Assembly (NCBI RefSeq): GCF_000221045.1
Contig: NC_015856.1
Location: forward strand, 1,054,001 to 1,118,000
Direction: 5' to 3'
DNA length: 64,000 nucleotides
DNA from: Collimonas fungivorans Ter331
Lineage (GTDB): Bacteria; Pseudomonadota; Gammaproteobacteria; Burkholderiales; Burkholderiaceae_D
Shown here: positions 1-64,000 of the stretch, one piece after another
Layout: each line of letters begins with the position of its first letter
Position numbering within the stretch: the stretch's first letter is position 1
Program-made: the position numbers and the translations under genes
The notes under the pieces: model-generated
The model's input: only the letters and a program-made list of their open reading frames with translations
The model's database searches: none
What the model was told of the DNA's origin: nothing

Positions 1-453
1 CACCGAGCCGCTGCCGTAGTTGGCGGCGAGCAGGTAGTCCTGCTTTGGCGTCAGCGACACATATACCGGGTTCTTGCCTTGCGCATCGTGCTGGTTCAGC
101 AGCGTCAGCGAACCATCGGTCCGGTTTATCGCATAGGCAGCAAGTACGCCGTGCTGGCTGTCGTTATAGTTGGCTACCTCGCTAGCTACATACAGCGTCT
201 TGCCGGCGGCATCGAGATTGAGCTGGGCCGCATTCGGCAGCGTGCTGACTACTTTCACCCGGCTCAGCGCACCGGACCGGCCATCCACTTTAAACAGGTA
301 AACGCCTTCGCCATTAGGGTTGTAAGTGCCGACATAGGCGAAAAGGGCGGGCGGCGGGGTTTCGGCTCTCAGGGGCATGCTGGTCATGGTAAGTAGTGCG
401 ATGGAAAGCGCCATCCATTTGGAGCGGCGAATGAATGTTCTCTGATTTTGCAT
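1..453 (-). CDS. Beta-propeller lactonase family protein (3' part outside window)
   Basis: The reading frame runs leftward from an ATG at 453 and is open to the window edge, giving the first 151 residues. It begins with a signal peptide (basic MQNQRTFIRRSKW, a hydrophobic stretch, cleavage near LRAE), followed by FAYVGTYNPNGEGVYLFKVD and two repeated blade-like units ending in LLAANYGSGSV. This pattern is typical of the secreted seven-bladed lactonase/6-phosphogluconolactonase-like family (YbhE/Pgl type). The start is supported by a GGAG just upstream. The signal peptide argues for a periplasmic lactonase rather than the cytosolic pentose-phosphate enzyme; the substrate cannot be told. Confidence 0.8.
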   Translation of the reverse strand, partial: MQNQRTFIRRSKWMALSIALLTMTSMPLRAETPPPALFAYVGTYNPNGEGVYLFKVDGRSGALSRVKVVSTLPNAAQLNLDAAGKTLYVASEVANYNDSQHGVLAAYAINRTDGSLTLLNQHDAQGKNPVYVSLTPKQDYLLAANYGSGSV

Positions 454-516
454 CTTTTCTCCAATACTACTAAAAATCAAAGCGGCCCCTGATTGGACCA
501 GGCTGGCCGATGCAAG

Positions 517-1140
517 TCATTTTTGCATCACGGAATTGAACAACGACGATTCAAGGAGCAGGTCCAGCCAGGCTCTCAGGCTTTTGTATTCGCTGGCATG
601 AAACCACTCTTTGTCAACGTGCGCGAATTGCCGTACGAAAGGAAAAATGGCCATGTCGGCCAGGCCCGGTTTTTCACCGCACAGGAATCCGTGCAGCGCA
701 ATGCGGGCATCCAGCTGCGCCAGGACGGCTGCTCCCTGGGCGCGGTAATAGCTTGCAGGGTGTTCCGGAAAACGCTCGGCATACTTGTAGCGGTCCAGGT
801 GGCCCTTGAATGGGCCGTCATTCTGCTGAATCAGTTCTTGCACCTGCTGCTGCACGGCAGGGTCCGGGCTTAGCCATTGTTCGGGATCGTGCTGCCGGAG
901 CGCCCAGTGCATGATGTCCAGGCTTTGTTCAAGCGGCGCGCCGTGCGGCAGCTTCAAGACCGGAACCGTGCCCTTGGGCGAACAGTCCAGCATGGCTTGC
1001 GGTTTGTTCCTCAAGCTGACTTCAAACATGTCGACGTCGACGCCGCTGACCTTGATCGCAAGGCGGGCGCGGATTGCATACGGACAGCGGCGGAAGGTGA
1101 ATAAAATCGGTTTCAAGTTAGTGTATCTATAACAATTCAA
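517..1140 (-). CDS. Glutathione S-transferase family protein
   Basis: About 207 residues, the usual GST length. The N-terminal thioredoxin-like half has PILFTFRRCPYAIRARLAI, with the Cys-Pro turn seen in GST subfamilies with an active-site cysteine, and KGTVPVLKL with the cis-Pro that holds glutathione. The C-terminal half is helical (GLADMAIFPFVRQFAHVD). No ATG is available at the N-terminus: TTG codons at 1140 and 1116 both fit, and the 1116 start gives the more family-like MKPILFTFRRCPYA. Neither has a convincing ribosome site, so the start is uncertain. It is a single gene, with its promoter in the 217-base gap shared with the divergent FUSC gene. Confidence 0.85.
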   Translation of the reverse strand: MNCYRYTNLKPILFTFRRCPYAIRARLAIKVSGVDVDMFEVSLRNKPQAMLDCSPKGTVPVLKLPHGAPLEQSLDIMHWALRQHDPEQWLSPDPAVQQQVQELIQQNDGPFKGHLDRYKYAERFPEHPASYYRAQGAAVLAQLDARIALHGFLCGEKPGLADMAIFPFVRQFAHVDKEWFHASEYKSLRAWLDLLLESSLFNSVMQK

Positions 1141-1357
1141 CGCTCATAAAATAGCAGAAATTCCGCTTCCCCGGCATTTTTGCCGGATTGCCGCGCGAGC
1201 AGGGCAGCATCGAAACCGGATCGCAATATGGGGATCCACAATGGCAAGCATCGAACCTTGGATGATGTCCGCTGTCAGAGCGCAGGGTACTGAAATCTCG
1301 GGGTACGCCATGTTCTCGGCTAAAATGGCGCTCGCATCGTGATTTTAAAAGGCCGGG

Positions 1358-1867
1358 ATGGACTTCCAATTCATTAGCCCCAGAAAAAACGCCCTGGTTT
1401 ACCTGATCAAGATCCTGACGGGCGCGTTGATCACCTGGTACGGATTGCGCGCCCTGGGTTTGCAAGAGCCGTATTGGGCCATGATTTCCCTGATTATCGT
1501 GACCGAGCCGGATGTCAACCTGGCCAAGGCGAATTTCCGGGCCCGTTTGATCAACACCCTGAACGGCTGCGTTGTTGCTTGCCTGGCGCTGGTGCTGTTC
1601 GGCCCGGGATTCCTGTCCTTGCTGGTCGCTTTGGCAACATCGGTGCTGGTGGCCATGCTGTTGCAGAACTATCCGGCCAACTGGCGTCTGGGGCCGGCGA
1701 CCGTGGTGATCCTGATGTCTGCCGCGATCGGCGGCAAGGGCCTGCACCAGGAGCTGGAGTATGCTTTGTTGCGGGTCGGGGAGGTGATTGCCGGCAGTAC
1801 CGTGGCATTATTGCAGTCGCTGGTCTATTCCTATGCGCTCAAACGCTTGGCGCCCAGCACGAATTGA
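1358..1867 (+). CDS. FUSC-family inner-membrane protein
   Basis: 169 residues with about four to five hydrophobic segments (KILTGALITWYGLRALG, YWAMISLIIVTEP, VVACLALVLFGPGFLSLLVALATSVLVAMLL, LGPATVVILM). The stretch EPYWAMISLIIVTEPDVNLA and the later LRVGEVIAGSTVALL match the FUSC/aromatic-acid-exporter (AaeB/YccS-like) membrane domain, here as a single half without a soluble domain. The ATG follows GGCCGGG. Possible roles are efflux of aromatic or weak acids or a cell-envelope function; the substrate is unknown. It is divergent from the GST gene. Confidence 0.7.
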   Translation: MDFQFISPRKNALVYLIKILTGALITWYGLRALGLQEPYWAMISLIIVTEPDVNLAKANFRARLINTLNGCVVACLALVLFGPGFLSLLVALATSVLVAMLLQNYPANWRLGPATVVILMSAAIGGKGLHQELEYALLRVGEVIAGSTVALLQSLVYSYALKRLAPSTN

Positions 1868-1899
1868 TGGCCGGCCGCAAGATTCATTGGTCGAATCTA

Positions 1900-1929
1900 T
1901 TGACGTAATTTCCTTAGCAACACTATAGT
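1900..1929 (+). promoter_or_regulatory. Sigma-70 promoter of the zapB-like/zapA operon
   Basis: TTGACG (1900-1905) and TATAGT (1924-1929) are separated by 18 bases. The expected transcription start, about seven bases after the -10 box, falls on or next to the ATG at 1936, so the first gene is probably read from a leaderless mRNA; no Shine-Dalgarno sequence is visible. Confidence 0.65.
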
Positions 1930-1935
1930 GACAAA

Positions 1936-2172
1936 ATGATTTCAGAATTCCATCAATTATCAGAAAAAATCGGCCAGCTGGCTGAGTTGACGCACATCTT
2001 GCGCCGGGAAAATGCCCAGCTGCGCCTGCGTACAGCCGGTTTGCAGAGTGAAAACGAAGAATTGAAGCAACGCATCAGCGAAGCGCACCAGCGCGTCGCG
2101 GCCCTGCTCGAGAAATTTCCGGCATTGCCGCAAGAGTTATCGCAAGAGCCGCAAGATCGGGAGCTTACATGA
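1936..2172 (+). CDS. ZapB-like coiled-coil cell-division protein (TIGR02449/DUF904 type)
   Basis: 78 residues, almost entirely heptad-rich coiled coil (LSEKIGQLAELTHILRRENAQLRLR, LQSENEELKQRI), which is the character of the TIGR02449/ZapB-like family. It is encoded directly before zapA and its stop overlaps the zapA start by four bases (ATGA), so the two are translationally coupled. Such proteins bridge ZapA/FtsZ assemblies at the Z-ring; that role is inferred from family and neighbourhood. The ATG has no ribosome site and probably coincides with the transcript 5' end. Confidence 0.8.
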   Translation: MISEFHQLSEKIGQLAELTHILRRENAQLRLRTAGLQSENEELKQRISEAHQRVAALLEKFPALPQELSQEPQDRELT

Positions 2173-2480
2173 GCCAGTTAAGCGTTAACATCATGGGCCA
2201 GCCTTATACACTGGCGTGCAAGGAAGGCGAAGAGAAGGCGCTGCAGGAAGCCGTGAGCTACCTGGACGGTAAAATGAGCGCTATCCGCGATGCCGGGAAA
2301 ATTCGCGGCAACGACCGCATCGCCGTCATCGCCGCGCTTGGCATCGCCGCTGAATTATTGGGCAGCAAAGCGCCCGCCGGCCCGTTGTCCGACCTCACCA
2401 TGTCGGAAGTAAAGCAGAATATCAGCGCAATGCATACAGTACTGGATGAAGCCCTGGCGGCACAGGAAGACCTGTTCTGA
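2169..2480 (+). CDS. zapA: Cell division protein ZapA
   Basis: 103 residues, the family length. The N-terminal head MSQLSVNIMGQPYTLACKEG and the following AVSYLDGKMSAIRDAGKIRGNDRIAVIAALGIAAELL are characteristic of ZapA, a tetrameric FtsZ-bundling protein of the division ring. The C-terminal part is helical and forms the dimer coiled coil. GGGAG precedes the ATG by five bases. The 6S RNA gene follows, as in many proteobacteria. Confidence 0.93.
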   Translation: MSQLSVNIMGQPYTLACKEGEEKALQEAVSYLDGKMSAIRDAGKIRGNDRIAVIAALGIAAELLGSKAPAGPLSDLTMSEVKQNISAMHTVLDEALAAQEDLF

Positions 2481-2550
2481 CCTTGCGGCCAGCCATGCTG
2501 CGGGCCGTACTCTGGGAAAAACGGCAGGAAAAACTTTCGGCAAAAGGGGT

Positions 2551-2578
2551 TTGACTTGGGAATCGTTTGGAGTAGACT
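2551..2578 (+). promoter_or_regulatory. Sigma-70 promoter of 6S RNA
   Basis: TTGACT (2551-2556) and TAGACT (2573-2578) with a 16-base spacer, placing the transcript start at about 2584-2586, exactly where the closing stem of the 6S RNA begins. It lies within 100 bases after the zapA stop, so 6S RNA can come from its own promoter and possibly also from zapA read-through. Confidence 0.7.
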
Positions 2579-2583
2579 AACGT

Positions 2584-2758
2584 CTCCTGCCGTGTTCGCG
2601 ATTGTCATAAAATCCTTGAACCATTTATACGCAACGGCTGCGGAATTTTGTTCGATAGGTGTGAGCGTCGCTAGTCCGATGAACCCGAAATTGAACTAAC
2701 TGCGGCCAACTTGAACTGCTTTGGTTCAGGATGCCGACATAGCGGCACAGGCGGGACT
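2584..2758 (+). ncRNA. ssrS: 6S RNA
   Basis: About 175 bases directly after zapA, the conserved 6S position. The 5' part contains TTCGCGATTGTCATAAAATC and the 3' part CTTGAACTGCTTTGGTTCAGG, the typical CUUGAAC...GGUUCAAG-like element of 6S. The ends (ctcctgccgtg at 2584 and cggcacaggcgggac near 2756) pair to close the long rod with its central open bubble. 6S RNA mimics an open promoter and sequesters sigma-70 RNA polymerase in stationary phase. Exact ends are estimated from promoter and terminator. Confidence 0.88.
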
Positions 2759-2768
2759 TGATTCTGAA

Positions 2769-2801
2769 GCGGTTGCATATATGTGTGCAGCCGCTTTTTT
2801 T
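2769..2801 (+). terminator. Rho-independent terminator after 6S RNA
   Basis: GCGGTTGCA and TGCAGCCGC form a 9-bp stem (one G-U) around an 8-base loop, followed by seven T (2795-2801). It ends 33 bases before the start of the EVE-domain gene. Confidence 0.85.
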
Positions 2802-2833
2802 ATTTCTGGTTTTATTTATTTCTTAGAGATGAA

Positions 2834-3295
2834 ATGAATTACTGGCTAATGAAATCCGAGCCGGACGACGCCAGCATCGACGACGTCCTGGCCATGTCCG
2901 GACAGACCATCGCCTGGTACGGCGTGCGCAATTATCAAGCGCGTAACTTCATGCGCGATGCGATGCAGGTCGGCGACGGCGTGCTGTTCTATCATTCCGG
3001 CTGTGCCGTGCCGGGGATAGCCGGCCTGGCCGAGGTGGCGAGCACGCCTTACCCCGACGACACGCAGTTTGATCCCAAGAGCAAATATTTCGATCCCAAG
3101 GCCGAGCGTGAAAACCCGCGCTGGATGCTGGTCGATGTGCGTGCCTTGCGCAAAACCCGGCTGATTGGCTTGCCCGAACTGCGCCAGCAGGAAGCGCTGG
3201 CCGAGATGCAGATCCTGCGCCGCGGCAACCGCCTTTCCATCACTCCGGTCAGCGCCGCCGAATGGCGCCATATCGCCAAGCTTATGAAGGCGTGA
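2834..3295 (+). CDS. EVE domain-containing protein
   Basis: 153 residues from the ATG at 2834; an upstream in-frame ATG at 2783 lies inside the 6S terminator and is unlikely. The sequence MNYWLMKSEPDDASIDD, WYGVRNYQARNFMRDAMQVGD, VLFYHSG and GIAGLAEV is the signature of the EVE/PUA-like fold (THYN1/YTH relatives), which reads modified bases in nucleic acids. The bacterial single-domain members have no settled role. The last 14 bases overlap the convergent malonyl-CoA synthetase gene. Confidence 0.9.
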   Translation: MNYWLMKSEPDDASIDDVLAMSGQTIAWYGVRNYQARNFMRDAMQVGDGVLFYHSGCAVPGIAGLAEVASTPYPDDTQFDPKSKYFDPKAERENPRWMLVDVRALRKTRLIGLPELRQQEALAEMQILRRGNRLSITPVSAAEWRHIAKLMKA

Positions 3296-4841
3296 GGCTG
3301 CCCGCGGCTGGCAATGCATACTGCTCGCGCAATACATTCTTTTGCACCTTGCCCATGGCGTTGCGCGGCAGTTCATCGGCGAAGAATACCTGCTTGGGCA
3401 CCTTGAAGTTGGCGATCGAGGTTTTCATCAGGGCGATCACATCCGCGGTTGTCAGCTTGGCTTCCGGCCGTTTCACGATCACCGCGGTCACCGCTTCGCC
3501 GAAATCGATGTGCGGAACGCCGATCACCGCGGATTCCAGCACGCCGTCGATTTCATCGAGCACACTTTCGATTTCCTTCGGATAGACGTTATAGCCGCCG
3601 GAGATGATCAGGTCCTTGCTGCGGCCGACGATAGACAGGTAACCCTGGTTGTCGAAGCGGCCGACGTCGCCGGTCTTGAAATAACCGTCGGCGGTGAATT
3701 CCTCCGCCGTCTTTTCCGGCATGCGCCAGTAACCGTGGAATACATTTGGCCCCTTGACCTGGATATCGCCGATTTCACCGGCGCCGCAAACCGCGCTGCG
3801 GCCTTCGCTGTCGGTCCCCATCAGGCGCAGCGAAACGCCAGGCAGCGGCTGGCCGACGGTGCCGCCGCGCCGCTCCTGCGCATACGGGTTGGAGGTCAGC
3901 ATGGCGGTTTCGCTCATGCCGTAGCGCTCCAGTATGGTATGGTCGGTGCGCTCGGCGAATTCGGCAAAGGTATCGGCCAGCAATGGCGCGGAACCCGATA
4001 CGAACAGGCGGATATTGCGGCAGGTGCCGCGGTCGAAGCCGCCGCTTGCCAGCAGCCGCACGTAATAGGTCGGCACGCCCATGAAGACCGTGCTGCGCGG
4101 CAGCTGGCGGCAGACTTCGGCGGCCTCGAACTTCGGCAGGAAAATCATCTTGCTGCCGTTCAGCAGCGCGCCGTTGGCCGCCACCAGCAAACCGTGGATG
4201 TGGAACAGCGGCAGCGCGTGCAGCAGCACGTCACCGGCTTGCCAGTGCCAGTATTGCTGCAGCACCTGGGCATTCGAGCCGATGTTGCCGTGCGAAAGCA
4301 TGGCGCCCTTGCTGCGGCCGGTGGTGCCCGAGGTATACAGGATGACGGCGAGGTCGTCGGCCTGTTTTTCAACTGTATCGAACGAGTCCGGATGATGCAT
4401 GGCGCGCGCCAGCAACGATCCGGAATTCCTGCGGCCGTTGCCGCCTTCATCCAGGGTAAACAGGTGACGGGTGCCGGCCTTGAAGGCAATCTGCGCCACC
4501 CAGCCGAAATTCTGCGGCGTGCAGACGAACACCGCCGGTTCCGCATCGCCGATGAAATATTCGATCTCGGCGGCGCGATATGCCGTGTTCAGCGGCAGGT
4601 AGACAAAACCGGCGCGCAGGGTCGCCAGGTAAAGTATCAGCGCCTCGGGCGATTTTTCCACCTGCGCCGCGATGCGGGCGCCGCTCGGCAGATCCAGGCT
4701 GCCGAGCAGATTGGCGATGCGGGCCGAAGCGCGTTCGATGTCGCCCCAGCTGTAGTACTGGCCATCGTGGGTTTCGATGCAGCATGCGGTGCTGTCGGCA
4801 GGAAAGCGGGACGCAAAAAGGGCGTAAAGATTGGCTGTCAT
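3282..4841 (-). CDS. Malonyl-CoA synthetase-like acyl-CoA ligase (MatB family)
   Basis: 519 residues from the ATG at 4841 (MTANLYALFASRFP). ANL-superfamily adenylate-forming enzyme: P-loop-like ILYTSGTTGRSKGAM, ERYGMSET, the hinge region GYFKTGDVGRFDNQGYLSIVGRSKDLIISGGYNVYP, and the catalytic lysine near the end (RNAMGKVQKN). The N-terminus and overall order resemble malonyl-CoA synthase (malonate + CoA + ATP to malonyl-CoA) more than long-chain acyl ligases. No malonate decarboxylase or carrier is nearby. It lies 70 bases downstream of lgt on the same strand, so it may be co-transcribed. Confidence 0.82.
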   Translation of the reverse strand: MTANLYALFASRFPADSTACCIETHDGQYYSWGDIERASARIANLLGSLDLPSGARIAAQVEKSPEALILYLATLRAGFVYLPLNTAYRAAEIEYFIGDAEPAVFVCTPQNFGWVAQIAFKAGTRHLFTLDEGGNGRRNSGSLLARAMHHPDSFDTVEKQADDLAVILYTSGTTGRSKGAMLSHGNIGSNAQVLQQYWHWQAGDVLLHALPLFHIHGLLVAANGALLNGSKMIFLPKFEAAEVCRQLPRSTVFMGVPTYYVRLLASGGFDRGTCRNIRLFVSGSAPLLADTFAEFAERTDHTILERYGMSETAMLTSNPYAQERRGGTVGQPLPGVSLRLMGTDSEGRSAVCGAGEIGDIQVKGPNVFHGYWRMPEKTAEEFTADGYFKTGDVGRFDNQGYLSIVGRSKDLIISGGYNVYPKEIESVLDEIDGVLESAVIGVPHIDFGEAVTAVIVKRPEAKLTTADVIALMKTSIANFKVPKQVFFADELPRNAMGKVQKNVLREQYALPAAGSLTPS

Positions 4842-4911
4842 GTTCAGTATCGGGAAGGCGCGGGGAAACGTGTTCCTGGCTGTTGCCAGGCATGCGTTTC
4901 CCTTCGCTGGT

Positions 4912-5766
4912 TCAGGTAGGTGAGTTGCTTGCGGCCTTGGCCGGCGGTACATCGGCGGGGCCGGCGTACTGGCGCGGATTCCTGTAGGCGATCACCAGCA
5001 GCACGATGCCCAGCACGATCATCGGCACCGACAGCATCTGGCCGGCGGAAATGGTAATGCCGCCGAAGGTCACGTTATAGTCCGGCACGCGGAAATATTC
5101 GGTGAAGAAACGGGCGCAGCCGTACAGCAGCGAAAACATCCCCGCCACCGCCATGCGCGGCCGCGGTTTGCGCGAGAATATCCAGAGAATGATGAACAGC
5201 AGGATGCCGTCGACCAGCATCTGGTAGATCGGCGACGGATGGCGCGGCAGGTTGTCGACATTCGGCCAGATCATGGCCCATGGCAGCGACGGATCGGAAA
5301 CCACCCGGCCCGGCAGTTCGCCGTTGATGAAGTTGCCGAGGCGGCCGGCGGCGTAGCCGAGCGGCACCATGGGCGCGATGAAATCCATGATGTCCATCAG
5401 CTTGCGGCCAGCCTTGCGGCCCCACCATGCCATGGCGATCAGGACGCCGAGAAAACCGCCGTGGAACGACATGCCGCCTTTCCAGACCGCGATGATTTCA
5501 GACGGATGCGAAAAATAATAGGCCGGATCGTAAAATAGCACCTGGCCCAGGCGGCCGCCGATCACTACCCCCAGCACGCCGTAAAACAGCATGTCGTCGA
5601 TATCCTCTTTTTTCCAGCCGGCGGCGGCAACATGCGGCTGCTTGATCCTGATCCTGCCGATCCAGATGAACAGGATGAACGCCAGCAGGTACATCAGGCC
5701 GTACCAGCGTACGTGGAGCGGGCCGAGGGAGAAGGCGATCGGGTCGGGCAGGGGATGAATCAGCAT
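4912..5766 (-). CDS. lgt: Prolipoprotein diacylglyceryl transferase
   Basis: 284 residues with seven membrane segments. [30 protein letters not shown] is the typical N-terminus. The essential HGGFLGVL (periplasmic His region) and the Lgt signature [14 protein letters not shown] are intact, followed by [15 protein letters not shown]. The enzyme transfers diacylglycerol from phosphatidylglycerol to the lipobox Cys of prelipoproteins; FlgH and other lipoproteins in this window depend on it. The gene starts five bases after the end of the LysR gene on the same strand. Confidence 0.96.
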
Positions 5767-5771
5767 ATTCT

Positions 5772-6668
5772 TTATTTCTTTCGTAACAATTCCAAAAAGG
5801 CTTGCAGTACCGGCGAAACATTATCGCGGCGCCAGGCCAGGCCGGTTTCAACCAGCGGCGTCTGGTCCTGCAATTCACGATAGTCGACCCCCGGGCGTTG
5901 CAGGTTCGACACCGATTGTGGCACAAGCGCGATCCCCATGCCAGCCGACACCAGGCCGACGATGGTTTGCATCTGGATCGCTTCCTGGCCGATATGCGGG
6001 GTGACGCCGGCGGCGCGGAAGCAGCCGAGGATGGTGTCGTGGAAGCCGGGCGAGATGCGGCGCGGGAAAATGATCAAGGGCATGTCGGCCAGGTCGCTCA
6101 GCGCGATCTTGCCTTTTTTTGTCCGCAAGGCCTTGAGACCGCTGGGCGCCGCCAGGATCAGCGGTTCCGCCAGCACCGGCTGGTATTCCAGCGCCAGCTT
6201 GGCCTTGTCAGGCAAAGGCGGGATCAGCAGGCCGGCATCGATCCGCCCCTCCATCAGCTGCGCCAGCTGCAGGTCGCTGGTGGCTTCCTGCAGGTCGATC
6301 TGCACCAGCGGATAAGCTTCGCGAAAAGCGCGCAGCAGCGGCGGCAGGATGCTGTAATCGGCGGTCGAGACAAACGATAGAGTAAGCAGGCCGGATTCGC
6401 CGGAAGCCGCGCGCCGCGCCAGGTCGGGCAGGGTGGCGGCCTGCTGCAGCAGGCGCTGCGCCTCCGGCAGCAGCGCCTGCCCGGCCGGGGTCAGCGCCAC
6501 GCTGCGTTTGGTGCGGGCGAACAGCGACGTGCCAAGGTTAGCTTCCAGCGCCTGGATCGCTTGCGACAGCGGCGGCTGCGTCATGTGCAGGCGCAGCGCG
6601 GCGCGGCCGAAATGCCTTTCTTCGGCAACCGCGACGAAATAGCGCAGCTGGCGCAGCTCTATGTTCAT
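5772..6668 (-). CDS. LysR-family transcriptional regulator
   Basis: 298 residues. N-terminal winged helix: [46 protein letters not shown], the classic LysR helix-turn-helix with TQPPLSQ recognition helix. The remainder is the periplasmic-binding-like effector domain ([25 protein letters not shown]). The tight join to lgt is unusual for a LysR regulator, which normally faces away from its target. The benzoate/cis,cis-muconate-type N-terminus does not fix the effector. Confidence 0.9.
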
Positions 6669-6690
6669 GGATTCAAGTCTATATGGCTAA

Positions 6691-6719
6691 TAAAAAAGCC
6701 GGAGAGAAACCGGCTTTTG
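6691..6719 (-). terminator. Terminator after the Trp-rich protein gene
   Basis: On the minus strand AAGCCGG and CCGGCTT pair around TTTCTCT and are followed by TTTT. It sits between the end of the Trp-rich gene and the start of the LysR gene, insulating the two. Confidence 0.75.
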
Positions 6720-6746
6720 TGTTGCGTAACAGTGCGCTCGAACGCT

Positions 6747-6977
6747 TCAGCGCCGTTTATGGCTGTCGAAGGTCTTCTTGACGCGTTCTTTCCTGGTTTT
6801 TTCGATTTCCTCGTGGGCTTTGCGCTTGTCCAGGCCGAACATCCGTTCCAGGAACTCGAACCAGATAAAGGCAACGCCCATCAAACCGGCGATCCACCAC
6901 CATGAAATGCCGGCAAACGGACCGATTTCGAAGTATTTTAACGCTATTAACGAAACGATAATGATAATCAGTGGCAT
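6747..6977 (-). CDS. Small Trp-rich membrane protein (TIGR04438 type)
   Basis: 76 residues: a first membrane segment (MPLIIIIVSLIALKYF), a second containing the cluster ISWWWIAGLMGVAFIWFEFLERMFGLD, and a highly charged tail (KRKAHEEIEKTRKERVKK). This is the layout of the small Trp-rich proteins of betaproteobacteria, whose function is unknown. It is divergent from the cytochrome c gene across 163 bases. Confidence 0.75.
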   Translation of the reverse strand: MPLIIIIVSLIALKYFEIGPFAGISWWWIAGLMGVAFIWFEFLERMFGLDKRKAHEEIEKTRKERVKKTFDSHKRR

Positions 6978-7140
6978 GGCATTCCCTTTTCTTTGCGGAA
7001 AGGATAGGGCGAAAGATGCTCGTGGTCAACGGATGTCGGTCTGATATGTCGGATTCCAGATGTATGTAGGTGTTTCAGGGATATGAGACAATGCAAACGG
7101 GCAGGTAGAATGGTGTCACATTTTTTTGACGGAGATAAGA

Positions 7141-7452
7141 ATGAAACGTTTGTTGATCTGTGCACTGCTGGGCGCAATGGCCTCGGGATCCGCCCTCGCG
7201 GACGCCGGCCTGGACCTGGCAAAGAGCAAGAACTGTATGGCATGCCACGCGGTAGCCAACAAGGTGGTCGGCCCGGCATACAAGGACGTTGCGGCAAAAT
7301 ATGCTGGTCAAAAAGATGCGGAAGACAAGCTGGTGGCGAAAGTCATGAAGGGCGGATCAGGCACCTGGGGCGCAATCCCGATGCCGGCCAATCCGCAAGT
7401 CAGCGAAGCCGAAGCGCATACCCTGGTGAAATGGGTTTTGTCGCAGAAGTAA
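7141..7452 (+). CDS. Periplasmic class I cytochrome c (c551/c552-like)
   Basis: 103 residues from the ATG at 7141, preceded by GGAGATAAGA; an in-frame start 15 bases earlier is less likely. It has a signal peptide ending at SALADA, the haem site CMACH (with KNCMACHAVANKVVGPAYKDVAAKY) and the distal haem-ligand Met in AIPMPANPQVS. It is a monohaem electron carrier for periplasmic redox enzymes. It is a single gene with its own terminator. Confidence 0.93.
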   Translation: MKRLLICALLGAMASGSALADAGLDLAKSKNCMACHAVANKVVGPAYKDVAAKYAGQKDAEDKLVAKVMKGGSGTWGAIPMPANPQVSEAEAHTLVKWVLSQK

Positions 7453-7475
7453 TGCCGCCGGCCATGCCGCAACAA

Positions 7476-7500
7476 GGCGCTCCAGTGAGCGCCTTTTTTT
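7476..7500 (+). terminator. Terminator of the cytochrome c gene
   Basis: GGCGCTC and GAGCGCC form a perfect 7-bp stem around CAGT, followed by seven T, 24 bases after the stop codon. Confidence 0.88.
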
Positions 7501-7576
7501 ACGGCCATATCCCTTGTGTTGTCAGTAGCGGGCTGTGCTTTCTCTGCTGGGACGGAGCGTTATCTGATCAGTAAAC

Positions 7577-7608
7577 AAAAAAAGCGCCGCGGATGCCGAG
7601 GCGCTTTT
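7577..7608 (-). terminator. Terminator of the first LIV-type binding-protein gene
   Basis: On the minus strand AAGCGCC and GGCGCTT pair around an 11-base loop, followed by a run of seven T. It lies about 20 bases after the stop at 7628. Confidence 0.85.
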
Positions 7609-7627
7609 CAACTACAGGCAAGAACTG

Positions 7628-8770
7628 TTATTTAGTCACCGCCAGCTGCGAGCGTTGCGCGCCCCTGTAGGTGTACAAGGTGATGGTGCCGTCCTTGATG
7701 TCGCCTTTGGCGTCGAATGCGATCATGCCGGTCACACCCTTGTGCTGGATCTTGGCCAGTTCCGGCAGGTATTTTTTCGGATCGGCCGACTTGGCTTTTT
7801 GCATGGCGTCCGCCATGGTCATCAAGGCATCGTAGGTATACGGCGCATAGATCACGACATCCTTGCCGTACTTGATCTTGTAGGCGGTCTTGTAGGCGTC
7901 CAGCCCTTTCCGGGCCGATTCTTCGACGCCGCCGGCTTCGGCGCAGATCACCTGGTCGTTGCTGATGCCGTCGCCTGCCAGCTTGGGCAGGTCGGAAGTG
8001 CAGATGGCGTCGCCACCCATGAACTTGGCCTGGATGCCCAGCTGCTTCATCTGGCGCAGCATGGGGCCGGCGCCGGCATCCAGTCCGCCGAAGAATACGA
8101 CGTCGGGTTTCTTGGCCTTGAACGAGGTCAGGATCGCGTTGAAGTCGGTCGCCTTGTCGTTGGTGTACTGGGTCGCCACGATGGTCATGCCGGCGGCTTT
8201 GGCGGCCTTGGTGAATTCTTCCGCCAGGCCCTGGCCGTAGGCGGTGCGGTCGTCGATCACCGCTGCGGTCTTGGCATGCAGGGTCTTGGCTGCATAACGG
8301 CCGAGGGCGCCGCCCAGCTGGCTGTCGTTGGCCACCACGCGGAAGGTGGTGTTGAAACCTTGCTGGGTGTATTTGGCGCTGGTGGTCGACGGCGAGATTT
8401 GCGGGATGCCGGCGTCGTAGTAGATTTTCGATGCAGGAATCGAGGTGCCCGAATTGACGTGGCCGATGACGCCGGCGACTTTGGCGTCGACCAGTTTCTG
8501 CGCTACCGCGGTTGCCTGCTTGGGATCGGATGCGTCGTCTTCCGCCATCAGGACGAACCTGGTTTTTTTGCCGTCCAGCGTCAGGCCCTGCTTGTTCAGT
8601 TCTTCGATCGCCATCCTGGCGCCGTTTTCATTGTCTTTGCCGATGTGGGCGATGGGGCCGGTGATCGGGCCGACGTGGGCGATCTTGACCACTTGTTCCT
8701 GTGCATGGGCGCTGGCGGACAGGGACAAGGCGATAGCCGCGGCCAGCGGGATCATTTTGGTGGTGTGCAC
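7628..8770 (-). CDS. Branched-chain amino acid-type ABC transporter substrate-binding protein (paralogue 1)
   Basis: 380 residues with a signal peptide (MHTTKMIPLAAAIALSLSASAHAQ). The mature part is a type I periplasmic binding protein of the LIV family: VKIAHVGPITGPIAHIGKDNENGARMAIEELN, GHVNSGTSIPASKIYYDAGIPQISPSTTS, IDDRTAYGQGLAEEF and VFFGGLDAGAGPMLRQMKQLG. The GTG start follows AGGAG by eight bases. It is one of three tandem same-strand paralogues, each with its own leader and terminator, and no permease or ATPase gene is in the window, so it must feed an ABC transporter encoded elsewhere. Ligand unproven. Confidence 0.93.
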   Translation of the reverse strand: MHTTKMIPLAAAIALSLSASAHAQEQVVKIAHVGPITGPIAHIGKDNENGARMAIEELNKQGLTLDGKKTRFVLMAEDDASDPKQATAVAQKLVDAKVAGVIGHVNSGTSIPASKIYYDAGIPQISPSTTSAKYTQQGFNTTFRVVANDSQLGGALGRYAAKTLHAKTAAVIDDRTAYGQGLAEEFTKAAKAAGMTIVATQYTNDKATDFNAILTSFKAKKPDVVFFGGLDAGAGPMLRQMKQLGIQAKFMGGDAICTSDLPKLAGDGISNDQVICAEAGGVEESARKGLDAYKTAYKIKYGKDVVIYAPYTYDALMTMADAMQKAKSADPKKYLPELAKIQHKGVTGMIAFDAKGDIKDGTITLYTYRGAQRSQLAVTK

Positions 8771-8856
8771 TGGATTTTCTCCTAAGGATTTTTAATGTAA
8801 TTGATGGTAAGTTTTTTCAGCCATCCGACTTCGATTTCAGTATGGTCAGGGACTTA

Positions 8857-8868
8857 AACGTTACAACA
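8857..8868 (-). promoter_or_regulatory. Shared upstream motif of the LIV-binding genes (copy 1)
   Basis: AACGTTACAACA (plus-strand reading; TGTTGTAACGTT in the gene direction), 86 bases before the GTG of paralogue 1. The same 12 bases occur once before each of the other two paralogues. Confidence 0.5.
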
Positions 8869-8968
8869 ATACAAAAGCCAGGCAAAGCGCTTTTATATGT
8901 TTTTTTATCAATCCGGCAGAATGAAATGCGTAAACGCATGACAGCGCGCATGACAGCGCCCGCGCAAA

Positions 8969-9003
8969 TAAAAAAGCGCCCCGGCGCTGAGGCCGGGACG
9001 CTT
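8969..9003 (-). terminator. Terminator of the second LIV-type binding-protein gene
   Basis: On the minus strand GCGTCCCGGC pairs with GCCGGGGCGC (one G-U) around six bases and is followed by six T, about 25 bases after the stop at 9029. Confidence 0.85.
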
Positions 9004-9028
9004 CGATAACACAGTTGCTGAATGTAAT

Positions 9029-10180
9029 TTACTTGGTGACGGTCAGCAAGGTACGCTTGCCGTCCTTGTAGGTGTACAGGGTCAGCGTGCCGTCCTTGAT
9101 GTCGCCTTTGGCGTCGAAGGCGATCATGCCGGTCACACCCTTGTGATGGATCTTGACCAGTTCCGGCAGGTATTTCTTCGGATCGGCCGAGTTGGCTTTC
9201 TGCATGGCTTCCACCATGGTCATCACGGAGTCGTAAGAGTAGGGCGCGTACAGTTTGACTTCGGCGTTGAACTTCTTCTGGAACGCTGCCTTGAAATCCT
9301 CCAGGCCCTTCTTGCCCGATTCCTCGACGCCGCCGGCTTCGGCGCAAACCACCTGGTCGTTGATCAGGCCGTCGCCGGCCAGCTTGCCCAGTTCGGCCGT
9401 GCACATGCCGTCGCCGCCCATGAACTTGGCCTTGATGCCGAGCGCCTTCATTTGGCGCAGCATCGGACCGGCCACCGCATCCATGCCGCCGAAGAAAATC
9501 ACGTCCGGATTCTTGGCCTTGATCGAGGTCAGGATGGCGTTGAAGTCGGTTGCCTTGTCGTTGGTGAACTGGGTGGCGACGATATTGACGCCGGCGCTTT
9601 TGGCGCCCTTGGCGAATTCCTGCGCGACGCCCTGGCCGTAGGCGGTGCGGTCGTCGATCACGGCGATGTTCTTGGCTTTCAGCGTGGTGGCTGCGTAACG
9701 TCCCAGCGTGCCGCCCAGCTGACCGTCGTTGGCGACTACGCGGAATACGCTGTTAAAACCTTGCTGCGTATATTTCGGGCTGGTGGCGGCAGGCGAGATC
9801 TGCGGGATGCCGGCATCGTAGTAAATCTTCGAAGCGGGAATCGTGGTGCCCGAATTCAGGTGGCCGATGACGCCGTCGATCTTGGCGTCCACCAGTTTTT
9901 GCGCTGCCGCCGTGCCTTGCTTGGGATCGGAGGCGTCGTCTTCCGCCAGCAGCACGAACTTGATTTTCTTGCCGCCCAGGGTAATGCCCTTGGCGTTCAA
10001 TTCTTCGACCGCCATCTTGGCGCCGTTTTCCATGTCCTTGCCGAGGTGAGCGGAAGGGCCGGTCACCGGGCCGACATGGCCGATCTTGACGATTTGTTCT
10101 TCAGCGTGAGCCGAGCCTGCAGCGCCCAGCGCCAACGCGATTGCTGCAGCCAGCGGCAACATTTTGTTCTTCATCTGCAC
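9029..10180 (-). CDS. Branched-chain amino acid-type ABC transporter substrate-binding protein (paralogue 2)
   Basis: 383 residues, clearly paralogous to its two neighbours through VKIGHVGPVTGPSAHLGKDMENGAKMAVEELN, GHLNSGTTIPASKIYYDAGIPQISPAATS, AYGQGVAQEFAKGAKSAGV and the shared tail LTLYTYKDGKRTLLTVTK. The signal peptide ends at GSAHAEE. AGGAGG lies six bases before the GTG at 10180 and twelve before an in-frame ATG at 10174, so GTG is the likelier start. It belongs to the LivK/PBP1 LIV family. Confidence 0.93.
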   Translation of the reverse strand: MQMKNKMLPLAAAIALALGAAGSAHAEEQIVKIGHVGPVTGPSAHLGKDMENGAKMAVEELNAKGITLGGKKIKFVLLAEDDASDPKQGTAAAQKLVDAKIDGVIGHLNSGTTIPASKIYYDAGIPQISPAATSPKYTQQGFNSVFRVVANDGQLGGTLGRYAATTLKAKNIAVIDDRTAYGQGVAQEFAKGAKSAGVNIVATQFTNDKATDFNAILTSIKAKNPDVIFFGGMDAVAGPMLRQMKALGIKAKFMGGDGMCTAELGKLAGDGLINDQVVCAEAGGVEESGKKGLEDFKAAFQKKFNAEVKLYAPYSYDSVMTMVEAMQKANSADPKKYLPELVKIHHKGVTGMIAFDAKGDIKDGTLTLYTYKDGKRTLLTVTK

Positions 10181-10250
10181 GTGTTTCCTCCTAAGGGTCT
10201 ATACAAGGTAAGTGAAAGCAGTTTCCGCTGACCAATGAGCGGAACATGCA

Positions 10251-10262
10251 AACGTTACAACA
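10251..10262 (-). promoter_or_regulatory. Shared upstream motif of the LIV-binding genes (copy 2)
   Basis: AACGTTACAACA, 70 bases before the start of paralogue 2. The bases beyond the motif (CCTATACGAGGATTTTG in the gene direction) resemble those at copy 3 (CCTCTATGCGAAGCGTTTT). Confidence 0.5.
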
Positions 10263-10378
10263 GAACAAAATCCTCGTATAGGTTTTTTCCTGCATTTTAG
10301 GCAATACCCTTGCGGTCCGTACGGGGATTGATGCCGGCGGCAGGATGGGAGAGATGGCGTGCAGATTTTCGGCAGGCG

Positions 10379-10411
10379 AAAAAAAACGCCCCGGCTTCCC
10401 GAGGCGTTTTT
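10379..10411 (-). terminator. Terminator of the third LIV-type binding-protein gene
   Basis: On the minus strand AACGCCTCGG and CCGGGGCGTT pair around GAAG, followed by a run of T. Confidence 0.85.
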
Positions 10412-10429
10412 ATCAGAGACGCGCGACGA

Positions 10430-11578
10430 TTATTTTGTCACGGTCAGCAGAGTGCGTTTGCCATCCTTGTAGGTGTACAAGGTCAGCGAACCGTCCTTGA
10501 TGTCGCCCTTTGGATCAAAAGCGATATCGCCAGTCACGCCCTTGTAGTGGATCTTGGCCAGTTCAGGCAGGTATTTCTTCGGATCGGAGGAACCGGCTTT
10601 TTGCATTGCCGACACCATCGCCATCAGCGCATCGTACTCGTACGGTGCGTAGATCACGACTTCCTGGTTGAACTTCTTCTGGTAAGCCACCTTGAAGGCT
10701 TCCAGCGCGGCCTTGCCTGCATCCGGCACACCGCCGGCTTCAGCGCAGACTACCTGGTCGTCTTTCAAGCCAGCGCCAGCGAGCTTGGCCAGCTCGGTGG
10801 TGCACAGGCCGTCGCCGCCCATGAACTTGGCCTTGATGCCCAGCTGGTCCATCTGACGCAGCATCGGACCGCCGACAGCATCCATGCCGCCGAAGAAGAT
10901 CACGTCCGGATTCTTGGCCTTGATCGAAGTCAGGATGGCGTTGAAGTCAGTCGCTTTATCGTTGGTGAATTGCGTCGCCACGATAGTAGCGCCGGCCTTC
11001 TTGGCGCTCTTGGTGAACTCTTCTGCAACACCTTGGCCGTAGGCGGTACGGTCATCGATCACGGCAATATTCTTGCCCTTCAGGGTGTTGACCGCATAGC
11101 GGCCCAGGGTGCCGCCCAGCTGGCCATCGTTGGCGACCACGCGGAAGGCCGTGTTGAAGCCTTGCTGGGTGTATTTCGGATTGGTGGCGGAAGGCGAGAT
11201 TTGCGGAATGCCGGCGTCGAAATAGATCTTCGATGCAGGAATCGTGGTGCCGGAATTCATGTGGCCGATAACACCCTTGACCTTGGCGTCCACCAGTTTC
11301 TGCGCAGCTGCCGTACCTTGTTTCGGATCGGAAGCGTCATCTTCGGAAGCCAATACGAAAGTCACTTTTTTGCCGCCGATCAGGGTGCCCTTGGCATTCA
11401 ATTCATCGATTGCCATTTTGGCGCCGTTTTCATTGTCCTTGCCGATGTGGGCGTTAGGACCTGTGAGCGGGCTGACCTGGCCGATGGTGACTACTTCTTG
11501 TGCCGAAGCCGAGCCAGCAAAGGCGAAAGCCATGGCAATTGCACCTGCCAACGGAATCAATTTGATCTTGTTCTGCAT
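10430..11578 (-). CDS. Branched-chain amino acid-type ABC transporter substrate-binding protein (paralogue 3)
   Basis: 382 residues with a signal peptide MQNKIKLIPLAGAIAMAFAFAGSASAQ and the LIV-binding pattern VTIGQVSPLTGPNAHIGKDNENGAKMAIDELN, GHMNSGTTIPASKIYFDAGIPQISPSATN, AYGQGVAEEF, VIFFGGMDAVGGPMLRQMDQLG. The ATG follows AGGAGG. It is closest to paralogue 2 in the C-terminal third. Its leader is shared with the divergent Lrp-type gene 200 bases away, which makes that regulator a natural candidate to control it. Confidence 0.93.
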   Translation of the reverse strand: MQNKIKLIPLAGAIAMAFAFAGSASAQEVVTIGQVSPLTGPNAHIGKDNENGAKMAIDELNAKGTLIGGKKVTFVLASEDDASDPKQGTAAAQKLVDAKVKGVIGHMNSGTTIPASKIYFDAGIPQISPSATNPKYTQQGFNTAFRVVANDGQLGGTLGRYAVNTLKGKNIAVIDDRTAYGQGVAEEFTKSAKKAGATIVATQFTNDKATDFNAILTSIKAKNPDVIFFGGMDAVGGPMLRQMDQLGIKAKFMGGDGLCTTELAKLAGAGLKDDQVVCAEAGGVPDAGKAALEAFKVAYQKKFNQEVVIYAPYEYDALMAMVSAMQKAGSSDPKKYLPELAKIHYKGVTGDIAFDPKGDIKDGSLTLYTYKDGKRTLLTVTK

Positions 11579-11686
11579 GAATGTCCTCCTGAGGATTTAA
11601 AATAAAACAATCTAATTACAGTCTCACCGTCCGCTGCTTGTTTGTTATTAATTCGAACTTATTCTATGAATTTGTCCGAATTCAGC

Positions 11687-11698
11687 AACGTTACAACA
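11687..11698 (-). promoter_or_regulatory. Shared upstream motif of the LIV-binding genes (copy 3)
   Basis: AACGTTACAACA, 108 bases before the start of paralogue 3, in an AT-rich divergent region that also contains GAATT-N6-AATTC (about 11667-11682). Confidence 0.5.
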
Positions 11699-11778
11699 TA
11701 AAAAACGCTTCGCATAGAGGTTTTTGCGAATTCTTAACACACCATATGTGTCCCCACTGCAGCCCTTAATCCCTTGGC

Positions 11779-12288
11779 ATGAGCAAACATCACACCCTAG
11801 ATAAAGTCGACCGCAAGCTGCTTAACTTGCTGCAGCGCGACAATCAAATGCCGACCCGCACCTTGGCCGACAAAGCCCACATTTCCCAGCCGACCTGCCT
11901 GCGCCGCCTGCGCGACCTGCGCGACGCCGGCATCATCAGCGCCGACGTCTCGCTGGTCGATCCTTTTGCGCTCGGCTACGGCATGCTGGCCTTCCTCGAA
12001 ATCTCGCTGAACCACCAGTCGGACGAGCACATGCAGGAATTCGAGCTGCGCATGAACAAGGAAGCCGAAGTCATGCAATGTTATTTCGTGTCAGGCGATT
12101 ACGATTATTTCCTGGTCGTGCATGTGATCGATATGGATGCCTATTATCAGTTCGTGCGCCGGGTCATTTCAGGCTCCGGCAATGTCCGCCATTTCCAGTC
12201 TCGTTTCCCCATGAAGCGCGCCAAGTTCGTGACCCGCGTCGCCTTCGACGAAAAGCCGGCCACGGTCGAGGTGCGCATCGCCAAGTGA
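11779..12288 (+). CDS. Lrp/AsnC-family transcriptional regulator
   Basis: 169 residues. The N-terminal HTH reads LDKVDRKLLNLLQRDNQMPTRTLADKAHISQPTCLRRLRDLRDAGII, followed by a RAM/AsnC ligand-binding domain (GMLAFLEISLN, EVMQCYFVSGDYDYFLVVHVIDMDAYYQFV). These proteins sense amino acids as octamers. It stands between the LIV-binding genes (divergent) and D-amino acid dehydrogenase (convergent), so amino-acid-responsive control of either is plausible but unproven. Confidence 0.92.
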   Translation: MSKHHTLDKVDRKLLNLLQRDNQMPTRTLADKAHISQPTCLRRLRDLRDAGIISADVSLVDPFALGYGMLAFLEISLNHQSDEHMQEFELRMNKEAEVMQCYFVSGDYDYFLVVHVIDMDAYYQFVRRVISGSGNVRHFQSRFPMKRAKFVTRVAFDEKPATVEVRIAK

Positions 12289-12381
12289 TGCACTCCAACA
12301 GTGCGCCCGGACAATAAAAAGGCAGCGCTGCCGATTCCCGCGGATACATACGCAAAAACCGCGCCATGTCTCACCGGGCGA

Positions 12382-12421
12382 AAAAAAAGACCGATGCTGT
12401 CGCCAGCACCGGTCTTTTTTA
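12382..12421. terminator. Bidirectional terminator between the Lrp-type gene and dadA
   Basis: AGACCGATGCTG and CAGCACCGGTCT pair around TCGC, flanked by eight A on the left and six T on the right, so it works in both directions for the two convergent genes. Confidence 0.88.
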
Positions 12422-12450
12422 TCGCCTTGCTACAGCAGGCCTGGTGGTAA

Positions 12451-13767
12451 TCATGCTTGCACCGGACGCGGCAGGATCAGCGGCTGCGGCGCTTGCCGCG
12501 GCATGCCGGTAAATGCGAAGTCGACTTCCGGCCGGCGGCCCGAGATGATCTCGGCGATGGCGCGGCCTGAGCCGCAGCCCATGGTCCAGCCGAGCGTACC
12601 GTGGCCGGTGTTGAGGAACAGGTTGCTGATCCTGGTCTTGCCGATATACGGCACATTGGATGGCGTCATCGGCCGCAAGCCGGTCCAGTAAACCGGATCG
12701 TCGTAATCGCAACCGTCGGGGAACAGCTCGCGAGTGCGGCGCGTGATCGCTTCGCAGCGGGTGGTGTTGAGTTCGCGCGTGTAGCCGTTCAGTTCGCAGG
12801 TGCCGGCCACCCGCAGGCGGTCGCCCAGGCGCGACACCACCAGCTTGTAGCCGTCGTCGGTGAGCGAAACGCTGGGCGCCGCCTCCGGGTTGGTGATGCG
12901 GTAGGTGGCGGAGTAACCCTTGCCCGGATAGATCATCAGCTCGATGCCGAGCGGCTTCAGCAGCGGCGTCGAGAAGCTGCCCATGGCGACCACGAACGCA
13001 TCGGCATGCAGCACTTCATGGCGGCCGTCGGCATTGATGACCTCGACGCCGGTGATCTTGGCGCCGGCGCCGCTGCCTTCGGTGATCAGGCGAGTGACGC
13101 TGGTGTTGTACTGGAACTTGACGCCGGCTTCGGCAGCCTTGTCGGCCAGGCCGGAGGTGAATTTGTAGACGTCGCCCGATTCATCGGTGGCGGTAAAGTC
13201 GCCGCCGACGATCTTGTCGCGGATGCGCGCCAGCGCCGGTTCGATCCGGACCACTTCGTCGGCGCTGATGGAATCGCGCGGGCAGCCCAGGTCGCGCATC
13301 AGTTGCGCGGCAGGCAGCGAAATGTCGAATTCTTTTTGTTCGGTATAGAAATGCAGGATGCCGCGCGTCAGGCAATCGTAGTCGACGCCGGTTTCGGCGC
13401 GCACGGCTTGCAAGGTCTGGCGGCTGTATTCGCAGATGGCGACGATCTGGCGGATATTGTCGTTGGTGCGGGCCGGGGTGCACTCGCGCAAGAAATTCAG
13501 CGCCCACTTCCATTGCAGCCATTCCGGGCGGAAGCGGTACAGCAGCGGCGCATCTTCCTGCCCCAGCCATTTCAGCACCTTCAGCGGCGCCTGCGGATTG
13601 GCCCAGGGTTCGGCATGCGATACCGAAATCTGGCACCCGTTGGCAAAACTGGTCTCTTGCGCCGCGCCGGGCTGGCGTTCGATCACTGTCACATCGTGAC
13701 CTTCCTTGTTCAGGAACCATGCAGAACTGGTTCCGATAACGCCAGCGCCCAATACAATTACTTTCAT
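12451..13767 (-). CDS. dadA: D-amino acid dehydrogenase (small-subunit/DadA type)
   Basis: 438 residues from the ATG at 13767, chosen because GGAG lies five bases upstream; an earlier in-frame start would add six residues. The N-terminal FAD motif is KVIVLGAGVIGTSSAWFL, followed by the DadA-specific QETSFANGCQISVSHAEPWANP and the C-terminal YWTGLRPMTPSNVPYIGKT and GHGTLGWTMGCGSG. It oxidises D-amino acids such as D-alanine to keto acids, feeding electrons to the respiratory chain. No alanine racemase gene is adjacent. Confidence 0.93.
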   Translation of the reverse strand: MKVIVLGAGVIGTSSAWFLNKEGHDVTVIERQPGAAQETSFANGCQISVSHAEPWANPQAPLKVLKWLGQEDAPLLYRFRPEWLQWKWALNFLRECTPARTNDNIRQIVAICEYSRQTLQAVRAETGVDYDCLTRGILHFYTEQKEFDISLPAAQLMRDLGCPRDSISADEVVRIEPALARIRDKIVGGDFTATDESGDVYKFTSGLADKAAEAGVKFQYNTSVTRLITEGSGAGAKITGVEVINADGRHEVLHADAFVVAMGSFSTPLLKPLGIELMIYPGKGYSATYRITNPEAAPSVSLTDDGYKLVVSRLGDRLRVAGTCELNGYTRELNTTRCEAITRRTRELFPDGCDYDDPVYWTGLRPMTPSNVPYIGKTRISNLFLNTGHGTLGWTMGCGSGRAIAEIISGRRPEVDFAFTGMPRQAPQPLILPRPVQA

Positions 13768-13823
13768 CTCATCTCCAAAAACCACTGTTTAATTACTCGC
13801 TGACGGCTGTCGAGCCACCATTT

Positions 13824-13837
13824 CAATAGCGCTATTG
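13824..13837. promoter_or_regulatory. Perfect 14-bp palindrome upstream of dadA
   Basis: CAATAGCGCTATTG, 56 bases before the dadA start, in an otherwise AT-rich leader. Candidate operator; which regulator binds is not known. Confidence 0.45.
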
Positions 13838-13936
13838 TAAGAAAACAGAGATTTTTTAGGCGATCAAAATGAGATCTGTTTTTTTTACTTTTATCTACCG
13901 CATTGCTAAATGTGATTGGAAAACAAAAAAATTAGG

Positions 13937-14365
13937 CTAAATGTTTGTTTTTTTTAATTTGACTAATTCCAGGCTTACGGCGCGGGAAATTACTTCGTCC
14001 AGGGTCTGGTGCAAACCTTCCCTGATTTGCGCCGCCATGCCTTCCACCGCGGTCTGCAAGACATCGGCCAGGCCGTCGCGCACCCTTTGCTCGATGACAA
14101 AATCGATGCGGTCCTGCAGCTGCTGCAGCACTTTTTCCCGGACTTCCGCTTCCAGCCGCTCCCAGTCATGCTGGCTCAGGGTGCGCACCGCGGTTTCTTC
14201 CTGCCGTATCCTGGGCAGGTCAAAACTGCCGTCGTCGTCCACCGCGGCGGGCGCAGCAGCCGCGCTTGCCGCGGCAGCTTGCGGCGTTTCTATAATGTCG
14301 GTCAAAGTCGGCAGCGGGACAATGACCTCGGTCAATAAAGGAATATTGGCGTCGAGATTGCTCAT
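13937..14365 (-). CDS. DUF2486-type protein downstream of holC
   Basis: 142 residues from MSNLDANIPLLTEVIVP at 14365; the open frame extends further upstream but that part overlaps holC and is out of character. An Ala-rich low-complexity linker (about residues 37-52) separates the conserved N-terminus from a helical C-terminal half (HDWERLEAEVREKVLQQLQDRIDFVIEQRVRDGLADVL). Position after holC is the usual one for DUF2486 in Burkholderiales. Function unknown. Confidence 0.72.
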   Translation of the reverse strand: MSNLDANIPLLTEVIVPLPTLTDIIETPQAAAASAAAAPAAVDDDGSFDLPRIRQEETAVRTLSQHDWERLEAEVREKVLQQLQDRIDFVIEQRVRDGLADVLQTAVEGMAAQIREGLHQTLDEVISRAVSLELVKLKKTNI

Positions 14366-14382
14366 TACGGATTCCTCTATGG

Positions 14383-14808
14383 CTATACGTTGTCGGCGAC
14401 GAAATGGGTCAGGGGGTAACCGCGTTGCTGGTAGAAGCGGTAGCGATCGCGGCCGCCGGCCTTGTCGTCGTCGGCCAGCGAGATGATTTCGAACATTCTT
14501 TCGAAGCGGGCGAAATGCTGCGGCGCCTTGCCGGACAGGTTGATCAGGATCTGGTGATGCGGCCATCCGGTTTCTTCGTCGGCGGCCAGGATCACCGGGG
14601 TTTGCGCCGCCAGCGGGTCGCCGGCCCTGACGTGAGGCAGAAAGTCGTGCTCTGAGAAGGTCCAGAGCGCGCGGTCGAGCGTCGCCAGATCCTCGGCGCT
14701 GCTGCTTAATATGACGATCTGGCGTTGTGCCGCGCGCGCTTTACGCACCAGTCGGCAGGTGTACAGGAACTTGTCCGAGATATTGGTGTGAAAGTCGATT
14801 TGCGTCAT
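14383..14808 (-). CDS. holC: DNA polymerase III chi subunit
   Basis: 141 residues, family length. MTQIDFHTNISDKFLYTCRLVRKARAAQRQIVILSSSAEDLATLDRALWTFSEHDFLPHV and PVILAADEE are typical of chi, which with psi connects the clamp loader to single-strand-binding protein on the lagging strand. The stop is 17 bases before the DUF2486 start, indicating one transcript. Confidence 0.92.
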   Translation of the reverse strand: MTQIDFHTNISDKFLYTCRLVRKARAAQRQIVILSSSAEDLATLDRALWTFSEHDFLPHVRAGDPLAAQTPVILAADEETGWPHHQILINLSGKAPQHFARFERMFEIISLADDDKAGGRDRYRFYQQRGYPLTHFVADNV

Positions 14809-14835
14809 GAATAGTATGGGTAGGGCGGTCGCGTC

Positions 14836-15450
14836 TTAAAAACGGAATCCGGGCGGCGCGTTGCCGGCTGCCGGCGGAGTGTCGCCATTGCTGGCGCTGC
14901 CGGCGGCCGCTGGGGCGATCTTGCCGGGCTCGACAACGGTTGGCGCAGCGGCGACCGGAGCGGCATTGCGATAGGTTTTTGGCAAGCGGCTGGTTTCCGG
15001 ATAACCGGCGGCTGTCAGCGCCGCGCCCCAGGCGGGGGAAGAAAAGCCGCTTTCCTTGTTGCGGCCGACTGTCAGTATCGGCAGCTGGTTTTCACTGGTG
15101 ACCTTGCGCAAGGCGGCAATATCTTCATTGCTCTTGACGGTCTTTTCACTGAACGGGATGCCGCGCTCGTTCAGCATTTTGCGGCCATCGTCGCACGGAA
15201 TGCATTTCTCCGAGCTGTACAGAGTGACCGGACTATTCTTGACCGCCTGCGCCAGTTCATAAGGCAAGCCGTCGTTGACGTCGCTGATGCCGGCGCCGGT
15301 TTTCTGTTGCGTCACGTTACCCTTGGCAGGCGGGATGTCGCTATAGGTAACTTTGCCGTCGGGGCCGGTCGATTTGTACAGTTGCGCTTGCGCGCCGGCG
15401 GCCAGCGTCAGCAGAAAAACCGTTGCAGCGAATTTAGTCCCAGCTTTCAT
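14836..15450 (-). CDS. Secreted DUF4124/glutaredoxin-like protein
   Basis: 204 residues: a signal peptide (MKAGTKFAATVFLLTLAAGAQA), a DUF4124-type beta region (QLYKSTGPDGKVTYSDIPPA), a thioredoxin-fold domain with VTLYSSEKCIPCDDGRKMLNERGIPFSEKTV and the cis-Pro region NQLPILTVG, and an Ala/Pro-rich tail. The CIPC motif suggests thiol-disulfide or metal chemistry in the periplasm. It lies 27 bases upstream of holC on the same strand. Confidence 0.8.
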   Translation of the reverse strand: MKAGTKFAATVFLLTLAAGAQAQLYKSTGPDGKVTYSDIPPAKGNVTQQKTGAGISDVNDGLPYELAQAVKNSPVTLYSSEKCIPCDDGRKMLNERGIPFSEKTVKSNEDIAALRKVTSENQLPILTVGRNKESGFSSPAWGAALTAAGYPETSRLPKTYRNAAPVAAAPTVVEPGKIAPAAAGSASNGDTPPAAGNAPPGFRF

Positions 15451-15541
15451 CCTTTTCCCCTATTGTAAGAATCGCCGTTGTACAGCGAAGGTTTGGTAGT
15501 GGTATTGCATCGATCCAGTTGCTTCCTGCTTCTTTGATTAC

Positions 15542-17614
15542 TTATGCCGCCATGCCGCTATGGCGCAGCAAGGCGTCTATGTTTGGTTCGCGTCCGCGGA
15601 AGGCCTTGAACGATTCCAGCGCCGGGCGCGAGCCGCCGACGGCCAGGATTTCGGCGTGGAACTTCTTTCCGGTCTCTGCCGACACCACGTTGCCGCCGCG
15701 CGAGGCGGCCTCTTCAAACGCGCTGTAGGCATCGGCCGACAGCACTTCGGCCCATTTGTAGCTGTAATAGCCGGCAGCATAACCGCCGGCGAAAATGTGG
15801 CCGAACGAATGCTGGAAGCGATTGAAGGGTGGCGGGCTGATGACCGCGATCTTGCTGCGCACCTGGTTGATCACATCCTGCACGCTTTGGCTGCCATACG
15901 GATCATAGTCGTCGTGCAAGCGCATGTCGAACAGGGAAAACTCGACCTGGCGCAAAGCCTGCAGCCCGGACTGGAAATTCTTGGCGGCGGTCATCTTGTC
16001 GAACAGCGCGCGCGGCAAAGGCGCGCCGCTTTCCGCTTCCGATGTCATGTGCTGCAAGACATCCCACTCCCAGCAGAAGTTCTCCATGAACTGCGAAGGC
16101 AGTTCGACCGCATCCCACTCGACGCCCGAAATGCCGGACACGCCGATTTCGTCGACCTGGGTCAGCATGTGGTGCAAGCCGTGGCCGAACTCATGGAACA
16201 GGGTGATCACTTCGTCATGGGTAAACAAGGCCGGTTTGGCCGCGCCGTCGACTATCGCCGGCGCCGTGAAATTGCAGGTCAGGTAAGCGATCGGGGTCTG
16301 GATTTCGCTGCCGAGGCGGCGCCGGGCGCGCGCGTCGTCCATCCATGCGCCGCCGCGCTTGCCGTTGCGGGCATACAGGTCGAGGTAAAACTGGCCGATC
16401 AGCTTGCCGTCTTTCTGGATCCGGAAAAACTTGACGTCGGGGTGCCACACCGCGGCCCGGTCGGCGCTGATGTCGACGGAAAACAGTTTCTGCACCAGCT
16501 GGAACAAGCCTGCGACTACCACCGGCTCAGGAAAATACTGTTTCACTTCCTGTTCCGAGAAAGCATAGCGCTGTTCGCGCAGCTTTTCCGCGGCATACGC
16601 CAGGTCCCAGGCTTCCAGCGCGGCCAGGTCCAGCTGTTCCGCGGCGAACGCGCGCAGTTCGGCCAGATCTTGCTCGGCAAACGGACGAGCGCGCTGGCCC
16701 AGGTCTTCCAGGAAAAGCATCACTTCAGCCGGGGTCTTGGCCATCTTGCGCACCAGCGACAGCTCGGCGTAATTCTTGAAACCCAGCAGCTTTGCTTCTT
16801 CATTGCGCAAGCGCAGGATCTCAACGATATTCGCGCTGTTGTCCCATTCCGGCTTTTCGCCCAGTTCGGAAGCCTTGGTGGCATTGGCGCGATAGATCTT
16901 TTCGCGCAGGGCGCGGTTGTCCGCGTATTGCAGGATAGGGAAATAGGATGGGAAATGCAGCGTGAATTTGTAACCCGGCTTGCCGTCCTGCTCGGCGGCG
17001 GCGCGCGCGGCCTGGCGTACATCGTCCGGCAGCCCGGCCAGTTCGGCTTCGTCGTCGACGAACAGGCCGTAGGCGTTGGTGGCGTCGAGGATGTTTTCCG
17101 AGAACTTGGTGGTCAGCGCTGCGTGTTTTTCCTGGATTTCGGCGAAGCGGGCCTTTTTGGCCGGCGCCAGTTCGGCGCCGCCCAGCCTGAAATCGCGCAG
17201 GGCGTTGTTGACGATCTTGCGGCGCGCCTCCGACAGCTCGGCAAAATCGAGATTGTTCTTGATGGCTTTATATTTGTCGAACAGGGCCAGGTTTTGCGCC
17301 AGCGCGGTCCAGAATTCGATCAGTTTCGGCTGGTTTTCGTTATACGCGGCGCGCAGGTCCGGCGTGTCGGCTACCGCATTCAGATGGCTGACAATGCCCC
17401 AGGCGCGGCCCAGCTTCTCCGTCACGTGTTCCAGCGGGACTACAAAATTGTCCCAGGTCACGGCGTCGGTCGAGGCTTCCAGCAAGGTCACCACGGTATG
17501 CGCCTGCTGCAGCAGCGCCGCGATCGCCGGGCTGATGTCGGCCGGCTTGATCTGGTCGAATTTGGCCAGGCCGGTAAAGTCGAGCAGGGGATTGCTGGTT
17601 TGAATAGTGGTCAT
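15542..17614 (-). CDS. prlC: Oligopeptidase A (M3 family)
   Basis: 690 residues from MTTIQTSNPLLDFTGLAKFDQIKP at 17614. The M3 zinc site TLFHEFGHGLHHMLTQ (HEXXH) is intact, with the downstream Glu-containing region GISGVEWDAVELPSQFMENFCWE. The C-terminal FAGGYAAGYYSYKWAEVLSADAYSAFEE is typical of oligopeptidase A, which degrades short peptides, including cleaved signal peptides, in the cytosol. The start is only five bases after the folD stop, so both are transcribed together. Confidence 0.94.
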   Translation of the reverse strand: MTTIQTSNPLLDFTGLAKFDQIKPADISPAIAALLQQAHTVVTLLEASTDAVTWDNFVVPLEHVTEKLGRAWGIVSHLNAVADTPDLRAAYNENQPKLIEFWTALAQNLALFDKYKAIKNNLDFAELSEARRKIVNNALRDFRLGGAELAPAKKARFAEIQEKHAALTTKFSENILDATNAYGLFVDDEAELAGLPDDVRQAARAAAEQDGKPGYKFTLHFPSYFPILQYADNRALREKIYRANATKASELGEKPEWDNSANIVEILRLRNEEAKLLGFKNYAELSLVRKMAKTPAEVMLFLEDLGQRARPFAEQDLAELRAFAAEQLDLAALEAWDLAYAAEKLREQRYAFSEQEVKQYFPEPVVVAGLFQLVQKLFSVDISADRAAVWHPDVKFFRIQKDGKLIGQFYLDLYARNGKRGGAWMDDARARRRLGSEIQTPIAYLTCNFTAPAIVDGAAKPALFTHDEVITLFHEFGHGLHHMLTQVDEIGVSGISGVEWDAVELPSQFMENFCWEWDVLQHMTSEAESGAPLPRALFDKMTAAKNFQSGLQALRQVEFSLFDMRLHDDYDPYGSQSVQDVINQVRSKIAVISPPPFNRFQHSFGHIFAGGYAAGYYSYKWAEVLSADAYSAFEEAASRGGNVVSAETGKKFHAEILAVGGSRPALESFKAFRGREPNIDALLRHSGMAA

Positions 17615-17619
17615 TGCAA

Positions 17620-18465
17620 TTACATTCTTTCTGCGGCTTCGATGGTATTGACCAGCAGCATGGTGATGGTCATCGGCCCGACGCCGCCCGGCACCGGGGT
17701 GATGTAACCCGCCACTTCCTTGGCGTTGGCAAAATCGACATCGCCGCACAGCTTGCCGTTATCGTCGCGGTTCATGCCGACATCGATCACGGCAGCGCCC
17801 GGCTTGACCATGTCGGCGGTGACGATATTGCGCTTGCCGGTAGCCACCACCAGGATGTCGGCCATGCGCGTGTGCAGGCCAAGGTCGCGGGTCTTTGAAT
17901 TACAGATGGTGACGGTGGCGCCAGCCTGCAAGAGCAGCATGGCTTGCGGCTTGCCGACGATATTCGAGGCGCCGACGATCACCGCATGGGCGCCGCGCAC
18001 CGGGAAATTCACCGATTCCAGCATTTTCATCACGCCGTAAGGGGTGCAAGGGCGAAACAGCGGCTGGCCGGTCATCAGCAGGCCAGCGTTGCTGATATGG
18101 AAACCGTCGACGTCTTTTTCGGCGGCGATGGCTTCGATCACCTTATGCGCGTCGATATGCGCCGGCAACGGCAGCTGCACCAGGATGCCGTTGATCTTCG
18201 GGTCGTGGTTCAAGGCATCGATACGCGCCAGCAGGGCCGCTTCGGTCAGGTCGGCATCATATTTTTCCAGCACTGAATGCAAGCCGTTGTCTTCGCAAGC
18301 CTTGACCTTGTTGCGCACATACACCTGCGAAGCCGGGCTATCGCCGACCAGGATCACCGCCAGGCCGGGCTGTTTGCCCTGCGCGGTCAACGCGGCGGCG
18401 CGTTTGGCGACGTCGGCGCGGAGTTGTTGGGAGAGGAGGTTTCCGTCGATCAGTTGGGCTGGCAT
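17620..18465 (-). CDS. folD: Bifunctional methylenetetrahydrofolate dehydrogenase/cyclohydrolase
   Basis: 281 residues from [19 protein letters not shown] at 18465. Both signatures are present: [13 protein letters not shown] with the catalytic Lys of the YxxxK pair, [28 protein letters not shown], the NADP-site [15 protein letters not shown] and [15 protein letters not shown]. It interconverts 5,10-methylene-, methenyl- and 10-formyl-THF. The long upstream open frame is discarded because it lacks family similarity. Confidence 0.96.
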
Positions 18466-18789
18466 AGTAGAGGCAATGAAAATTGAAAGCAAAGCAGGAT
18501 TATAAGGGGTGCGCGCGCCGAAGGCTCTGCCGGTGATGCGTTGCCGTGTGGAAATTTGCGAATATTTGCCGTTTTTTTGCCGACCCGTTCTTGCCGGCCT
18601 GCGCGAATCCGCTGGAAATTGCCGATTTGATAAAGCCAGGCCTCGCCCAGCGTACTTCCTGAGCGCGCGGCCGATTGTAATTTGCGGTCCAGGCGGCATC
18701 CGACGCGTTCTTTCATTTTCGGCTATTCTCGCCTTCTACGACATCTGCATGTCACTAATCATGGCCGCAATCATGCAACCGGCGGCTGC
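18466..18789. other. Divergent folD/gshA intergenic region
   Basis: 324 bases holding the leaders of folD (leftward) and gshA (rightward). I see no convincing small gene, RNA or strong inverted repeat. Confidence 0.4.
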
Positions 18790-20415
18790 ATGGCCAGAGC
18801 TGACAAATTTGAAAAAAAGGATGCTGAATTGACCGATCATTACACTCGCCGGCTGGCGCTGCTAGGGCAAGAGCAGCACCGCGGCTTGCTGGGCCAGGGC
18901 CTGCGCGGCATCGAAAGAGAAACCCTGCGCGTCGAGGACGACGGCCGGCTGGCCCTGACGCCGCACCCGCGCGCGCTGGGCTCGGCGCTGACCCATCCGC
19001 AGATCACCACCGACTATTCGGAATCGCTGCTGGAATTCATTACCCCGGCCGAGCACGACATTGCGACCGCGCTGACCGAACTGGACGCGATCCACCGTTT
19101 CGTCTACACCAAGCTGGGCGACGAACTGCTGTGGAGCCAGTCGATGCCGGCCCATTTGCCGGCGGAAGAGCAGATTCCGATCGCCTGGTATGGCACGTCC
19201 CACATGGGGACCCTGAAACACGTCTACCGGCGCGGCCTGGCGCTGCGTTACGGCAAGCGCATGCAATGCATCGCCGGCATCCATTACAACTATTCGCTGG
19301 CCGAAGGCGTATGGCAGGCTTTGCAGCAGGCCGAAGGCGCGAGCGGCACGGCAGTGCATTTTCAGTCGGAAAGCTATATTGCACTGGTGCGCAATTTTCG
19401 CCGCTACAGCTGGCTGCTGATGTACTTGTTCGGCGCTTCACCGGCCTTGTCCAAGTGTTTCCTGGACGGCCGCGACCATCGGCTGGAAGAACTGGACAAA
19501 GACACCCTGTACCTGCCGTACGCCACCAGCCTGCGCATGAGCGACCTCGGCTACACCAGCGAAGCCCAGGCCCGCCTGACGCCGCAGTTCAACAGCCTCG
19601 ACAGCTATATCAAGAGCCTGGCGCGTGCGGTTAGCCAGCCTTACCCGCCGTACGCAGAAATCGGCACCCATCGCAACGGCGAGTGGGTGCAGATCAACAC
19701 CAACATCCTGCAGATCGAAAACGAGTACTACTCGACCATCCGGCCGAAACGCGTGATCAATTCCGGCGAACGGCCGATCCAGGCGCTTTCCGCGCGCGGC
19801 GTGCAATACATTGAAGTGCGCTGCATGGACATCGACCCGTTCGAACCGATGGGCATCAACCTGGAAACCTCGCGTTTCCTCGATGCCTTCCTGTTGTTCT
19901 GCGCACTCGACGACAGCCCGTTGACCAGCGATGAAGAAAGCCTGGAAAACACCGAGAATTTCTCGCGTGCAGTGAAGGAAGGGCGGCGTCCCGGTTTGCA
20001 GTTGCGGCGCGACGGCAATCCGGTCGGCCTGCAAACCTGGGGCAAGGAACTGATGCAGCGCATCGGTTCGGCGGCAGCCCTGCTCGATGCCCAGCGCAGC
20101 GACGGCGCCCATGCGGCATCGCTGGCGAAACAAAACCTCAAGCTGGAATCGGTTGAATTGACGCCGTCGGCGAAGGTATTGGCGATCCTGCGCGACAACC
20201 AGGAATCGTTCGCCAGCTTTGCGCTGCGCCAGAGCAAGGCGCATGCGGCATATTTCCTGGCGCATCCTCCGAGCCCGGAACAACGCAATTATTTCGAAAC
20301 GCTGGCGGCGACGTCCTTGTCGGAGCAGGAAAGCCTGGAGCGCAGCCAGACCGGGGATTTCGATACTTTTGTCGCGGCTTATCGCGCCAGTACGCTGGGC
20401 AACATGAGCGTTTAG
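18790..20415 (+). CDS. gshA: Glutamate-cysteine ligase
   Basis: About 541 residues, E. coli-type (family 1). Typical segments: [89 protein letters not shown] and [14 protein letters not shown]. It makes gamma-glutamylcysteine, the first step of glutathione synthesis. The ATG at 18790 has a poor ribosome site; TTG at 18829, seven bases after AAAAAGGA, may be the real start and would shorten the protein by 13 residues. A decayed copy of its 3' end lies at 34017. Confidence 0.95.
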
Positions 20416-20440
20416 GAAGTATAAGCAACTCTTGCAGGCG

Positions 20441-20460
20441 CCGGCGGCTTACGCCGCCGG
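20441..20460. terminator. GC-rich hairpin between convergent gshA and azoR
   Basis: CCGGCGGC and GCCGCCGG pair perfectly around TTAC. There is no T-run on either side, so intrinsic termination is doubtful; it may act as a pause or 3'-end stabiliser. Confidence 0.4.
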
Positions 20461-20466
20461 CTGAGC

Positions 20467-21078
20467 CTATAGGCATGCAGTGGCCAAGGGCAATTTTTCA
20501 GCCAATCCCTGGCGTGCGTCCTGCACTGCCAGCGCCACGGCTTCCGAGCCGAAGACCAATCCTTGTAGCGGGAAAAAATGCACATCGCTGATGCCGATCG
20601 ATGCCAGCGCATAGCGCAGGTACGGCGTCAGGAAGTCAGCCTGTTTCGCCCGTTCTCCCACATGAAAACCGCCAGAGCTGACCAGTACAAAGGTCGGGCG
20701 GTCTTTGATCAGTCCGACCTTGCCTTGCGGCGTCGCATGGAAACTGCGATTGATGCGGATCACATGGTCGAGCCACAGTTTGAGCGCGGCGGGGACGGTG
20801 AAGTTGTGCATCGGCGTGACGATGAACAGCATGTCGTGCTGTTCCAGTTCGGCGATCAGGCGTTCCGACCATTCGAATGCCTTTGCATCGGCCGCCGTTT
20901 GCGAAGTGAGGGCAATTGCATAATCGCGCCCGATTGGCGGAATGGGCGTTTTCACCAGGTCGCGTTCGGTGATCTGTACGTTGTCGATGCCCGATGCGGC
21001 AATCGCTTCCTTTGCGAGTTGATAACCATGGCTGGCATCGCTGTGCGGGCCGCTGTTCAATAGCAGAGTACGTGTCAT
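20467..21078 (-). CDS. azoR: FMN-dependent NADH:quinone reductase / azoreductase
   Basis: 203 residues, flavodoxin-like fold. MTRTLLLNSGPHSDASHGYQLA supplies the FMN phosphate loop; MLFIVTPMHNFTVPAALKLWLDHVIRINRSF and FVLVSSGGFHV are typical of AzoR. It reduces quinones and azo dyes by two electrons. The start overlaps the stop of the acetyltransferase gene by four bases, so it is the last gene of the leftward operon. Confidence 0.92.
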   Translation of the reverse strand: MTRTLLLNSGPHSDASHGYQLAKEAIAASGIDNVQITERDLVKTPIPPIGRDYAIALTSQTAADAKAFEWSERLIAELEQHDMLFIVTPMHNFTVPAALKLWLDHVIRINRSFHATPQGKVGLIKDRPTFVLVSSGGFHVGERAKQADFLTPYLRYALASIGISDVHFFPLQGLVFGSEAVALAVQDARQGLAEKLPLATACL

Positions 21079-21527
21079 GTGGTGGCTTCCTGTGTAAGCG
21101 GTTCGACGAAATGCATGCCCTTGGCAAGCAGTCCCTGGCGGAAGTAAAAGCGCTGCGCCAGCGCCATGTGCAAGCCGGTATCCAGTACAAAATGCTTGCA
21201 GCGCAATGCGACGGCTTGTTGCCGTGCTGCCTGCAACAGGCGTTCGCCGAGCCCGGAGCGATGCAAGGAAGCTGTTACCACCAGGTCATCGACGTAAACG
21301 AAACGGCCGTATATCAGATTGTCTTGCAGACGGTAGCCGGCAAGTCCGACGATGGCGCCGTCGGACCATGCCGCAAGCAAGCGATATCCTTGGGTGCGTT
21401 GCCGCGCGACCTGCGCGCCGTATGTTGCGCGATCGCTCAGATGCGGCCGCAATTCCTTCATCACGGAAAACGACGCTTCCAGGTCGGTGTCGCTTTCGAT
21501 GTGTTTTATTTCTACCTGGGACTGCAT
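21075..21527 (-). CDS. GNAT-family N-acetyltransferase
   Basis: 150 residues with a GNAT fold: an N-terminal MKELRPHLSD region, GAIVGLAGYRLQ, and the acetyl-CoA loop region VYVDDLVVTASLHRSGLGERLLQAARQQA (R/Q-x-x-G-x-G/A variant RSGLGERLL). GGAG lies six bases before the ATG. Substrate unknown. It is the third gene of the four-gene operon. Confidence 0.87.
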   Translation of the reverse strand: MQSQVEIKHIESDTDLEASFSVMKELRPHLSDRATYGAQVARQRTQGYRLLAAWSDGAIVGLAGYRLQDNLIYGRFVYVDDLVVTASLHRSGLGERLLQAARQQAVALRCKHFVLDTGLHMALAQRFYFRQGLLAKGMHFVEPLTQEATT

Positions 21528-21554
21528 GCATTTCTCCAGAAAATTGGCGCCGCT

Positions 21555-22358
21555 CTAACGTTGTGCCGGCAGAGCGGGGCGAATCGATACTCCCGTTCCG
21601 GTTTGTCGAGCCGGCTGCGACTTGCTGAACCAGGCGGCAAACCCTGTGTCGCCGAGGCGCGCGGCGCCGGCCGGCGTCAGCGATTGATCGTTGATTTGCG
21701 CGCCGAAGTAGGCCGCGTTGGCATCCGGCACGACGATGCGTTTGTCGCCGCGGGCGTTCAGGTAGCGCTGCATCAGGTCGGCAAGCCCGATCTTTTCCGG
21801 ACCGGCCGCATCGAATGTGCCGTTGATCGCTTGCACCAGCGCTGTGTCCGATACGATCGCCGCGATGTCGTCCGATGAAATCGGTTGCACATGCGCCGGC
21901 GACAAGCGGATTTCGTTGCCGACCGTGCCGGACTGCGCAATGCTGCCGAGGAATTCGAAGAACTGCGTCGAGCGCACGATGGTGTACGGCAGCGTCGATG
22001 CCTTGACCAGGTTTTCCTGCGCCATCTTGGCGCGGAAGTAGCCGCTGTCGAGCATGCGCTCGGTGCCGACCACCGACAGCGCAATGTGATGCTTGACGCC
22101 GGCTGCCTGTTCCGCGGCAAGCAGGTTGCGGCCGGAGGTTTCAAAGAATTCGAGCACGGCCTTGTCTTCGAACGAAGGCGAGTTGCTCAAATCGATGACG
22201 ACCTGTGCGCCTTTGACTGCATCCGCCAAGCCTTCGCCGGTCATTGTATTGATGCCGGTGCTCGGCGAGCCGGCGACGACGTCGTAACCGAGCTGACGCA
22301 GATTGGCGGCGACTTTCGATCCGATCAGGCCGCTGCCGCCGATGATGAGGATTTTCAT
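21555..22358 (-). CDS. NAD(P)-binding NmrA/SDR-like protein
   Basis: 267 residues. The N-terminal MKILIIGGSGLIGSKVAANLRQLGYDV has the GxxGxxG dinucleotide loop, followed by VVIDLSNSPSFEDKAVLEFFETSGRNLLAAEQAAGVKHHIALSVVGTERM typical of atypical SDRs of the NmrA/isoflavone-reductase-like type; the Tyr-xxx-Lys of classic SDRs is not evident. It may be a quinone or flavin oxidoreductase or a redox sensor. It is the second gene of the operon. Confidence 0.85.
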   Translation of the reverse strand: MKILIIGGSGLIGSKVAANLRQLGYDVVAGSPSTGINTMTGEGLADAVKGAQVVIDLSNSPSFEDKAVLEFFETSGRNLLAAEQAAGVKHHIALSVVGTERMLDSGYFRAKMAQENLVKASTLPYTIVRSTQFFEFLGSIAQSGTVGNEIRLSPAHVQPISSDDIAAIVSDTALVQAINGTFDAAGPEKIGLADLMQRYLNARGDKRIVVPDANAAYFGAQINDQSLTPAGAARLGDTGFAAWFSKSQPARQTGTGVSIRPALPAQR

Positions 22359-22429
22359 GGAATGCCTTTCAATGTGTCCCCGTCAATGGGCGATGGACTT
22401 GTGAACCAGATTGCGGAAGCTGCCGGCAA

Positions 22430-22867
22430 TTACACTGGCATCTTGCGGAACGCGATGGCAAACCGGTTCCAGGTGTTGATCGACGTGATGAGTAGTGTCA
22501 GTTCAACCAGTTCGGCGTCGGTGAAATGCGGGCGGACTGTTTCCCACACTGCGTCCGGCACATGGTTTTGCGAAACCAGCGTCAGCGATTCGGTCCATGC
22601 CAGCGCCGCGCGCTCACGGTCGCTGAAGAACGGAGTTTCGCGCCAGGCCGAGACGGTAGCCATGCGGCGTTCCGATTCGCCGGCCTTGCGGGCGTCGGCC
22701 ACATGCATGTCGAGGCAGAATGCACAGCCGTTGATTTGCGACGCACGCAGGCGGACCAGTTCCTTGAGCAGGATGTCCAGCGTGCCTTTGTTGATCTGGT
22801 TTTCAACACCCATCAAGGCCTTGATGGCGTCTTTGTCGGCAGTGTAGAAGTCGAGGCGAGTTTGCAT
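22430..22867 (-). CDS. AhpD-like carboxymuconolactone decarboxylase family protein
   Basis: 145 residues from MQTRLDFYTADKDAIKALMGVENQINKG at 22867. The redox motif is QINGCAFCLDMHVADARKAGE (CxxC followed by His), as in AhpD-type alkylhydroperoxidases, followed by RERAALAWTESLTLVSQNHVPD. Likely a peroxidase-type protein. The long upstream extension of the frame reads into the divergent regulator and is rejected. First gene of the operon. Confidence 0.9.
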   Translation of the reverse strand: MQTRLDFYTADKDAIKALMGVENQINKGTLDILLKELVRLRASQINGCAFCLDMHVADARKAGESERRMATVSAWRETPFFSDRERAALAWTESLTLVSQNHVPDAVWETVRPHFTDAELVELTLLITSINTWNRFAIAFRKMPV

Positions 22868-22978
22868 TTGAAGCTCCTTGGTTAGGTAAATCGAAGTAAA
22901 TTGGCGTTTGCTTGAGGTGTAGTATGCGAGAATCATGGCCATGTTAGAAGGGCCAAGAAATAACAAAAGGACTAGTCC

Positions 22979-24418
22979 ATGAAGTTTGCCAAGCCCGTTG
23001 CCAAGCCCGAGCTGGACCTGCACATCGATCGCGCGCTGGAATTGCCCATGTATCAACAGATATGCCAGCGTTTCAAGACCGCGATCGAGCGGGGCAACCT
23101 GCATGCGGGCGATCGCGTGCCGGCGGTACGGGCGCTGGCGACCGAACTGAATCTGGCGCGCGGCACGGTCGAAATGGCTTATCGCATCCTGGCGGACGAG
23201 GGCTATCTGCAGGTCAGGGGCGCCGCCGGCACCGTGGTATCGCCGTCTTTGCCGCCGCCGGCAGTCCTCAAGCCGCAAACCGCAATGGCCGGACAGGGCC
23301 ATGCAGTCATCGTCGACCACGACGGCAAGGCGCCGAAGCCGCTGCAGATGGGTTTGCCTGCGCTCGACGCATTCCCGCGCAAGGTATGGAACCGGCTGGT
23401 CGGCCATCGCCTGCGCAGCAGCGAAGCGGCGCGGCTGGCCTATCCCGATCCTGCCGGTTATGACCGTTTGCGTGAAAGGATTGCGACTTACCTGGGCGTC
23501 TCGCGCGGCGTGACCTGCCTGCCGGAACAGGTGTTCATCACGACCGGCTTGCGCAATACGCTGGAACTGACCTTCAGCAGCCTTTCCACTGCCGGCGATG
23601 CGTTCTGGTTGGAAGATCCCGGCTATATTTTTGCCCGCCTGTTCCTGCAAAATACCGCGGTCAAGGTGGTGCCGGTGCCGGTCGATGAACATGGCTTGAT
23701 GGTGGAAGAAGGCAAGCGGCTCAGTCCGTACGCAAAATTCGCCATGGTCACGCCGTCGCACCAAAGCCCGCTTGGCGTGACGCTGTCGCTGGAACGCCGG
23801 ATGGCGCTTCTGGAGTGGGCCAGCAAAGCCGGCAGCTGGATTGTCGAAGACGACTACGATAGCGAGTTTCGTTACCAGGGGCGGCCGCTGCCGGCACTGA
23901 AAAGCCTGGACCGCAATGACCGCGTCATTTACAGCGGCACCTTCAGCAAGGCGATGTTTCCGGGATTAAGGCTGGCTTATGCCGTGGCGCCGGTCAGCGC
24001 GGTTGCACGCTTCCAGGCTGCCTCCCACAACCTGAACGCGGGCTGTCCCTACCTGTTCCAGGCAGGCATTGCCGACTTTATCGCCGAAGGGCATTTCTCA
24101 AGGCATCTGAAAAAAATGCGCCTGTTGTACGCCGAACGGCGAGCGGTGACCTCACGCGTTTTCCAGGAAGTATTGGGCGACCGGATAAGGATCGATCTGC
24201 AGCCGGGCGGTTTGCATGTACTGGCGAAGCTGGCTGATCACGAAGACGATGTCATGCTGGCCGGCCGTGCGCGGACTGCAGGTCTGGCCGTGCATCCTTT
24301 GTCGCGCTGGTACATCAATGCAAAGCCGCAGCAGGGATTGTTGCTGGGTTTTGCCAATATTGTCGATGAGAAGGATGCTATGCGCCTGGCGCTGAGGCTG
24401 AAACAAGCATTGGTATAG
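22979..24418 (+). CDS. MocR/PdxR-type regulator (GntR HTH fused to aminotransferase domain)
   Basis: 479 residues. An N-terminal GntR winged helix (LELPMYQQICQRFKTAIERGNLHAGDRVPAVRALATELNLARGTVEMAYRIL) is joined to a fold-type I aminotransferase domain, with the PLP region VEDDYDSEFRYQG and the lysine in YSGTFSKAMFPGLRLAYAV. Such proteins use PLP or an aldimine as effector. It is divergent from the AhpD-like operon across 111 bases, which contain TGGCC-N10-GGCCA (22936-22955), so that operon is the likely target. Confidence 0.92.
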   Translation: MKFAKPVAKPELDLHIDRALELPMYQQICQRFKTAIERGNLHAGDRVPAVRALATELNLARGTVEMAYRILADEGYLQVRGAAGTVVSPSLPPPAVLKPQTAMAGQGHAVIVDHDGKAPKPLQMGLPALDAFPRKVWNRLVGHRLRSSEAARLAYPDPAGYDRLRERIATYLGVSRGVTCLPEQVFITTGLRNTLELTFSSLSTAGDAFWLEDPGYIFARLFLQNTAVKVVPVPVDEHGLMVEEGKRLSPYAKFAMVTPSHQSPLGVTLSLERRMALLEWASKAGSWIVEDDYDSEFRYQGRPLPALKSLDRNDRVIYSGTFSKAMFPGLRLAYAVAPVSAVARFQAASHNLNAGCPYLFQAGIADFIAEGHFSRHLKKMRLLYAERRAVTSRVFQEVLGDRIRIDLQPGGLHVLAKLADHEDDVMLAGRARTAGLAVHPLSRWYINAKPQQGLLLGFANIVDEKDAMRLALRLKQALV

Positions 24419-24497
24419 CGTCGGGCGCGGGCCATGGGTGTTTGATAGCGCCCGGTGAGCACCCGCGACGCGTTCGCATCCCGTAGGAGATTTTTGA

Positions 24498-26204
24498 CTA
24501 CATCAACGCTGCCACCGGATAGCGTCGCCATTCCGGCTCGGCATGGCGCCGGCCGTGGGTGAACAGAAACCAGAGCACCGCTTGCGGATCGGACAATTGC
24601 GCCGGATGCGCGGACTTCCATTCGTCGAACGCCTGCCGCAGCGCCGGCTCGTCGGCCAGCATCTGCAAGGCCGTGTCCTCGAAGACATAGGCTGAGATGG
24701 AGGCCTGCTTCCTCTCCAGCACGCTGTTGAAGAACCCCCAGCGGAAGAAGCTGTCGTGCGCTTCGGGCTCCAGGGTCTCGACCGCGTAGCGGGCCTGGGG
24801 CTGGTCGAGAGGCACCAGCATGTCACCCGCGCGCGCCTGGATGGTCTCGGAGTGCGTGCTCAGCAGCACCCGGTCATGGAACATATGGCCTTCGTAGGCG
24901 GTCGCGCGCGTGCCGACCTCCAGCACCCGGTACACCCGGGCCGCATCGAACAGCCGGTCGGCGTCCAGACGCTGCAGCGCGACGCCGTTCCACTCCAGCC
25001 GTTCGATCACCTCGCGCCAGGCCTGGGGCACCAGGTAGGCCTTCGGCGCCGTCACCACCTGTTCCTCGACACAGCGGTCGAAGTGGACGATGTCCTTCTC
25101 CCACGGCTGGCTGCGGTCGTAGGCGAGCCGTTGATAGTCGCCCAGCAGGCTCGGCGTACGCATCGCCGCGTAGCCCTTGAAGCGAAGGCGCGCCGGCCGC
25201 TGGTGGTCGTTGCGCCAGCGCAGCGGCCACTGCGTGCGGCGCGCGGCGTCGGCCCGCGCATCGCGCCGCAGTTGCTGAATGCGCCGCGCCTGCGCCACGC
25301 TGAAGTCCAGCACCACCTCGACCAGCGTGCGCGTCGCCGCCACGCGGTCGACGAAGGGCTTGAGCATGTGGGTCTCGGGCATGAAGCCGATGGTGTGGTG
25401 CAGCGCGGCGTAGCCAGTGGAGAAGCGCGGCAGATCGAGAAAATCTTCGATGCCGTCGTCCGGCGTCTCGGCCAGCAGGTTGACGTAAGGGCAGGTCGGC
25501 CAGCCGCGCCTCTGCATGTCGCCATAGATCGCGGGCAGCATGCGCTCGCGCAGGAACTCTCCCAGGCCGCCGCCTAGCTTGTCGGGCTGGGTCGGGATCA
25601 GGGTCATGGCGTAGGCGTAGTCGGCGCCGTTGGAGGTGTGGGTGTCGACCATCACATCCGGGTCCCAGGCGTTGAAGAAGCGGTTGAACACTTGGGCGGC
25701 CAGGCTGTCGCACTTGATGAAGTCGCGGTTCAGGTCGAGGTGGCGGCCGTTGCCCCGAAAGCCGAACGCCTCGGGACCGAGCTGGTTCGCCCGCGAGCTG
25801 GACTGACGGTTCACGCAGCCGTCGACATTGTAGACCGGGATGAAAAGGAACACCGTGTCGCCGAGCGCCGCCAGCCGCTCGGGCTCAAGGCAGAAGTCGC
25901 GCACCAGCGCCATGCAGACATCGATGCCTTCGGGCTCGCCGGGATGGATGCCGTTGTTGTTGAAGAACACCGGGCGCCCCTGCTCGCGCAAGTTGTCGCG
26001 GTCGAACACGCCGTCGGCCGTGATCAGGCCGGCATGCATCGGCAGGCCGGTGTCGGACGTGCCGATCCGCCACCATCGCAGCACACCCGGGAATCGCTCG
26101 GCTAGCCGCTCGTAGAAGGCGATGCATTCGGCCCAGGTGGAGGTCTGGTTGCCATTGCCGAGTTCGAAGGGGGTGGGATAGGCAACGCTGGTCGGGGACG
26201 TCAT
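24498..26204 (-). CDS. M14-family zinc carboxypeptidase
   Basis: 568 residues from MTSPTSVAYPTPFELGNGNQTST at 26204 (AAGGAG six bases upstream). Zinc ligands fit NNNGIHPGEPEGIDV (HxxE) and VMVDTHTSNGADY (His), with a catalytic Glu plausibly in FMPETHMLKPF. The N-terminal 350 residues hold the peptidase; the rest is an unassigned C-terminal domain. The gene is markedly more GC-rich, with heavier GCG/CGC/CTG use, than its neighbours, and it sits at the edge of an AT-rich stretch, suggesting acquisition from another betaproteobacterium. Confidence 0.87.
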   Translation of the reverse strand: MTSPTSVAYPTPFELGNGNQTSTWAECIAFYERLAERFPGVLRWWRIGTSDTGLPMHAGLITADGVFDRDNLREQGRPVFFNNNGIHPGEPEGIDVCMALVRDFCLEPERLAALGDTVFLFIPVYNVDGCVNRQSSSRANQLGPEAFGFRGNGRHLDLNRDFIKCDSLAAQVFNRFFNAWDPDVMVDTHTSNGADYAYAMTLIPTQPDKLGGGLGEFLRERMLPAIYGDMQRRGWPTCPYVNLLAETPDDGIEDFLDLPRFSTGYAALHHTIGFMPETHMLKPFVDRVAATRTLVEVVLDFSVAQARRIQQLRRDARADAARRTQWPLRWRNDHQRPARLRFKGYAAMRTPSLLGDYQRLAYDRSQPWEKDIVHFDRCVEEQVVTAPKAYLVPQAWREVIERLEWNGVALQRLDADRLFDAARVYRVLEVGTRATAYEGHMFHDRVLLSTHSETIQARAGDMLVPLDQPQARYAVETLEPEAHDSFFRWGFFNSVLERKQASISAYVFEDTALQMLADEPALRQAFDEWKSAHPAQLSDPQAVLWFLFTHGRRHAEPEWRRYPVAALM

Positions 26205-26546
26205 GCATGACTCCTTTTTTTTCGTGGTGTCGAGAATACGCCAATTTGACGGTCCGCATCTACAGTGCGGAATATGGAGCAGGGGTGGCACATCGGAAAA
26301 CCGTCGGTCGCGACGGACCGCTCTTGGCCGTTTCGAGCCAGCCACGACAGGTTGATTTCAATCAGCAAGAGACATTCGCAAATCTTGGAAGCGGTCATTC
26401 AACGCCCCAAGTTCAAGGGCTAATTCGGTAAATGTTCACTGACGACTTCTGGTCGATTCCATATATTGGTGAGTTACGGTTTATTATGCTTAGCATCGGA
26501 ACTGTCGCGGGTTCAAATATTCCAATCTCTAGGTTGGGCGGGGAGG
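26205..26546. other. Intergenic region with degenerate repeat debris
   Basis: 342 bases without a credible gene. GACCGCTCTTGGCCGTTTCGAGCC-type sequence at 26316-26339 matches a stretch near 30622 at 20 of 24 positions, and AAGCGGTCATTCAACG follows near 26388. It looks like residue of an old repeat or element rather than coding DNA. Confidence 0.45.
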
Positions 26547-27797
26547 CTATCGACTGAGAGAGGTTATGGCAAGTGGCTCTTGAAATCTAACTTTCATCCG
26601 TCGGTTAATTTCCCTATCAGACCCTGACTGATTGTTATTCCACCACTCAAAAACAAGGTAGCCATCCTGTGATCTCAAAGTTGGGTTCAATATCCCACCA
26701 TGGTACCAGCCGATCTCCGAGGGCTCATCGAATTTGACCATATAGAGCAGTTCCCCTTCGGGGGTGTATTTTTCAAGTTCGACTTTGCCCTTTCCGAATT
26801 CTCCAGCATAGGTACCTGTCCAGATTCCCTCGCTGTCACATAACATAAATCCTTGGCGGTTTACCATACGCTTCGTACCTGTTGAATCAGAAGCGAATCG
26901 TCGCTGCAGCGAGCCCCTCGATACCTGTGGTGCCATTTTCTGGCAAAGATCGGTCCGTCTCGCATCCCACGCCAAATTTTGCCATTCGTCGCCACTAATT
27001 TTTCGAACCGGCAAGTAAGTTTCTGTCTCTAACACTTCCAAAGCTACGTCACGTATAAGAGGCAGCTGCCGCGGGCTGGCATTTTGACCTTGAAATACGG
27101 TGGCTTGTCTTAAAAATTCACCCAAATCAATGGTGTTTTTTGTGTTTGCACCACAGGCCTGCCTCTTAGCCATGTCTACAGCAAACGTCATTGTCGCGAG
27201 TTTTATCCCGTCTCGCCGATCTGTAGCGGTTAACGTATATACAATTAGCTTCTGGTAGCGTGGCGCCATCTTTTCTTCTTCCGGATCCGACGCTTGATGA
27301 CTAACTAGTACATCGGCGATCGACGAATCAACGATCATCTCCTGAAATGGGATAGAGTTTTCAAAACTATCGAGTTGCCGGCCGGATCCCATTCTATATA
27401 CGGTCTTCGGTACTGATCCCGAACCTGGCCCCCAGTCGAGTCCAATGGACGTCACCCTAGTCATTGGAGTGTGCAATATCTGAATACCAGTGTGTTCGCA
27501 TGCGGCCAAGAATTGTGGATCTGACGCGTCAGCTTTTAAGAGATTTTGCGACGTCGCGAAGGCAGTAAGACAAGCAAGCGCCAGGAACGCCGGAGACACC
27601 AGAGAAAGCACTGCAAGTCCTATATTTTTTTTATGAGCCATTTTTACGGAAAATATAATTGTTACGAGATGAGCCAGTCCAAGAAATACGCCAACGTACG
27701 TTGCAAAGCGTTCACCGCTGAGCAGTGAGAAGCCAAAAATCATATACGAAAAAAGTCCACCAACGACTATTGCAATCACATAGAAAACTATCTGCAT
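26547..27797 (-). CDS. Hypothetical membrane-anchored protein
   Basis: 416 residues. The first about 110 residues hold three hydrophobic segments (MQIVFYVIAIVVGGLFSYMIFGF, TYVGVFLGLAHLVTIIF, IGLAVLSLVSPAFLALACLTAFA); the remaining 300 are soluble with no recognised family, including four cysteines (ACEHTG, QACGAN, DLCQK, MLCDSEG) and an aromatic-rich end (YLVFEWWNNN). Codon use is AT-richer than the core. Unknown function; probably a lineage-restricted accessory gene. Confidence 0.65.
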   Translation of the reverse strand: MQIVFYVIAIVVGGLFSYMIFGFSLLSGERFATYVGVFLGLAHLVTIIFSVKMAHKKNIGLAVLSLVSPAFLALACLTAFATSQNLLKADASDPQFLAACEHTGIQILHTPMTRVTSIGLDWGPGSGSVPKTVYRMGSGRQLDSFENSIPFQEMIVDSSIADVLVSHQASDPEEEKMAPRYQKLIVYTLTATDRRDGIKLATMTFAVDMAKRQACGANTKNTIDLGEFLRQATVFQGQNASPRQLPLIRDVALEVLETETYLPVRKISGDEWQNLAWDARRTDLCQKMAPQVSRGSLQRRFASDSTGTKRMVNRQGFMLCDSEGIWTGTYAGEFGKGKVELEKYTPEGELLYMVKFDEPSEIGWYHGGILNPTLRSQDGYLVFEWWNNNQSGSDREINRRMKVRFQEPLAITSLSR

Positions 27798-28231
27798 ATG
27801 GGCAAACTTTCAGCGGATAACGATGCGAGCAGCGATGCTCAACACGGCTTCATATATTGCAAATGGAAATAAGCGGGGAATCTCCAAGGAGGAGCCAGAA
27901 AGAAATCCCAAACGGGTTCTTGTTCATCTGCTCAATAGCAGCAAAACCACGAATGAATGTTGACACATGGTAACTATAGAAGCAACAACGGATTTATGGA
28001 GTACACAAAGGCCCGTTTCCGGCCCAGGATGTATAAAAACATAAATTTAAAAAATATGGGGTAGAGGCACCCTTGCCGACGACATGCAAGCGGCCGATAA
28101 CCGCCTATCGCCTTGCGACCCGTTGCGGTTATTCGAACTTCTACATTGCGGACACTCGTTACGACGTTATATGTCCGGATTCGACCTACGCGCTCGCATG
28201 AGATATTTATATTATTCGACTTTGAACTTTC
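27798..28231. other. AT-rich intergenic region
   Basis: 434 bases. No frame has family character: the 98-residue rightward frame from 28084 is low-complexity and overlaps the next gene in antisense. GCGGCCGATAACCGCC near 28090 resembles the repeat debris elsewhere in this accessory block. Confidence 0.4.
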
Positions 28232-28660
28232 TCATGTCTTCAGAAAGGTCGATATGTCCTTGTCTTTCCAGTGTGCCCACATCCCAGACACGTAGAGGAA
28301 AAAATCATCGGATTCTTCGTCCAATGAATCGTAAGTCGGGTCAATATTTGCCAAGAACGCACCGGCGAACAAGTATTTGACGGTGAAGGTGGCCTGGCCA
28401 GCTTCACGAATTTTAAACCGCCTAAGAAAACCTCGAGTGACACTGAATTCATGGTTATTCCGTAAGCGCCATTGCTTAGTCCCGTGTTGAAAAATCAGCG
28501 ACTCGTGGTCCTTTCTGATTGCAAACCATTTTCCGCGCTGTCGCCATAAATACCCCCAATCGGCGCTTTCGCGCGACGCCGGTATTTTAGGACCGACAAC
28601 TCCTGTCAGTTCGTCGAACTGTCTAACGCCGCCGGCGTGCCAATAATATGCAAGTAGCAT
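28232..28660 (-). CDS. Hypothetical protein
   Basis: 142 residues, no signal peptide, rich in Trp/Phe/Tyr (DWGYLWRQRGKWFAIRKDHESLIFQHG, FTVKYLFAGAFLAN) with an acidic patch (YDSLDEESDDFFLY). The composition looks like a real globular protein, but I recognise no family and the ribosome site (AAGAA) is weak. It stands alone in the accessory region. Confidence 0.5.
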   Translation of the reverse strand: MLLAYYWHAGGVRQFDELTGVVGPKIPASRESADWGYLWRQRGKWFAIRKDHESLIFQHGTKQWRLRNNHEFSVTRGFLRRFKIREAGQATFTVKYLFAGAFLANIDPTYDSLDEESDDFFLYVSGMWAHWKDKDISTFLKT

Positions 28661-28868
28661 TTCTTAACTTCTAAAGTGAAGGGTCTCAAGATTGTTGATG
28701 CTTATTTTGCTCGATGCATTTTGTCGCAAGTTCGTCTATACGAAGTAAAGCAGGTTGAAGGTTTCTCCAGCAATCTGATAGGGTATGCCTACCCACTTAT
28801 CAAAGTGAAATCCTTATTAATGGCCGCTTGTGGCCGAATTGCCTCATCGGCAAGCTCAAATATCGTAC

Positions 28869-29810
28869 TCATATCTTTGCCGAATAGGTATAGGACTCGC
28901 CATCGGAATCTATATAACTCCCGTTGAAAGTGGTCCCATCTGGAGAAATACTGTGCGCCTCTGCTGATTTTCCACTCAGTGCGCCAAGTTTTTTAACTCC
29001 CTCTGTTTTTGTATAAATAAAGGCATGGTTGTAGTACGAATATAGATGGAAGTTAAATGCTCCAAAATACTTGCCAACAATCACAGAACCATTATTTGAA
29101 ATGCCGGTGGCGAAAGCCGCTACCCCTCCTATTGCACCAATGTCTCGCACACCATCGGCACGAGAATATACAAAAGCATGGTCACTACCGCCTGTAACAT
29201 GGAAATTTCCCACAATTAGTGAACCGTTAGCCGAAACACCTTGGGCGAAAGCGGACTCCGCACCAAAGCTACCAAGGTCTTCAAATCCCTTTGATTGAGA
29301 ATATCTGAAGGCATGGTAACGCGAAGCATTTTCTGGAGTTAGTGAATATAGAAAGCTTCCAACGATCACTGAACCATCTGCGGAAACTCCATTTACTGAT
29401 ATTGATTTTTGACCCATTGTACCGAGGTCTTGAAATTCATTTGAATGCGTATAGCGGAAGATATGACTACCATCATTTTTATTATAAAAGCTTCCCGCAA
29501 TCACTAAGCCATCAGCAGAAATACATATATTTGCAATGTCTTTCCCAGCCATTGTTCCGAGATTTTCAATTCCATTGGATCGCGTGTAGCGGAAGATTTG
29601 CCAATTGTGCGGCGCTTGATTATTTCTGAATTGGCCAACAACCACAGACCCATCGTCCGAAATACCTTTGATATGAACTGATTTTGGCAATCCGCCAATT
29701 GCAGCGACTTTAGATGAGATGTTGGTGGCATTTGTTACAAGTGGCCCAGTCCCCACGCATCCTGTAACGAGAAAGGAAGTGAAGATTGTCAACAGTATTA
29801 TTTTCAACAA
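28869..29810 (-). CDS. HAF-repeat lipoprotein
   Basis: 313 residues. The N-terminal MLKIILLTIFTSFLVTGCVG ends in a lipobox (LVTGC), so it is Lgt-modified and probably surface- or periplasm-exposed. About six repeats of roughly 45 residues follow, each with a block like GVSADGSVIVGSF and one like HAFRYSQSKGFEDLGSFG, the HAF/extracellular-repeat type (a beta-propeller-like array). Role unknown; such proteins are often surface or autotransporter passengers. AT-richer than the core genome. Confidence 0.82.
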   Translation of the reverse strand: MLKIILLTIFTSFLVTGCVGTGPLVTNATNISSKVAAIGGLPKSVHIKGISDDGSVVVGQFRNNQAPHNWQIFRYTRSNGIENLGTMAGKDIANICISADGLVIAGSFYNKNDGSHIFRYTHSNEFQDLGTMGQKSISVNGVSADGSVIVGSFLYSLTPENASRYHAFRYSQSKGFEDLGSFGAESAFAQGVSANGSLIVGNFHVTGGSDHAFVYSRADGVRDIGAIGGVAAFATGISNNGSVIVGKYFGAFNFHLYSYYNHAFIYTKTEGVKKLGALSGKSAEAHSISPDGTTFNGSYIDSDGESYTYSAKI

Positions 29811-30037
29811 TGAATGCTCCTAGATGAAAAATCGGCGCCATTAACCGCACTATATTCGGTTCCGTCGCTATGACTTATGCCAGTGTGCAAGAACAACAAA
29901 TCCAGTAAATGCGTCAATCCATCGCTTCATTCAACGCACCTGCTCAATCAAGCCCATGGCACAGGGAATGGCCGATTTGGAGCAGAAGTTTGACAGCCGG
30001 CCTTTGGCCGATAGGTGACTTTTGCATTCAACGCCAT

Positions 30038-30472
30038 TCACGGCAGCTTCCAGGAAATCGGGCGACTTCCACCTATATTGGCGCCCGTTGAAGTCAGGCG
30101 CGGATGGTGGTCCACTAACACCCCAACCAACGGTTCCTGTCGGGCGAACGCGCTGCGAATATCGTTCCATGTGATGCCGCTAAGTGGGAGCTTGAGACGT
30201 TGCACAAGTGTACCGTGTGCCTCACACCAGGCGAGATATAGAAACCGCCCGCTAGGCGGTCCATGCGCGAAGGAACCAAATAATATAGGCGCGTCGGACT
30301 TCCCCAGCTTCACTTGAAGCGTCAGGTCGAATGAAATCGTCCCATTTGCTCCTCGGACACCTGTATGTAAGAGCCCCTCCTTGTCCTGCATTCCGAACGT
30401 GCCTGGCTTCCCACTCCAATTAAGTGGCCCATTGCCGTCGTAGACTAGCCTGAGACATACTGATTCCATCAT
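30038..30472 (-). CDS. DUF5990-like hypothetical protein
   Basis: 144 residues. The order LQVKLGKSDAPILFGSFAHGPPSGRFLYLAW followed by LPLSGITWNDIRSAFARQEPLVGVLVD resembles DUF5990 members (FxGPxxxGPPxxRFxY ... PLxGITW). No catalytic motif is visible and no signal peptide. Its start overlaps the 3' end of the next gene upstream by four bases. Family assignment is from memory of the motif. Confidence 0.6.
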   Translation of the reverse strand: MMESVCLRLVYDGNGPLNWSGKPGTFGMQDKEGLLHTGVRGANGTISFDLTLQVKLGKSDAPILFGSFAHGPPSGRFLYLAWCEAHGTLVQRLKLPLSGITWNDIRSAFARQEPLVGVLVDHHPRLTSTGANIGGSRPISWKLP

Positions 30473-30880
30473 TGAAGCCCCATAAATTCATTGACAGTCG
30501 ACTTCTGACCGCTACCAGGAGTTAACTGCCCGATTTCATAGAAATTAGACTCGCACAATCCAAAACCAATAACGAATATGCAGCGTGTAAGCGTCCGCTC
30601 TAGGCCACATGCGCTATCAACGACCGCTTGTGGCCGTGTTGAGCCGGTTGCGATAAGATAATTTGGACCCGAAGCTGTCGTTCTGTTTATTAGAGAGCAG
30701 TCATTCAAACATTTTTTGCGGGTGTGCCAGTCCACCATCCCAACTTTGTTGATAGGTCGGAATATCTGCATTGCAGAAATAATTTTCGTAAATGATTTGC
30801 GTCTGTGCATGCGCATTGAGAATCGCGATTGCAGCGAACAGTAAAATAAACAAACTACAGATTTTCCGATAAGACTTCAT
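30469..30880 (-). pseudogene. Small secreted Cys-rich protein gene interrupted by a frameshift
   Basis: The first frame starts at 30880 with a clear signal peptide (MKSYRKICSLFILLFAAIAILNAHAQ) and runs through QSWDGGLAHPQKMFE to a stop at 30701. The next frame continues from the same place as CLNDCSLINRTTASGPNYLIATG to 30469. The two meet at six A (minus strand, 30712-30717); removing one base would give HPQKCLNDCSLIN. So this is a broken gene, a sequencing error at the homopolymer, or a slippage site. The 59-residue first part could also be complete on its own. Family unknown. Confidence 0.5.
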
Positions 30881-30935
30881 CGGTGCTTTCGAGGTTGTGG
30901 ACGATTTTCCGCATGAAATTTTCACCGCACGCTGT

Positions 30936-31478
30936 CTACTCAATTCGAAGCCACGGCCAGCGAGCCTGGTACGACGCCGCTTTGCGCTCGAACAAATTGC
31001 GGTGCGGTGTCAAGGGATTCATGGTCAGTACACCTTCGCGCAACATTGCAAGTCCGTTTGGTGCATAGATCGAACCCGGGCGAACGCCGACACAGGTAGC
31101 TGGAATAAGGAAGCGGTCAATGCCGTCGCATGTGCTACGCAGCGCCTCGCACGGATGACCGAAGTACGACTCGTACCAGAGATGCACCCGCGCCTGGTTC
31201 GATGCTTCAATCTTCACTCCCAAGTCGGCCAGCGCATCATCAACACGTGCCTGCACATTCCGTTCGGCCGCCTCGCTCAGATCGTTGGCATCGAAGTAAA
31301 ACAGATCATAGTCTTTGATATCCGCTTCTGGTGCACGGCCGGCCTGCAGATTCCAGACCGTCTGGAAGAGGCACCCCGCGACCAACCACGCATCCGGGAG
31401 CGCCAGGGCATTCCAGCGATCGAGGATAACGCGATTGCTGTGGTTGGCCAGGATAGCGGCGAGAAAATGGTCTTGCAT
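30936..31478 (-). CDS. Nucleotidyltransferase-like protein (COG3575 type)
   Basis: 180 residues if the Met of MQDHFLAAILAN at 31478 is used; an earlier in-frame start at 31511 adds 11. The pattern WLVAGCLFQTVWNLQAGRAPEADIKDYDLFYFDANDLSEAAE is the conserved core of the small nucleotidyltransferase-like family, with DYDLFYFD as the metal-binding acidic motif. The later GIDRFLIPATCVGVR and YAPNGL are also typical. Substrate unknown. It lies 42 bases downstream of polB on the same strand. Confidence 0.82.
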   Translation of the reverse strand: MQDHFLAAILANHSNRVILDRWNALALPDAWLVAGCLFQTVWNLQAGRAPEADIKDYDLFYFDANDLSEAAERNVQARVDDALADLGVKIEASNQARVHLWYESYFGHPCEALRSTCDGIDRFLIPATCVGVRPGSIYAPNGLAMLREGVLTMNPLTPHRNLFERKAASYQARWPWLRIE

Positions 31479-31520
31479 CACAACTGACGCTCCGTTATCT
31501 GGTGAGAACAATACCCGACT

Positions 31521-33881
31521 TTAAAACAATTCCTTCTGCCTGCCCACCAAAGCCGCAAAATTATCGTCCAGGAACGGCAATATCGCGTCCGCCAGCGGCT
31601 GCAGCTGCCGGGTCAGATAATGGTCGTAGTCAATCGCCGAGCGCTGCGTTTCCAGCGGCTCGGGGCCGGACGTGGTCATCACGTAGCTGATCCAGCCGCC
31701 GTTCTGGTACTGCAACGGCCGGCCTTGCTCGCGATTGAATTCATCGGCCACGCGCGCGGCGCGCACGTGCGGCGGCACATTGCGCTCGTAGGCATCCAAA
31801 GGTCGCCTTAGCCGCTTGCGGTAGACCAGCAACTCGTCGAATTCGCCGTTCAGCGTGCGGCTGACGTAATCGCGCACATAAGCCTGGTAGGGCTCGCGCT
31901 TGAATATGTGCTGGTAAAGCTGCTGCTGGAATTCCTTGGCCAGCGGGGTCCAGTCGGAGCGCACCGACTCCAGTCCGCGGTACACCATTTCGTCCGCGCC
32001 GTCGGCGTTGACGATCAAGCCTGCGTAGCGCTTCTTGCTGCCCAGTTCGGTGCCGCGGATGGTCGGCATCAGGAAGCGGCGGTAGTGGGTGTCGAACTCC
32101 AGTTCCAGCGCGCTTTCGATACCCAGGGTTTGCCGCAGATGCAGGCGCCACCATTGGTTGACGTCCTGCGCCAGGGTATTGCCGATCTTGGCGGCCTGTT
32201 CCTCGGTATGCGGCTGCTTCAGCCAGACGAAAGTGGAATCGGTATCGCCATAGATGACCTGGTAGCCTTTGGCCTCGATCAGTTCGCGCGTCTTGTGCAT
32301 GATTTCATGGCCGCGCATGGTGACCGACGACGCCAGGCGGGGATCGAAGAAACGGCAGCCGGTCGATCCCAGTACACCGCAGAAGGCGTTCATGATGATC
32401 TTCAAGGCTTGCGACAGGGGCTGGTTGCGCTGGCGTTTTGCCGTTTCGCGCCCTTGCCAGATCTGGCTGACGATGCCTGGCAGGCAGTGCTTGCTGCGCG
32501 AGAAGCGGCCGCCGCGGAAGCCCGGCACGGAATCGCTGTCGCCGGGATGCTGCATGCCTTCGATCAGCCCGACCGGATCGATCAGGAAAGTGCGGATGAT
32601 GGAGGGATACAGGCTTTTATAGTCCAGCACCAGGACCGAATCGTACAGGCCCGATTGCGAATCCATCACAAAACCGCCGGGGCTGGAATCGCCTGCCACT
32701 TCACCCAGGTTCGGCGCGACGTAACCCTGGCGATGCATGTGAGGAAGATACAAATGGCTGAAAGCAGCCACCGAGCCGCCGCTGCGGTCTGCCGGCAAGC
32801 CGGTGACGGCGGCGCGTTCCAGCAGGAATTCCAGCAGTTCGGTCTTGGCGAAGATGCGCGTGACCAGCTCGCAGTCTTTCAGGTTGTAGGTCGCCAGCGC
32901 CGGTTTGTCTTCGGCGAAGCGGCGGTCGATTTCCGCCATGCGCTGGTAGGGGTTGGTGATGGATTTGCCTTCGCCCAGCAGGGTTTGGGCGACATGCTCC
33001 AGGCTGAAGGAAGGGAAATTCCAGGTCGCCGATTTCAGCGCTTCGATGCCGTCGATGATCAGGCGGCCGGCCGCGGAGGCGAAATGGTGGTTCGGCTTGA
33101 AGCCGTGTTCGCGCCACTCCATCAGGCTGCCGCCGCGGCCGATCAGCAGCGGTACTTGGTATTCCTGGGCATGTTTTTGCAGGACGCGCAGGTCGAACTG
33201 CACCAGGTTCCAGCCGATGATGGCGTCGGGATCATGCCGCTCCAGCCATTGATTCAGTTTCTCCAGCAGGAGCGGGCGGCTGGCGCAATACTCCAGGTCA
33301 AAGTCGATTTCGCTGGCGTCGCCGTTGGGCGGCCCCAGCATGTACACCTGGCGCTGGCCGCAGCCTTCGAGGGCGATCGAATACAAGTCGCCATGCGCCG
33401 TGGTTTCGATATCGAGCGATACCAGCTTCAGCTGCGGACGGTATTCGGGCGCGGGTTTCATGGTGCTGTTGAGCATGGGGCCGCTGCCATTTTTTTCGCC
33501 TGCAAACCAGACCGGGGCGGTGATGAAGCGCTCCATCAGGTAGCGTTCTGGCGGGCGGATATCTGCCTCGTAGACGTCGACGCCGTCATCCCTCAGCAGC
33601 TTGTCCAGCTTGATCAACTGACGATGCTGCTGCAAATACAGGCCCAGCACTGGCCGGTACTGGAAATCCTTCAGGAGCAGCGGACGCAGCTCGAACCGGC
33701 GTTCGTTGCGCAATACGCTTTCAGCCTGCTGCTGTTGCTCGACGGGTATGAAGGCCACCGATTCCTGGGGAGCCAGGCGGATCTGCTGCGGGCCATCGTC
33801 AGTCGCCAGCCAGAACTCGACTTCTGTACCATTGGGAGTGTCGCGCCAGTGTCTGGTGAGGATGAAGCCTTGTTGTGCCAC
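31521..33881 (-). CDS. polB: DNA polymerase II (family B)
   Basis: 786 residues, the usual length. The 3'-5' exonuclease motifs are [13 protein letters not shown] (Exo I) and [13 protein letters not shown] (Exo II); polymerase motifs are [14 protein letters not shown] (A), [21 protein letters not shown] (B) and [10 protein letters not shown] (C). It supports replication restart and translesion repair, usually under SOS control; I did not find a clear LexA box in the short leader. It marks the return to core genome after the accessory region. Confidence 0.96.
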
Positions 33882-34016
33882 GCTACTGCCTTATAGAGCT
33901 GCTTATATATACGCCTCGCCTGCGCATCGGCACGAGGGATGCCGGGGAAAGACCGGGTCTTGCAATGATACATTTCATGATTGCATTTTGCTTCGGTCGC
34001 CGGCCCGCAAGAATGC

Positions 34017-34073
34017 AATTATTTCGAAACTCTGGCCGTCGCCTCGTTGTCGGAGCAGAGGAGCCTGGGATGA
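34017..34073 (+). pseudogene. Decayed fragment of a gshA 3' end
   Basis: The frame reads NYFETLAVASLSEQRSLG then stop, against [18 protein letters not shown] in the intact gshA (nucleotides 20290-20343), about 15 of 18 residues identical. Weak similarity extends a little to both sides (catttc...cgcaatt before; gagcctggga after). It lies between polB and ohrR with no full gene, so it is a leftover of a duplication or of a lost second gshA. Confidence 0.7.
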
Positions 34074-34136
34074 GATCGCGCAAGGATGGTGTCATAGTTA
34101 TTCGCAATCCCGGTGATAGATTTAAATGCAAACTAG

Positions 34137-34148
34137 ATTGCTTGCAAT
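34137..34148. promoter_or_regulatory. Palindrome ATTGCTTGCAAT before ohrR
   Basis: ATTGC-TT-GCAAT, 29 bases before the ohrR start. The same half-sites (ATTGC-GA-GCAAT) occur in the ohr leader, as expected for an autoregulated OhrR operator. Confidence 0.6.
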
Positions 34149-34177
34149 TTAATTTTTAGCGATATATTATTCAAGCC

Positions 34178-34663
34178 ATGGACACCAGCAAACAATCGAC
34201 TGCAAATCTCGCACCGGAATCATTCGGGCCGGACAGCTTGCTGCTGGACAATCAGCTGTGCTTTGCGCTGTATTCGGCATCGCTGACCATGACCAAGCTT
34301 TACAAACCGCTGCTGCAAAAAATGGGGTTGACCTATCCGCAGTACCTGGTGCTGCTGACCTTGTGGGAGCGTGACGAGCTGACTGTGTCGGCCCTGGGCG
34401 AGCGTCTGTTCCTGGATTCCGGCACGCTGACGCCTTTGCTCAAGCGCCTGGAAAGCAGCGGGTTTTTGCGGCGCCAGCGCTCGCCGCACGATGAGCGCCA
34501 GGTCATCGTCAGCCTGACTGCGGCAGGCAACAACCTGCGCCAGCAAGCGCTGGAGATACCGCAGCAGGTGAGTTGCAGCGTCGAATGCTCGCTGGACGAA
34601 GTGAAAGCGCTGACCCAGGAGTTGCGGCGTTTGCGTGCCGCGATGGCTGGCAATATCGCTTAA
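34178..34663 (+). CDS. ohrR: OhrR-type MarR-family peroxide-sensing repressor
   Basis: 161 residues. After a 26-residue lead comes [44 protein letters not shown], whose Cys in NQLCFALY is the conserved peroxidatic cysteine of OhrR. The winged helix follows ([48 protein letters not shown]). Oxidation of the Cys by organic hydroperoxide releases the DNA. It is followed by ohr with paired operators. Confidence 0.93.
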
Positions 34664-34692
34664 AGACAGAGGGCCTGATTTTGTATAGAAAA

Positions 34693-34710
34693 TATATTGC
34701 GAGCAATATA
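34693..34710. promoter_or_regulatory. Palindrome TATATTGCGAGCAATATA before ohr
   Basis: A perfect 18-base inverted repeat (8-base arms, GA centre) between ohrR and ohr, sharing ATTGC-N2-GCAAT with the site before ohrR. Likely OhrR operator. Confidence 0.65.
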
Positions 34711-34847
34711 ATTGTGTAATTAAGAATCACCTTATGGCGCGTTTCATTCTTGCGTCATTTAAATGTTGTACCTTTGATCCGGATCATCAGTACGGCCGAC
34801 TGTATCGATCCAAAGGATTTTCCAACCGGCCAATAAAGGAAACCATC

Positions 34848-35273
34848 ATGTCAGTCGAAAAAGTTCTGTACCGCGCCCAAGCCACTGCAACCGGAGGCCG
34901 TGACGGCCGCGCCGTGTCATCCGATAACGTGCTGGACGTCAAGTTGACCACACCGAAAGAACTGGGCGGCGCCGGCGGCGAAGGCACCAATCCTGAACAA
35001 CTGTTTGCAGCCGGTTATTCCGCCTGCTTCATCGGCGCCATGAAATTCGTCGCCTCGCAAGAAAAAATCAGCCTGCCTGCAGACGTGTCGATCACCGGCC
35101 TGGTAGGCATCGGCCAGATTCCCGGCGGCTTCGGCATCGAAGTCGAATTGCGCATTTCCCTGCCTGGCATGGACGCCGGCGCTGCAGAAGACCTGGTCAA
35201 CAAGGCGCACAAGGTCTGCCCTTATTCCAACGCAACCCGCGGCAACATCGACGTTACCCTGACCCTGGTGTAA
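34848..35273 (+). CDS. ohr: Organic hydroperoxide resistance protein
   Basis: 141 residues from [22 protein letters not shown] at 34848 (AAAGGA upstream). It has the two Ohr redox cysteines in [15 protein letters not shown] and [16 protein letters not shown], plus the Arg and Glu of the active site (GRDGRA, EGTNPEQ). It reduces organic and fatty-acid hydroperoxides using lipoylated proteins. The upstream part of the open frame is the regulatory leader, not protein. Confidence 0.95.
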
Positions 35274-35305
35274 TCAACGGGGCGGATCGCGATCTGTATC
35301 CGCCC

Positions 35306-35331
35306 AGCCTGGCTTGCCAGGCTTTTTTTTT
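35306..35331 (+). terminator. Terminator of ohr
   Basis: AGCCTGG and CCAGGCT pair around CTTG and are followed by at least eight T (35323-35331). Confidence 0.88.
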
Positions 35332-35342
35332 AAGCCAGGCTG

Positions 35343-37295
35343 TCAGCCGAGCTTGAAAACGGCGGCGGTCCGCGCCAGCTGCGCGGCCTGGTCCTGCAGG
35401 CTCTGGGCGGCGGCCGCGGCCTGTTCGACCAGCGCGGCATTCTGCTGGGTGATGTCGTCTATGTGACCCATGGCGCGGTTGATCTCTTCGATGCCGCTGC
35501 TTTGCTCGCCGGTCGCCGCCGTGATTTCATGCATCATGTCGGCCACCCGCTTGACCGCAGCGACTATACCCTGCATGGTCTGGCCGGCAGCATCCGCCAG
35601 CTTGCCGCCGGCATCCACCTGTTCTACCGAATCGCTGATCAAGCCCTTGATTTCCTTGGCGGCTGTAGCTGAACGCTGCGCCAGGTTGCGCACTTCCGCC
35701 GCCACCACGGCAAAACCGCGTCCCTGTTCGCCGGCCCGCGCTGCTTCCACCGCGGCATTCAGCGCCAGGATATTGGTCTGGAAAGCGATGCCGTCGATCA
35801 CGCCGATGATGTCATGGATCTTGCGCGAACTGTCCTTGATCGCATGCATCGTCTCCACTACCTGGCCGACCGCCTGGCCGCCTTCGATCGCTTGCCCCGA
35901 TGCGCTGATCACCAGCTGGTTGGCATGCTGGGCGCTGTCGGCGCTCTGTTTCACCGCCGCCGTCAGCTGCTCCAGCGAGCTACTGGTCTGTTCCAGCGAA
36001 GCCGCTTGCGATTCGGTGCGGGCCGACAGGTTGGCGTTGCCTTCGGCGATCTCCTGCGACGCGCGCGCCATCTCGCCGGTGCCTTGCCGCACGTTGCCGA
36101 TGACGCCGGCCAGGCCCTGGCTGATGCCGTTGATGGCTTGTTCAAGCTGGCCGATTTCATCGCCGCGGTCGCTCGCCAGGGTGGCGCTCAGGTCGCCCGC
36201 CGCCAGTTGCTGCGCAGCCTGCTTGACTCTTTCCAGCGGCTGGCTGATGGTGTTGCGGATCAGCCAGTACAGCGCCGCCACCATGATCAGCACCGCCGCC
36301 AGGCCGAACAGAGCATTGCGGTTGCGCAGGGTGGTGATCTCTTGCGTCAGCTCGGCGGCATCCTCGTTGCCGACAATCAGCCAGTTCCAGTTCTTGTACA
36401 GCGCGAAGGCGGCGATTTTTTCCGCACCGGCGCCTTCCTGCAAGGCGTAACGCATGCTGCCTTCCTTGCGTTCCAGGATGTCCTTGATGAATTCGCGGCC
36501 ATCGGTGTCCTTCTGCGCCAGCACATTCTTGCCTTCGTCGGCCGGCGCCACCAGCAGCTTGCCCAGGTCCTTGCCCTGGGCAGCGTTGAGCACGTAGAAA
36601 TAACCGGACTCGCCCAGCTTGACCGAGCGGATGCGAGCCTTCAGCGTTTCGATATCGGCGGTGATGTCGACGCCGACAAACAATGCGCCGACGATGGCGC
36701 CGGCCTCGTCCTTGACCGGGTTGTAGGCGGTCATGTACTCCTTGCCGAACAGGGTGGCGCGACCGATATACGACAAGCCGCCCTGCAGGCGGGCGTATCC
36801 GGGATGGCCGTGGTCAAGCACGGTGCCGATGGCGCGTTCGCCGTTTTCTTTCTTGAGCGAGGTCGAGATGCGGATGAAGTCCTCGCCGTTCTTGACGAAG
36901 ATTGTCGCCACTGCGCGGCTGGCTGAGGTAAAGCTGTCGGCCACCGAAAAATTCATGTTGATGGCGTCATTGCCGTTCTTCAGCAACGGCACCGGCTTGC
37001 CGGCGACATCGACGGTCTTGCTGCCGTCGATAGAAAATTTTGCGGGGAAATAACTCGCCAGCAGCAATGCGAAACGCTCGGCTTCGCTTTTATGGCTGGT
37101 ATCGAATGTATCGAGCATCTGGATCATGGTGCCGGTCCTGCCGGAAATGTCGCGCGCTCCGCGCTGTTCCAGCAATTGCGAGGTGGAGCGGGCGCTGGCC
37201 CAGCCGTAGACCAGGAAGATCACGGCGGCCAGCAAAAAGGTAAACAAGCTGAGCTTGATGCCTACGTTGAGGCTGTTGAAGAATTTATTGTTCAT
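35343..37295 (-). CDS. Methyl-accepting chemotaxis protein with Cache sensor
   Basis: 650 residues: N-terminal membrane segment ([20 protein letters not shown]), a large periplasmic Cache_3-Cache_2-type sensor ([47 protein letters not shown]), a second membrane segment ([19 protein letters not shown]), a HAMP domain, and the signalling hairpin with its hairpin tip [55 protein letters not shown]. Ligand unknown; Cache domains bind small acids or amino acids. It is divergent from the second chemoreceptor. Confidence 0.93.
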
Positions 37296-37375
37296 TGACT
37301 ATCCTTTTCTTGTTAGGCGGAGTGAAGCGGCGCGTTGCATCCTGCCGAATTCCTGGCAATCAAAGTCAATAACGA

Positions 37376-37393
37376 CAACTTTCGCGAAAGTTG
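37376..37393. promoter_or_regulatory. 18-bp palindrome between divergent chemoreceptor genes
   Basis: CAACTTTCGCGAAAGTTG, perfect, in the 244-base region between the two starts. Each arm contains GAAAGTT, like a sigma-28 -35 element (TAAAGTTT), pointing outward in both directions; the -10 positions do not match well, so this may be an operator instead. Confidence 0.4.
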
Positions 37394-37539
37394 AAGGGTT
37401 GGAAGCGGGACCGGCTGTTTTGGGGCCTGAAGAAACGGCGCAGCCTGCCGTTAACACGAACAGGAAAGCGGCTGGCCAAAATCCGCTTTCCCGAACCAAC
37501 GGCTCGCGTGCAACTGAAACCCCATCTGAAAAGAAAACC

Positions 37540-39162
37540 ATGACCTGGTTCTACAACTTAAAAATTGCGACCAAGCTGCTGCTGTCGTTCGCCTTGATAT
37601 TGATGCTGACGCTGGTGCTGGGCGTAGCTTCGATCACGCAACTGGGGCAAGTCAACGCCACCACCAACGAAATCAACAGCAACTGGCTGCCGAGCGTACG
37701 GATGCTGCTGACCCTGAAGAGCAACCTGGCGCTGCTGCGCAATGTCGAAATGCAGCACGTCATGTCGAACGATGCGGCGGACATGGACAAGAGCGCCCAG
37801 TTCATCGGCGATATCCGGGGCGACGTGCAAAAGACCCTGAGCGAATATGCGCCGCTGGTTTCCGAGGAGGAGCGGGCCGTATACGATCAGCTCAAGGATA
37901 AGATCCCGCGTTACCTGGAGATGGACAAGAAAATCGTCGACATCTCGCGCGCCTTCAGGAAAGACGATGCGATAAAAGAAATACGCGGCGATTCTCTGGC
38001 TGCCATCGTCGAACTGGACAAGCAGGTTGAACGCCTGGTGAAAATCAATAGCGACGGCAGCGCCGCCTCTGCCAAGGACGGCGAAGCCATCTACAACAAG
38101 GCGCGGTTCTGGATGATAGGGCTGATGATCGCGATGCTGCTGCTAGGTTTCGCCCTGGCGCTGTGGATTGCGCGCGTGGTTGCCCAGCCGCTGGAGTTTG
38201 CGGTAGACGTGGCGCGCCGGGTTGCCGGCGGCGATTTGACGGCAGATATCGAAGTCAGGTCGAGCGACGAGACCGGGCAGCTGATGCAGGCGCTGAAAGA
38301 CATGAACCACAGCTTGCAGAAGATCGTCGGCGAAGTCCGCAGCGGCACCGATACCATCGCTACCGCCTCCGGCCAGATCGCGGCCGGCAACCAGAACCTG
38401 TCGCAGCGCACGGAACAGCAAGCCAGTTCGCTGGAAGAAACCGCGGCCTCGATGGAGCAGCTGACTTCCACCGTCAAGCAGAATGCCGACAACGCCAGCC
38501 AGGCCAACCAGCTGGCGGTGTCCGCCTCGGAAGTGGCGCTGCATGGCGGCACCGTGGTGACCCAGGTGGTCAGCACCATGGGCGCCATCAATACCTCTTC
38601 GAAAAAGATCGTCGACATCATCGGCGTGATTGACGGCATCGCTTTCCAGACCAATATCCTGGCGCTGAATGCCGCGGTGGAAGCAGCGCGCGCCGGCGAA
38701 CAAGGCCGCGGTTTTGCGGTGGTGGCGGCGGAAGTGCGCAGCCTGGCGCAACGTTCGGCGGCCGCGGCCAAGGAAATCAAGGGACTGATCGACGATTCGG
38801 TCGAAAAAGTCGGGCTCGGCACGCGCCTGGTGGACCAGGCCGGCAGCACCATGGAGGAAATCGTGGCCAGCGTGCGCCGCGTGACCGACATCATGGGCGA
38901 AATCACCGCCGCCAGCCAGGAGCAGACCGCCGGCATCGAGCAGATCAACCAGGCCATCAGCCAAATGGACCAGGTGACCCAGCAAAACGCCGCTCTGGTG
39001 GAAGAGGCAGCGGCCGCCGCCGCCAGCCTGCAGGACCAGGCCGGCGCCCTGGCCGGAGTAGTCGGCGCCTTCAAGCTGGAGCGTGCGCACAATGCGGCCC
39101 AGGCAAACAGGATGATCGATATCACGCCGCACGCGCAGATGTTGCGCGGCGCCGCGGCTTGA
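37540..39162 (+). CDS. Methyl-accepting chemotaxis protein (four-helix-bundle sensor)
   Basis: 540 residues from MTWFYNLKIATKLLLSFALILMLTLVLG at 37540. The periplasmic part (about residues 30-190) has 4HB_MCP/Tar-like character (ITQLGQVNATTNEINSNWLPSVRMLLTLKSNLALLRNVE); then a membrane segment, HAMP, and the standard signalling hairpin ([45 protein letters not shown]). A possible sigma-28 site, TGAAGAAA-N11-GCCGTTAA at 37428-37454, precedes it. cheR follows, so it is the first gene of the chemotaxis run. Confidence 0.93.
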   Translation: MTWFYNLKIATKLLLSFALILMLTLVLGVASITQLGQVNATTNEINSNWLPSVRMLLTLKSNLALLRNVEMQHVMSNDAADMDKSAQFIGDIRGDVQKTLSEYAPLVSEEERAVYDQLKDKIPRYLEMDKKIVDISRAFRKDDAIKEIRGDSLAAIVELDKQVERLVKINSDGSAASAKDGEAIYNKARFWMIGLMIAMLLLGFALALWIARVVAQPLEFAVDVARRVAGGDLTADIEVRSSDETGQLMQALKDMNHSLQKIVGEVRSGTDTIATASGQIAAGNQNLSQRTEQQASSLEETAASMEQLTSTVKQNADNASQANQLAVSASEVALHGGTVVTQVVSTMGAINTSSKKIVDIIGVIDGIAFQTNILALNAAVEAARAGEQGRGFAVVAAEVRSLAQRSAAAAKEIKGLIDDSVEKVGLGTRLVDQAGSTMEEIVASVRRVTDIMGEITAASQEQTAGIEQINQAISQMDQVTQQNAALVEEAAAAAASLQDQAGALAGVVGAFKLERAHNAAQANRMIDITPHAQMLRGAAA

Positions 39163-39294
39163 CACCGTCATGGCCGGAGCAAGCGGGGTTTCAGGCGCTT
39201 GTTTGCGGCATCGGCATGGGGCCGCCATGTTTATATTGCAATACGGGCAGTTGCCGCGGCAGGCGGCCCTGCCAACCATGTTAAGGCGCACTGA

Positions 39295-40161
39295 ATGACT
39301 ATCAAACCGAGCACCAGGTCTGCTGCTTCAGCTCGGGATTTTTTGCTGACCGACGGCGATTTTTCCCGGGTCCGCGCGCTGATCCACCAGCGCGCCGGCA
39401 TCGCGCTGGGCGAGCAAAAGCGCGAGATGGTCTACAGCCGCCTGTCGCGCCGCTTGCGCGAACTGGGCATGAACGACTTCACTTCCTATCTGGCCTTGCT
39501 GGAAGCCGAGAAGGACAGCGCCGAATGGCAAGCTTTCACCAATGCCCTGACCACCAACCTGACGGCGTTTTTCCGCGAGGCGCATCATTTTCCGCTGCTG
39601 GCGGAGCATGTAAAAAAATGCGCGGCGCCGGTGACAGTCTGGTGCTCGGCCGCGTCCACCGGCGAAGAGCCGTATTCGATCGCGATGACGCTGATCGAAG
39701 CGCTTGGCAGCCGCGCCGCCACGGCCAGCGTGATCGCCACCGACATCGATACCCAGGTGCTGGAGAAAGCTGCAGCGGGTGTCTACACCATGGAGCAGGT
39801 CAGCAAGCTGCCGCTGGAACGCCTCAAGCGGTTTTTCCTGAAAGGCAGCGGCGCCCGCGCCGGGCAGGTGCGGATACGGCCGGAAGTGGCGGCCATGGTG
39901 AAGTTCGGCCAGGTCAACCTGCTCGATACGCAGTGGGGCTTGAAGGAACCGTTCGACGCCATCTTTTGCCGCAACGTGATGATCTATTTCGACAAGCCGA
40001 CGCAGAACAGGATCCTGCAGCGCTTTGCCCCCCTAATGAAAGCGCAAGGCTTGCTGTTTGCCGGGCATTCCGAGAATTTTTCCTACGCCAGCCAGCCGTT
40101 CCGGCTGCGCGGCCAGACCGTGTATGAGCTCGATCCAAGGCAGGCCAAAGGCGGCGCATGA
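39295..40161 (+). CDS. cheR: Chemotaxis protein methyltransferase CheR
   Basis: 288 residues with the N-terminal helical domain ([48 protein letters not shown]) and the SAM-binding fold: [23 protein letters not shown] and [21 protein letters not shown]. It methylates glutamates of the chemoreceptors. The stop overlaps the cheD start (ATGA). Confidence 0.96.
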
Positions 40162-40823
40162 TTTCAGCGGCGCAAGAGTCGATGGCGACCCATCATTATT
40201 TTGACCGCGAATTCGACAGCGCGGCGGTCAAGCTGCTGCCGAACGAATACTACGTCACGCCCGACGACATGGTGCTGAGCACCGTGCTCGGTTCTTGCGT
40301 GGCCGCCTGCGTGCGCGACAGCACCGCAGGAGTCGGCGGCATGAACCATTTCATGCTGCCCAATGACGGCAATCCTGGCAGTTCTGGCAGTAGCGCTTCG
40401 GCTTCCATGCGCTACGGCGCTTATGCCATGGAAATGCTGCTGAACGAACTGCTGAAGGCAGGCGCGCGCCGGGAACGGCTGGAAGCCAAGGTGTTCGGCG
40501 GCGGCGCGGTGCTGGCCAACATGACGATGCTCAACATCGGCGACCGCAATGCCGATTTTGTCTTGCGCTACCTGCAGATGGAGCAGGTACGGGTGGCGGC
40601 GCAGGATTTGCGCGGCAACCTGCCGCGCCGGATCAGTTATTTCCCCAGGAGCGGCAAGGTCATGGTGCGCAGGCTGCACCGTATCAACGATGCCGAACAA
40701 GTCCAGCGCGACGAACAGCAGCTGGTGCAGACGCTGGCGCAGCAGCCGGTGCGCAGCAAGGTGGAATTATTCAATACGGTCGTTGGCAAGAGAGCCGTAA
40801 AACAAGGTGGAGGCAGCGCATGA
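40158..40823 (+). CDS. cheD: Chemoreceptor glutamine deamidase CheD
   Basis: 221 residues. The catalytic Cys and neighbours are in [17 protein letters not shown], the His in [11 protein letters not shown], and the Thr/loop region in [15 protein letters not shown]. It converts receptor glutamines to glutamates. Both ends overlap neighbours by four bases (cheR, cheB). An internal start at 40182 ([11 protein letters not shown]) is possible and would drop eight residues. Confidence 0.95.
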
Positions 40824-41902
40824 GCGATAAAAAAATCAAGGTATTGTGTGTCGACGATTCAGCGCTGATACGCAGCCTGATGACGGAAATCATCAATAGC
40901 CAGGCGGATATGACGGTGGTGGCGACAGCGCCCGATCCGCTGGTGGCGCGCGACCTGATCAAGCAGCTCAATCCGGACGTGCTGACGCTGGACGTCGAAA
41001 TGCCGCGCATGGACGGCCTGGATTTCCTGGAAAAACTGATGCGCCTGCGGCCGATGCCGGTGCTGATGGTGTCCTCGCTGACCGAACGCGGATCCGAAAT
41101 CACGCTGCGGGCGCTGGAACTGGGGGCGGTCGATTTTGTCACCAAGCCGCGCCTCGGCATACGCGAAGGCCTGCTGGAATATACCGACCTGATCGCCGAC
41201 AAGATCCGTGCGGCGGCCCGCGCCCGCCTGCAGTCAGTGCGCCGCTCCGACGCCGATGCGGCGGCAGCGGCCGGATTGACGCCGATGCTGCGCAGCCCTT
41301 TGCTGAGTACCGAGAAGCTGATCATCATCGGCGCTTCCACCGGCGGCACCGAAGCGATCCGGGAAGTCTTGCAGCCGCTGCCGCCGGATTGCCCGGGCAT
41401 CATGATCGCGCAACACATGCCACCCGGGTTTACCCGCTCCTTTGCGCAGCGCCTGGACGGCCTGTGCCGCATCACCGTCAAGGAAGCGGAGCACGGCGAG
41501 CGGGTGTTGCCGGGCCACGCTTATATCGCACCCGGCGGCTTCCATCTGTCGCTGGCGCGCAGCGGCGCCAATTATGTCGCGCATCTGGACCAGGAAGATC
41601 CGGTAAACCGCCATCGGCCATCGATCGATGTGTTGTTCGATTCGGTCGCCCAGCATGCCGGCAAGAACGCCATCGGCGTGATCCTGACCGGCATGGGGCG
41701 GGATGGCGCAGCCGGCTTGCTGCGCATGCGCCAGGCCGGCGCCTATACCCTGGCGCAAGACGAAGCCAGCTGCGTGGTGTTCGGCATGCCGCGTGAAGCC
41801 ATCGCCATGGGTGCGGCCAGCGAAGTGGCCGGTATAGCCGAAATGAGCACCCGTCTGATGGCGCGCCTGATGTCGTACGGCGAACGCTCAAACCGGGTGT
41901 GA
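40820..41902 (+). CDS. cheB: Chemotaxis response regulator protein-glutamate methylesterase CheB
   Basis: 360 residues: an N-terminal receiver ([14 protein letters not shown], phosphorylated Asp in [21 protein letters not shown]), a linker, and the methylesterase with Ser in [16 protein letters not shown], His in [17 protein letters not shown] and Asp in [14 protein letters not shown]. It removes methyl groups and deamidates receptors. The stop lies inside three tandem 11-base repeats. Confidence 0.97.
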
Positions 41903-41927
41903 AACGGGTGTGAAACGGGTGTGAAAA
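41895..41927 (+). repeat. Three tandem 11-bp repeats spanning the cheB stop
   Basis: GGGTGTGAAAC occurs at 41895-41905 and 41906-41916 and, with one change, at 41917-41927. The cheB stop TGA (41900-41902) is inside the first copy. As 11 is not a multiple of three, change in copy number would shift frames only after the stop. Confidence 0.85.
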
Positions 41928-42017
41928 TTATCTGCCCTGCATTTTTTGACATTTGTGACGTTATACAGGCATGGCGTCAGGAATTCATGCAGGCCCTATT
42001 TATAGTGTGGAGTAATC

Positions 42018-42416
42018 ATGGTTGATAAAAGCATCAAAATTCTAGTGGTGGACGATTTTCCCACCATGCGGCGGATTGTGAGAAATCTGTTGAAGGAACT
42101 CGATTTCGTCAATGTCGACGAAGCCGAAGACGGCGCGGCAGGGCTGGCCAAGCTCAAGGACGGCAACTTCGGGTTTGTCGTGTCCGACTGGAACATGCCG
42201 AACATGGATGGCTTGACCATGCTGCAATCGATACGCGCCGATCCTACCCTGGCCAGGCTGCCGGTGCTGATGGTGACGGCCGAAGCGAAGAAGGAAAACA
42301 TCATCGCCGCCGCCCAGGCCGGCGCCAACGGCTATGTGGTCAAGCCGTTTACCGCGGCCACGCTGGAGGAAAAGATCACCAAGATATTCGAAAAAATTGC
42401 GAAAGAGAGTGCTTGA
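42018..42416 (+). CDS. cheY: Chemotaxis response regulator CheY
   Basis: 132 residues, single receiver domain. Acidic pocket in [18 protein letters not shown], phosphorylation Asp in [13 protein letters not shown], Thr in [12 protein letters not shown] and Lys in [15 protein letters not shown]. It binds FliM to reverse the motor. It is followed one base later by cheZ. Confidence 0.97.
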
Positions 42417-42417
42417 T

Positions 42418-43056
42418 ATGAGCCTCGCCTTACAGATGCCGGTCGCCGGCGATTCCGCCGAACAGCTGGTCAACCGCATCGGCCACCTGACTCGCCTGCT
42501 GCGCGAAAGCATGCGCGAACTCGGCCTGGACCAGGAAATCGCCAAGGCAGCGCAGGCGATTCCGGATGCCCGCGACCGCTTGAACTATGTGGCGGCGATG
42601 ACTGAACGCGCGGCCGAGAGAGCCCTGAACGCGATTGACGTCGCGCAGCCGATCCAGGAAACGCTCAGCAAGCAGGCCAAGACGCTCAACCAGCGCTGGG
42701 ACGAGTGGTTCGTCAGCCCGGTCGAGCTGGACGATGCGCGGGTGCTGGTGCTGGATACCCGCAATTACTTGAAAGACGTGCCGCGGCAGGCCTCGGCCAT
42801 CAATGAGCAGCTGATGGAAATCATGATGGCGCAGGATTTCCAGGACCTGACCGGCCAGGTCATCAAGAAAATGATGGAAGTCGTGCAGGAAATGGAAAAG
42901 CAGCTGCTGCAGGTGCTGATCGACAATACGCCGCTGGAAAAACGCAGCGACGGCAACGGCCTGCTGAACGGTCCGCAAATGAAAGCCGAAGAGAACCCCG
43001 ATGCGGTTTCCGACCAGGAGCAGGTTGACGACCTGTTGTCCAGCCTGGGTTTCTGA
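42418..43056 (+). CDS. cheZ: CheY-P phosphatase CheZ
   Basis: 212 residues from MSLALQMPVAGDSAEQLVNRIG at 42418. The long helical hairpin has the active-site motif MMAQDFQDLTGQVIKKMM, whose Gln attacks CheY-P, and the C-terminal CheY-binding helix VDDLLSSLGF is intact. The ATG is one base after the cheY stop. Confidence 0.95.
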   Translation: MSLALQMPVAGDSAEQLVNRIGHLTRLLRESMRELGLDQEIAKAAQAIPDARDRLNYVAAMTERAAERALNAIDVAQPIQETLSKQAKTLNQRWDEWFVSPVELDDARVLVLDTRNYLKDVPRQASAINEQLMEIMMAQDFQDLTGQVIKKMMEVVQEMEKQLLQVLIDNTPLEKRSDGNGLLNGPQMKAEENPDAVSDQEQVDDLLSSLGF

Positions 43057-43092
43057 AGCTGGCAATTGTGAATCCGCATCATGTCTGAAAAC

Positions 43093-43122
43093 GGCCAGGG
43101 TGATGGCAGACACGCCCTGGCC
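43093..43122 (+). terminator. Hairpin after cheZ
   Basis: GGCCAGGG and CCCTGGCC pair perfectly around 14 bases, 37 bases after the cheZ stop. There is no T-run, so it is more likely a transcript-end stabiliser or a weak terminator between cheZ and flhB. Confidence 0.4.
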
Positions 43123-43241
43123 GCAGCGATTGCCTGAGCAGCAGCGCTATCCCCGCCTTGTTTGCCCGATTGCATCTGCGTGCTTGCATCAATAATCGAC
43201 ATTGATAGGGCGCTGTTCGTCCCTTCTGGTTCGGAGCATGC

Positions 43242-44384
43242 ATGGCGGAAGAAAGCGATCTCGAAAAAACGGAACCCGGTTCTCCCCGGCGCCTGGAAAA
43301 GGCGCGCGAAGAAGGCCAGGTTGCCCGTTCGCGCGAGCTGAGCACGTTTGTCATGCTGAGCACCGGCATCGGCGGCTTGTGGCTGACGGCGGCGCCGATG
43401 GCTGAGCACATCGGCCATGCCTTGCGGCAGGGCATGCAATTCAAGCGCGCCGCCGCCTTCGACTCCGCTTACATGCTGACCCAGGCCGCCGCTGCCGGAC
43501 AGGAAGCGCTGCAGGCCTTGCTGCCCTTGCTGGCCATGCTGGCGCTGGCGGCACTGACAGCGCCGCTGATGCTGGGCGGCTGGCTGTTTTCTCCTGATGC
43601 GCTGGCGCCGAAATTCTCCAAGCTGAACCCTGCGACCGGCATCGCCCGCATCTTCTCCAGCCAGTCGCTGGCGGAACTGTTCAAGGCATGCACCAAGTCG
43701 GTGCTGGTGGGCGGCATCGCCTACTGGGTCATGTCGCGCAACCTGGATACATTGCTCGGGCTGCTGAGCGAGCCGGTGCATGGCGCGCTGGCGCATACGG
43801 TGCGGCTGGTGGCCAACTGCTGCGGCCTGATCATCGCTTCCTTGCTGCTGGTGGCAGCGATCGACGTGCCGTATCAGTTATGGAGTTATTACCGCAAGCT
43901 GCGCATGACGCGCGAAGAGCTGAAGCAGGAACACAAGGAAAGCGAAGGCGATCCGCACGTCAAGGGCCAGATCCGGCGCCAGCAGCAACAGATGGCGCGG
44001 CGGCGCATGATGGCCGAGGTGGCGACCGCCGATGTGGTGGTGACCAATCCGACCCACTTTGCGGTCGCGCTCAAATACAGCGACAAGGAAATGCGCGCGC
44101 CGCGCGTGGTGGCAAAAGGCACCGACCTTGTGGCGCTGCGCATCCGCGCCATCGGCGCCGAACACAAGATTCCCATGCTGGAAGCGCCGCCGCTGACGCG
44201 GGCGCTGTATCGCCATACCAGCCTCGGCGAAGAAATCCCGGCCGCCCTGTACACCGCGGTAGCTGAAGTGCTGGCCTGGGTTTACCAGCTGCAGCGCTGG
44301 CGCAGCGAGGGCGGCATTGCGCCGCGCGCTCCGGCCGACCTGGCGGTTCCCGATTCATTAGACACTTTAGCGAGCCCGGCATGA
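43242..44384 (+). CDS. flhB: Flagellar export apparatus protein FlhB
   Basis: 380 residues: SDLEKTEPGSPRRLEKAREEGQVARSRELSTF leads into four membrane segments, then the cytosolic domain with the self-cleavage site VVVTNPTHFAVALKYS (NPTH), RAPRVVAKGTDLVALRIRAIG and EAPPLTRALYR. It switches the export gate from hook to filament substrates. flhA overlaps its stop by four bases. Confidence 0.97.
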   Translation: MAEESDLEKTEPGSPRRLEKAREEGQVARSRELSTFVMLSTGIGGLWLTAAPMAEHIGHALRQGMQFKRAAAFDSAYMLTQAAAAGQEALQALLPLLAMLALAALTAPLMLGGWLFSPDALAPKFSKLNPATGIARIFSSQSLAELFKACTKSVLVGGIAYWVMSRNLDTLLGLLSEPVHGALAHTVRLVANCCGLIIASLLLVAAIDVPYQLWSYYRKLRMTREELKQEHKESEGDPHVKGQIRRQQQQMARRRMMAEVATADVVVTNPTHFAVALKYSDKEMRAPRVVAKGTDLVALRIRAIGAEHKIPMLEAPPLTRALYRHTSLGEEIPAALYTAVAEVLAWVYQLQRWRSEGGIAPRAPADLAVPDSLDTLASPA

Positions 44385-46486
44385 AGCCTGCAGGATCAGC
44401 TTTTTCATTCAGTTCCTTGCCCCGCCTGGGGGCCGCCATATTGGCCGGCAACAGCGTCAAGGGCATGGCTGGTCCGGTGCTGATCATCATGATCCTGGGC
44501 ATGATGATATTGCCCTTGCCGCCTTTCCTGCTCGATTTGCTGTTCACCTTCAATATCGCGCTGTCGGTGATGGTGCTGCTGGTCAGCATGTACACCATGA
44601 AGGCGCTGGACTTTGCCGCTTTTCCCACGGTCCTGCTGTTTTCGACTTTGCTGCGCCTGTCGCTCAACGTCGCTTCTACCCGGGTAGTGCTGCTGGAAGG
44701 CCATACCGGTCCGGATGCCGCCGGCAAGGTGATCGAAGCCTTCGGCCATTTCCTGGTGGGCGGCAATTTTGCGGTCGGCATCGTGGTTTTCGTGATCCTG
44801 GTGGTGATCAATTTCATGGTCATCACCAAGGGCGCAGGACGGATTGCCGAAGTCGGCGCGCGTTTCACGCTGGATGCGATGCCGGGCAAGCAGATGGCGA
44901 TCGACGCTGACCTCAACGCTGGCCTGATCGGCGAAGACGTGGCGCGCAAACGCCGCGCAGAAGTCGCGCAGGAAGCGGATTTCTACGGTTCCATGGACGG
45001 CGCCAGCAAGTTCGTGCGCGGCGACGCCGTGGCCGGTTTGCTGATCATGGTGATCAACGTGGTCGGCGGCCTGATCGTCGGCGTCGCCCAGCATGGCCTG
45101 GATATTTCGGTGGCGGCCAAGAACTACACTTTGCTGACCATCGGCGACGGCCTGGTGGCGCAGATCCCGGCGCTGGTGATTTCCACCGCGGCCGGCGTCA
45201 TCGTCTCGCGCGTGACGACCGATGAGGACGTCGGCCAGCAGCTGATGGGGCAATTGTTTTCGAATCCGCAGGTGCTGTTCCTGACCGCCGGCATCATCGG
45301 CCTGATGGGACTGGTGCCGGGCATGCCGCATGTGGCGTTCCTGATCATTGCCGGCGGCCTGGTCTATCTCGGCCGGCGCTTGCTGCAGAAAACCGCTGCG
45401 GCGGAATATGCGGCCAAGGCGCCGCCGCCTTCCGCCGCGGCTGCAGAGCCGGCAGACGCCAGCTGGGACGACGTGGCGCTGGTCGATCCGCTCGGGCTGG
45501 AAGTCGGCTACCGGCTGATTTCGCTGGTGGACCGCAGCCAGAACGGCGAGCTGCTGGGGCGCATCAAGAGCATCCGCAAGAAATTCGCGCAGGACATCGG
45601 TTTCCTGGTGCCGGTGGTGCATATCCGCGACAACCTTGAACTCAAGCCGAATTCCTATGTGATCACGCTGAAGGGCGTGGAGATCGCCAACGGCGAAGCC
45701 TGGCCCGGGCAATGGATGGCGATCAACCCGGGCCAGGTCAGCGCCACCTTGCCCGGCGTGCAGACGGTCGATCCTGCCTTCGGCCTGCCGGCGGTATGGA
45801 TCGAAAGCCATATGCGGGAACAGGCGCAGATCTACGGCTATACCGTGGTCGACGCCAGCACCGTGATCGCCACCCACCTGAACCACCTGATCCATGCCCA
45901 TTCGGCGGAACTGTTGGGGCGGCAGGAAGTGCAGCAGCTGCTGGACCGGGTCGGCAAGGATGCGCCGAAGCTGATCGAGGACCTGGTGCCGAAGCTGCTG
46001 TCGCTGACGACATTGCAGAAAGTACTGCAAAACCTGCTGGACGAAAGCGTCTCGATACGCGACATGCGCACCATCCTCGATGTCCTGCTGGAACACGGAG
46101 CCGCAGTCAGCGACGCCACCGAGCTGACCTCGCTGGTGCGGCTGGCGCTGGGCCGGGCCATCACCCAGCTGCTGTTCCCCGGCAACGGCGAACTGCAGGT
46201 GATCGGCCTCGACAGTTCGCTGGACCGGGTCCTGCTGCAGGCGCTGAGCAATGGCAGCGGCCTGGAGCCGGGACTGGCCGACAGCCTGCTGGCGCAGACC
46301 CAGGCGGCGATTACGCGCCAGGAGCAGTTCGGCCTGGCGCCGGTGCTGGTGGTGCAGCATCCGCTGCGGGTCTTGCTGGCGCGGTTTTTACGGCGCAGCC
46401 TGCCGCAGCTCAAAGTGCTGTCGCATGCCGAAATCCCTGACACCCGCACCATCAAAGTAACCGCCACTATCGGAGGCAAAGCTTGA
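44381..46486 (+). CDS. flhA: Flagellar export gate protein FlhA
   Basis: 701 residues with eight membrane segments and a large cytosolic ring domain. RLSLNVASTRVVLL and the FHIPEP-type signature GAGRIAEVGARFTLDAMPGKQMAIDADLNAGLI are clear. The C-terminal part starts after the Ala/Pro linker at about 345. It forms the nonameric export gate. flhF begins at or just after its stop. Confidence 0.97.
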   Translation: MKPAGSAFSFSSLPRLGAAILAGNSVKGMAGPVLIIMILGMMILPLPPFLLDLLFTFNIALSVMVLLVSMYTMKALDFAAFPTVLLFSTLLRLSLNVASTRVVLLEGHTGPDAAGKVIEAFGHFLVGGNFAVGIVVFVILVVINFMVITKGAGRIAEVGARFTLDAMPGKQMAIDADLNAGLIGEDVARKRRAEVAQEADFYGSMDGASKFVRGDAVAGLLIMVINVVGGLIVGVAQHGLDISVAAKNYTLLTIGDGLVAQIPALVISTAAGVIVSRVTTDEDVGQQLMGQLFSNPQVLFLTAGIIGLMGLVPGMPHVAFLIIAGGLVYLGRRLLQKTAAAEYAAKAPPPSAAAAEPADASWDDVALVDPLGLEVGYRLISLVDRSQNGELLGRIKSIRKKFAQDIGFLVPVVHIRDNLELKPNSYVITLKGVEIANGEAWPGQWMAINPGQVSATLPGVQTVDPAFGLPAVWIESHMREQAQIYGYTVVDASTVIATHLNHLIHAHSAELLGRQEVQQLLDRVGKDAPKLIEDLVPKLLSLTTLQKVLQNLLDESVSIRDMRTILDVLLEHGAAVSDATELTSLVRLALGRAITQLLFPGNGELQVIGLDSSLDRVLLQALSNGSGLEPGLADSLLAQTQAAITRQEQFGLAPVLVVQHPLRVLLARFLRRSLPQLKVLSHAEIPDTRTIKVTATIGGKA

Positions 46487-46488
46487 AC

Positions 46489-48879
46489 ATGAGCTTGAAT
46501 TTGAACACAAGCATGAGCACTGACAGCGTCACCATCGTCGCGCCGTCCAGCCGCGAAGCGCTGCGCCTGGTGCGCGAGCAGCTGGGGCCGGACGCCATCA
46601 TCGTTTCCAGCCGCGTGACTGCCGCCGGCGCCGAAATCGTCGCCATGCTGGAATCTGCGGGCGATGCGCGTACGGCGCCGGCATCAACCCCCGCTGTTGC
46701 TGCACCGGCGGCGCAGCCGGCAGCAAGCGCCGCCGCGTCATTCGGCATGGACAGCAACGGTAGCGTTATCAGTGAAATTCATTCGATGCGCGGCATGATC
46801 GAAGAGCAGCTGGCCGGCCTGGTGTGGAACGACAAGCAGCGCCGCGATCCGGTGCGCGGCCACCTGCTGCGCACCTTGCTGGGCGCCGGCTTCAGCGCCA
46901 GCCTGGCGAAAGCGATGCTGGATCATTTGCCGACCGGCCAGAATTTTTCCTCCGGCATGGCTTGGGTCAAGGCTGAACTGGCGCGCAACCTGCCCTTGAT
47001 GGAAAACGAAGATGCGCTGATGGATGGCGGCGGCGTCTACGCCCTGATGGGCCCGACCGGAGTAGGCAAGACCACCACCACCGCCAAGCTGGCGGCGCGC
47101 TGCGTGATGCGCTTCGGCGCCGACAAGCTGGCGCTGCTGACTACCGACAGCTACCGCATCGGCGCATTTGAACAGCTGCGCATTTACGGCAAGATCCTGG
47201 GTGTGTCGGTGCACGCGGTGAAAGACGCTGCCGACCTGCGGCTGGTGCTGGAGGATTTGCGCGACAAGCACATGGTTCTGATCGACACGGTCGGCAAGAG
47301 CCAGCGCGACCGCAGCGTGTCCGACCAGGTCGCCATGCTGTGCGGCGCCGGCCGTCCGGTCAAGCGCCTGCTGCTGCTGAACGCCGCCAGCCATGGCGAC
47401 ACCCTGAATGAAGTGGCGCACGCCTATAAGGACAGCGCCGGCGGCAACCAGCTGGCGGGCTGCATCTTTACCAAGACCGACGAAGCCACCCATCCCGGCG
47501 CATTGCTGGATACCGTGATCCGTCACCGGCTGCCGGTGCATTACGTCTCTTGCGGCCAGAAAGTGCCGGAAAACCTGCTGCTGGCCGAGCGTACGCAACT
47601 GGTCGACAGCGTGTTCCAGAACGCCAGCCGCAGCGCCTTGTTTGTTCCGGGCGAAGCCGGTCTGGGCGAACTGCCGGCGGCATTGAACAACGATATCGAA
47701 CTGGCTGCCGCAGCGGCCGCCACGGAACGTTTGCGCAGCCAGTGCCAGCAACTGATCCGGGTGCTGGCGCACGATGCCGAAGAACTGGCCGCCAACGCCC
47801 GTGCGCTGGCCGATGGCGGAATCGGCTTCGAGACCAGCAGCGGATTGTGGCGATGCCTGGCAGACGACAGCGCAGGCAGCCAGGCGGTAGCGCACACACT
47901 GATGGCGCACGCAAAAACGGAAATAGGCCTTGCCTGCACCACCCATGTGCTGGCAATCAGCGGCAAGACCGAACTGGTCGCCAGCCGCAGCGGCGACGCT
48001 TATGCCTTGCAGTCCAGTCTATTGCTGTCGGATCGCGACGGCGTGCCGCTGGCGGCGCCCCATCAATTGCTGTCGACCGCGCTTGCCGCCAATGCAAGCA
48101 ACGTCATGCCGACACCGGCGCTGCGCCAGCTAGCCTGGATGCATGGCCAGGATTTCGGCAAGCCGGTGGTGCACCTGCTCGACAGGATGCCGGCGCCAGG
48201 CCTGATCGATTCCTGGCAGGCCGGCGGCCTGTCATGGCTGGCCCGGGCTCGCAGCACGACGCGCGTAGAGTGCGACGGCGTCGGGACAACCGTGGCGCGA
48301 CTGACCGCGCAACTGGTCTTCACTGCGCCGCAGATGATTACTTACAAAGGCAGGCCGGCGCAGCAGACACTGGCGGAAACGGCAGTCACCCTGGATGGCG
48401 ATTTGCGTTGCGTTGCCGTGCGTATCACCGATCAGCCCAACGGCAAGCTGCTGGCCAGCTGGCATTTGCTGACCAATCTGGGGCCGGCGGCGACGGCATC
48501 GCAGCTGGCCGCATGGAGCTGCTGGAAACAGGCCGCCGATCCCTATTACAAATTGCTCAAGCAAGCCATCCTGCAGCTCGGCGCCTGCACCGAACCGGGC
48601 GACAGCCATATGCAAAAGCGCTTGCTAGTTGCCGCCCAGGTCAGCACCACCGTCTGGCGCCTGGCCCAGAGCCGGAACGACTGGGCCGCTCCGGCGCGCA
48701 CATTGCTGGCGCAACTGGCCGGACACCGGATCCGTTCCGGCTCGGTCACCGTCGCCTCCGCTGCGGCGCTGTTTGAAGGTTTCGGCAAGCTGATCGCGCT
48801 GCTGGATGCCCTGGCGCTGGACGCCGATAACGTTGCCGCCGTGGCGCCGGCGCACGGCGCGGCGGCGTTGCCCGGATGA
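46489..48879 (+). CDS. flhF: FlhF GTPase fused to a Tn5/IS4-type transposase-like domain
   Basis: About 796 residues (ATG at 46489; a TTG at 46483 sits better behind GGAGG and would add two). N-terminus: VTIVAPSSREALRLVREQLGPDAIIVSSRV. The SRP-type GTPase has GPTGVGKTTTTAKLAA (G1, residues 188-203), LTTDSYRIGAFEQLR, VLIDTVGKSQRD (G3) and TKTDEATHPGALLD (G4), ending near VPENLLLAERTQLVDSVF (about 380). FlhF positions the flagellar pole and acts with FlhG. Known FlhF proteins usually end near here; this one continues for about 415 residues that track a Tn5-like transposase (separate entry). The frame is uninterrupted and codon use does not change. Confidence 0.93.
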   Translation: MSLNLNTSMSTDSVTIVAPSSREALRLVREQLGPDAIIVSSRVTAAGAEIVAMLESAGDARTAPASTPAVAAPAAQPAASAAASFGMDSNGSVISEIHSMRGMIEEQLAGLVWNDKQRRDPVRGHLLRTLLGAGFSASLAKAMLDHLPTGQNFSSGMAWVKAELARNLPLMENEDALMDGGGVYALMGPTGVGKTTTTAKLAARCVMRFGADKLALLTTDSYRIGAFEQLRIYGKILGVSVHAVKDAADLRLVLEDLRDKHMVLIDTVGKSQRDRSVSDQVAMLCGAGRPVKRLLLLNAASHGDTLNEVAHAYKDSAGGNQLAGCIFTKTDEATHPGALLDTVIRHRLPVHYVSCGQKVPENLLLAERTQLVDSVFQNASRSALFVPGEAGLGELPAALNNDIELAAAAAATERLRSQCQQLIRVLAHDAEELAANARALADGGIGFETSSGLWRCLADDSAGSQAVAHTLMAHAKTEIGLACTTHVLAISGKTELVASRSGDAYALQSSLLLSDRDGVPLAAPHQLLSTALAANASNVMPTPALRQLAWMHGQDFGKPVVHLLDRMPAPGLIDSWQAGGLSWLARARSTTRVECDGVGTTVARLTAQLVFTAPQMITYKGRPAQQTLAETAVTLDGDLRCVAVRITDQPNGKLLASWHLLTNLGPAATASQLAAWSCWKQAADPYYKLLKQAILQLGACTEPGDSHMQKRLLVAAQVSTTVWRLAQSRNDWAAPARTLLAQLAGHRIRSGSVTVASAAALFEGFGKLIALLDALALDADNVAAVAPAHGAAALPG
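47718..48876 (+). other. Tn5/IS50-like DDE transposase-like C-terminal domain of FlhF (catalytically altered)
   Basis: Residues about 410-796 of FlhF. By eye they match the order of Tn5 transposase from the DNA-binding start to the dimerisation end: THVLAISGKTEL aligns to the LAIEDTTSL block (first Asp replaced by G492), KPVVHLLDRMPAPG to the AVCDREADI block (D565 kept), SWLARARSTTRVE to the FVVRS block, SWHLLTNLGPAATASQLAAW to the LKWLLLTSEPV block, KQAADPYYKLLK to the RWRIEEFHKAWK block (R to K680, E to D684, K691 kept with the same seven-residue spacing) and VASAAALFEGFGKL to ASWGALWEGWEAL. No terminal inverted repeats were seen. Confidence 0.72.
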
Positions 48880-48889
48880 GGAGGCGCGT

Positions 48890-49693
48890 TTGAACAAGGT
48901 GGTCAGCGACCAGGCGGACGGTTTGCGCTGCCTGATGGCACAGCATTCAGGCAAGCAGGTGGCGCATGTCATCGCCTTGGTCGGCAGCAGTCCAAGGGTA
49001 GGCGTGACCAGCGTGGCCCTGAACCTGGCCGCGGCGCTGGTGCAGCAGGGCAAAGAAGTGTTGCTGCTGGACGAACAGAGCGGGGCGCGGTCGGCAGCTG
49101 CGATGTGGGCAGGCGCTGCGGCGGGCAGCTGGTCCGATGTTGCAGGCGGCTTGCCGCTGTCGGCTGCAGCTTCGCGCCTGGCTTGCGGCGCGCTGCTGCT
49201 GGCGGTGCGAAAAGACGATGCGACTGCAGCGGCCGAGGTGCGCAATGCGTTCCAGGGACAGGTAATCCTGATCGACGCCAGCCTCGGCCAGGATGGCGCC
49301 TTGTCGCCGCTGGCGGCGCAAGCCGACGATGTGGTGGTGGTGTTGCGGCCACAGGCGGCGTCGATTACCGCTGCCTATGCTTGCGTCAAGCAGCTGCATT
49401 ACGCGCATGCGTTGCAGCGCCTGAGGATCATGGTCAATCTGGCGGCCGGCGTGCCGGCGGCGCAGCACGTGCTGAACAACCTGGCCGGCGCCGGCAGCCG
49501 TTACCTGGGCCTGGCGCTGGAACCTGCCGGTTGCGTGGCGGAGGATCCGCAGCTGGTGCGCGCGCAAGGACTCAAGTTGAGCGTGGTGGAGGCATTCCAG
49601 ACTAGCGCCGCGGCAATCGATTTTCGCCGCATCGCCGGCCAGCTGCTGCAATGGCCGCGCCCTGTTGTTAACCGAAATCTGGACACTGTGTGA
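48890..49693 (+). CDS. flhG: FlhG/FleN-like MinD-type protein with altered P-loop
   Basis: 267 residues from TTG at 48890 (GAGGAGG eight bases upstream). Position after flhF and the order HVIALVGSSPRVGVTSVALNLAAALVQQGKEVLLLDEQSG, VILIDASLGQDG, ADDVVVVLRPQAASITAAYACVKQL and RIMVNLA identify a FlhG/ParA-type fold. The deviant Walker A motif should read KGGVGKT; here it is SPRVGVT (residues 34-40), so both lysines are missing and ATP-dependent dimerisation is doubtful. FlhG normally limits flagellar number with FlhF. Confidence 0.85.
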   Translation: MNKVVSDQADGLRCLMAQHSGKQVAHVIALVGSSPRVGVTSVALNLAAALVQQGKEVLLLDEQSGARSAAAMWAGAAAGSWSDVAGGLPLSAAASRLACGALLLAVRKDDATAAAEVRNAFQGQVILIDASLGQDGALSPLAAQADDVVVVLRPQAASITAAYACVKQLHYAHALQRLRIMVNLAAGVPAAQHVLNNLAGAGSRYLGLALEPAGCVAEDPQLVRAQGLKLSVVEAFQTSAAAIDFRRIAGQLLQWPRPVVNRNLDTV

Positions 49694-49717
49694 GTAGAGC
49701 AGGAAGAGGAATCCATC

Positions 49718-50461
49718 ATGTATACGGCTCAGGGAAAAATCGACAAATCCGACACGCTGGCGCAATACGCGCCGCTGGTGCGGCGCCTGGCTTTGCAGTT
49801 GATCGCGAAATTGCCGGCCAGCGTGGAGCTGGACGACATGATCCAGGCCGGCATGCTGGGTTTGCTGGATGCCGCCAACCGCTACCAGGACGACCAGGGT
49901 GCGCAATTCGAAACCTACGCCAGCCAGCGTATCCGCGGCGCGATGCTGGACGAACTGCGTGCCAACGACTGGCTGTCGCGCGGCCTGCGCCAGTCGTCGC
50001 GCAAGGTCGACGCCGCGGTGCAGGCATTGGAGCAGAAACTGGCGCGCCCGCCCAGCGAGCGTGAGATCGCGCAGTCCATGCAGCTGTCGCTGCAAGACTA
50101 CCAGCACCTGCTGCAGGAGATCCATGGTTCGCAGCTGGTGTATTACGAAGACTGCGAAGGCGGCAGCAATGAAAATTCCTTTCTTGACCGTCAGCATGAC
50201 GATGGCCATCGCAGCGGCGCCGGCGATCCGCTGCAACGTCTGCTGGACAGCGGTATGCGCCATATGCTGGTGGAGGCGATCGCCCTGATGCCGGAACGTG
50301 AGCGTTTGCTGCTCAGCCTGTACTACGAACAGGAACTGAATTTGCGCGAAATCGGCGCCGTGCTGGAAGTCAGCCAGTCGCGCGTCTGCCAGCTGCATAG
50401 TCAGGCTATCAGCCGCTTGCGGGTGCGCCTGAACGAAACCAGCCGGAGCGAAATTGCCTGA
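49718..50461 (+). CDS. fliA: Flagellar sigma factor 28 (FliA)
   Basis: 247 residues. Region 2: YAPLVRRLALQLIAKLPASVELDDMIQAGMLGLLDAANRYQDDQGAQFETYASQRIRGAMLDELRANDWLSR; region 3: RKVDAAVQALEQKLARPPSEREIAQSM; region 4: LLLSLYYEQELNLREIGAVLEVSQSRVCQLHSQAISRLRVRL. It transcribes late flagellar and chemotaxis genes. Its anti-sigma factor FlgM is encoded 1.4 kb downstream on the other strand. Confidence 0.97.
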   Translation: MYTAQGKIDKSDTLAQYAPLVRRLALQLIAKLPASVELDDMIQAGMLGLLDAANRYQDDQGAQFETYASQRIRGAMLDELRANDWLSRGLRQSSRKVDAAVQALEQKLARPPSEREIAQSMQLSLQDYQHLLQEIHGSQLVYYEDCEGGSNENSFLDRQHDDGHRSGAGDPLQRLLDSGMRHMLVEAIALMPERERLLLSLYYEQELNLREIGAVLEVSQSRVCQLHSQAISRLRVRLNETSRSEIA

Positions 50462-50462
50462 G

Positions 50463-51014
50463 ATGATGAGACTGGCCTGTCGTGAGTCCTGGATGCTGTT
50501 TTTCGGCGTAGCTGGATTGTTGATGGCGACCAGTGTTTTTGCCGGCGGGCAGCCGGCGGCGGCGATTGACCTGAATACCTATATGGGGCGCAACCAGAGT
50601 TTGCCAGCCGGGCCCGGCGCTGTTCAACTTGACAGCAGGGCCGCCGCAGGCGGGCAGGCCAGGGTCGCGGGTTCCTGGAGCGCTTCAACTTCCATGCCCG
50701 CAATGTACTACCGTGGTGTGGCTTATCAGTCGGCCCAGATCGCTCCGGTCGGCAGCGGTATCTCCTCAAGTTCGAAGACACGCCGGGTCGGCTGGCGCTA
50801 CAGTTTCCTGACAGCGCCGCCGGCAGGGGTCCATGCTTATCTGTGCAACTACGCCAGATGTGCCGGCCTCGGCGGCGTCAGCGGCAGCACCGGCGCTTTT
50901 GAAGGCGACAACGGCTTGTCGAATTTCGTGTTTGCTTTTGTGATCGACGGGCGCGGAGCCTTGACTCCGGCCTTGCAGGGAGCTGCAGGCCAGGTCATGG
51001 TCAGCTACGAATAG
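50463..51014 (+). CDS. flhE: Periplasmic flagellar protein FlhE
   Basis: 183 residues: a signal peptide ending near VFAGG, a variable Gly/Ala-rich segment, then the FlhE core GSWSASTSMPAMYYRGVAYQSAQI, RRVGWRYSFLTAPPAGVHAYLCNYARCAGLGGVSGSTGAF and GRGALTPALQGAAGQVMVSYE with the conserved disulfide pair (CNYARC). FlhE is linked to flagellar proton gating. The ATG at 50463 is one base after the fliA stop. Family call is by motif resemblance to enteric FlhE. Confidence 0.85.
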   Translation: MMRLACRESWMLFFGVAGLLMATSVFAGGQPAAAIDLNTYMGRNQSLPAGPGAVQLDSRAAAGGQARVAGSWSASTSMPAMYYRGVAYQSAQIAPVGSGISSSSKTRRVGWRYSFLTAPPAGVHAYLCNYARCAGLGGVSGSTGAFEGDNGLSNFVFAFVIDGRGALTPALQGAAGQVMVSYE

Positions 51015-51044
51015 CCGGGCTGCGGACAGTCGGGCTGCGGACAG
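51015..51044 (+). repeat. Two tandem 15-bp repeats after flhE
   Basis: CCGGGCTGCGGACAG (51015-51029) and TCGGGCTGCGGACAG (51030-51044), followed by CCGGGG, lying between the convergent flhE and flgN stops. Confidence 0.85.
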
Positions 51045-51051
51045 CCGGGGT

Positions 51052-51504
51052 TCAGCTCGACGCCAGGCTGTGGCCGTTGCCGAGCCCGACCTGGTGCTTG
51101 CCGTCGGCGCCGTACAGCGATTGCCCGTGGGCGCGCAGGAAATTGATCGAGCGGCGTACAAAGTCCAGGTGGGTATGGATCATGATGCCGTTGCGATGAT
51201 TGTTGTCGCGGGCCTGGGCCGCATGCACCAACAGCTCTTGCCAAACCTGCTGCAGGCCGCCGGCCGCTGCCGCAGCGTCGCCGCCGGTCCGTCCCGCGGC
51301 AAAACCGACTGCCTGCTGCCGCCGTTCCCGTTCCTGCTCAAGCGCGGTGATGCGTTCCGCCAGCTGTGCCTTGCGCTCGGTGATGAGCGGCAATTCATCA
51401 AAGCGGCTCTTGATCAGCGCCTCTGCTTCCTGGTCCAGCAATTCCAGAAAAGCATCCATCACGGCGCGCTCCTGCTGCAGGTGCTTGAGCAGTGCGCTGC
51501 TCAT
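51052..51504 (-). CDS. flgN: Flagellar chaperone FlgN
   Basis: 150 residues, mostly helical (LLKHLQQERAVMDAFLELLDQEAEALIKSRFDELPLITERKAQLAERITALEQERERRQQ), the usual FlgN pattern. It keeps hook-associated proteins FlgK and FlgL unfolded for export. The start overlaps the flgM stop by four bases. Confidence 0.9.
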   Translation of the reverse strand: MSSALLKHLQQERAVMDAFLELLDQEAEALIKSRFDELPLITERKAQLAERITALEQERERRQQAVGFAAGRTGGDAAAAAGGLQQVWQELLVHAAQARDNNHRNGIMIHTHLDFVRRSINFLRAHGQSLYGADGKHQVGLGNGHSLASS

Positions 51505-51845
51505 GACGGTTTCTTGCCTAGCAGGTCGCGTACCGTATCGAGCAAGCCGTCGGCGATTTTTCCGGGATTTATCTGGTAGCGGCCTTCGCTGATGGCCTGG
51601 CGGATCTCGGCGACCTTGGCGGCGTCGAAATCGCCGGCGCCGGGTTGCAGCAACTGGGTTTGCAGCTGGCGCACTTGCGCCGACAGTGAATTCAGGGCGG
51701 CGGGCATAGGCGGGCTGGCGCTGGTGGCGGTGCCGGCTGCAGCGGCGTCGGCGGATGCGGCGCGCACCGCGTTATCCTTGCTGGACGCCGCATTGGCTGG
51801 GCTCGACACGCTATTGAGCGGCTTTGTAGGTTGATCGATTTTCAA
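51501..51845 (-). CDS. flgM: Anti-sigma-28 factor FlgM
   Basis: 114 residues from a TTG at 51845, seven bases after GAGG. The N-terminal half is disordered and Ala/Ser-rich; the C-terminal FDAAKVAEIRQAISEGRYQINPGKIADGLLDTVRDLL is the FliA-binding helix region of FlgM. It holds FliA until the hook is complete and is then exported. A sigma-28 promoter stands just upstream, giving the usual autoregulatory loop. Confidence 0.94.
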   Translation of the reverse strand: MKIDQPTKPLNSVSSPANAASSKDNAVRAASADAAAAGTATSASPPMPAALNSLSAQVRQLQTQLLQPGAGDFDAAKVAEIRQAISEGRYQINPGKIADGLLDTVRDLLGKKPS

Positions 51846-51873
51846 GATGTTTCCTCTAAGGGATCTGTTCGTT

Positions 51874-51900
51874 ATAACGGCAGCTGGCGCAGGAAGTTTA
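51874..51900 (-). promoter_or_regulatory. Sigma-28 promoter of flgM
   Basis: On the minus strand TAAACTTC, 11 bases, GCCGTTAT, against the consensus TAAAGTTT-N11-GCCGATAA. The -10 box is 29 bases from the flgM start. Confidence 0.85.
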
Positions 51901-51941
51901 GGGTTGCGGCGGAAAATGTCGATATTGTTATGGAAAAAGAA

Positions 51942-52679
51942 CTAATTCGGCAATTCGACCGAACCGTCGGCACGCGCAATGCCGCTCAGCATCTGCCCCG
52001 CCTGCGTCTTGACCTGGATTGCCGCACCGGCCGTGGCATTCGTCATCGCCCGTCCTTCGGTGCTGACTACGAAACCCGAGCCTTGCGACTGCACTTTGAC
52101 GCTTTGTCCCTGCTGTATCACGGTTGCGCCGCGCAGCAGCTCCAGCCGCAGCGGTGCGCCCAGGGCAATCCGGTTCGAGGCTACCATGCCGGCCGCTTGC
52201 TGCGGATTGGTGACCACGCCGCGCGGCAGGGCGCTGAGATCGCCTTGCCGCGGCTGGATATCGGCTGCGCCCAAGGTGTCGCCGGCACTGATGGGACGGC
52301 CGGCTACATAATAATTCGCCACCACCGCCACATAGGCCGGCACGTAGCGCGTCCATGCCGGCCTGGCGGAGCCGTTGTCGTTGCAGCGCAGCCCGACCGA
52401 GACGCGGCCCCAGACACGGGCGCCGCTCGGCAGGAACGGCTCCAGCGCATCGCAGGCGGGCAGGGCGCCTGACATCGGCGTATCGATGCGGATGCTGACC
52501 TTTCCTGGCAAGCCGCCGGCCTGGGCCAGCAGGAATTGTTCAATCACGGGTTTCGCGCCGCCGCTCAGTTCCGTTGCCCTGGCGGATGCGGCCTGGCTGC
52601 CGATGACCAGTGCTGTCGCCGCAAGGAAGTTCAGGCAGGCAAGTGCAGGCCGCCGGCGCCGGAATAATGTTGCATGCAT
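51942..52679 (-). CDS. flgA: Flagellar P-ring assembly chaperone FlgA
   Basis: 245 residues with a signal peptide (LACLNFLAATALVIGSQAASA) and the SAF-like C-terminal domain (YYVAGRPISAGDTLGAADIQPRQGDLSALPRGVVTNPQQAAGMVASNRIALGAPLRLELL, GQSVKVQSQGSGFVVSTEGRAM). It helps FlgI assemble in the periplasm. AGGAAG lies nearby upstream. The leader is shared with the small HTH gene. Confidence 0.94.
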   Translation of the reverse strand: MHATLFRRRRPALACLNFLAATALVIGSQAASARATELSGGAKPVIEQFLLAQAGGLPGKVSIRIDTPMSGALPACDALEPFLPSGARVWGRVSVGLRCNDNGSARPAWTRYVPAYVAVVANYYVAGRPISAGDTLGAADIQPRQGDLSALPRGVVTNPQQAAGMVASNRIALGAPLRLELLRGATVIQQGQSVKVQSQGSGFVVSTEGRAMTNATAGAAIQVKTQAGQMLSGIARADGSVELPN

Positions 52680-52814
52680 GTGGAATCTTCCTCCCGATCG
52701 GTATGCGTTGCGACGGATTGTCCGCCATCAGATTCTAGACAACCGCGGGACATCGCCAAGCGCCGAACTGGGCGGCGTTTCGCTTGCTGTTTGGCGCATT
52801 GGATTGTCATGCTG

Positions 52815-52829
52815 TACCTATAATGGTTT
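52815..52829 (+). promoter_or_regulatory. Promoter-like TACCTATAAT element before the HTH gene
   Basis: TACCTATAATGGTTT, with a perfect TATAAT (52819-52824). The same 15 bases with one change recur before flgB at 53230. Confidence 0.5.
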
Positions 52830-52892
52830 GCGGGAGCTTGCCGCGCGGTGCAACCATCTGCCGGCAGGCGCTTCGAAAATTAAGGATATCCA

Positions 52893-53159
52893 ATGGCGAA
52901 CGTGAGCGAATTCGATGAAGAAGTCCCGGCTACCCTGGCGGATTTCCTGCGGCAGATGCGTTTGAAGCAAACCGGCGAGAACGGCAAGCAATTGTCGTTG
53001 ACGGCGATGCACCGGCGTTGCGGTTTGTCGGTGCCGGTGCTGAGCAAACTCGAAACCGGCAGGGTGACCGATCCCAGCGGTTCGACCATCAAGCGCGTGC
53101 TGGACGGTTACCGCTTGAGCTTCGACGATGTCGCAAAATATTTTCCCGGCCCTAAATGA
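52893..53159 (+). CDS. Small XRE-type helix-turn-helix protein
   Basis: 88 residues, a single HTH domain: TLADFLRQMRLKQTGENGKQLSLTAMHRRCGLSVPVLSKLETGRVTDPSGSTIKRVLDGYRLSFDDVAKYF. The fit to the XRE/Cro pattern (helices around SLTAMHRRCGLSVPVLSKLE) is clear. It stands alone between flgA and flgB on the flgB strand, with a matching promoter-like element before both it and flgB, so a role in flagellar hook-operon control is plausible but inferred. Confidence 0.75.
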   Translation: MANVSEFDEEVPATLADFLRQMRLKQTGENGKQLSLTAMHRRCGLSVPVLSKLETGRVTDPSGSTIKRVLDGYRLSFDDVAKYFPGPK

Positions 53160-53229
53160 GGACGGCGTTGTGTATCTTGAATTGAGGCCCAATCAGCCGC
53201 CTGTTCCGATGATTGCCGCCAGTTGCCGC

Positions 53230-53244
53230 TACCTATAATCGTTT
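53230..53244 (+). promoter_or_regulatory. Promoter-like TACCTATAAT element before flgB
   Basis: TACCTATAATCGTTT with TATAAT at 53234-53239, 38 bases before the flgB start; matches the element before the HTH gene at 14 of 15 positions. Confidence 0.55.
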
Positions 53245-53276
53245 TCATCAAAAGGTCTGTTGAGGGCAGGTACAAG

Positions 53277-53684
53277 ATGGTAGACAAACTGGATGCGGCA
53301 CTGCGCTTTCAACAGGAAGCGCTGAATCTGCGGGCGCGTCGGCAAGAAGTGCTGTCGTCGAACATCGCGCACGCCGATACGCCGAATTACAAGGCGCGCG
53401 ATTTCGATTTCAGCAGCAGCCTGGCGCAAGCGATGGAGCACGGCCGGCAAGCGCAGTCGGTGACGATGGCGACTACTTCCGCCCGCCACATTCAAGGCGA
53501 AGCCATGGCGATCAGCGAACCGGACCTGATGTACCGGGTGCCGACCCAGTCCAGCATCGACGGCAATACCGTCGAGATGGATGTCGAGCGCGTCAATTTC
53601 ACCGACAACGCAGTCCACTACGAATCCGGCCTGACCGTCATCGGCGCCCAGATCAAGTCGCTGCTGTCGGCGGTGCAGCAATGA
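53277..53684 (+). CDS. flgB: Flagellar rod protein FlgB
   Basis: 135 residues from [45 protein letters not shown] at 53277. The N-terminal [18 protein letters not shown] is the rod-protein motif, and the C-terminal helical region ([24 protein letters not shown]) is typical. First gene of the flgBCDEFGHIJ operon. Confidence 0.96.
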
Positions 53685-53715
53685 ACTTTCCGTCTTAGCC
53701 AGCGAGGATCAAGCC

Positions 53716-54123
53716 ATGCCATCCATGAATATTTTCGACGTTGCCGGTTCCGCCATGAGCGCGCAATCGCAGCGCATGAACGTTACTGCCAGCAACCTGG
53801 CCAATGCTGACAGCGTGTCCGGTCCCGACGGCCAGCCGTATCGCGCCAAGCAGGTGGTGTTCGCGGTGGCGGCGGGCGAGCAGCAGGACCAGGTCGGCGG
53901 CGTGCAGGTGGCGGGCGTGGTGGAAGACCAGTCGCCGCTGCGCATGGTGTACGACCCCAAGCATCCGCTGGCCAACGCCGGCGGCTACGTCGCCATGCCT
54001 AACGTCAACGTGGTGGAAGAAATGGTCAACATGATTTCCGCTTCGCGCTCGTACCAGGCCAATGTCGAGGTGCTCAGTACCGCCAAGAACATGATGCTCA
54101 AGACGCTGACCATTGGCCAATAA
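53716..54123 (+). CDS. flgC: Flagellar rod protein FlgC
   Basis: 135 residues: [31 protein letters not shown] and the C-terminal [58 protein letters not shown], the proximal-rod pattern. Two in-frame ATGs exist (53716, 53725). It is 31 bases after flgB. Confidence 0.96.
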
Positions 54124-54201
54124 CGCAGCGTCGATTGCAGTTCCGATTTGAACGATTAATCCGCGGCCGCCGTACCGGCGCCGCCTCAGGAGAAAACCAT
54201 C

Positions 54202-54861
54202 ATGGCAGTATCTGGAGTTTCAACCGACAACAGCGCAGCAGGGGCGCTGGCCGGGGCTGCATCCAGCAGTTCCGACCAGGAACAGCGCTTTCTCAAATTG
54301 CTGGTTACCCAGCTGAATAACCAGGATCCGCTGAATCCACTGAACAATGCGGAGCTGACGTCGCAACTGGCGCAGATGAGCACCGTCAGCGGCATCGAGA
54401 ACCTGAACAGCACGCTGACCTCGCTGGTGGCGCAGACCGGCGCCAGCCAGACCTTGCAGGCGGCGTCGCTGATCGGCCACACGGTGCTGACGCCGGGCAG
54501 CAGCGTCGCGCTCAAGGACAGCGCTGCTACCTCTTTCGGGCTGGACATGCAAGGTGCGGCCGATACGGTCAAGGTCACCATCACCGACGCCGCCGGCAAT
54601 ACCGTGCGCACCATCGACGTCGGCGCGCTGCCGCAAGGCACCAAGACCTTGTCTTGGGACGGCAAGAACGATACCGGCAGCGCGATGGGCGACGGCGCCT
54701 ACAAAATCAGCGTGGCCGCTTCCGTCGGCGGCAGCGCAGTCGCCGCCAACACGCTGACGTATTCGCAGGTCGCCAGCGTGGCGCAGACAGCCAGCGGCGT
54801 GACGTTGAACCTGGGCGCGGCCGGTACGACGGCATTGAGCGACGTTAAGCAATTTCTATAA
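54202..54861 (+). CDS. flgD: Flagellar hook scaffold protein FlgD
   Basis: 219 residues. SSSDQEQRFLKLLVTQLNNQDPLNPLNNAELTSQLAQMSTVSGIENLNSTL is the FlgD signature. The C-terminal half is Ig/tudor-like (TVKVTITDAAGNTVRTIDVGALPQGTKTLSWDGKNDTG). It caps the growing hook. GGAG precedes the start. Confidence 0.96.
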   Translation: MAVSGVSTDNSAAGALAGAASSSSDQEQRFLKLLVTQLNNQDPLNPLNNAELTSQLAQMSTVSGIENLNSTLTSLVAQTGASQTLQAASLIGHTVLTPGSSVALKDSAATSFGLDMQGAADTVKVTITDAAGNTVRTIDVGALPQGTKTLSWDGKNDTGSAMGDGAYKISVAASVGGSAVAANTLTYSQVASVAQTASGVTLNLGAAGTTALSDVKQFL

Positions 54862-54938
54862 ATCCGGCTTTTTCATTATTTTTCCGCAACCCGGAAGCTG
54901 AAAAAATTGCCGCAAATTGATTTCAAAAGGAGTGGACC

Positions 54939-56141
54939 ATGGGTTTTCAACAAGGCGTAAGCGGTTTGAATGCAAGTTCCAGCAATCTCGATGTGATCGG
55001 CAATAATGTCGCCAACTCGGGCACCGTGGGCTTCAAGGCGGGCAGTGTCCTGTTTGCCGATGTGTACGCGGGTTCGCGGGTCGGCCTTGGCACCCAGGTG
55101 GCCGGCGTTTCGCAGAATTTCACCCAGGGCGCGGTGCAGACCAGCACCCGTGCACTGGATGTGGCGATCACCAACGGCGACGGTTTTTTCCGCCTGGCCA
55201 GCCCATCCGGCGAAGTGTCCTATTCGCGCAACGGCCAGTTCACTATCGACAAGGACAACTACATTGTCAATTCCGGCGGCCTGCGCGTGACCGGTTATCA
55301 GGTCGGCGCCAATGGCAGCATCGCCGGCGGCACGCCGGCTGCCTTGCAGCTGCCGGCTGCCGCGATGACGCCGAACGCTACCACCAAGATCAATGCGCAA
55401 TACAACATAGATTCGCGCAGCACGGTGCCCGTCACGACGCCGTTCAATGCGACCGATTCCACCAGTTTCAACTACCAGAATGCGGTGACCGGCTACGATT
55501 CGCTGGGCAATCCGCATGAAATCACGAATTTCTTCGTAAAGACCGCGGCGAATGCCTGGGATGTCTACCAGACCGTCGATGGCGGCGCCAGCAGCAATAT
55601 CGGCTCGTTGACCTTCGATACGGCCGGCAAGATGCTGACGCCTGCCGCCGGCACCCTGGCTCCTGCCGCAGTACCACTGGCAAACGGCGCGGCGCCGATG
55701 AACTTCACGATCAACCTGACCGGCACCACCCAATTCGGCAACGACAACGCGGTCGCCAAGCAGACCCAGGACGGTTATACCTCCGGCAGCCTGACCGCGT
55801 TCGCCATCAACCCGGACGGCACGGTCACCGGCAAGTATTCGAACGAACAGACCAAGACCCTGGGCCAGATCGTCCTCACTTCCTTTGCCAATCCGGACGG
55901 CTTGCAATCGAAGGGCGGCAATGTCTGGGCTGAAACGGCAGCGTCAGGCCAGCCGCTGGTCGGGACGGCGGGCGCCGGCACCAAGGTTGGCTCCTTGACT
56001 TCGGGCGCGCTGGAGTCGTCCAACGTCGACCTCACCGCCGAACTGGTCAACATGATCATTGCGCAGCGTACCTACCAGGCCAATGCACAGACCGTGAAAA
56101 CCCAGGACCAGGTCATGCAGACCCTGGTGAGCATGCGCTGA
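54939..56141 (+). CDS. flgE: Flagellar hook protein FlgE
   Basis: 400 residues. MGFQQGVSGLNASSSNLDVIGNNVANSGTVGFKAG and the C-terminal SNVDLTAELVNMIIAQRTYQANAQTVKTQDQVMQTLVSMR are hook D0 helices; the middle is a beta-rich D1 region with AITNGDGFFRLA. It is the hook subunit. AAAAGGAG lies upstream of the start. Confidence 0.96.
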   Translation: MGFQQGVSGLNASSSNLDVIGNNVANSGTVGFKAGSVLFADVYAGSRVGLGTQVAGVSQNFTQGAVQTSTRALDVAITNGDGFFRLASPSGEVSYSRNGQFTIDKDNYIVNSGGLRVTGYQVGANGSIAGGTPAALQLPAAAMTPNATTKINAQYNIDSRSTVPVTTPFNATDSTSFNYQNAVTGYDSLGNPHEITNFFVKTAANAWDVYQTVDGGASSNIGSLTFDTAGKMLTPAAGTLAPAAVPLANGAAPMNFTINLTGTTQFGNDNAVAKQTQDGYTSGSLTAFAINPDGTVTGKYSNEQTKTLGQIVLTSFANPDGLQSKGGNVWAETAASGQPLVGTAGAGTKVGSLTSGALESSNVDLTAELVNMIIAQRTYQANAQTVKTQDQVMQTLVSMR

Positions 56142-56190
56142 TGATGGATTCTTCCATCATTAATGCAACGGCAGCAGACCGGGAGAGCAC

Positions 56191-56937
56191 ATGGACCGCA
56201 TGATCTACATCGCCATGAGCGGCGCCAAGCAGGCCATGGAGCAGCAAGCTTCGGTGGCCAGCAACATGGCCAACGTCTCGACTCCCGGTTTCCGCGCGCA
56301 ACTGAACAATTTCCGCGCCGTGCCGGTAGTCGGCGAGGAAGCGGCGACCCGGGCTTTCGTGGTGGCTTCGACGCCCGGCGCTGACATGAGTACAGGACCC
56401 TTGACCGAAACCGGGCGGCCGATGGATGTCGCGGTGCGCGGCGATGGCTGGCTGACGGTACAGACCGCGGACGGCGGCGAGGCGTATACCCGGGTCGGCA
56501 ACCTGCAGGTGGGCGCCGACGGCCAGCTGATGACGATGAACAAGCTGCCGGTGATCGGCGACGCCGGACCGATGGCGGTGCCGCCCGGCGCCGCGGTGAT
56601 GATATCCGCCGATGGACTGGTGAGCGCCATCGGCGCCGGCGATCCGGCCACCAACGTGGCCCAGGTGGGCCGCTTGAAACTGGTCAATCCGGCAGCCAGC
56701 GATTTGCTGCGTGGCGACGATGGTTTGTTCCGGATGCGCGCCGGGGCTGCCGCGCCGGATGCCGATCCGGCAGTAACGCTGCAGACCGGCGCGGTGGAAG
56801 GCAGCAATGTCAATCCGGTGTCGGCGATGGTGGAAATGATCGCCAATGCGCGCAGTTTCGAAATGCAGATGAAGGCGGTCAAGAGCGCCGACGAAAACGA
56901 CCAGCGGGCCAATCAGCTGCTGAGCATGAGCAGCTAA
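56191..56937 (+). CDS. flgF: Flagellar rod protein FlgF
   Basis: 248 residues: [63 protein letters not shown] and the C-terminal [43 protein letters not shown] are the proximal-rod FlgF pattern. Confidence 0.96.
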
Positions 56938-56958
56938 TTTTTAGACAGGAATTTCACC

Positions 56959-57741
56959 ATGATACGTTCACTTTCCATCGCCAAAAGCGGCCTCGACGCG
57001 CAACAGCAGCAGCTCGACGTGATATCGAACAACCTGGCCAACGTCGGCACCACCGGCTTCAAGCGCAGCCGCGCGGTGTTCGAAGACTTGATGTACCAGA
57101 ACCTGCGCCAGGTGGGCGGCCAGACTTCGGACCAGACCAATCTGCCGTCCGGCTTGCAGATCGGCACCGGCGTGCGGCTGGTGGCAACGGAACGGATCCA
57201 TACCCAGGGCAATCCGACCAAGACCGACAATACCAAGGATGTGGCGATCACCGGCGACGGTTTTTTCCAGGTGCAGATGCCGGACGGCACCACTGCCTAC
57301 ACCCGCGACGGCTCGTTCCAGTCCGATTCCACCGGCCAGCTGGTCACCGCCAGCGGCTATCCGGTGCAGCCGGCCATCACCATTCCGCAAAACGCCACCA
57401 GCATGACCATCGCCAAGGACGGCACGGTATCGGTGACCCAGGCCGGCAGCACCGCCAGCGTGCAGGTCGGCCAGATCCAGCTGGCTACCTTCCTGAATTC
57501 GACCGGTCTGCAAAGCAACGGCGAGAACCTGTACACGGAAACCAATGCTTCTGGCACCGCCAACCAGACTACGCCAGGCCAGAACGGCGCCGGCACGCTG
57601 AGCCAGGGTTATGTCGAATCGTCGAACGTGAATGTGGTGGAGGAGCTGGTAAACATGATCCAGACCCAGCGCTCCTACGAAATCAACAGCAAGGCGGTCA
57701 CTACTTCAGACCAGATGTTGCAGCGCCTGACGCAGTTGTGA
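56959..57741 (+). CDS. flgG: Flagellar distal rod protein FlgG
   Basis: 260 residues: [81 protein letters not shown] and [40 protein letters not shown] are diagnostic of the distal rod. The stop overlaps the flgH start by one base. Confidence 0.97.
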
Positions 57742-58433
57742 TGACGGCGGTTATCAAATATTGCGCCAGGGGCTTGGTGCTGGCGCCGGTGCTGATCCCC
57801 ATGCTGCTGGGCGGCTGCGCGCAGCTGCCGCGCGAGCCGCTGGTGCAGCAGCCGATGACCGCGCGCGCCGAAGTACGGCCGGCAGTCGCGGTGAACGGCG
57901 CCATCTACCAGTCCGGCTATAGCAGCCAGGCCTTGTTCGAGGACCGGCGGCCGCGCAATGTCGGCGATATCCTGACCATCATCGTCAGCGAAAACGTCAA
58001 CGCCAGCAAGAACTCGGCGGCCAACGCCAGCCGCAACGGCAGCACCAGCAGCGGCCTGACAGCAATACCAAAGATTTTCGGCGGCCTGTTCGGCAACCTC
58101 GATACCGACGCCAAAGCCACCAACGCACTGACTGCCAAGGGCGGCGCCAATGCCGCTAATACTTTCAACGGCGTGATCACCGTCACCGTCACCGAGGTGC
58201 TGGGCAACGGCAATCTGATGGTCAGCGGCGAGAAGCAGATGATGATCAATCAGGGCACCGAATTCATCCGCTTCTCCGGCGTGGTCAATCCGCGTACGGT
58301 AAGCGGCAACAACAGCGTGGCCTCAACCCAGGTGGCGGACGCCAGGATCGAATACAGCGCCAAGGGCTACATCGACGAAGCACAGACCATGGGCTGGTTG
58401 CAGCGCTTCTTCCTCAACGTCTTACCGTTCTGA
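57741..58433 (+). CDS. flgH: Flagellar L-ring lipoprotein FlgH
   Basis: 230 residues. The N-terminus has a lipobox at [12 protein letters not shown], so it is lipidated by Lgt and placed in the outer membrane. [41 protein letters not shown] and the C-terminal [31 protein letters not shown] are typical. An in-frame GTG at 57738 is the alternative start. Confidence 0.96.
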
Positions 58434-58435
58434 CC

Positions 58436-59575
58436 ATGCGATCAATATTCCAGCGGTTTTTGCCATTTTCCGGACACGGTTGCAGCGCTGCCTTTCTGGC
58501 GTTCTGTTTCCTCTGCGGCGCGCCCTCGGCGCAAGCGGAACGGCTCAAGGAACTGGCCAGCATCCAGGGCGTGCGCGACAATCCGCTGATCGGCTACGGC
58601 CTGATGGTCGGCCTGGACGGCAGCGGCGACCAGACCATGCAGACGCCGTTCACCACCCAGACCTTGAACAACATGCTGTCGCAGCTCGGCATCTCGATGG
58701 CGCCGGGCACCAACATGCAGCTGAAGAACGTGGCGGCGGTAATGGTGACGGCTACCTTGCCGTCGTTCGCCCGGCCCGGCCAGAACATCGACGTCACCGT
58801 ATCTTCCATGGGCAACGCCAAGAGCCTGCGCGGCGGCACCTTGCTGATGACGCCGCTCAAGGGCGCCGACGGCATGGTGTACGCGATCGCCCAGGGCAAC
58901 ATGGTGGTCGGCGGCGCCGGCGCCTCGGCCAACGGCAGCAAGGTGCAGATCAACCAGCTCAGTTCCGGCCGCATTCCTGCCGGCGCCATCGTCGAGCGTG
59001 CGGTCAGTTCGCCGCTGGGCGAGGCCAACACCTTGACCCTGGAATTGAATGCCTCGGATTTCGGCACGGCGCAAAAGGCAGTCGATGCGATCAATCGCAG
59101 TTTCGGCGCCGGCACCGCCAGCGCCCTCGATGCACGCGTGATCCAGGTGGCGGCTCCGGCACTGGCGGAAGCGCGAGTCAGTTTCCTGGCGCGTTTGGAA
59201 AACCTCGACATCACGCCGGCGCAGGCGGTGGCGCGGGTAGTCATCAATGCCCGCACCGGTTCGGTGGTGATGAACCAGACCGTGCGGGTGCTGGATTGTG
59301 CGGTGGCGCATGGCAATCTGTCGGTGGTGATCAATACGCAGCCGGTGATCAGCCAGCCGGGGCCATTTTCAGGCGGCAGCACAGTGGTGACGCAAACTTC
59401 TCAAATCCAGCTGAACCAGGCCGGCGGCGCCTTGCAGGTGGTCAAGAACGGCGCTTCGCTGGCCGATGTGGTGAAGGGCTTGAATACGCTGGGCGCCAAT
59501 CCGCAGGACCTGGTTTCCATCCTGCAGGCGATGAAAGCCGCTGGCGCCTTGCGCGCCGAACTTGAAGTCATCTGA
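58436..59575 (+). CDS. flgI: Flagellar P-ring protein FlgI
   Basis: 379 residues with a signal peptide ([15 protein letters not shown]) followed by [53 protein letters not shown], the P-ring start. [25 protein letters not shown] and the C-terminal [38 protein letters not shown] are conserved. It needs FlgA, encoded upstream in the opposite direction. Confidence 0.97.
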
Positions 59576-59576
59576 A

Positions 59577-60524
59577 ATGAGCGCATCCGGTCCTGTCAGC
59601 AACAGCCGCAGCGGCGACCTCGACCAGCGCTTTGCGCTGGACGTGCAGGGCGTGGACGCCTTGCGCCGCACTACCAGGAATTCGCCGCAAGACGGCTTGA
59701 AGCAGGTGTCGCGCCAGTTCGAAGCGATGTTCATGCAGATGGTGCTGAAGAGCATGCGCGAAGCGACGCCTTCGGATGGCATGTTCGACAGCCAGCAGGA
59801 AAAAATGTATACCTCGATGCTGGACCAGCAGCTGGCGCAGAACCTGTCCGGGCGCGGCCTGGGCCTGGCCGAAGCGATGCAGGCCCAGCTCAGCCGCGCC
59901 GTCGACCAGTCGCAGCAGCAGCCGTCGCCGCTCGGCAAGATGCCGCCATCGGCTGCCGATCAGAATCGCGGCCAGCCGGCAGCTGCGGCGCCGGCGAATC
60001 CCGGCAGCGTGCAAAACCTTTCCTTGTATGACGCAGCTTCCGGTTCCGGACGGAATGCAGGAACTGGTCCGCAAGCCTATGTCGACCAGTTCCTGTCGCG
60101 CATGACTGCGCCGGCGCAGGCCGCCAGCCGCGCCAGCGGCGTGCCGTCGCAACTGATCCTGGCGCAGGCCGCACTGGAGTCGGGCTGGGGCAAGCGCGAA
60201 ATCAAGGGCGCGGACGGTAGCGGCAGTCACAACCTGTTCGGCATCAAGGCCGGCAAGGGTTGGAAAGGGCCGGTAGTACAGGCGGCCACCACCGAATATG
60301 TGGACGGCCTGCCGCAGCAGACCACGGCCTCGTTCCGCGCTTATGCATCGTATGAGGAAGCGTTTTCCGATTACGCCCGTTTCCTGGCCGGCAATCCGCG
60401 TTATGCGCAGGTGCTGGCCACGCGCGATCCGGCCGAAGCGGCGCACGGCCTGCAGCGCGCCGGTTACGCCACCGATCCGCAGTATGGCGAGAAGCTGGTG
60501 CGCATCCTCAAGCAGATCCTCTGA
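59577..60524 (+). CDS. flgJ: Flagellar rod-cap/peptidoglycan hydrolase FlgJ
   Basis: 315 residues from MSASGPVSNSRSG at 59577, the ATG right after the flgI stop. An N-terminal rod-binding domain (LKQVSRQFEAMFMQMVLKSMREATPSDGMFDSQQEKMYTSMLDQQLAQNLSGRGLGLAEAM), a Ser/Ala/Gln linker, and a C-terminal glucosaminidase domain (LILAQAALESGWGKREIKG, HNLFGIKAGKGW, FRAYASYEEAFSDYARFL) with the catalytic Glu in ALESGWG. It opens the cell wall for the rod. Confidence 0.96.
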   Translation: MSASGPVSNSRSGDLDQRFALDVQGVDALRRTTRNSPQDGLKQVSRQFEAMFMQMVLKSMREATPSDGMFDSQQEKMYTSMLDQQLAQNLSGRGLGLAEAMQAQLSRAVDQSQQQPSPLGKMPPSAADQNRGQPAAAAPANPGSVQNLSLYDAASGSGRNAGTGPQAYVDQFLSRMTAPAQAASRASGVPSQLILAQAALESGWGKREIKGADGSGSHNLFGIKAGKGWKGPVVQAATTEYVDGLPQQTTASFRAYASYEEAFSDYARFLAGNPRYAQVLATRDPAEAAHGLQRAGYATDPQYGEKLVRILKQIL

Positions 60525-60552
60525 TTTTTTTCCGTGGAATCGGACATTTCCC

Positions 60553-60579
60553 TCAAATTTCCGTGGCTGCTGCCGTTAT
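60553..60579 (+). promoter_or_regulatory. Sigma-28 promoter of flgK
   Basis: TCAAATTT, 11 bases, GCCGTTAT (consensus TAAAGTTT-N11-GCCGATAA). It separates the late genes flgK/flgL from the earlier flgB-J operon. Confidence 0.85.
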
Positions 60580-60635
60580 ACCTCAGGTGAGCCTGGCAGC
60601 AACGCCGGGCGCTTGCCTTCTAAAAGGAAGAATGT

Positions 60636-62609
60636 ATGTCGAACAGCATGTTTTTCACCGGACTCAGCGGACTCAACGCGGCGCAAGCGGCATTGATGAC
60701 CACCGGCCACAATACAGCCAATGTGAATACGCCCGGTTATAGCCGGCAGATGGCGCAGGTGGTCTCCGCCGGCGGCACCTACAGGCCCAGCGTCGGCTTC
60801 TTCGGTAACGGCGCCCAGGTGGTCGACATCACCCGCAGCTACGACCAGTTCCTGAGTGCGCAGCTGAACCAGGCGCAATCGACCAACCAGGCGCTGTCGG
60901 CTTACTCGACCCAGATCAACCAGATCAATAACCTGCTGGCCAACCAGACCACCGGCCTGGCGCCGATGCTGCAGACCATGTTCAAAGGTGTGCAGGCGGT
61001 CGCCAATACGCCGGCCGATGCAGCGGCGCGGCAGCAGCTGATCAGCTCCGGCCAGGCCCTGGCCAACCAGTTCCGCACCATGAGCCAGGTGCTGACCGGC
61101 CTGAACGCCAACGTCAACGACCAGGTCGCCGGTTCGGTCGACCAGATCAACACCTACGCCACCCAGATCGCCAATATCAACAAGCAGATCGCCCTGCTCA
61201 GCAATGCTGCCGGCGGCCAGGCCCCGAACGATTTGCTGGACCAGCGCGACAGCCTGGTCAACAGCTTGGGACAGCTGGTGGCGACCAAGGTGGTGGTGCA
61301 GGATGGCGGCCAGTACAATGTGTTCATCGGCAGCGGCCAGACCCTGGTGCTGGGCGACAAGGCATCGACCCTGAAGGCAGTCACCTCTGCCGCCGATCCA
61401 AGCCATACTTCGGTGGCCCTGGTGAACGCCGCCGGGGTTGCGGTGGAAATGCAGGACAGCGTGCTCAGCGGCGGTTCGCTGGGCGGCCTGATGCAGTTCC
61501 GCAACCAGACCCTGGGCGACGCCCAGAACGCGCTGGGACGGATGGCAATCGGCCTGGCCGATACCTTCAATGCGCAGCATAAGCTGGGCATAGACCTGAA
61601 CGGCGCCGCCGGCCAGGATTTCTTTTCGCAAGCCAGCCCGGCGGCGATCGCCAATTCCCGTAACACCGGCAACCTGCAGGTCACGCCGTCGTTCAGCGAC
61701 ACCAGCCAGCTGACCACCAGCGATTACCGGGTCGACTATGTCAATGTGGCCGGCACGCCGCAATATTCCGTGACTCGCCTGTCCGACAACAAAGTGCTGG
61801 GCAGCTACGCCAGCCTACCGCTCACTTTCGACGGCGTATCGCTGCAAGCCGCCAGCGGCACGCCGCAAATCGGCGATTCCTTCCTGGTGCAGCCGACCCG
61901 CACCGGCGCCCGCGACCTGACGGTGACGGTGACCGATCCGGCCAAGATAGCAGCGGCGTCGCCCATCGTCACCGGCAAGGCCGCAACCAACCAGGGCAGC
62001 GCCGGCATCAGCGCCGGCAAGGTCGATGCTTCATACCTGGGAGCGCCGCTGAGCAGCCCGCTGACGCTGAAATACGACAGCACCACCACGCCGGCCAGCT
62101 TGTCCGGTTTCCCTGCCGGCGCGGCAGTCAAGGTCACCAATCCAGACGGCACGGTGGTCAACTATGCGGCCGGCGCGGCGGTCAGTTATACCGATGGCGC
62201 GTCATACAGCTTCAACGGCATCGCCGCCACCGTCAGCGGCAAGCCGGTGAACGGCGACAGCTTCACCATCGGACCGAATACCGGCGGCGTATCGGACGGC
62301 AGCAACGCCTTGCTGCTGGGCGCCCTGCAAAACAAGAAAACCCTGGCCGGCGGCACCGCTAGCTATACCGACGCTTATGGCCAGCTGGTCAGCAGCATCG
62401 GCAACAAGGCCAGCCAGCTGACCATCGCCAATACCGCGCAAACCAGCCTGGCGGCGCAAATCAAGTCGGCCCAGCAATCGGTGTCGGGTGTGAACCAGGA
62501 TGAGGAAACGGCCAACCTGCTGATGTACCAGCAAATGTACCAGGCCAATGCCAAGGTGATCCAGACGGCGTCGACCATGTTCGACGCGATCCTGGGGATC
62601 GCCAGTTAA
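60636..62609 (+). CDS. flgK: Flagellar hook-associated protein 1 (FlgK)
   Basis: 657 residues: MSNSMFFTGLSGLNAAQAALMTTGHNTANVNTPGYSRQMAQ and the C-terminal VSGVNQDEETANLLMYQQMYQANAKVIQTASTMFDAILGIAS are the D0/D1 helices of FlgK; the long centre (residues about 330-570) is beta-rich and carries the extra domains. It joins hook and filament. GGAAGA precedes the start. Confidence 0.97.
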   Translation: MSNSMFFTGLSGLNAAQAALMTTGHNTANVNTPGYSRQMAQVVSAGGTYRPSVGFFGNGAQVVDITRSYDQFLSAQLNQAQSTNQALSAYSTQINQINNLLANQTTGLAPMLQTMFKGVQAVANTPADAAARQQLISSGQALANQFRTMSQVLTGLNANVNDQVAGSVDQINTYATQIANINKQIALLSNAAGGQAPNDLLDQRDSLVNSLGQLVATKVVVQDGGQYNVFIGSGQTLVLGDKASTLKAVTSAADPSHTSVALVNAAGVAVEMQDSVLSGGSLGGLMQFRNQTLGDAQNALGRMAIGLADTFNAQHKLGIDLNGAAGQDFFSQASPAAIANSRNTGNLQVTPSFSDTSQLTTSDYRVDYVNVAGTPQYSVTRLSDNKVLGSYASLPLTFDGVSLQAASGTPQIGDSFLVQPTRTGARDLTVTVTDPAKIAAASPIVTGKAATNQGSAGISAGKVDASYLGAPLSSPLTLKYDSTTTPASLSGFPAGAAVKVTNPDGTVVNYAAGAAVSYTDGASYSFNGIAATVSGKPVNGDSFTIGPNTGGVSDGSNALLLGALQNKKTLAGGTASYTDAYGQLVSSIGNKASQLTIANTAQTSLAAQIKSAQQSVSGVNQDEETANLLMYQQMYQANAKVIQTASTMFDAILGIAS

Positions 62610-62670
62610 TTGGCCCGCCCGGATCTGCAGGCAGGACGATAGTCAAGGAAAACAAGTCAAGGAAAACAAG

Positions 62671-63882
62671 ATGCGTATCAGTACCCAGTCGTTTTATGAC
62701 CAAAGCCTGTCCGCGATGGGCTCCCAGCAAACCAGCCTGTTGCGTGTGCAACAGCAGATAGGTGCCATGTCAAAAATCCTGACGCCGTCCGATGATCCGC
62801 TGGGCGCGACCCGAGCGCTGAGCGCATCGCAATCGATTTCCCTCAACGACCAGTATTCGACCAGCCGCGCCCAGGCGTCGCGCACGCTGGGCCTGGAAGA
62901 CAATGCGCTGCAAAGCGTCACCACGCTACTGCAAAATATCAAAGGGCTGGTGGTGCAAGCCGGCAACGGCACCATGACCGATGCCGACCGCGCATCGATC
63001 GCCACCACCTTGCAAAGCAATTACGACCAGCTGCTGGGCCTGGCGAATACCGACGACGGCAACGGCCAGTTCCTGTTTGCCGGTTTCAAGAGCGGCAGTG
63101 CGCCTTTTGTGCAGCAGAACGGCGGCGGCGTGCAATATGTCGGCGACCAGGGCCAGCAGCTGCTGCAGGTCGATATCTCGCGGCAAATGGCAGGCACCGA
63201 CGACGGCCGCAGCATTTTCCAGACTGCGCAGAACAGCTCCGGTTATGTAGCGACTTCTGCTGCCGCCAACAGCGGCGACGGCGTATATGGCGCCACCTCG
63301 GTGATCGACGCCACCAATCCCGATTTCGGCAAGAATTTCTCCATCAGCTTTACCTCGGCCACCACGTTCAGCGTGACCAATTCGGATACGCCGCCGGTGG
63401 CGACGACGGGCACTTACACATCCGGTTCGCCGATCCAGTTTGGCGGCCTGCAAATCGTCTTGACCGGCGCCCCCGCCAGCGGCGACAGCTTCAACGTCAA
63501 CACCGCAAAGAACGCCAATCCCGACATGTTCGGCGCGCTCAGCGACCTGATCGGCGCGCTCAAGACGCCGGTAGATAACGGCACCCTGGCCGCCAAGGCG
63601 CAATTGCAGAATTCCCTGAGCACGGCGAACGTCAAGCTGTCCAACTCTCTCGACAATGTATTGACGGTGCGCTCTTCGGTAGGCTCGCGCATGCAGGAGC
63701 TCGATACTCTCAACACCAATGGCGACGCCCGCAACCTGTCGGACAAGAGTTATCTGTCGGATATCCAGGACCTGGATTACACCAGTGCGATTACCGAACT
63801 GTACCAGCGGCAGATGGCGTTGCAGGCGACCCAGCAGACCTTTGTCCAGATCCGCAAGATTTCGCTGTTGAATTACCTGTAA
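62671..63882 (+). CDS. flgL: Flagellar hook-associated protein 3 (FlgL)
   Basis: 403 residues: MRISTQSFYDQSLSAMGSQQTSLLRVQQQIGAMSKILTPSDDPLGATRALSASQSISLNDQY and the C-terminal SYLSDIQDLDYTSAITELYQRQMALQATQQTFVQIRKISLLNYL match FlgL. It is the second junction protein. Its leader contains a duplicated AAGTCAAGGAAAACA. Confidence 0.96.
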   Translation: MRISTQSFYDQSLSAMGSQQTSLLRVQQQIGAMSKILTPSDDPLGATRALSASQSISLNDQYSTSRAQASRTLGLEDNALQSVTTLLQNIKGLVVQAGNGTMTDADRASIATTLQSNYDQLLGLANTDDGNGQFLFAGFKSGSAPFVQQNGGGVQYVGDQGQQLLQVDISRQMAGTDDGRSIFQTAQNSSGYVATSAAANSGDGVYGATSVIDATNPDFGKNFSISFTSATTFSVTNSDTPPVATTGTYTSGSPIQFGGLQIVLTGAPASGDSFNVNTAKNANPDMFGALSDLIGALKTPVDNGTLAAKAQLQNSLSTANVKLSNSLDNVLTVRSSVGSRMQELDTLNTNGDARNLSDKSYLSDIQDLDYTSAITELYQRQMALQATQQTFVQIRKISLLNYL

Positions 63883-63897
63883 GTCTTTCCGCCAGGA

Positions 63898-64000
63898 TTA
63901 AAAGACCTTGATTTTCAATTGAAAGGACAGGGCGCCGTACAGCCTGTCTTTATAACTGGGAATCACCGCCAGGTTCAAGCCGACGTTCTTGTATTCGTAG
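63898..64000 (-). CDS. C-terminal end of an outer-membrane beta-barrel-like protein (5' part outside window)
   Basis: The frame ends at a TAA at 63898-63900 and reads YEYKNVGLNLAVIPSYKDRL then YGALSFQLKIKVF. Alternating hydrophobic residues and a terminal Phe are the C-terminal signature of outer-membrane barrels; the ending resembles lipid A-modifying barrels such as PagP/PagL, but the fragment is too short to decide. It is convergent with flgL, 15 bases away. Confidence 0.5.
   Translation of the reverse strand, partial: YEYKNVGLNLAVIPSYKDRLYGALSFQLKIKVF

Follow-up and report, generated by a model that had tools for sequence, protein, structure and literature searches.

An IS4-family transposase-like domain, probably no longer cleaving DNA, at the C-terminus of FlhF from Collimonas fungivorans

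The described entity closest to the FlhF studied here is the NCBI protein model NF011312 / PRK14723 (768 positions, 'flagellar biosynthesis regulator FlhF'), which has the same architecture. Residues 16–775 of the FlhF encoded in the window (the whole analysed stretch of 64,000 nucleotides from Collimonas fungivorans Ter331, contig NC_015856.1, positions 1,054,001 to 1,118,000) corresponded to positions 6–766 of this model, and despite the near end-to-end alignment the score of 853.4 bits stayed below the cut-off of 951; another genome of the order (G158) scored over it. The name of NF011312 does not mention a transposase, and its C-terminal part matched free-standing transposases. Long FlhFs have already been noticed as sequences by NCBI, with the domain marked neither in the NF011312 name nor in Pfam.

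The transposase of Tn5 (IS50) acts as a dimer on DNA; its N-terminal region binds DNA, its C-terminal end has a dimerising role and, as in other DDE enzymes, the first catalytic Asp is required. The Y-R-E-K signature is the hallmark of the IS4 family. The Tn5 inhibitor is a short protein without the N-terminal region, which pairs with the transposase and blocks transposition. The C-terminal tail of the window FlhF resembles the Tn5 transposase and its inhibitor in predicted fold over about 300 residues, but it is only 14–18% identical, has lost the first Asp, is fused behind a GTPase and lies nearer to another IS4-family group. This divergent group, the L072/L065-type transposases, comprises the nearest relatives found and has the same order of parts, but its members stand alone and their catalytic residues are intact wherever a column was checked, apart from Asn at the first Asp in L081; relatives of this type on named plasmids are annotated 'transposase'. 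In eukaryotes, host genes are well known to have captured transposases.

CSB-PGBD3 in primates (PMC3459987) is likewise a transposon-derived host protein without the old activity, but it belongs to another transposase class and has no link to FlhF. The phage-encoded TldR regulating flagellin (PMC13418256) is transposon-derived, has lost the old activity and has a flagellar role, but is of another class, is unfused to a flagellar protein and has no link to FlhF either. The canonical FlhF, with its B, N and G domains, has a GTPase that forms a GTP-dependent homodimer, according to the review PMC12826062; it has in common with the window FlhF the N-terminal region, the SRP-type GTPase and the place behind flhA, but stops after the GTPase, whereas the window FlhF continues into the tail. 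The word 'transposase' is absent from PMC12826062 and PMC12713375. In the open-access literature, no description of this FlhF domain was found by title and start of abstract, and a search directed mainly at FlhF brought up no case of a bacterial host protein with a fused DDE transposase. The preliminary description knew of no described FlhF of such architecture, a statement to be qualified, as NF011312 already spans the long form as a plain FlhF.

Altogether, the results suggest that a transposase was domesticated when it became fused to a flagellar GTPase of bacteria, a jumping gene having been recruited into flagellum building. The capture is an old one, occurs in four families of one order, probably with a single origin, and affects a protein governing flagellar position. 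It also explains what the C-terminal region of NCBI's FlhF model NF011312 is, and warns that this model scores true transposases. For four free-standing transposases (L072, L065, L079, and L081), the NCBI FlhF model outscored every NCBIfam transposase model, all scores being far below the cut-offs. The tail is a single removable domain on a well-studied GTPase, for which the short relatives provide natural controls.

The flhF gene and the flagellar operon

The frame at 46489–48879 (plus strand, as are all features below) was translated into 796 residues with no inner stops. The start is probably TTG at 46483 rather than ATG at 46489, because TTG and the flhA stop share bases (TTGA) and a GGAGG precedes this start by 6 nt; the whole fused gene would then occupy 46483–48879 with 798 codons instead of 796 (NF011312, E 1.9e-256, residues 16–775). 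The TTGA overlap of flhA and flhF was seen at 11 of the 16 loci examined, and four of these 11 are without a nearby in-frame ATG. The open frame proposed earlier for 46489–48879 was confirmed, with a different probable start. A complete SRP-type GTPase followed by the same frame open to the end, as previously noted, was recovered: the SRP54-type domain covers residues 183–376 (47035–47616; PF00448, E 6.1e-34, 117.8 bits against a cut-off of 22.7), and the product also exceeded the cut-off of the FlhF model TIGR03499 (249.3 versus 174.15 bits).

The neighbouring genes are arranged as a flagellar operon, flhB-flhA-flhF-flhG-fliA. Those upstream, flhB (43242–44384; TIGR00328, 405.4 bits, cut-off 349.25) and flhA (44381–46486; TIGR01398, 910.6 bits, cut-off 772.1), whose TGA stop overlaps the TTG of flhF, and fliA (sigma-28) downstream (49718–50461; NF005413, 304.1 bits, cut-off 201) scored over their cut-offs. 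The FlhG-like MinD-type protein (searched part of the frame, 48911–49690) was assigned by weak MinD matches below the cut-off and the DQAxxLR helix alone. It retains the helix as DQADGLR, and its P-loop is degenerate, reading GSSPRVGVTS where KGGVGKT is usual.

Relationship of the tail to IS4-family transposases

A transposase HMM matched the stretch 47722–48816 over model positions 12–415 of 436 (135.5 bits, E 2.8e-40). When 2560 targets were searched (512 window frames, 47 short FlhFs, 2000 shuffled tails, and one reversed tail), FlhF was found at E 2.4e-43 and the runner-up, a shuffled copy, at E 0.95; among the matches listed, none of the 47 short FlhFs appeared at E ≤100. Two pairs of tail and free-standing transposase were colinear over ~380 residues (E 6e-39 and 3e-23, 27–29% identity), and hhalign of the tail with NF033590-type Tn5 transposases gave P 1.3e-6 and Prob 90.6 over 323 columns. 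The single tail sequence retrieved no Pfam family at E 10 and, from the PDB sequences, platelet factor 4 only (E 1.5, taken as chance); the 18-row tail profile found nothing among the PDB sequences at E 1. The tail alone reached E 0.01 with the IS4 transposase NCBIfam model, and with NF033590 14.8 bits against a cut-off of 160, staying below the curated Pfam/NCBIfam transposase cut-offs. Since the direct single-sequence and 18-row searches were empty or at chance level, the link to transposases rests on intermediate sequences and predicted structure. The tail also hit the model of a fosfomycin-resistance transferase (E 0.0015, 18.7 of 275 bits), which was dismissed as chance, being far below the cut-off and of a different fold.

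In a structure search with the predicted tail model, ranks 1–6 were all occupied by the Tn5 transposase or its inhibitor, and the next chain followed at E 0.049. The predicted tail superposed on the Tn5 transposase with an RNase H-like fold of the Tn5 type; the refuting outcome named in the preliminary description, no significant match or an unrelated fold, did not occur. Residues 414–478 (47728–47922) correspond in the alignment to the N-terminal part of the transposases, with R414, W454 and R455 in common, and the C-terminal helices at about residues 709–785 (48613–48843) aligned with the transposase end. Judged by sequences and predicted models, a whole IS4-family (Tn5-like) transposase is the ancestor of the last ~400 residues of this FlhF, whose parts still follow the transposase order. 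The profile, the predicted structure and the survey presented below thus bear out the earlier proposal that FlhF continues in frame into a transposase domain of the Tn5/IS4 type, with altered catalytic residues and a preserved fold; the nearest relatives belong to the divergent IS4-family group instead of Tn5 itself. We consider it highly probable that the tail is both transposase-derived and a retained, non-cleaving domain, an estimate that refers to this joint claim and leaves the scaffold role discussed below outside it.

The catalytic columns were compared in an alignment of 18 FlhF tails, nine nearest-group transposases and five other transposases. G492 (47962–47964) occupies the column of the first catalytic Asp, which was lost in all 18 fusions (Gly in 16, Ala in one, His in one); among the nine nearest transposases this column contains the Asn of L081, and the stretch is absent from two. 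D565 (48181–48183) corresponds to the second Asp, and K680, D684, and K691 (48526–48561) to the R, E, and K columns of the transposases. These residues were all found where the preliminary description had placed them, and D565 is kept in the window FlhF as it said, although across the fusions the second column has Asp in just 12 of 18 (Glu in three, other residues in three). The Glu column contains Asp in nine, Glu in five, Lys in three and a gap in one; the Lys column, Lys in nine, Arg in five and other residues in four. The DDE triad of the tail is therefore incomplete, G492 standing at the first Asp, and the Y-R-E-K signature is replaced by S677, K680, D684, and K691. As DDE enzymes need the first Asp, missing in 18 of 18, we infer from the alignment that the tail no longer cleaves DNA. 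The residue class was kept in 0.80 of FlhF cells at the 106 hydrophobic columns conserved in transposases, in 0.55 at the 20 basic and in 0.23 at the 12 acidic ones, which indicates a preserved core, a dismantled metal site and a basic surface thinned yet present. Other positions are fixed specifically in FlhF: R424 and Q717 in all 18 and G704 in 17.

Distribution and evolutionary history

A survey of flhF length, suggested in the preliminary description, located the long form in part of the window's family and in four families of the order; the family, order and class samples used overlap. In the family, a long FlhF was matched to the model end in 10 of 195 sampled genomes, namely seven of the 12 in the window's genus, two in genus g146 and one in g145. 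The other five of the 12 had distant GTPase matches only (best E about 1e-11), and the other three listed genomes of g145 carry a 440-residue frame. Among 399 genomes of the order, tail query A1 gave 11 matches: eight fusions, falling in families f1, f4, f31, and f49, transposases L065 and L070, and the short frame L069. The class (369 genomes) yielded six: the window FlhF itself, and five genomes carrying transposases or fragments of them. With the long FlhF model, at least five of 300 order genomes were matched to the model end, and G267 over positions 94–742, among the matches listed. A tail search of named genomes gave five loci, all from Collimonas, 72–90% identical.

A contig of Collimonas silvisoli RXD178 (L004:3804-6245) contains a long flhF and an flhG-like frame; flagellar genes were reported as undetected in this species (PMC11288634). 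In three short FlhFs of family f31 (L113, L114, and L115, frames of 591–683 residues), inspection by eye showed the N-terminal part separated from the GTPase by a long stretch, and an end near the point where the tail would start.

In the tree of tails and transposases, from which L077 was left out for length and L065 was absent, the 18 FlhF tails formed one clade (100/99) and shared a branch with the L072-type transposases (100/100), the five Tn5-type sequences remaining outside. Tn5 transposases of the NF033590 kind are not favoured as the direct source, since they lie outside this branch. In the 53-row GTPase tree, in which the short FlhFs were the best-scoring only, the long FlhFs formed one clade (98/99). 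A 65-row tree, to which 11 short FlhFs and one long from other lines were added against that bias, grouped the 18 long with three short Burkholderia-like FlhFs (100/99), apart from 44 short ones, many of them from the window's own family. A single clade of long FlhFs was not rejected in the latter tree by the AU test (p 0.156). Families f4, f31, and the f1/f49 set were each a group of their own both in the tree of tails and transposases and in the 65-row GTPase tree.

The simplest history, with all 18 fusions on one branch, would be one fusion in an ancestral flhF followed by one loss in the Burkholderia-like line; such a gain and loss and a strict long clade are both compatible with the AU result. 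The spread does not follow the families, which points to transfer of flagellar genes or to many losses. The three short Burkholderia-like FlhFs inside the long clade imply that FlhF can do without the tail.

Constraint on the tail and its possible roles

On the least demanding reading, the tail would add a further surface through which FlhF contacts either another FlhF or a partner. We would give a little less than an even chance to its working now as a protein scaffold, a reading based on the GTP-dependent homodimer of the FlhF GTPase and on the dimeric action of the Tn5 transposase. It would hold two FlhF molecules together or, alternatively, present a flagellar or polar partner with a docking face, and FlhF would thereby be kept at the flagellar assembly site. 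The DNA-binding or dimerising domain proposed in the preliminary description goes further than the present results.

Less probable, at about one chance in four, is that the tail serves as a DNA-binding module, gripping without cutting, by which FlhF would be moored to the chromosome or would regulate flagellar genes. At 13 of the 20 conserved basic transposase columns, half or more of the FlhFs retain a basic residue, W454 and R455 persist in 16 of 18, and the pI of the core is at least 8 in 14 of 18 (range 6.9–9.4). Against it, K+R make up 8.3–11.1% of the FlhF tails versus 10.1–16.4% of the transposases, and one Arg, found in eight of the eight transposases having the column, is replaced in 17 of 18 FlhFs. 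That the tail retains enough basic surface to bind DNA is given the same probability. Somewhat more doubtful still is that the captured, non-cutting transposase grips DNA in such a way that flagellum assembly is physically linked to the chromosome via FlhF; in that case a former transposase would take its cue from the nucleoid for placing flagella or controlling their genes.

The tail is under purifying selection, weaker than that on the GTPase. Its dN/dS was 0.18–0.42 in 10 of 11 pairs, the eleventh being saturated, as compared with 0.013–0.16 for the GTPase domain, and none of 1000 bootstrap resamples came up to 1 in the seven pairs so examined. The tail thus combines descent from a transposase, an in-frame position in a host gene and purifying selection in many species, as a domesticated transposase should. 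A functionless remnant of an old insertion, which would be tolerated since the GTPase works without it, would fit the weaker constraint and the three short FlhFs nested among long ones, but it is improbable in view of these dN/dS values, of a frame open in 18 of 18 fusions from four families and of the positions newly fixed in FlhF, e.g., R424 and Q717.

Even less credence is given to a role as a decoy, in which the tail would block related active transposases by pairing with them, in the manner of the Tn5 inhibitor. The window's genome holds no second tail match at E 10 (all eight candidates scored), which makes a decoy unlikely; the eight order genomes with a fusion gave one match each at E 0.001 (up to four candidates scored per genome), and the FlhF tail has the N-terminal region that the inhibitor is without. 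Finally, chance or a convergent RNase H-like fold as the source of the transposase likeness, to which the direct Pfam and PDB-sequence searches could be held to speak, is regarded as refuted by the colinear alignments, the transposase profile, and the position of Tn5 far above other RNase H-like chains in the structure comparison.

The flagellar context of the fusions varies. In the four f4 fusion genomes (L117, L128, L129, and L130), the window FlhG used as a query found nothing at E 0.01 in three and a match at a distant place in the fourth (E 0.0055); inspection by eye directly 3' of flhF showed flgA-like frames in three of these genomes and no frame resembling FlhG. Should FlhG really be missing there, the tail works independently of FlhG. 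In L116, also of this family but with a short flhF, the next frame starts with an FlhG-like DQA helix, with no P-loop seen by eye. The rule that the tail accompanies a broken FlhG P-loop was dropped, as degenerate P-loops also occur in many relatives within the order, whether their FlhF is long or short. FlhC did not discriminate either, being present in 22 of the 24 genomes examined, long and short alike.
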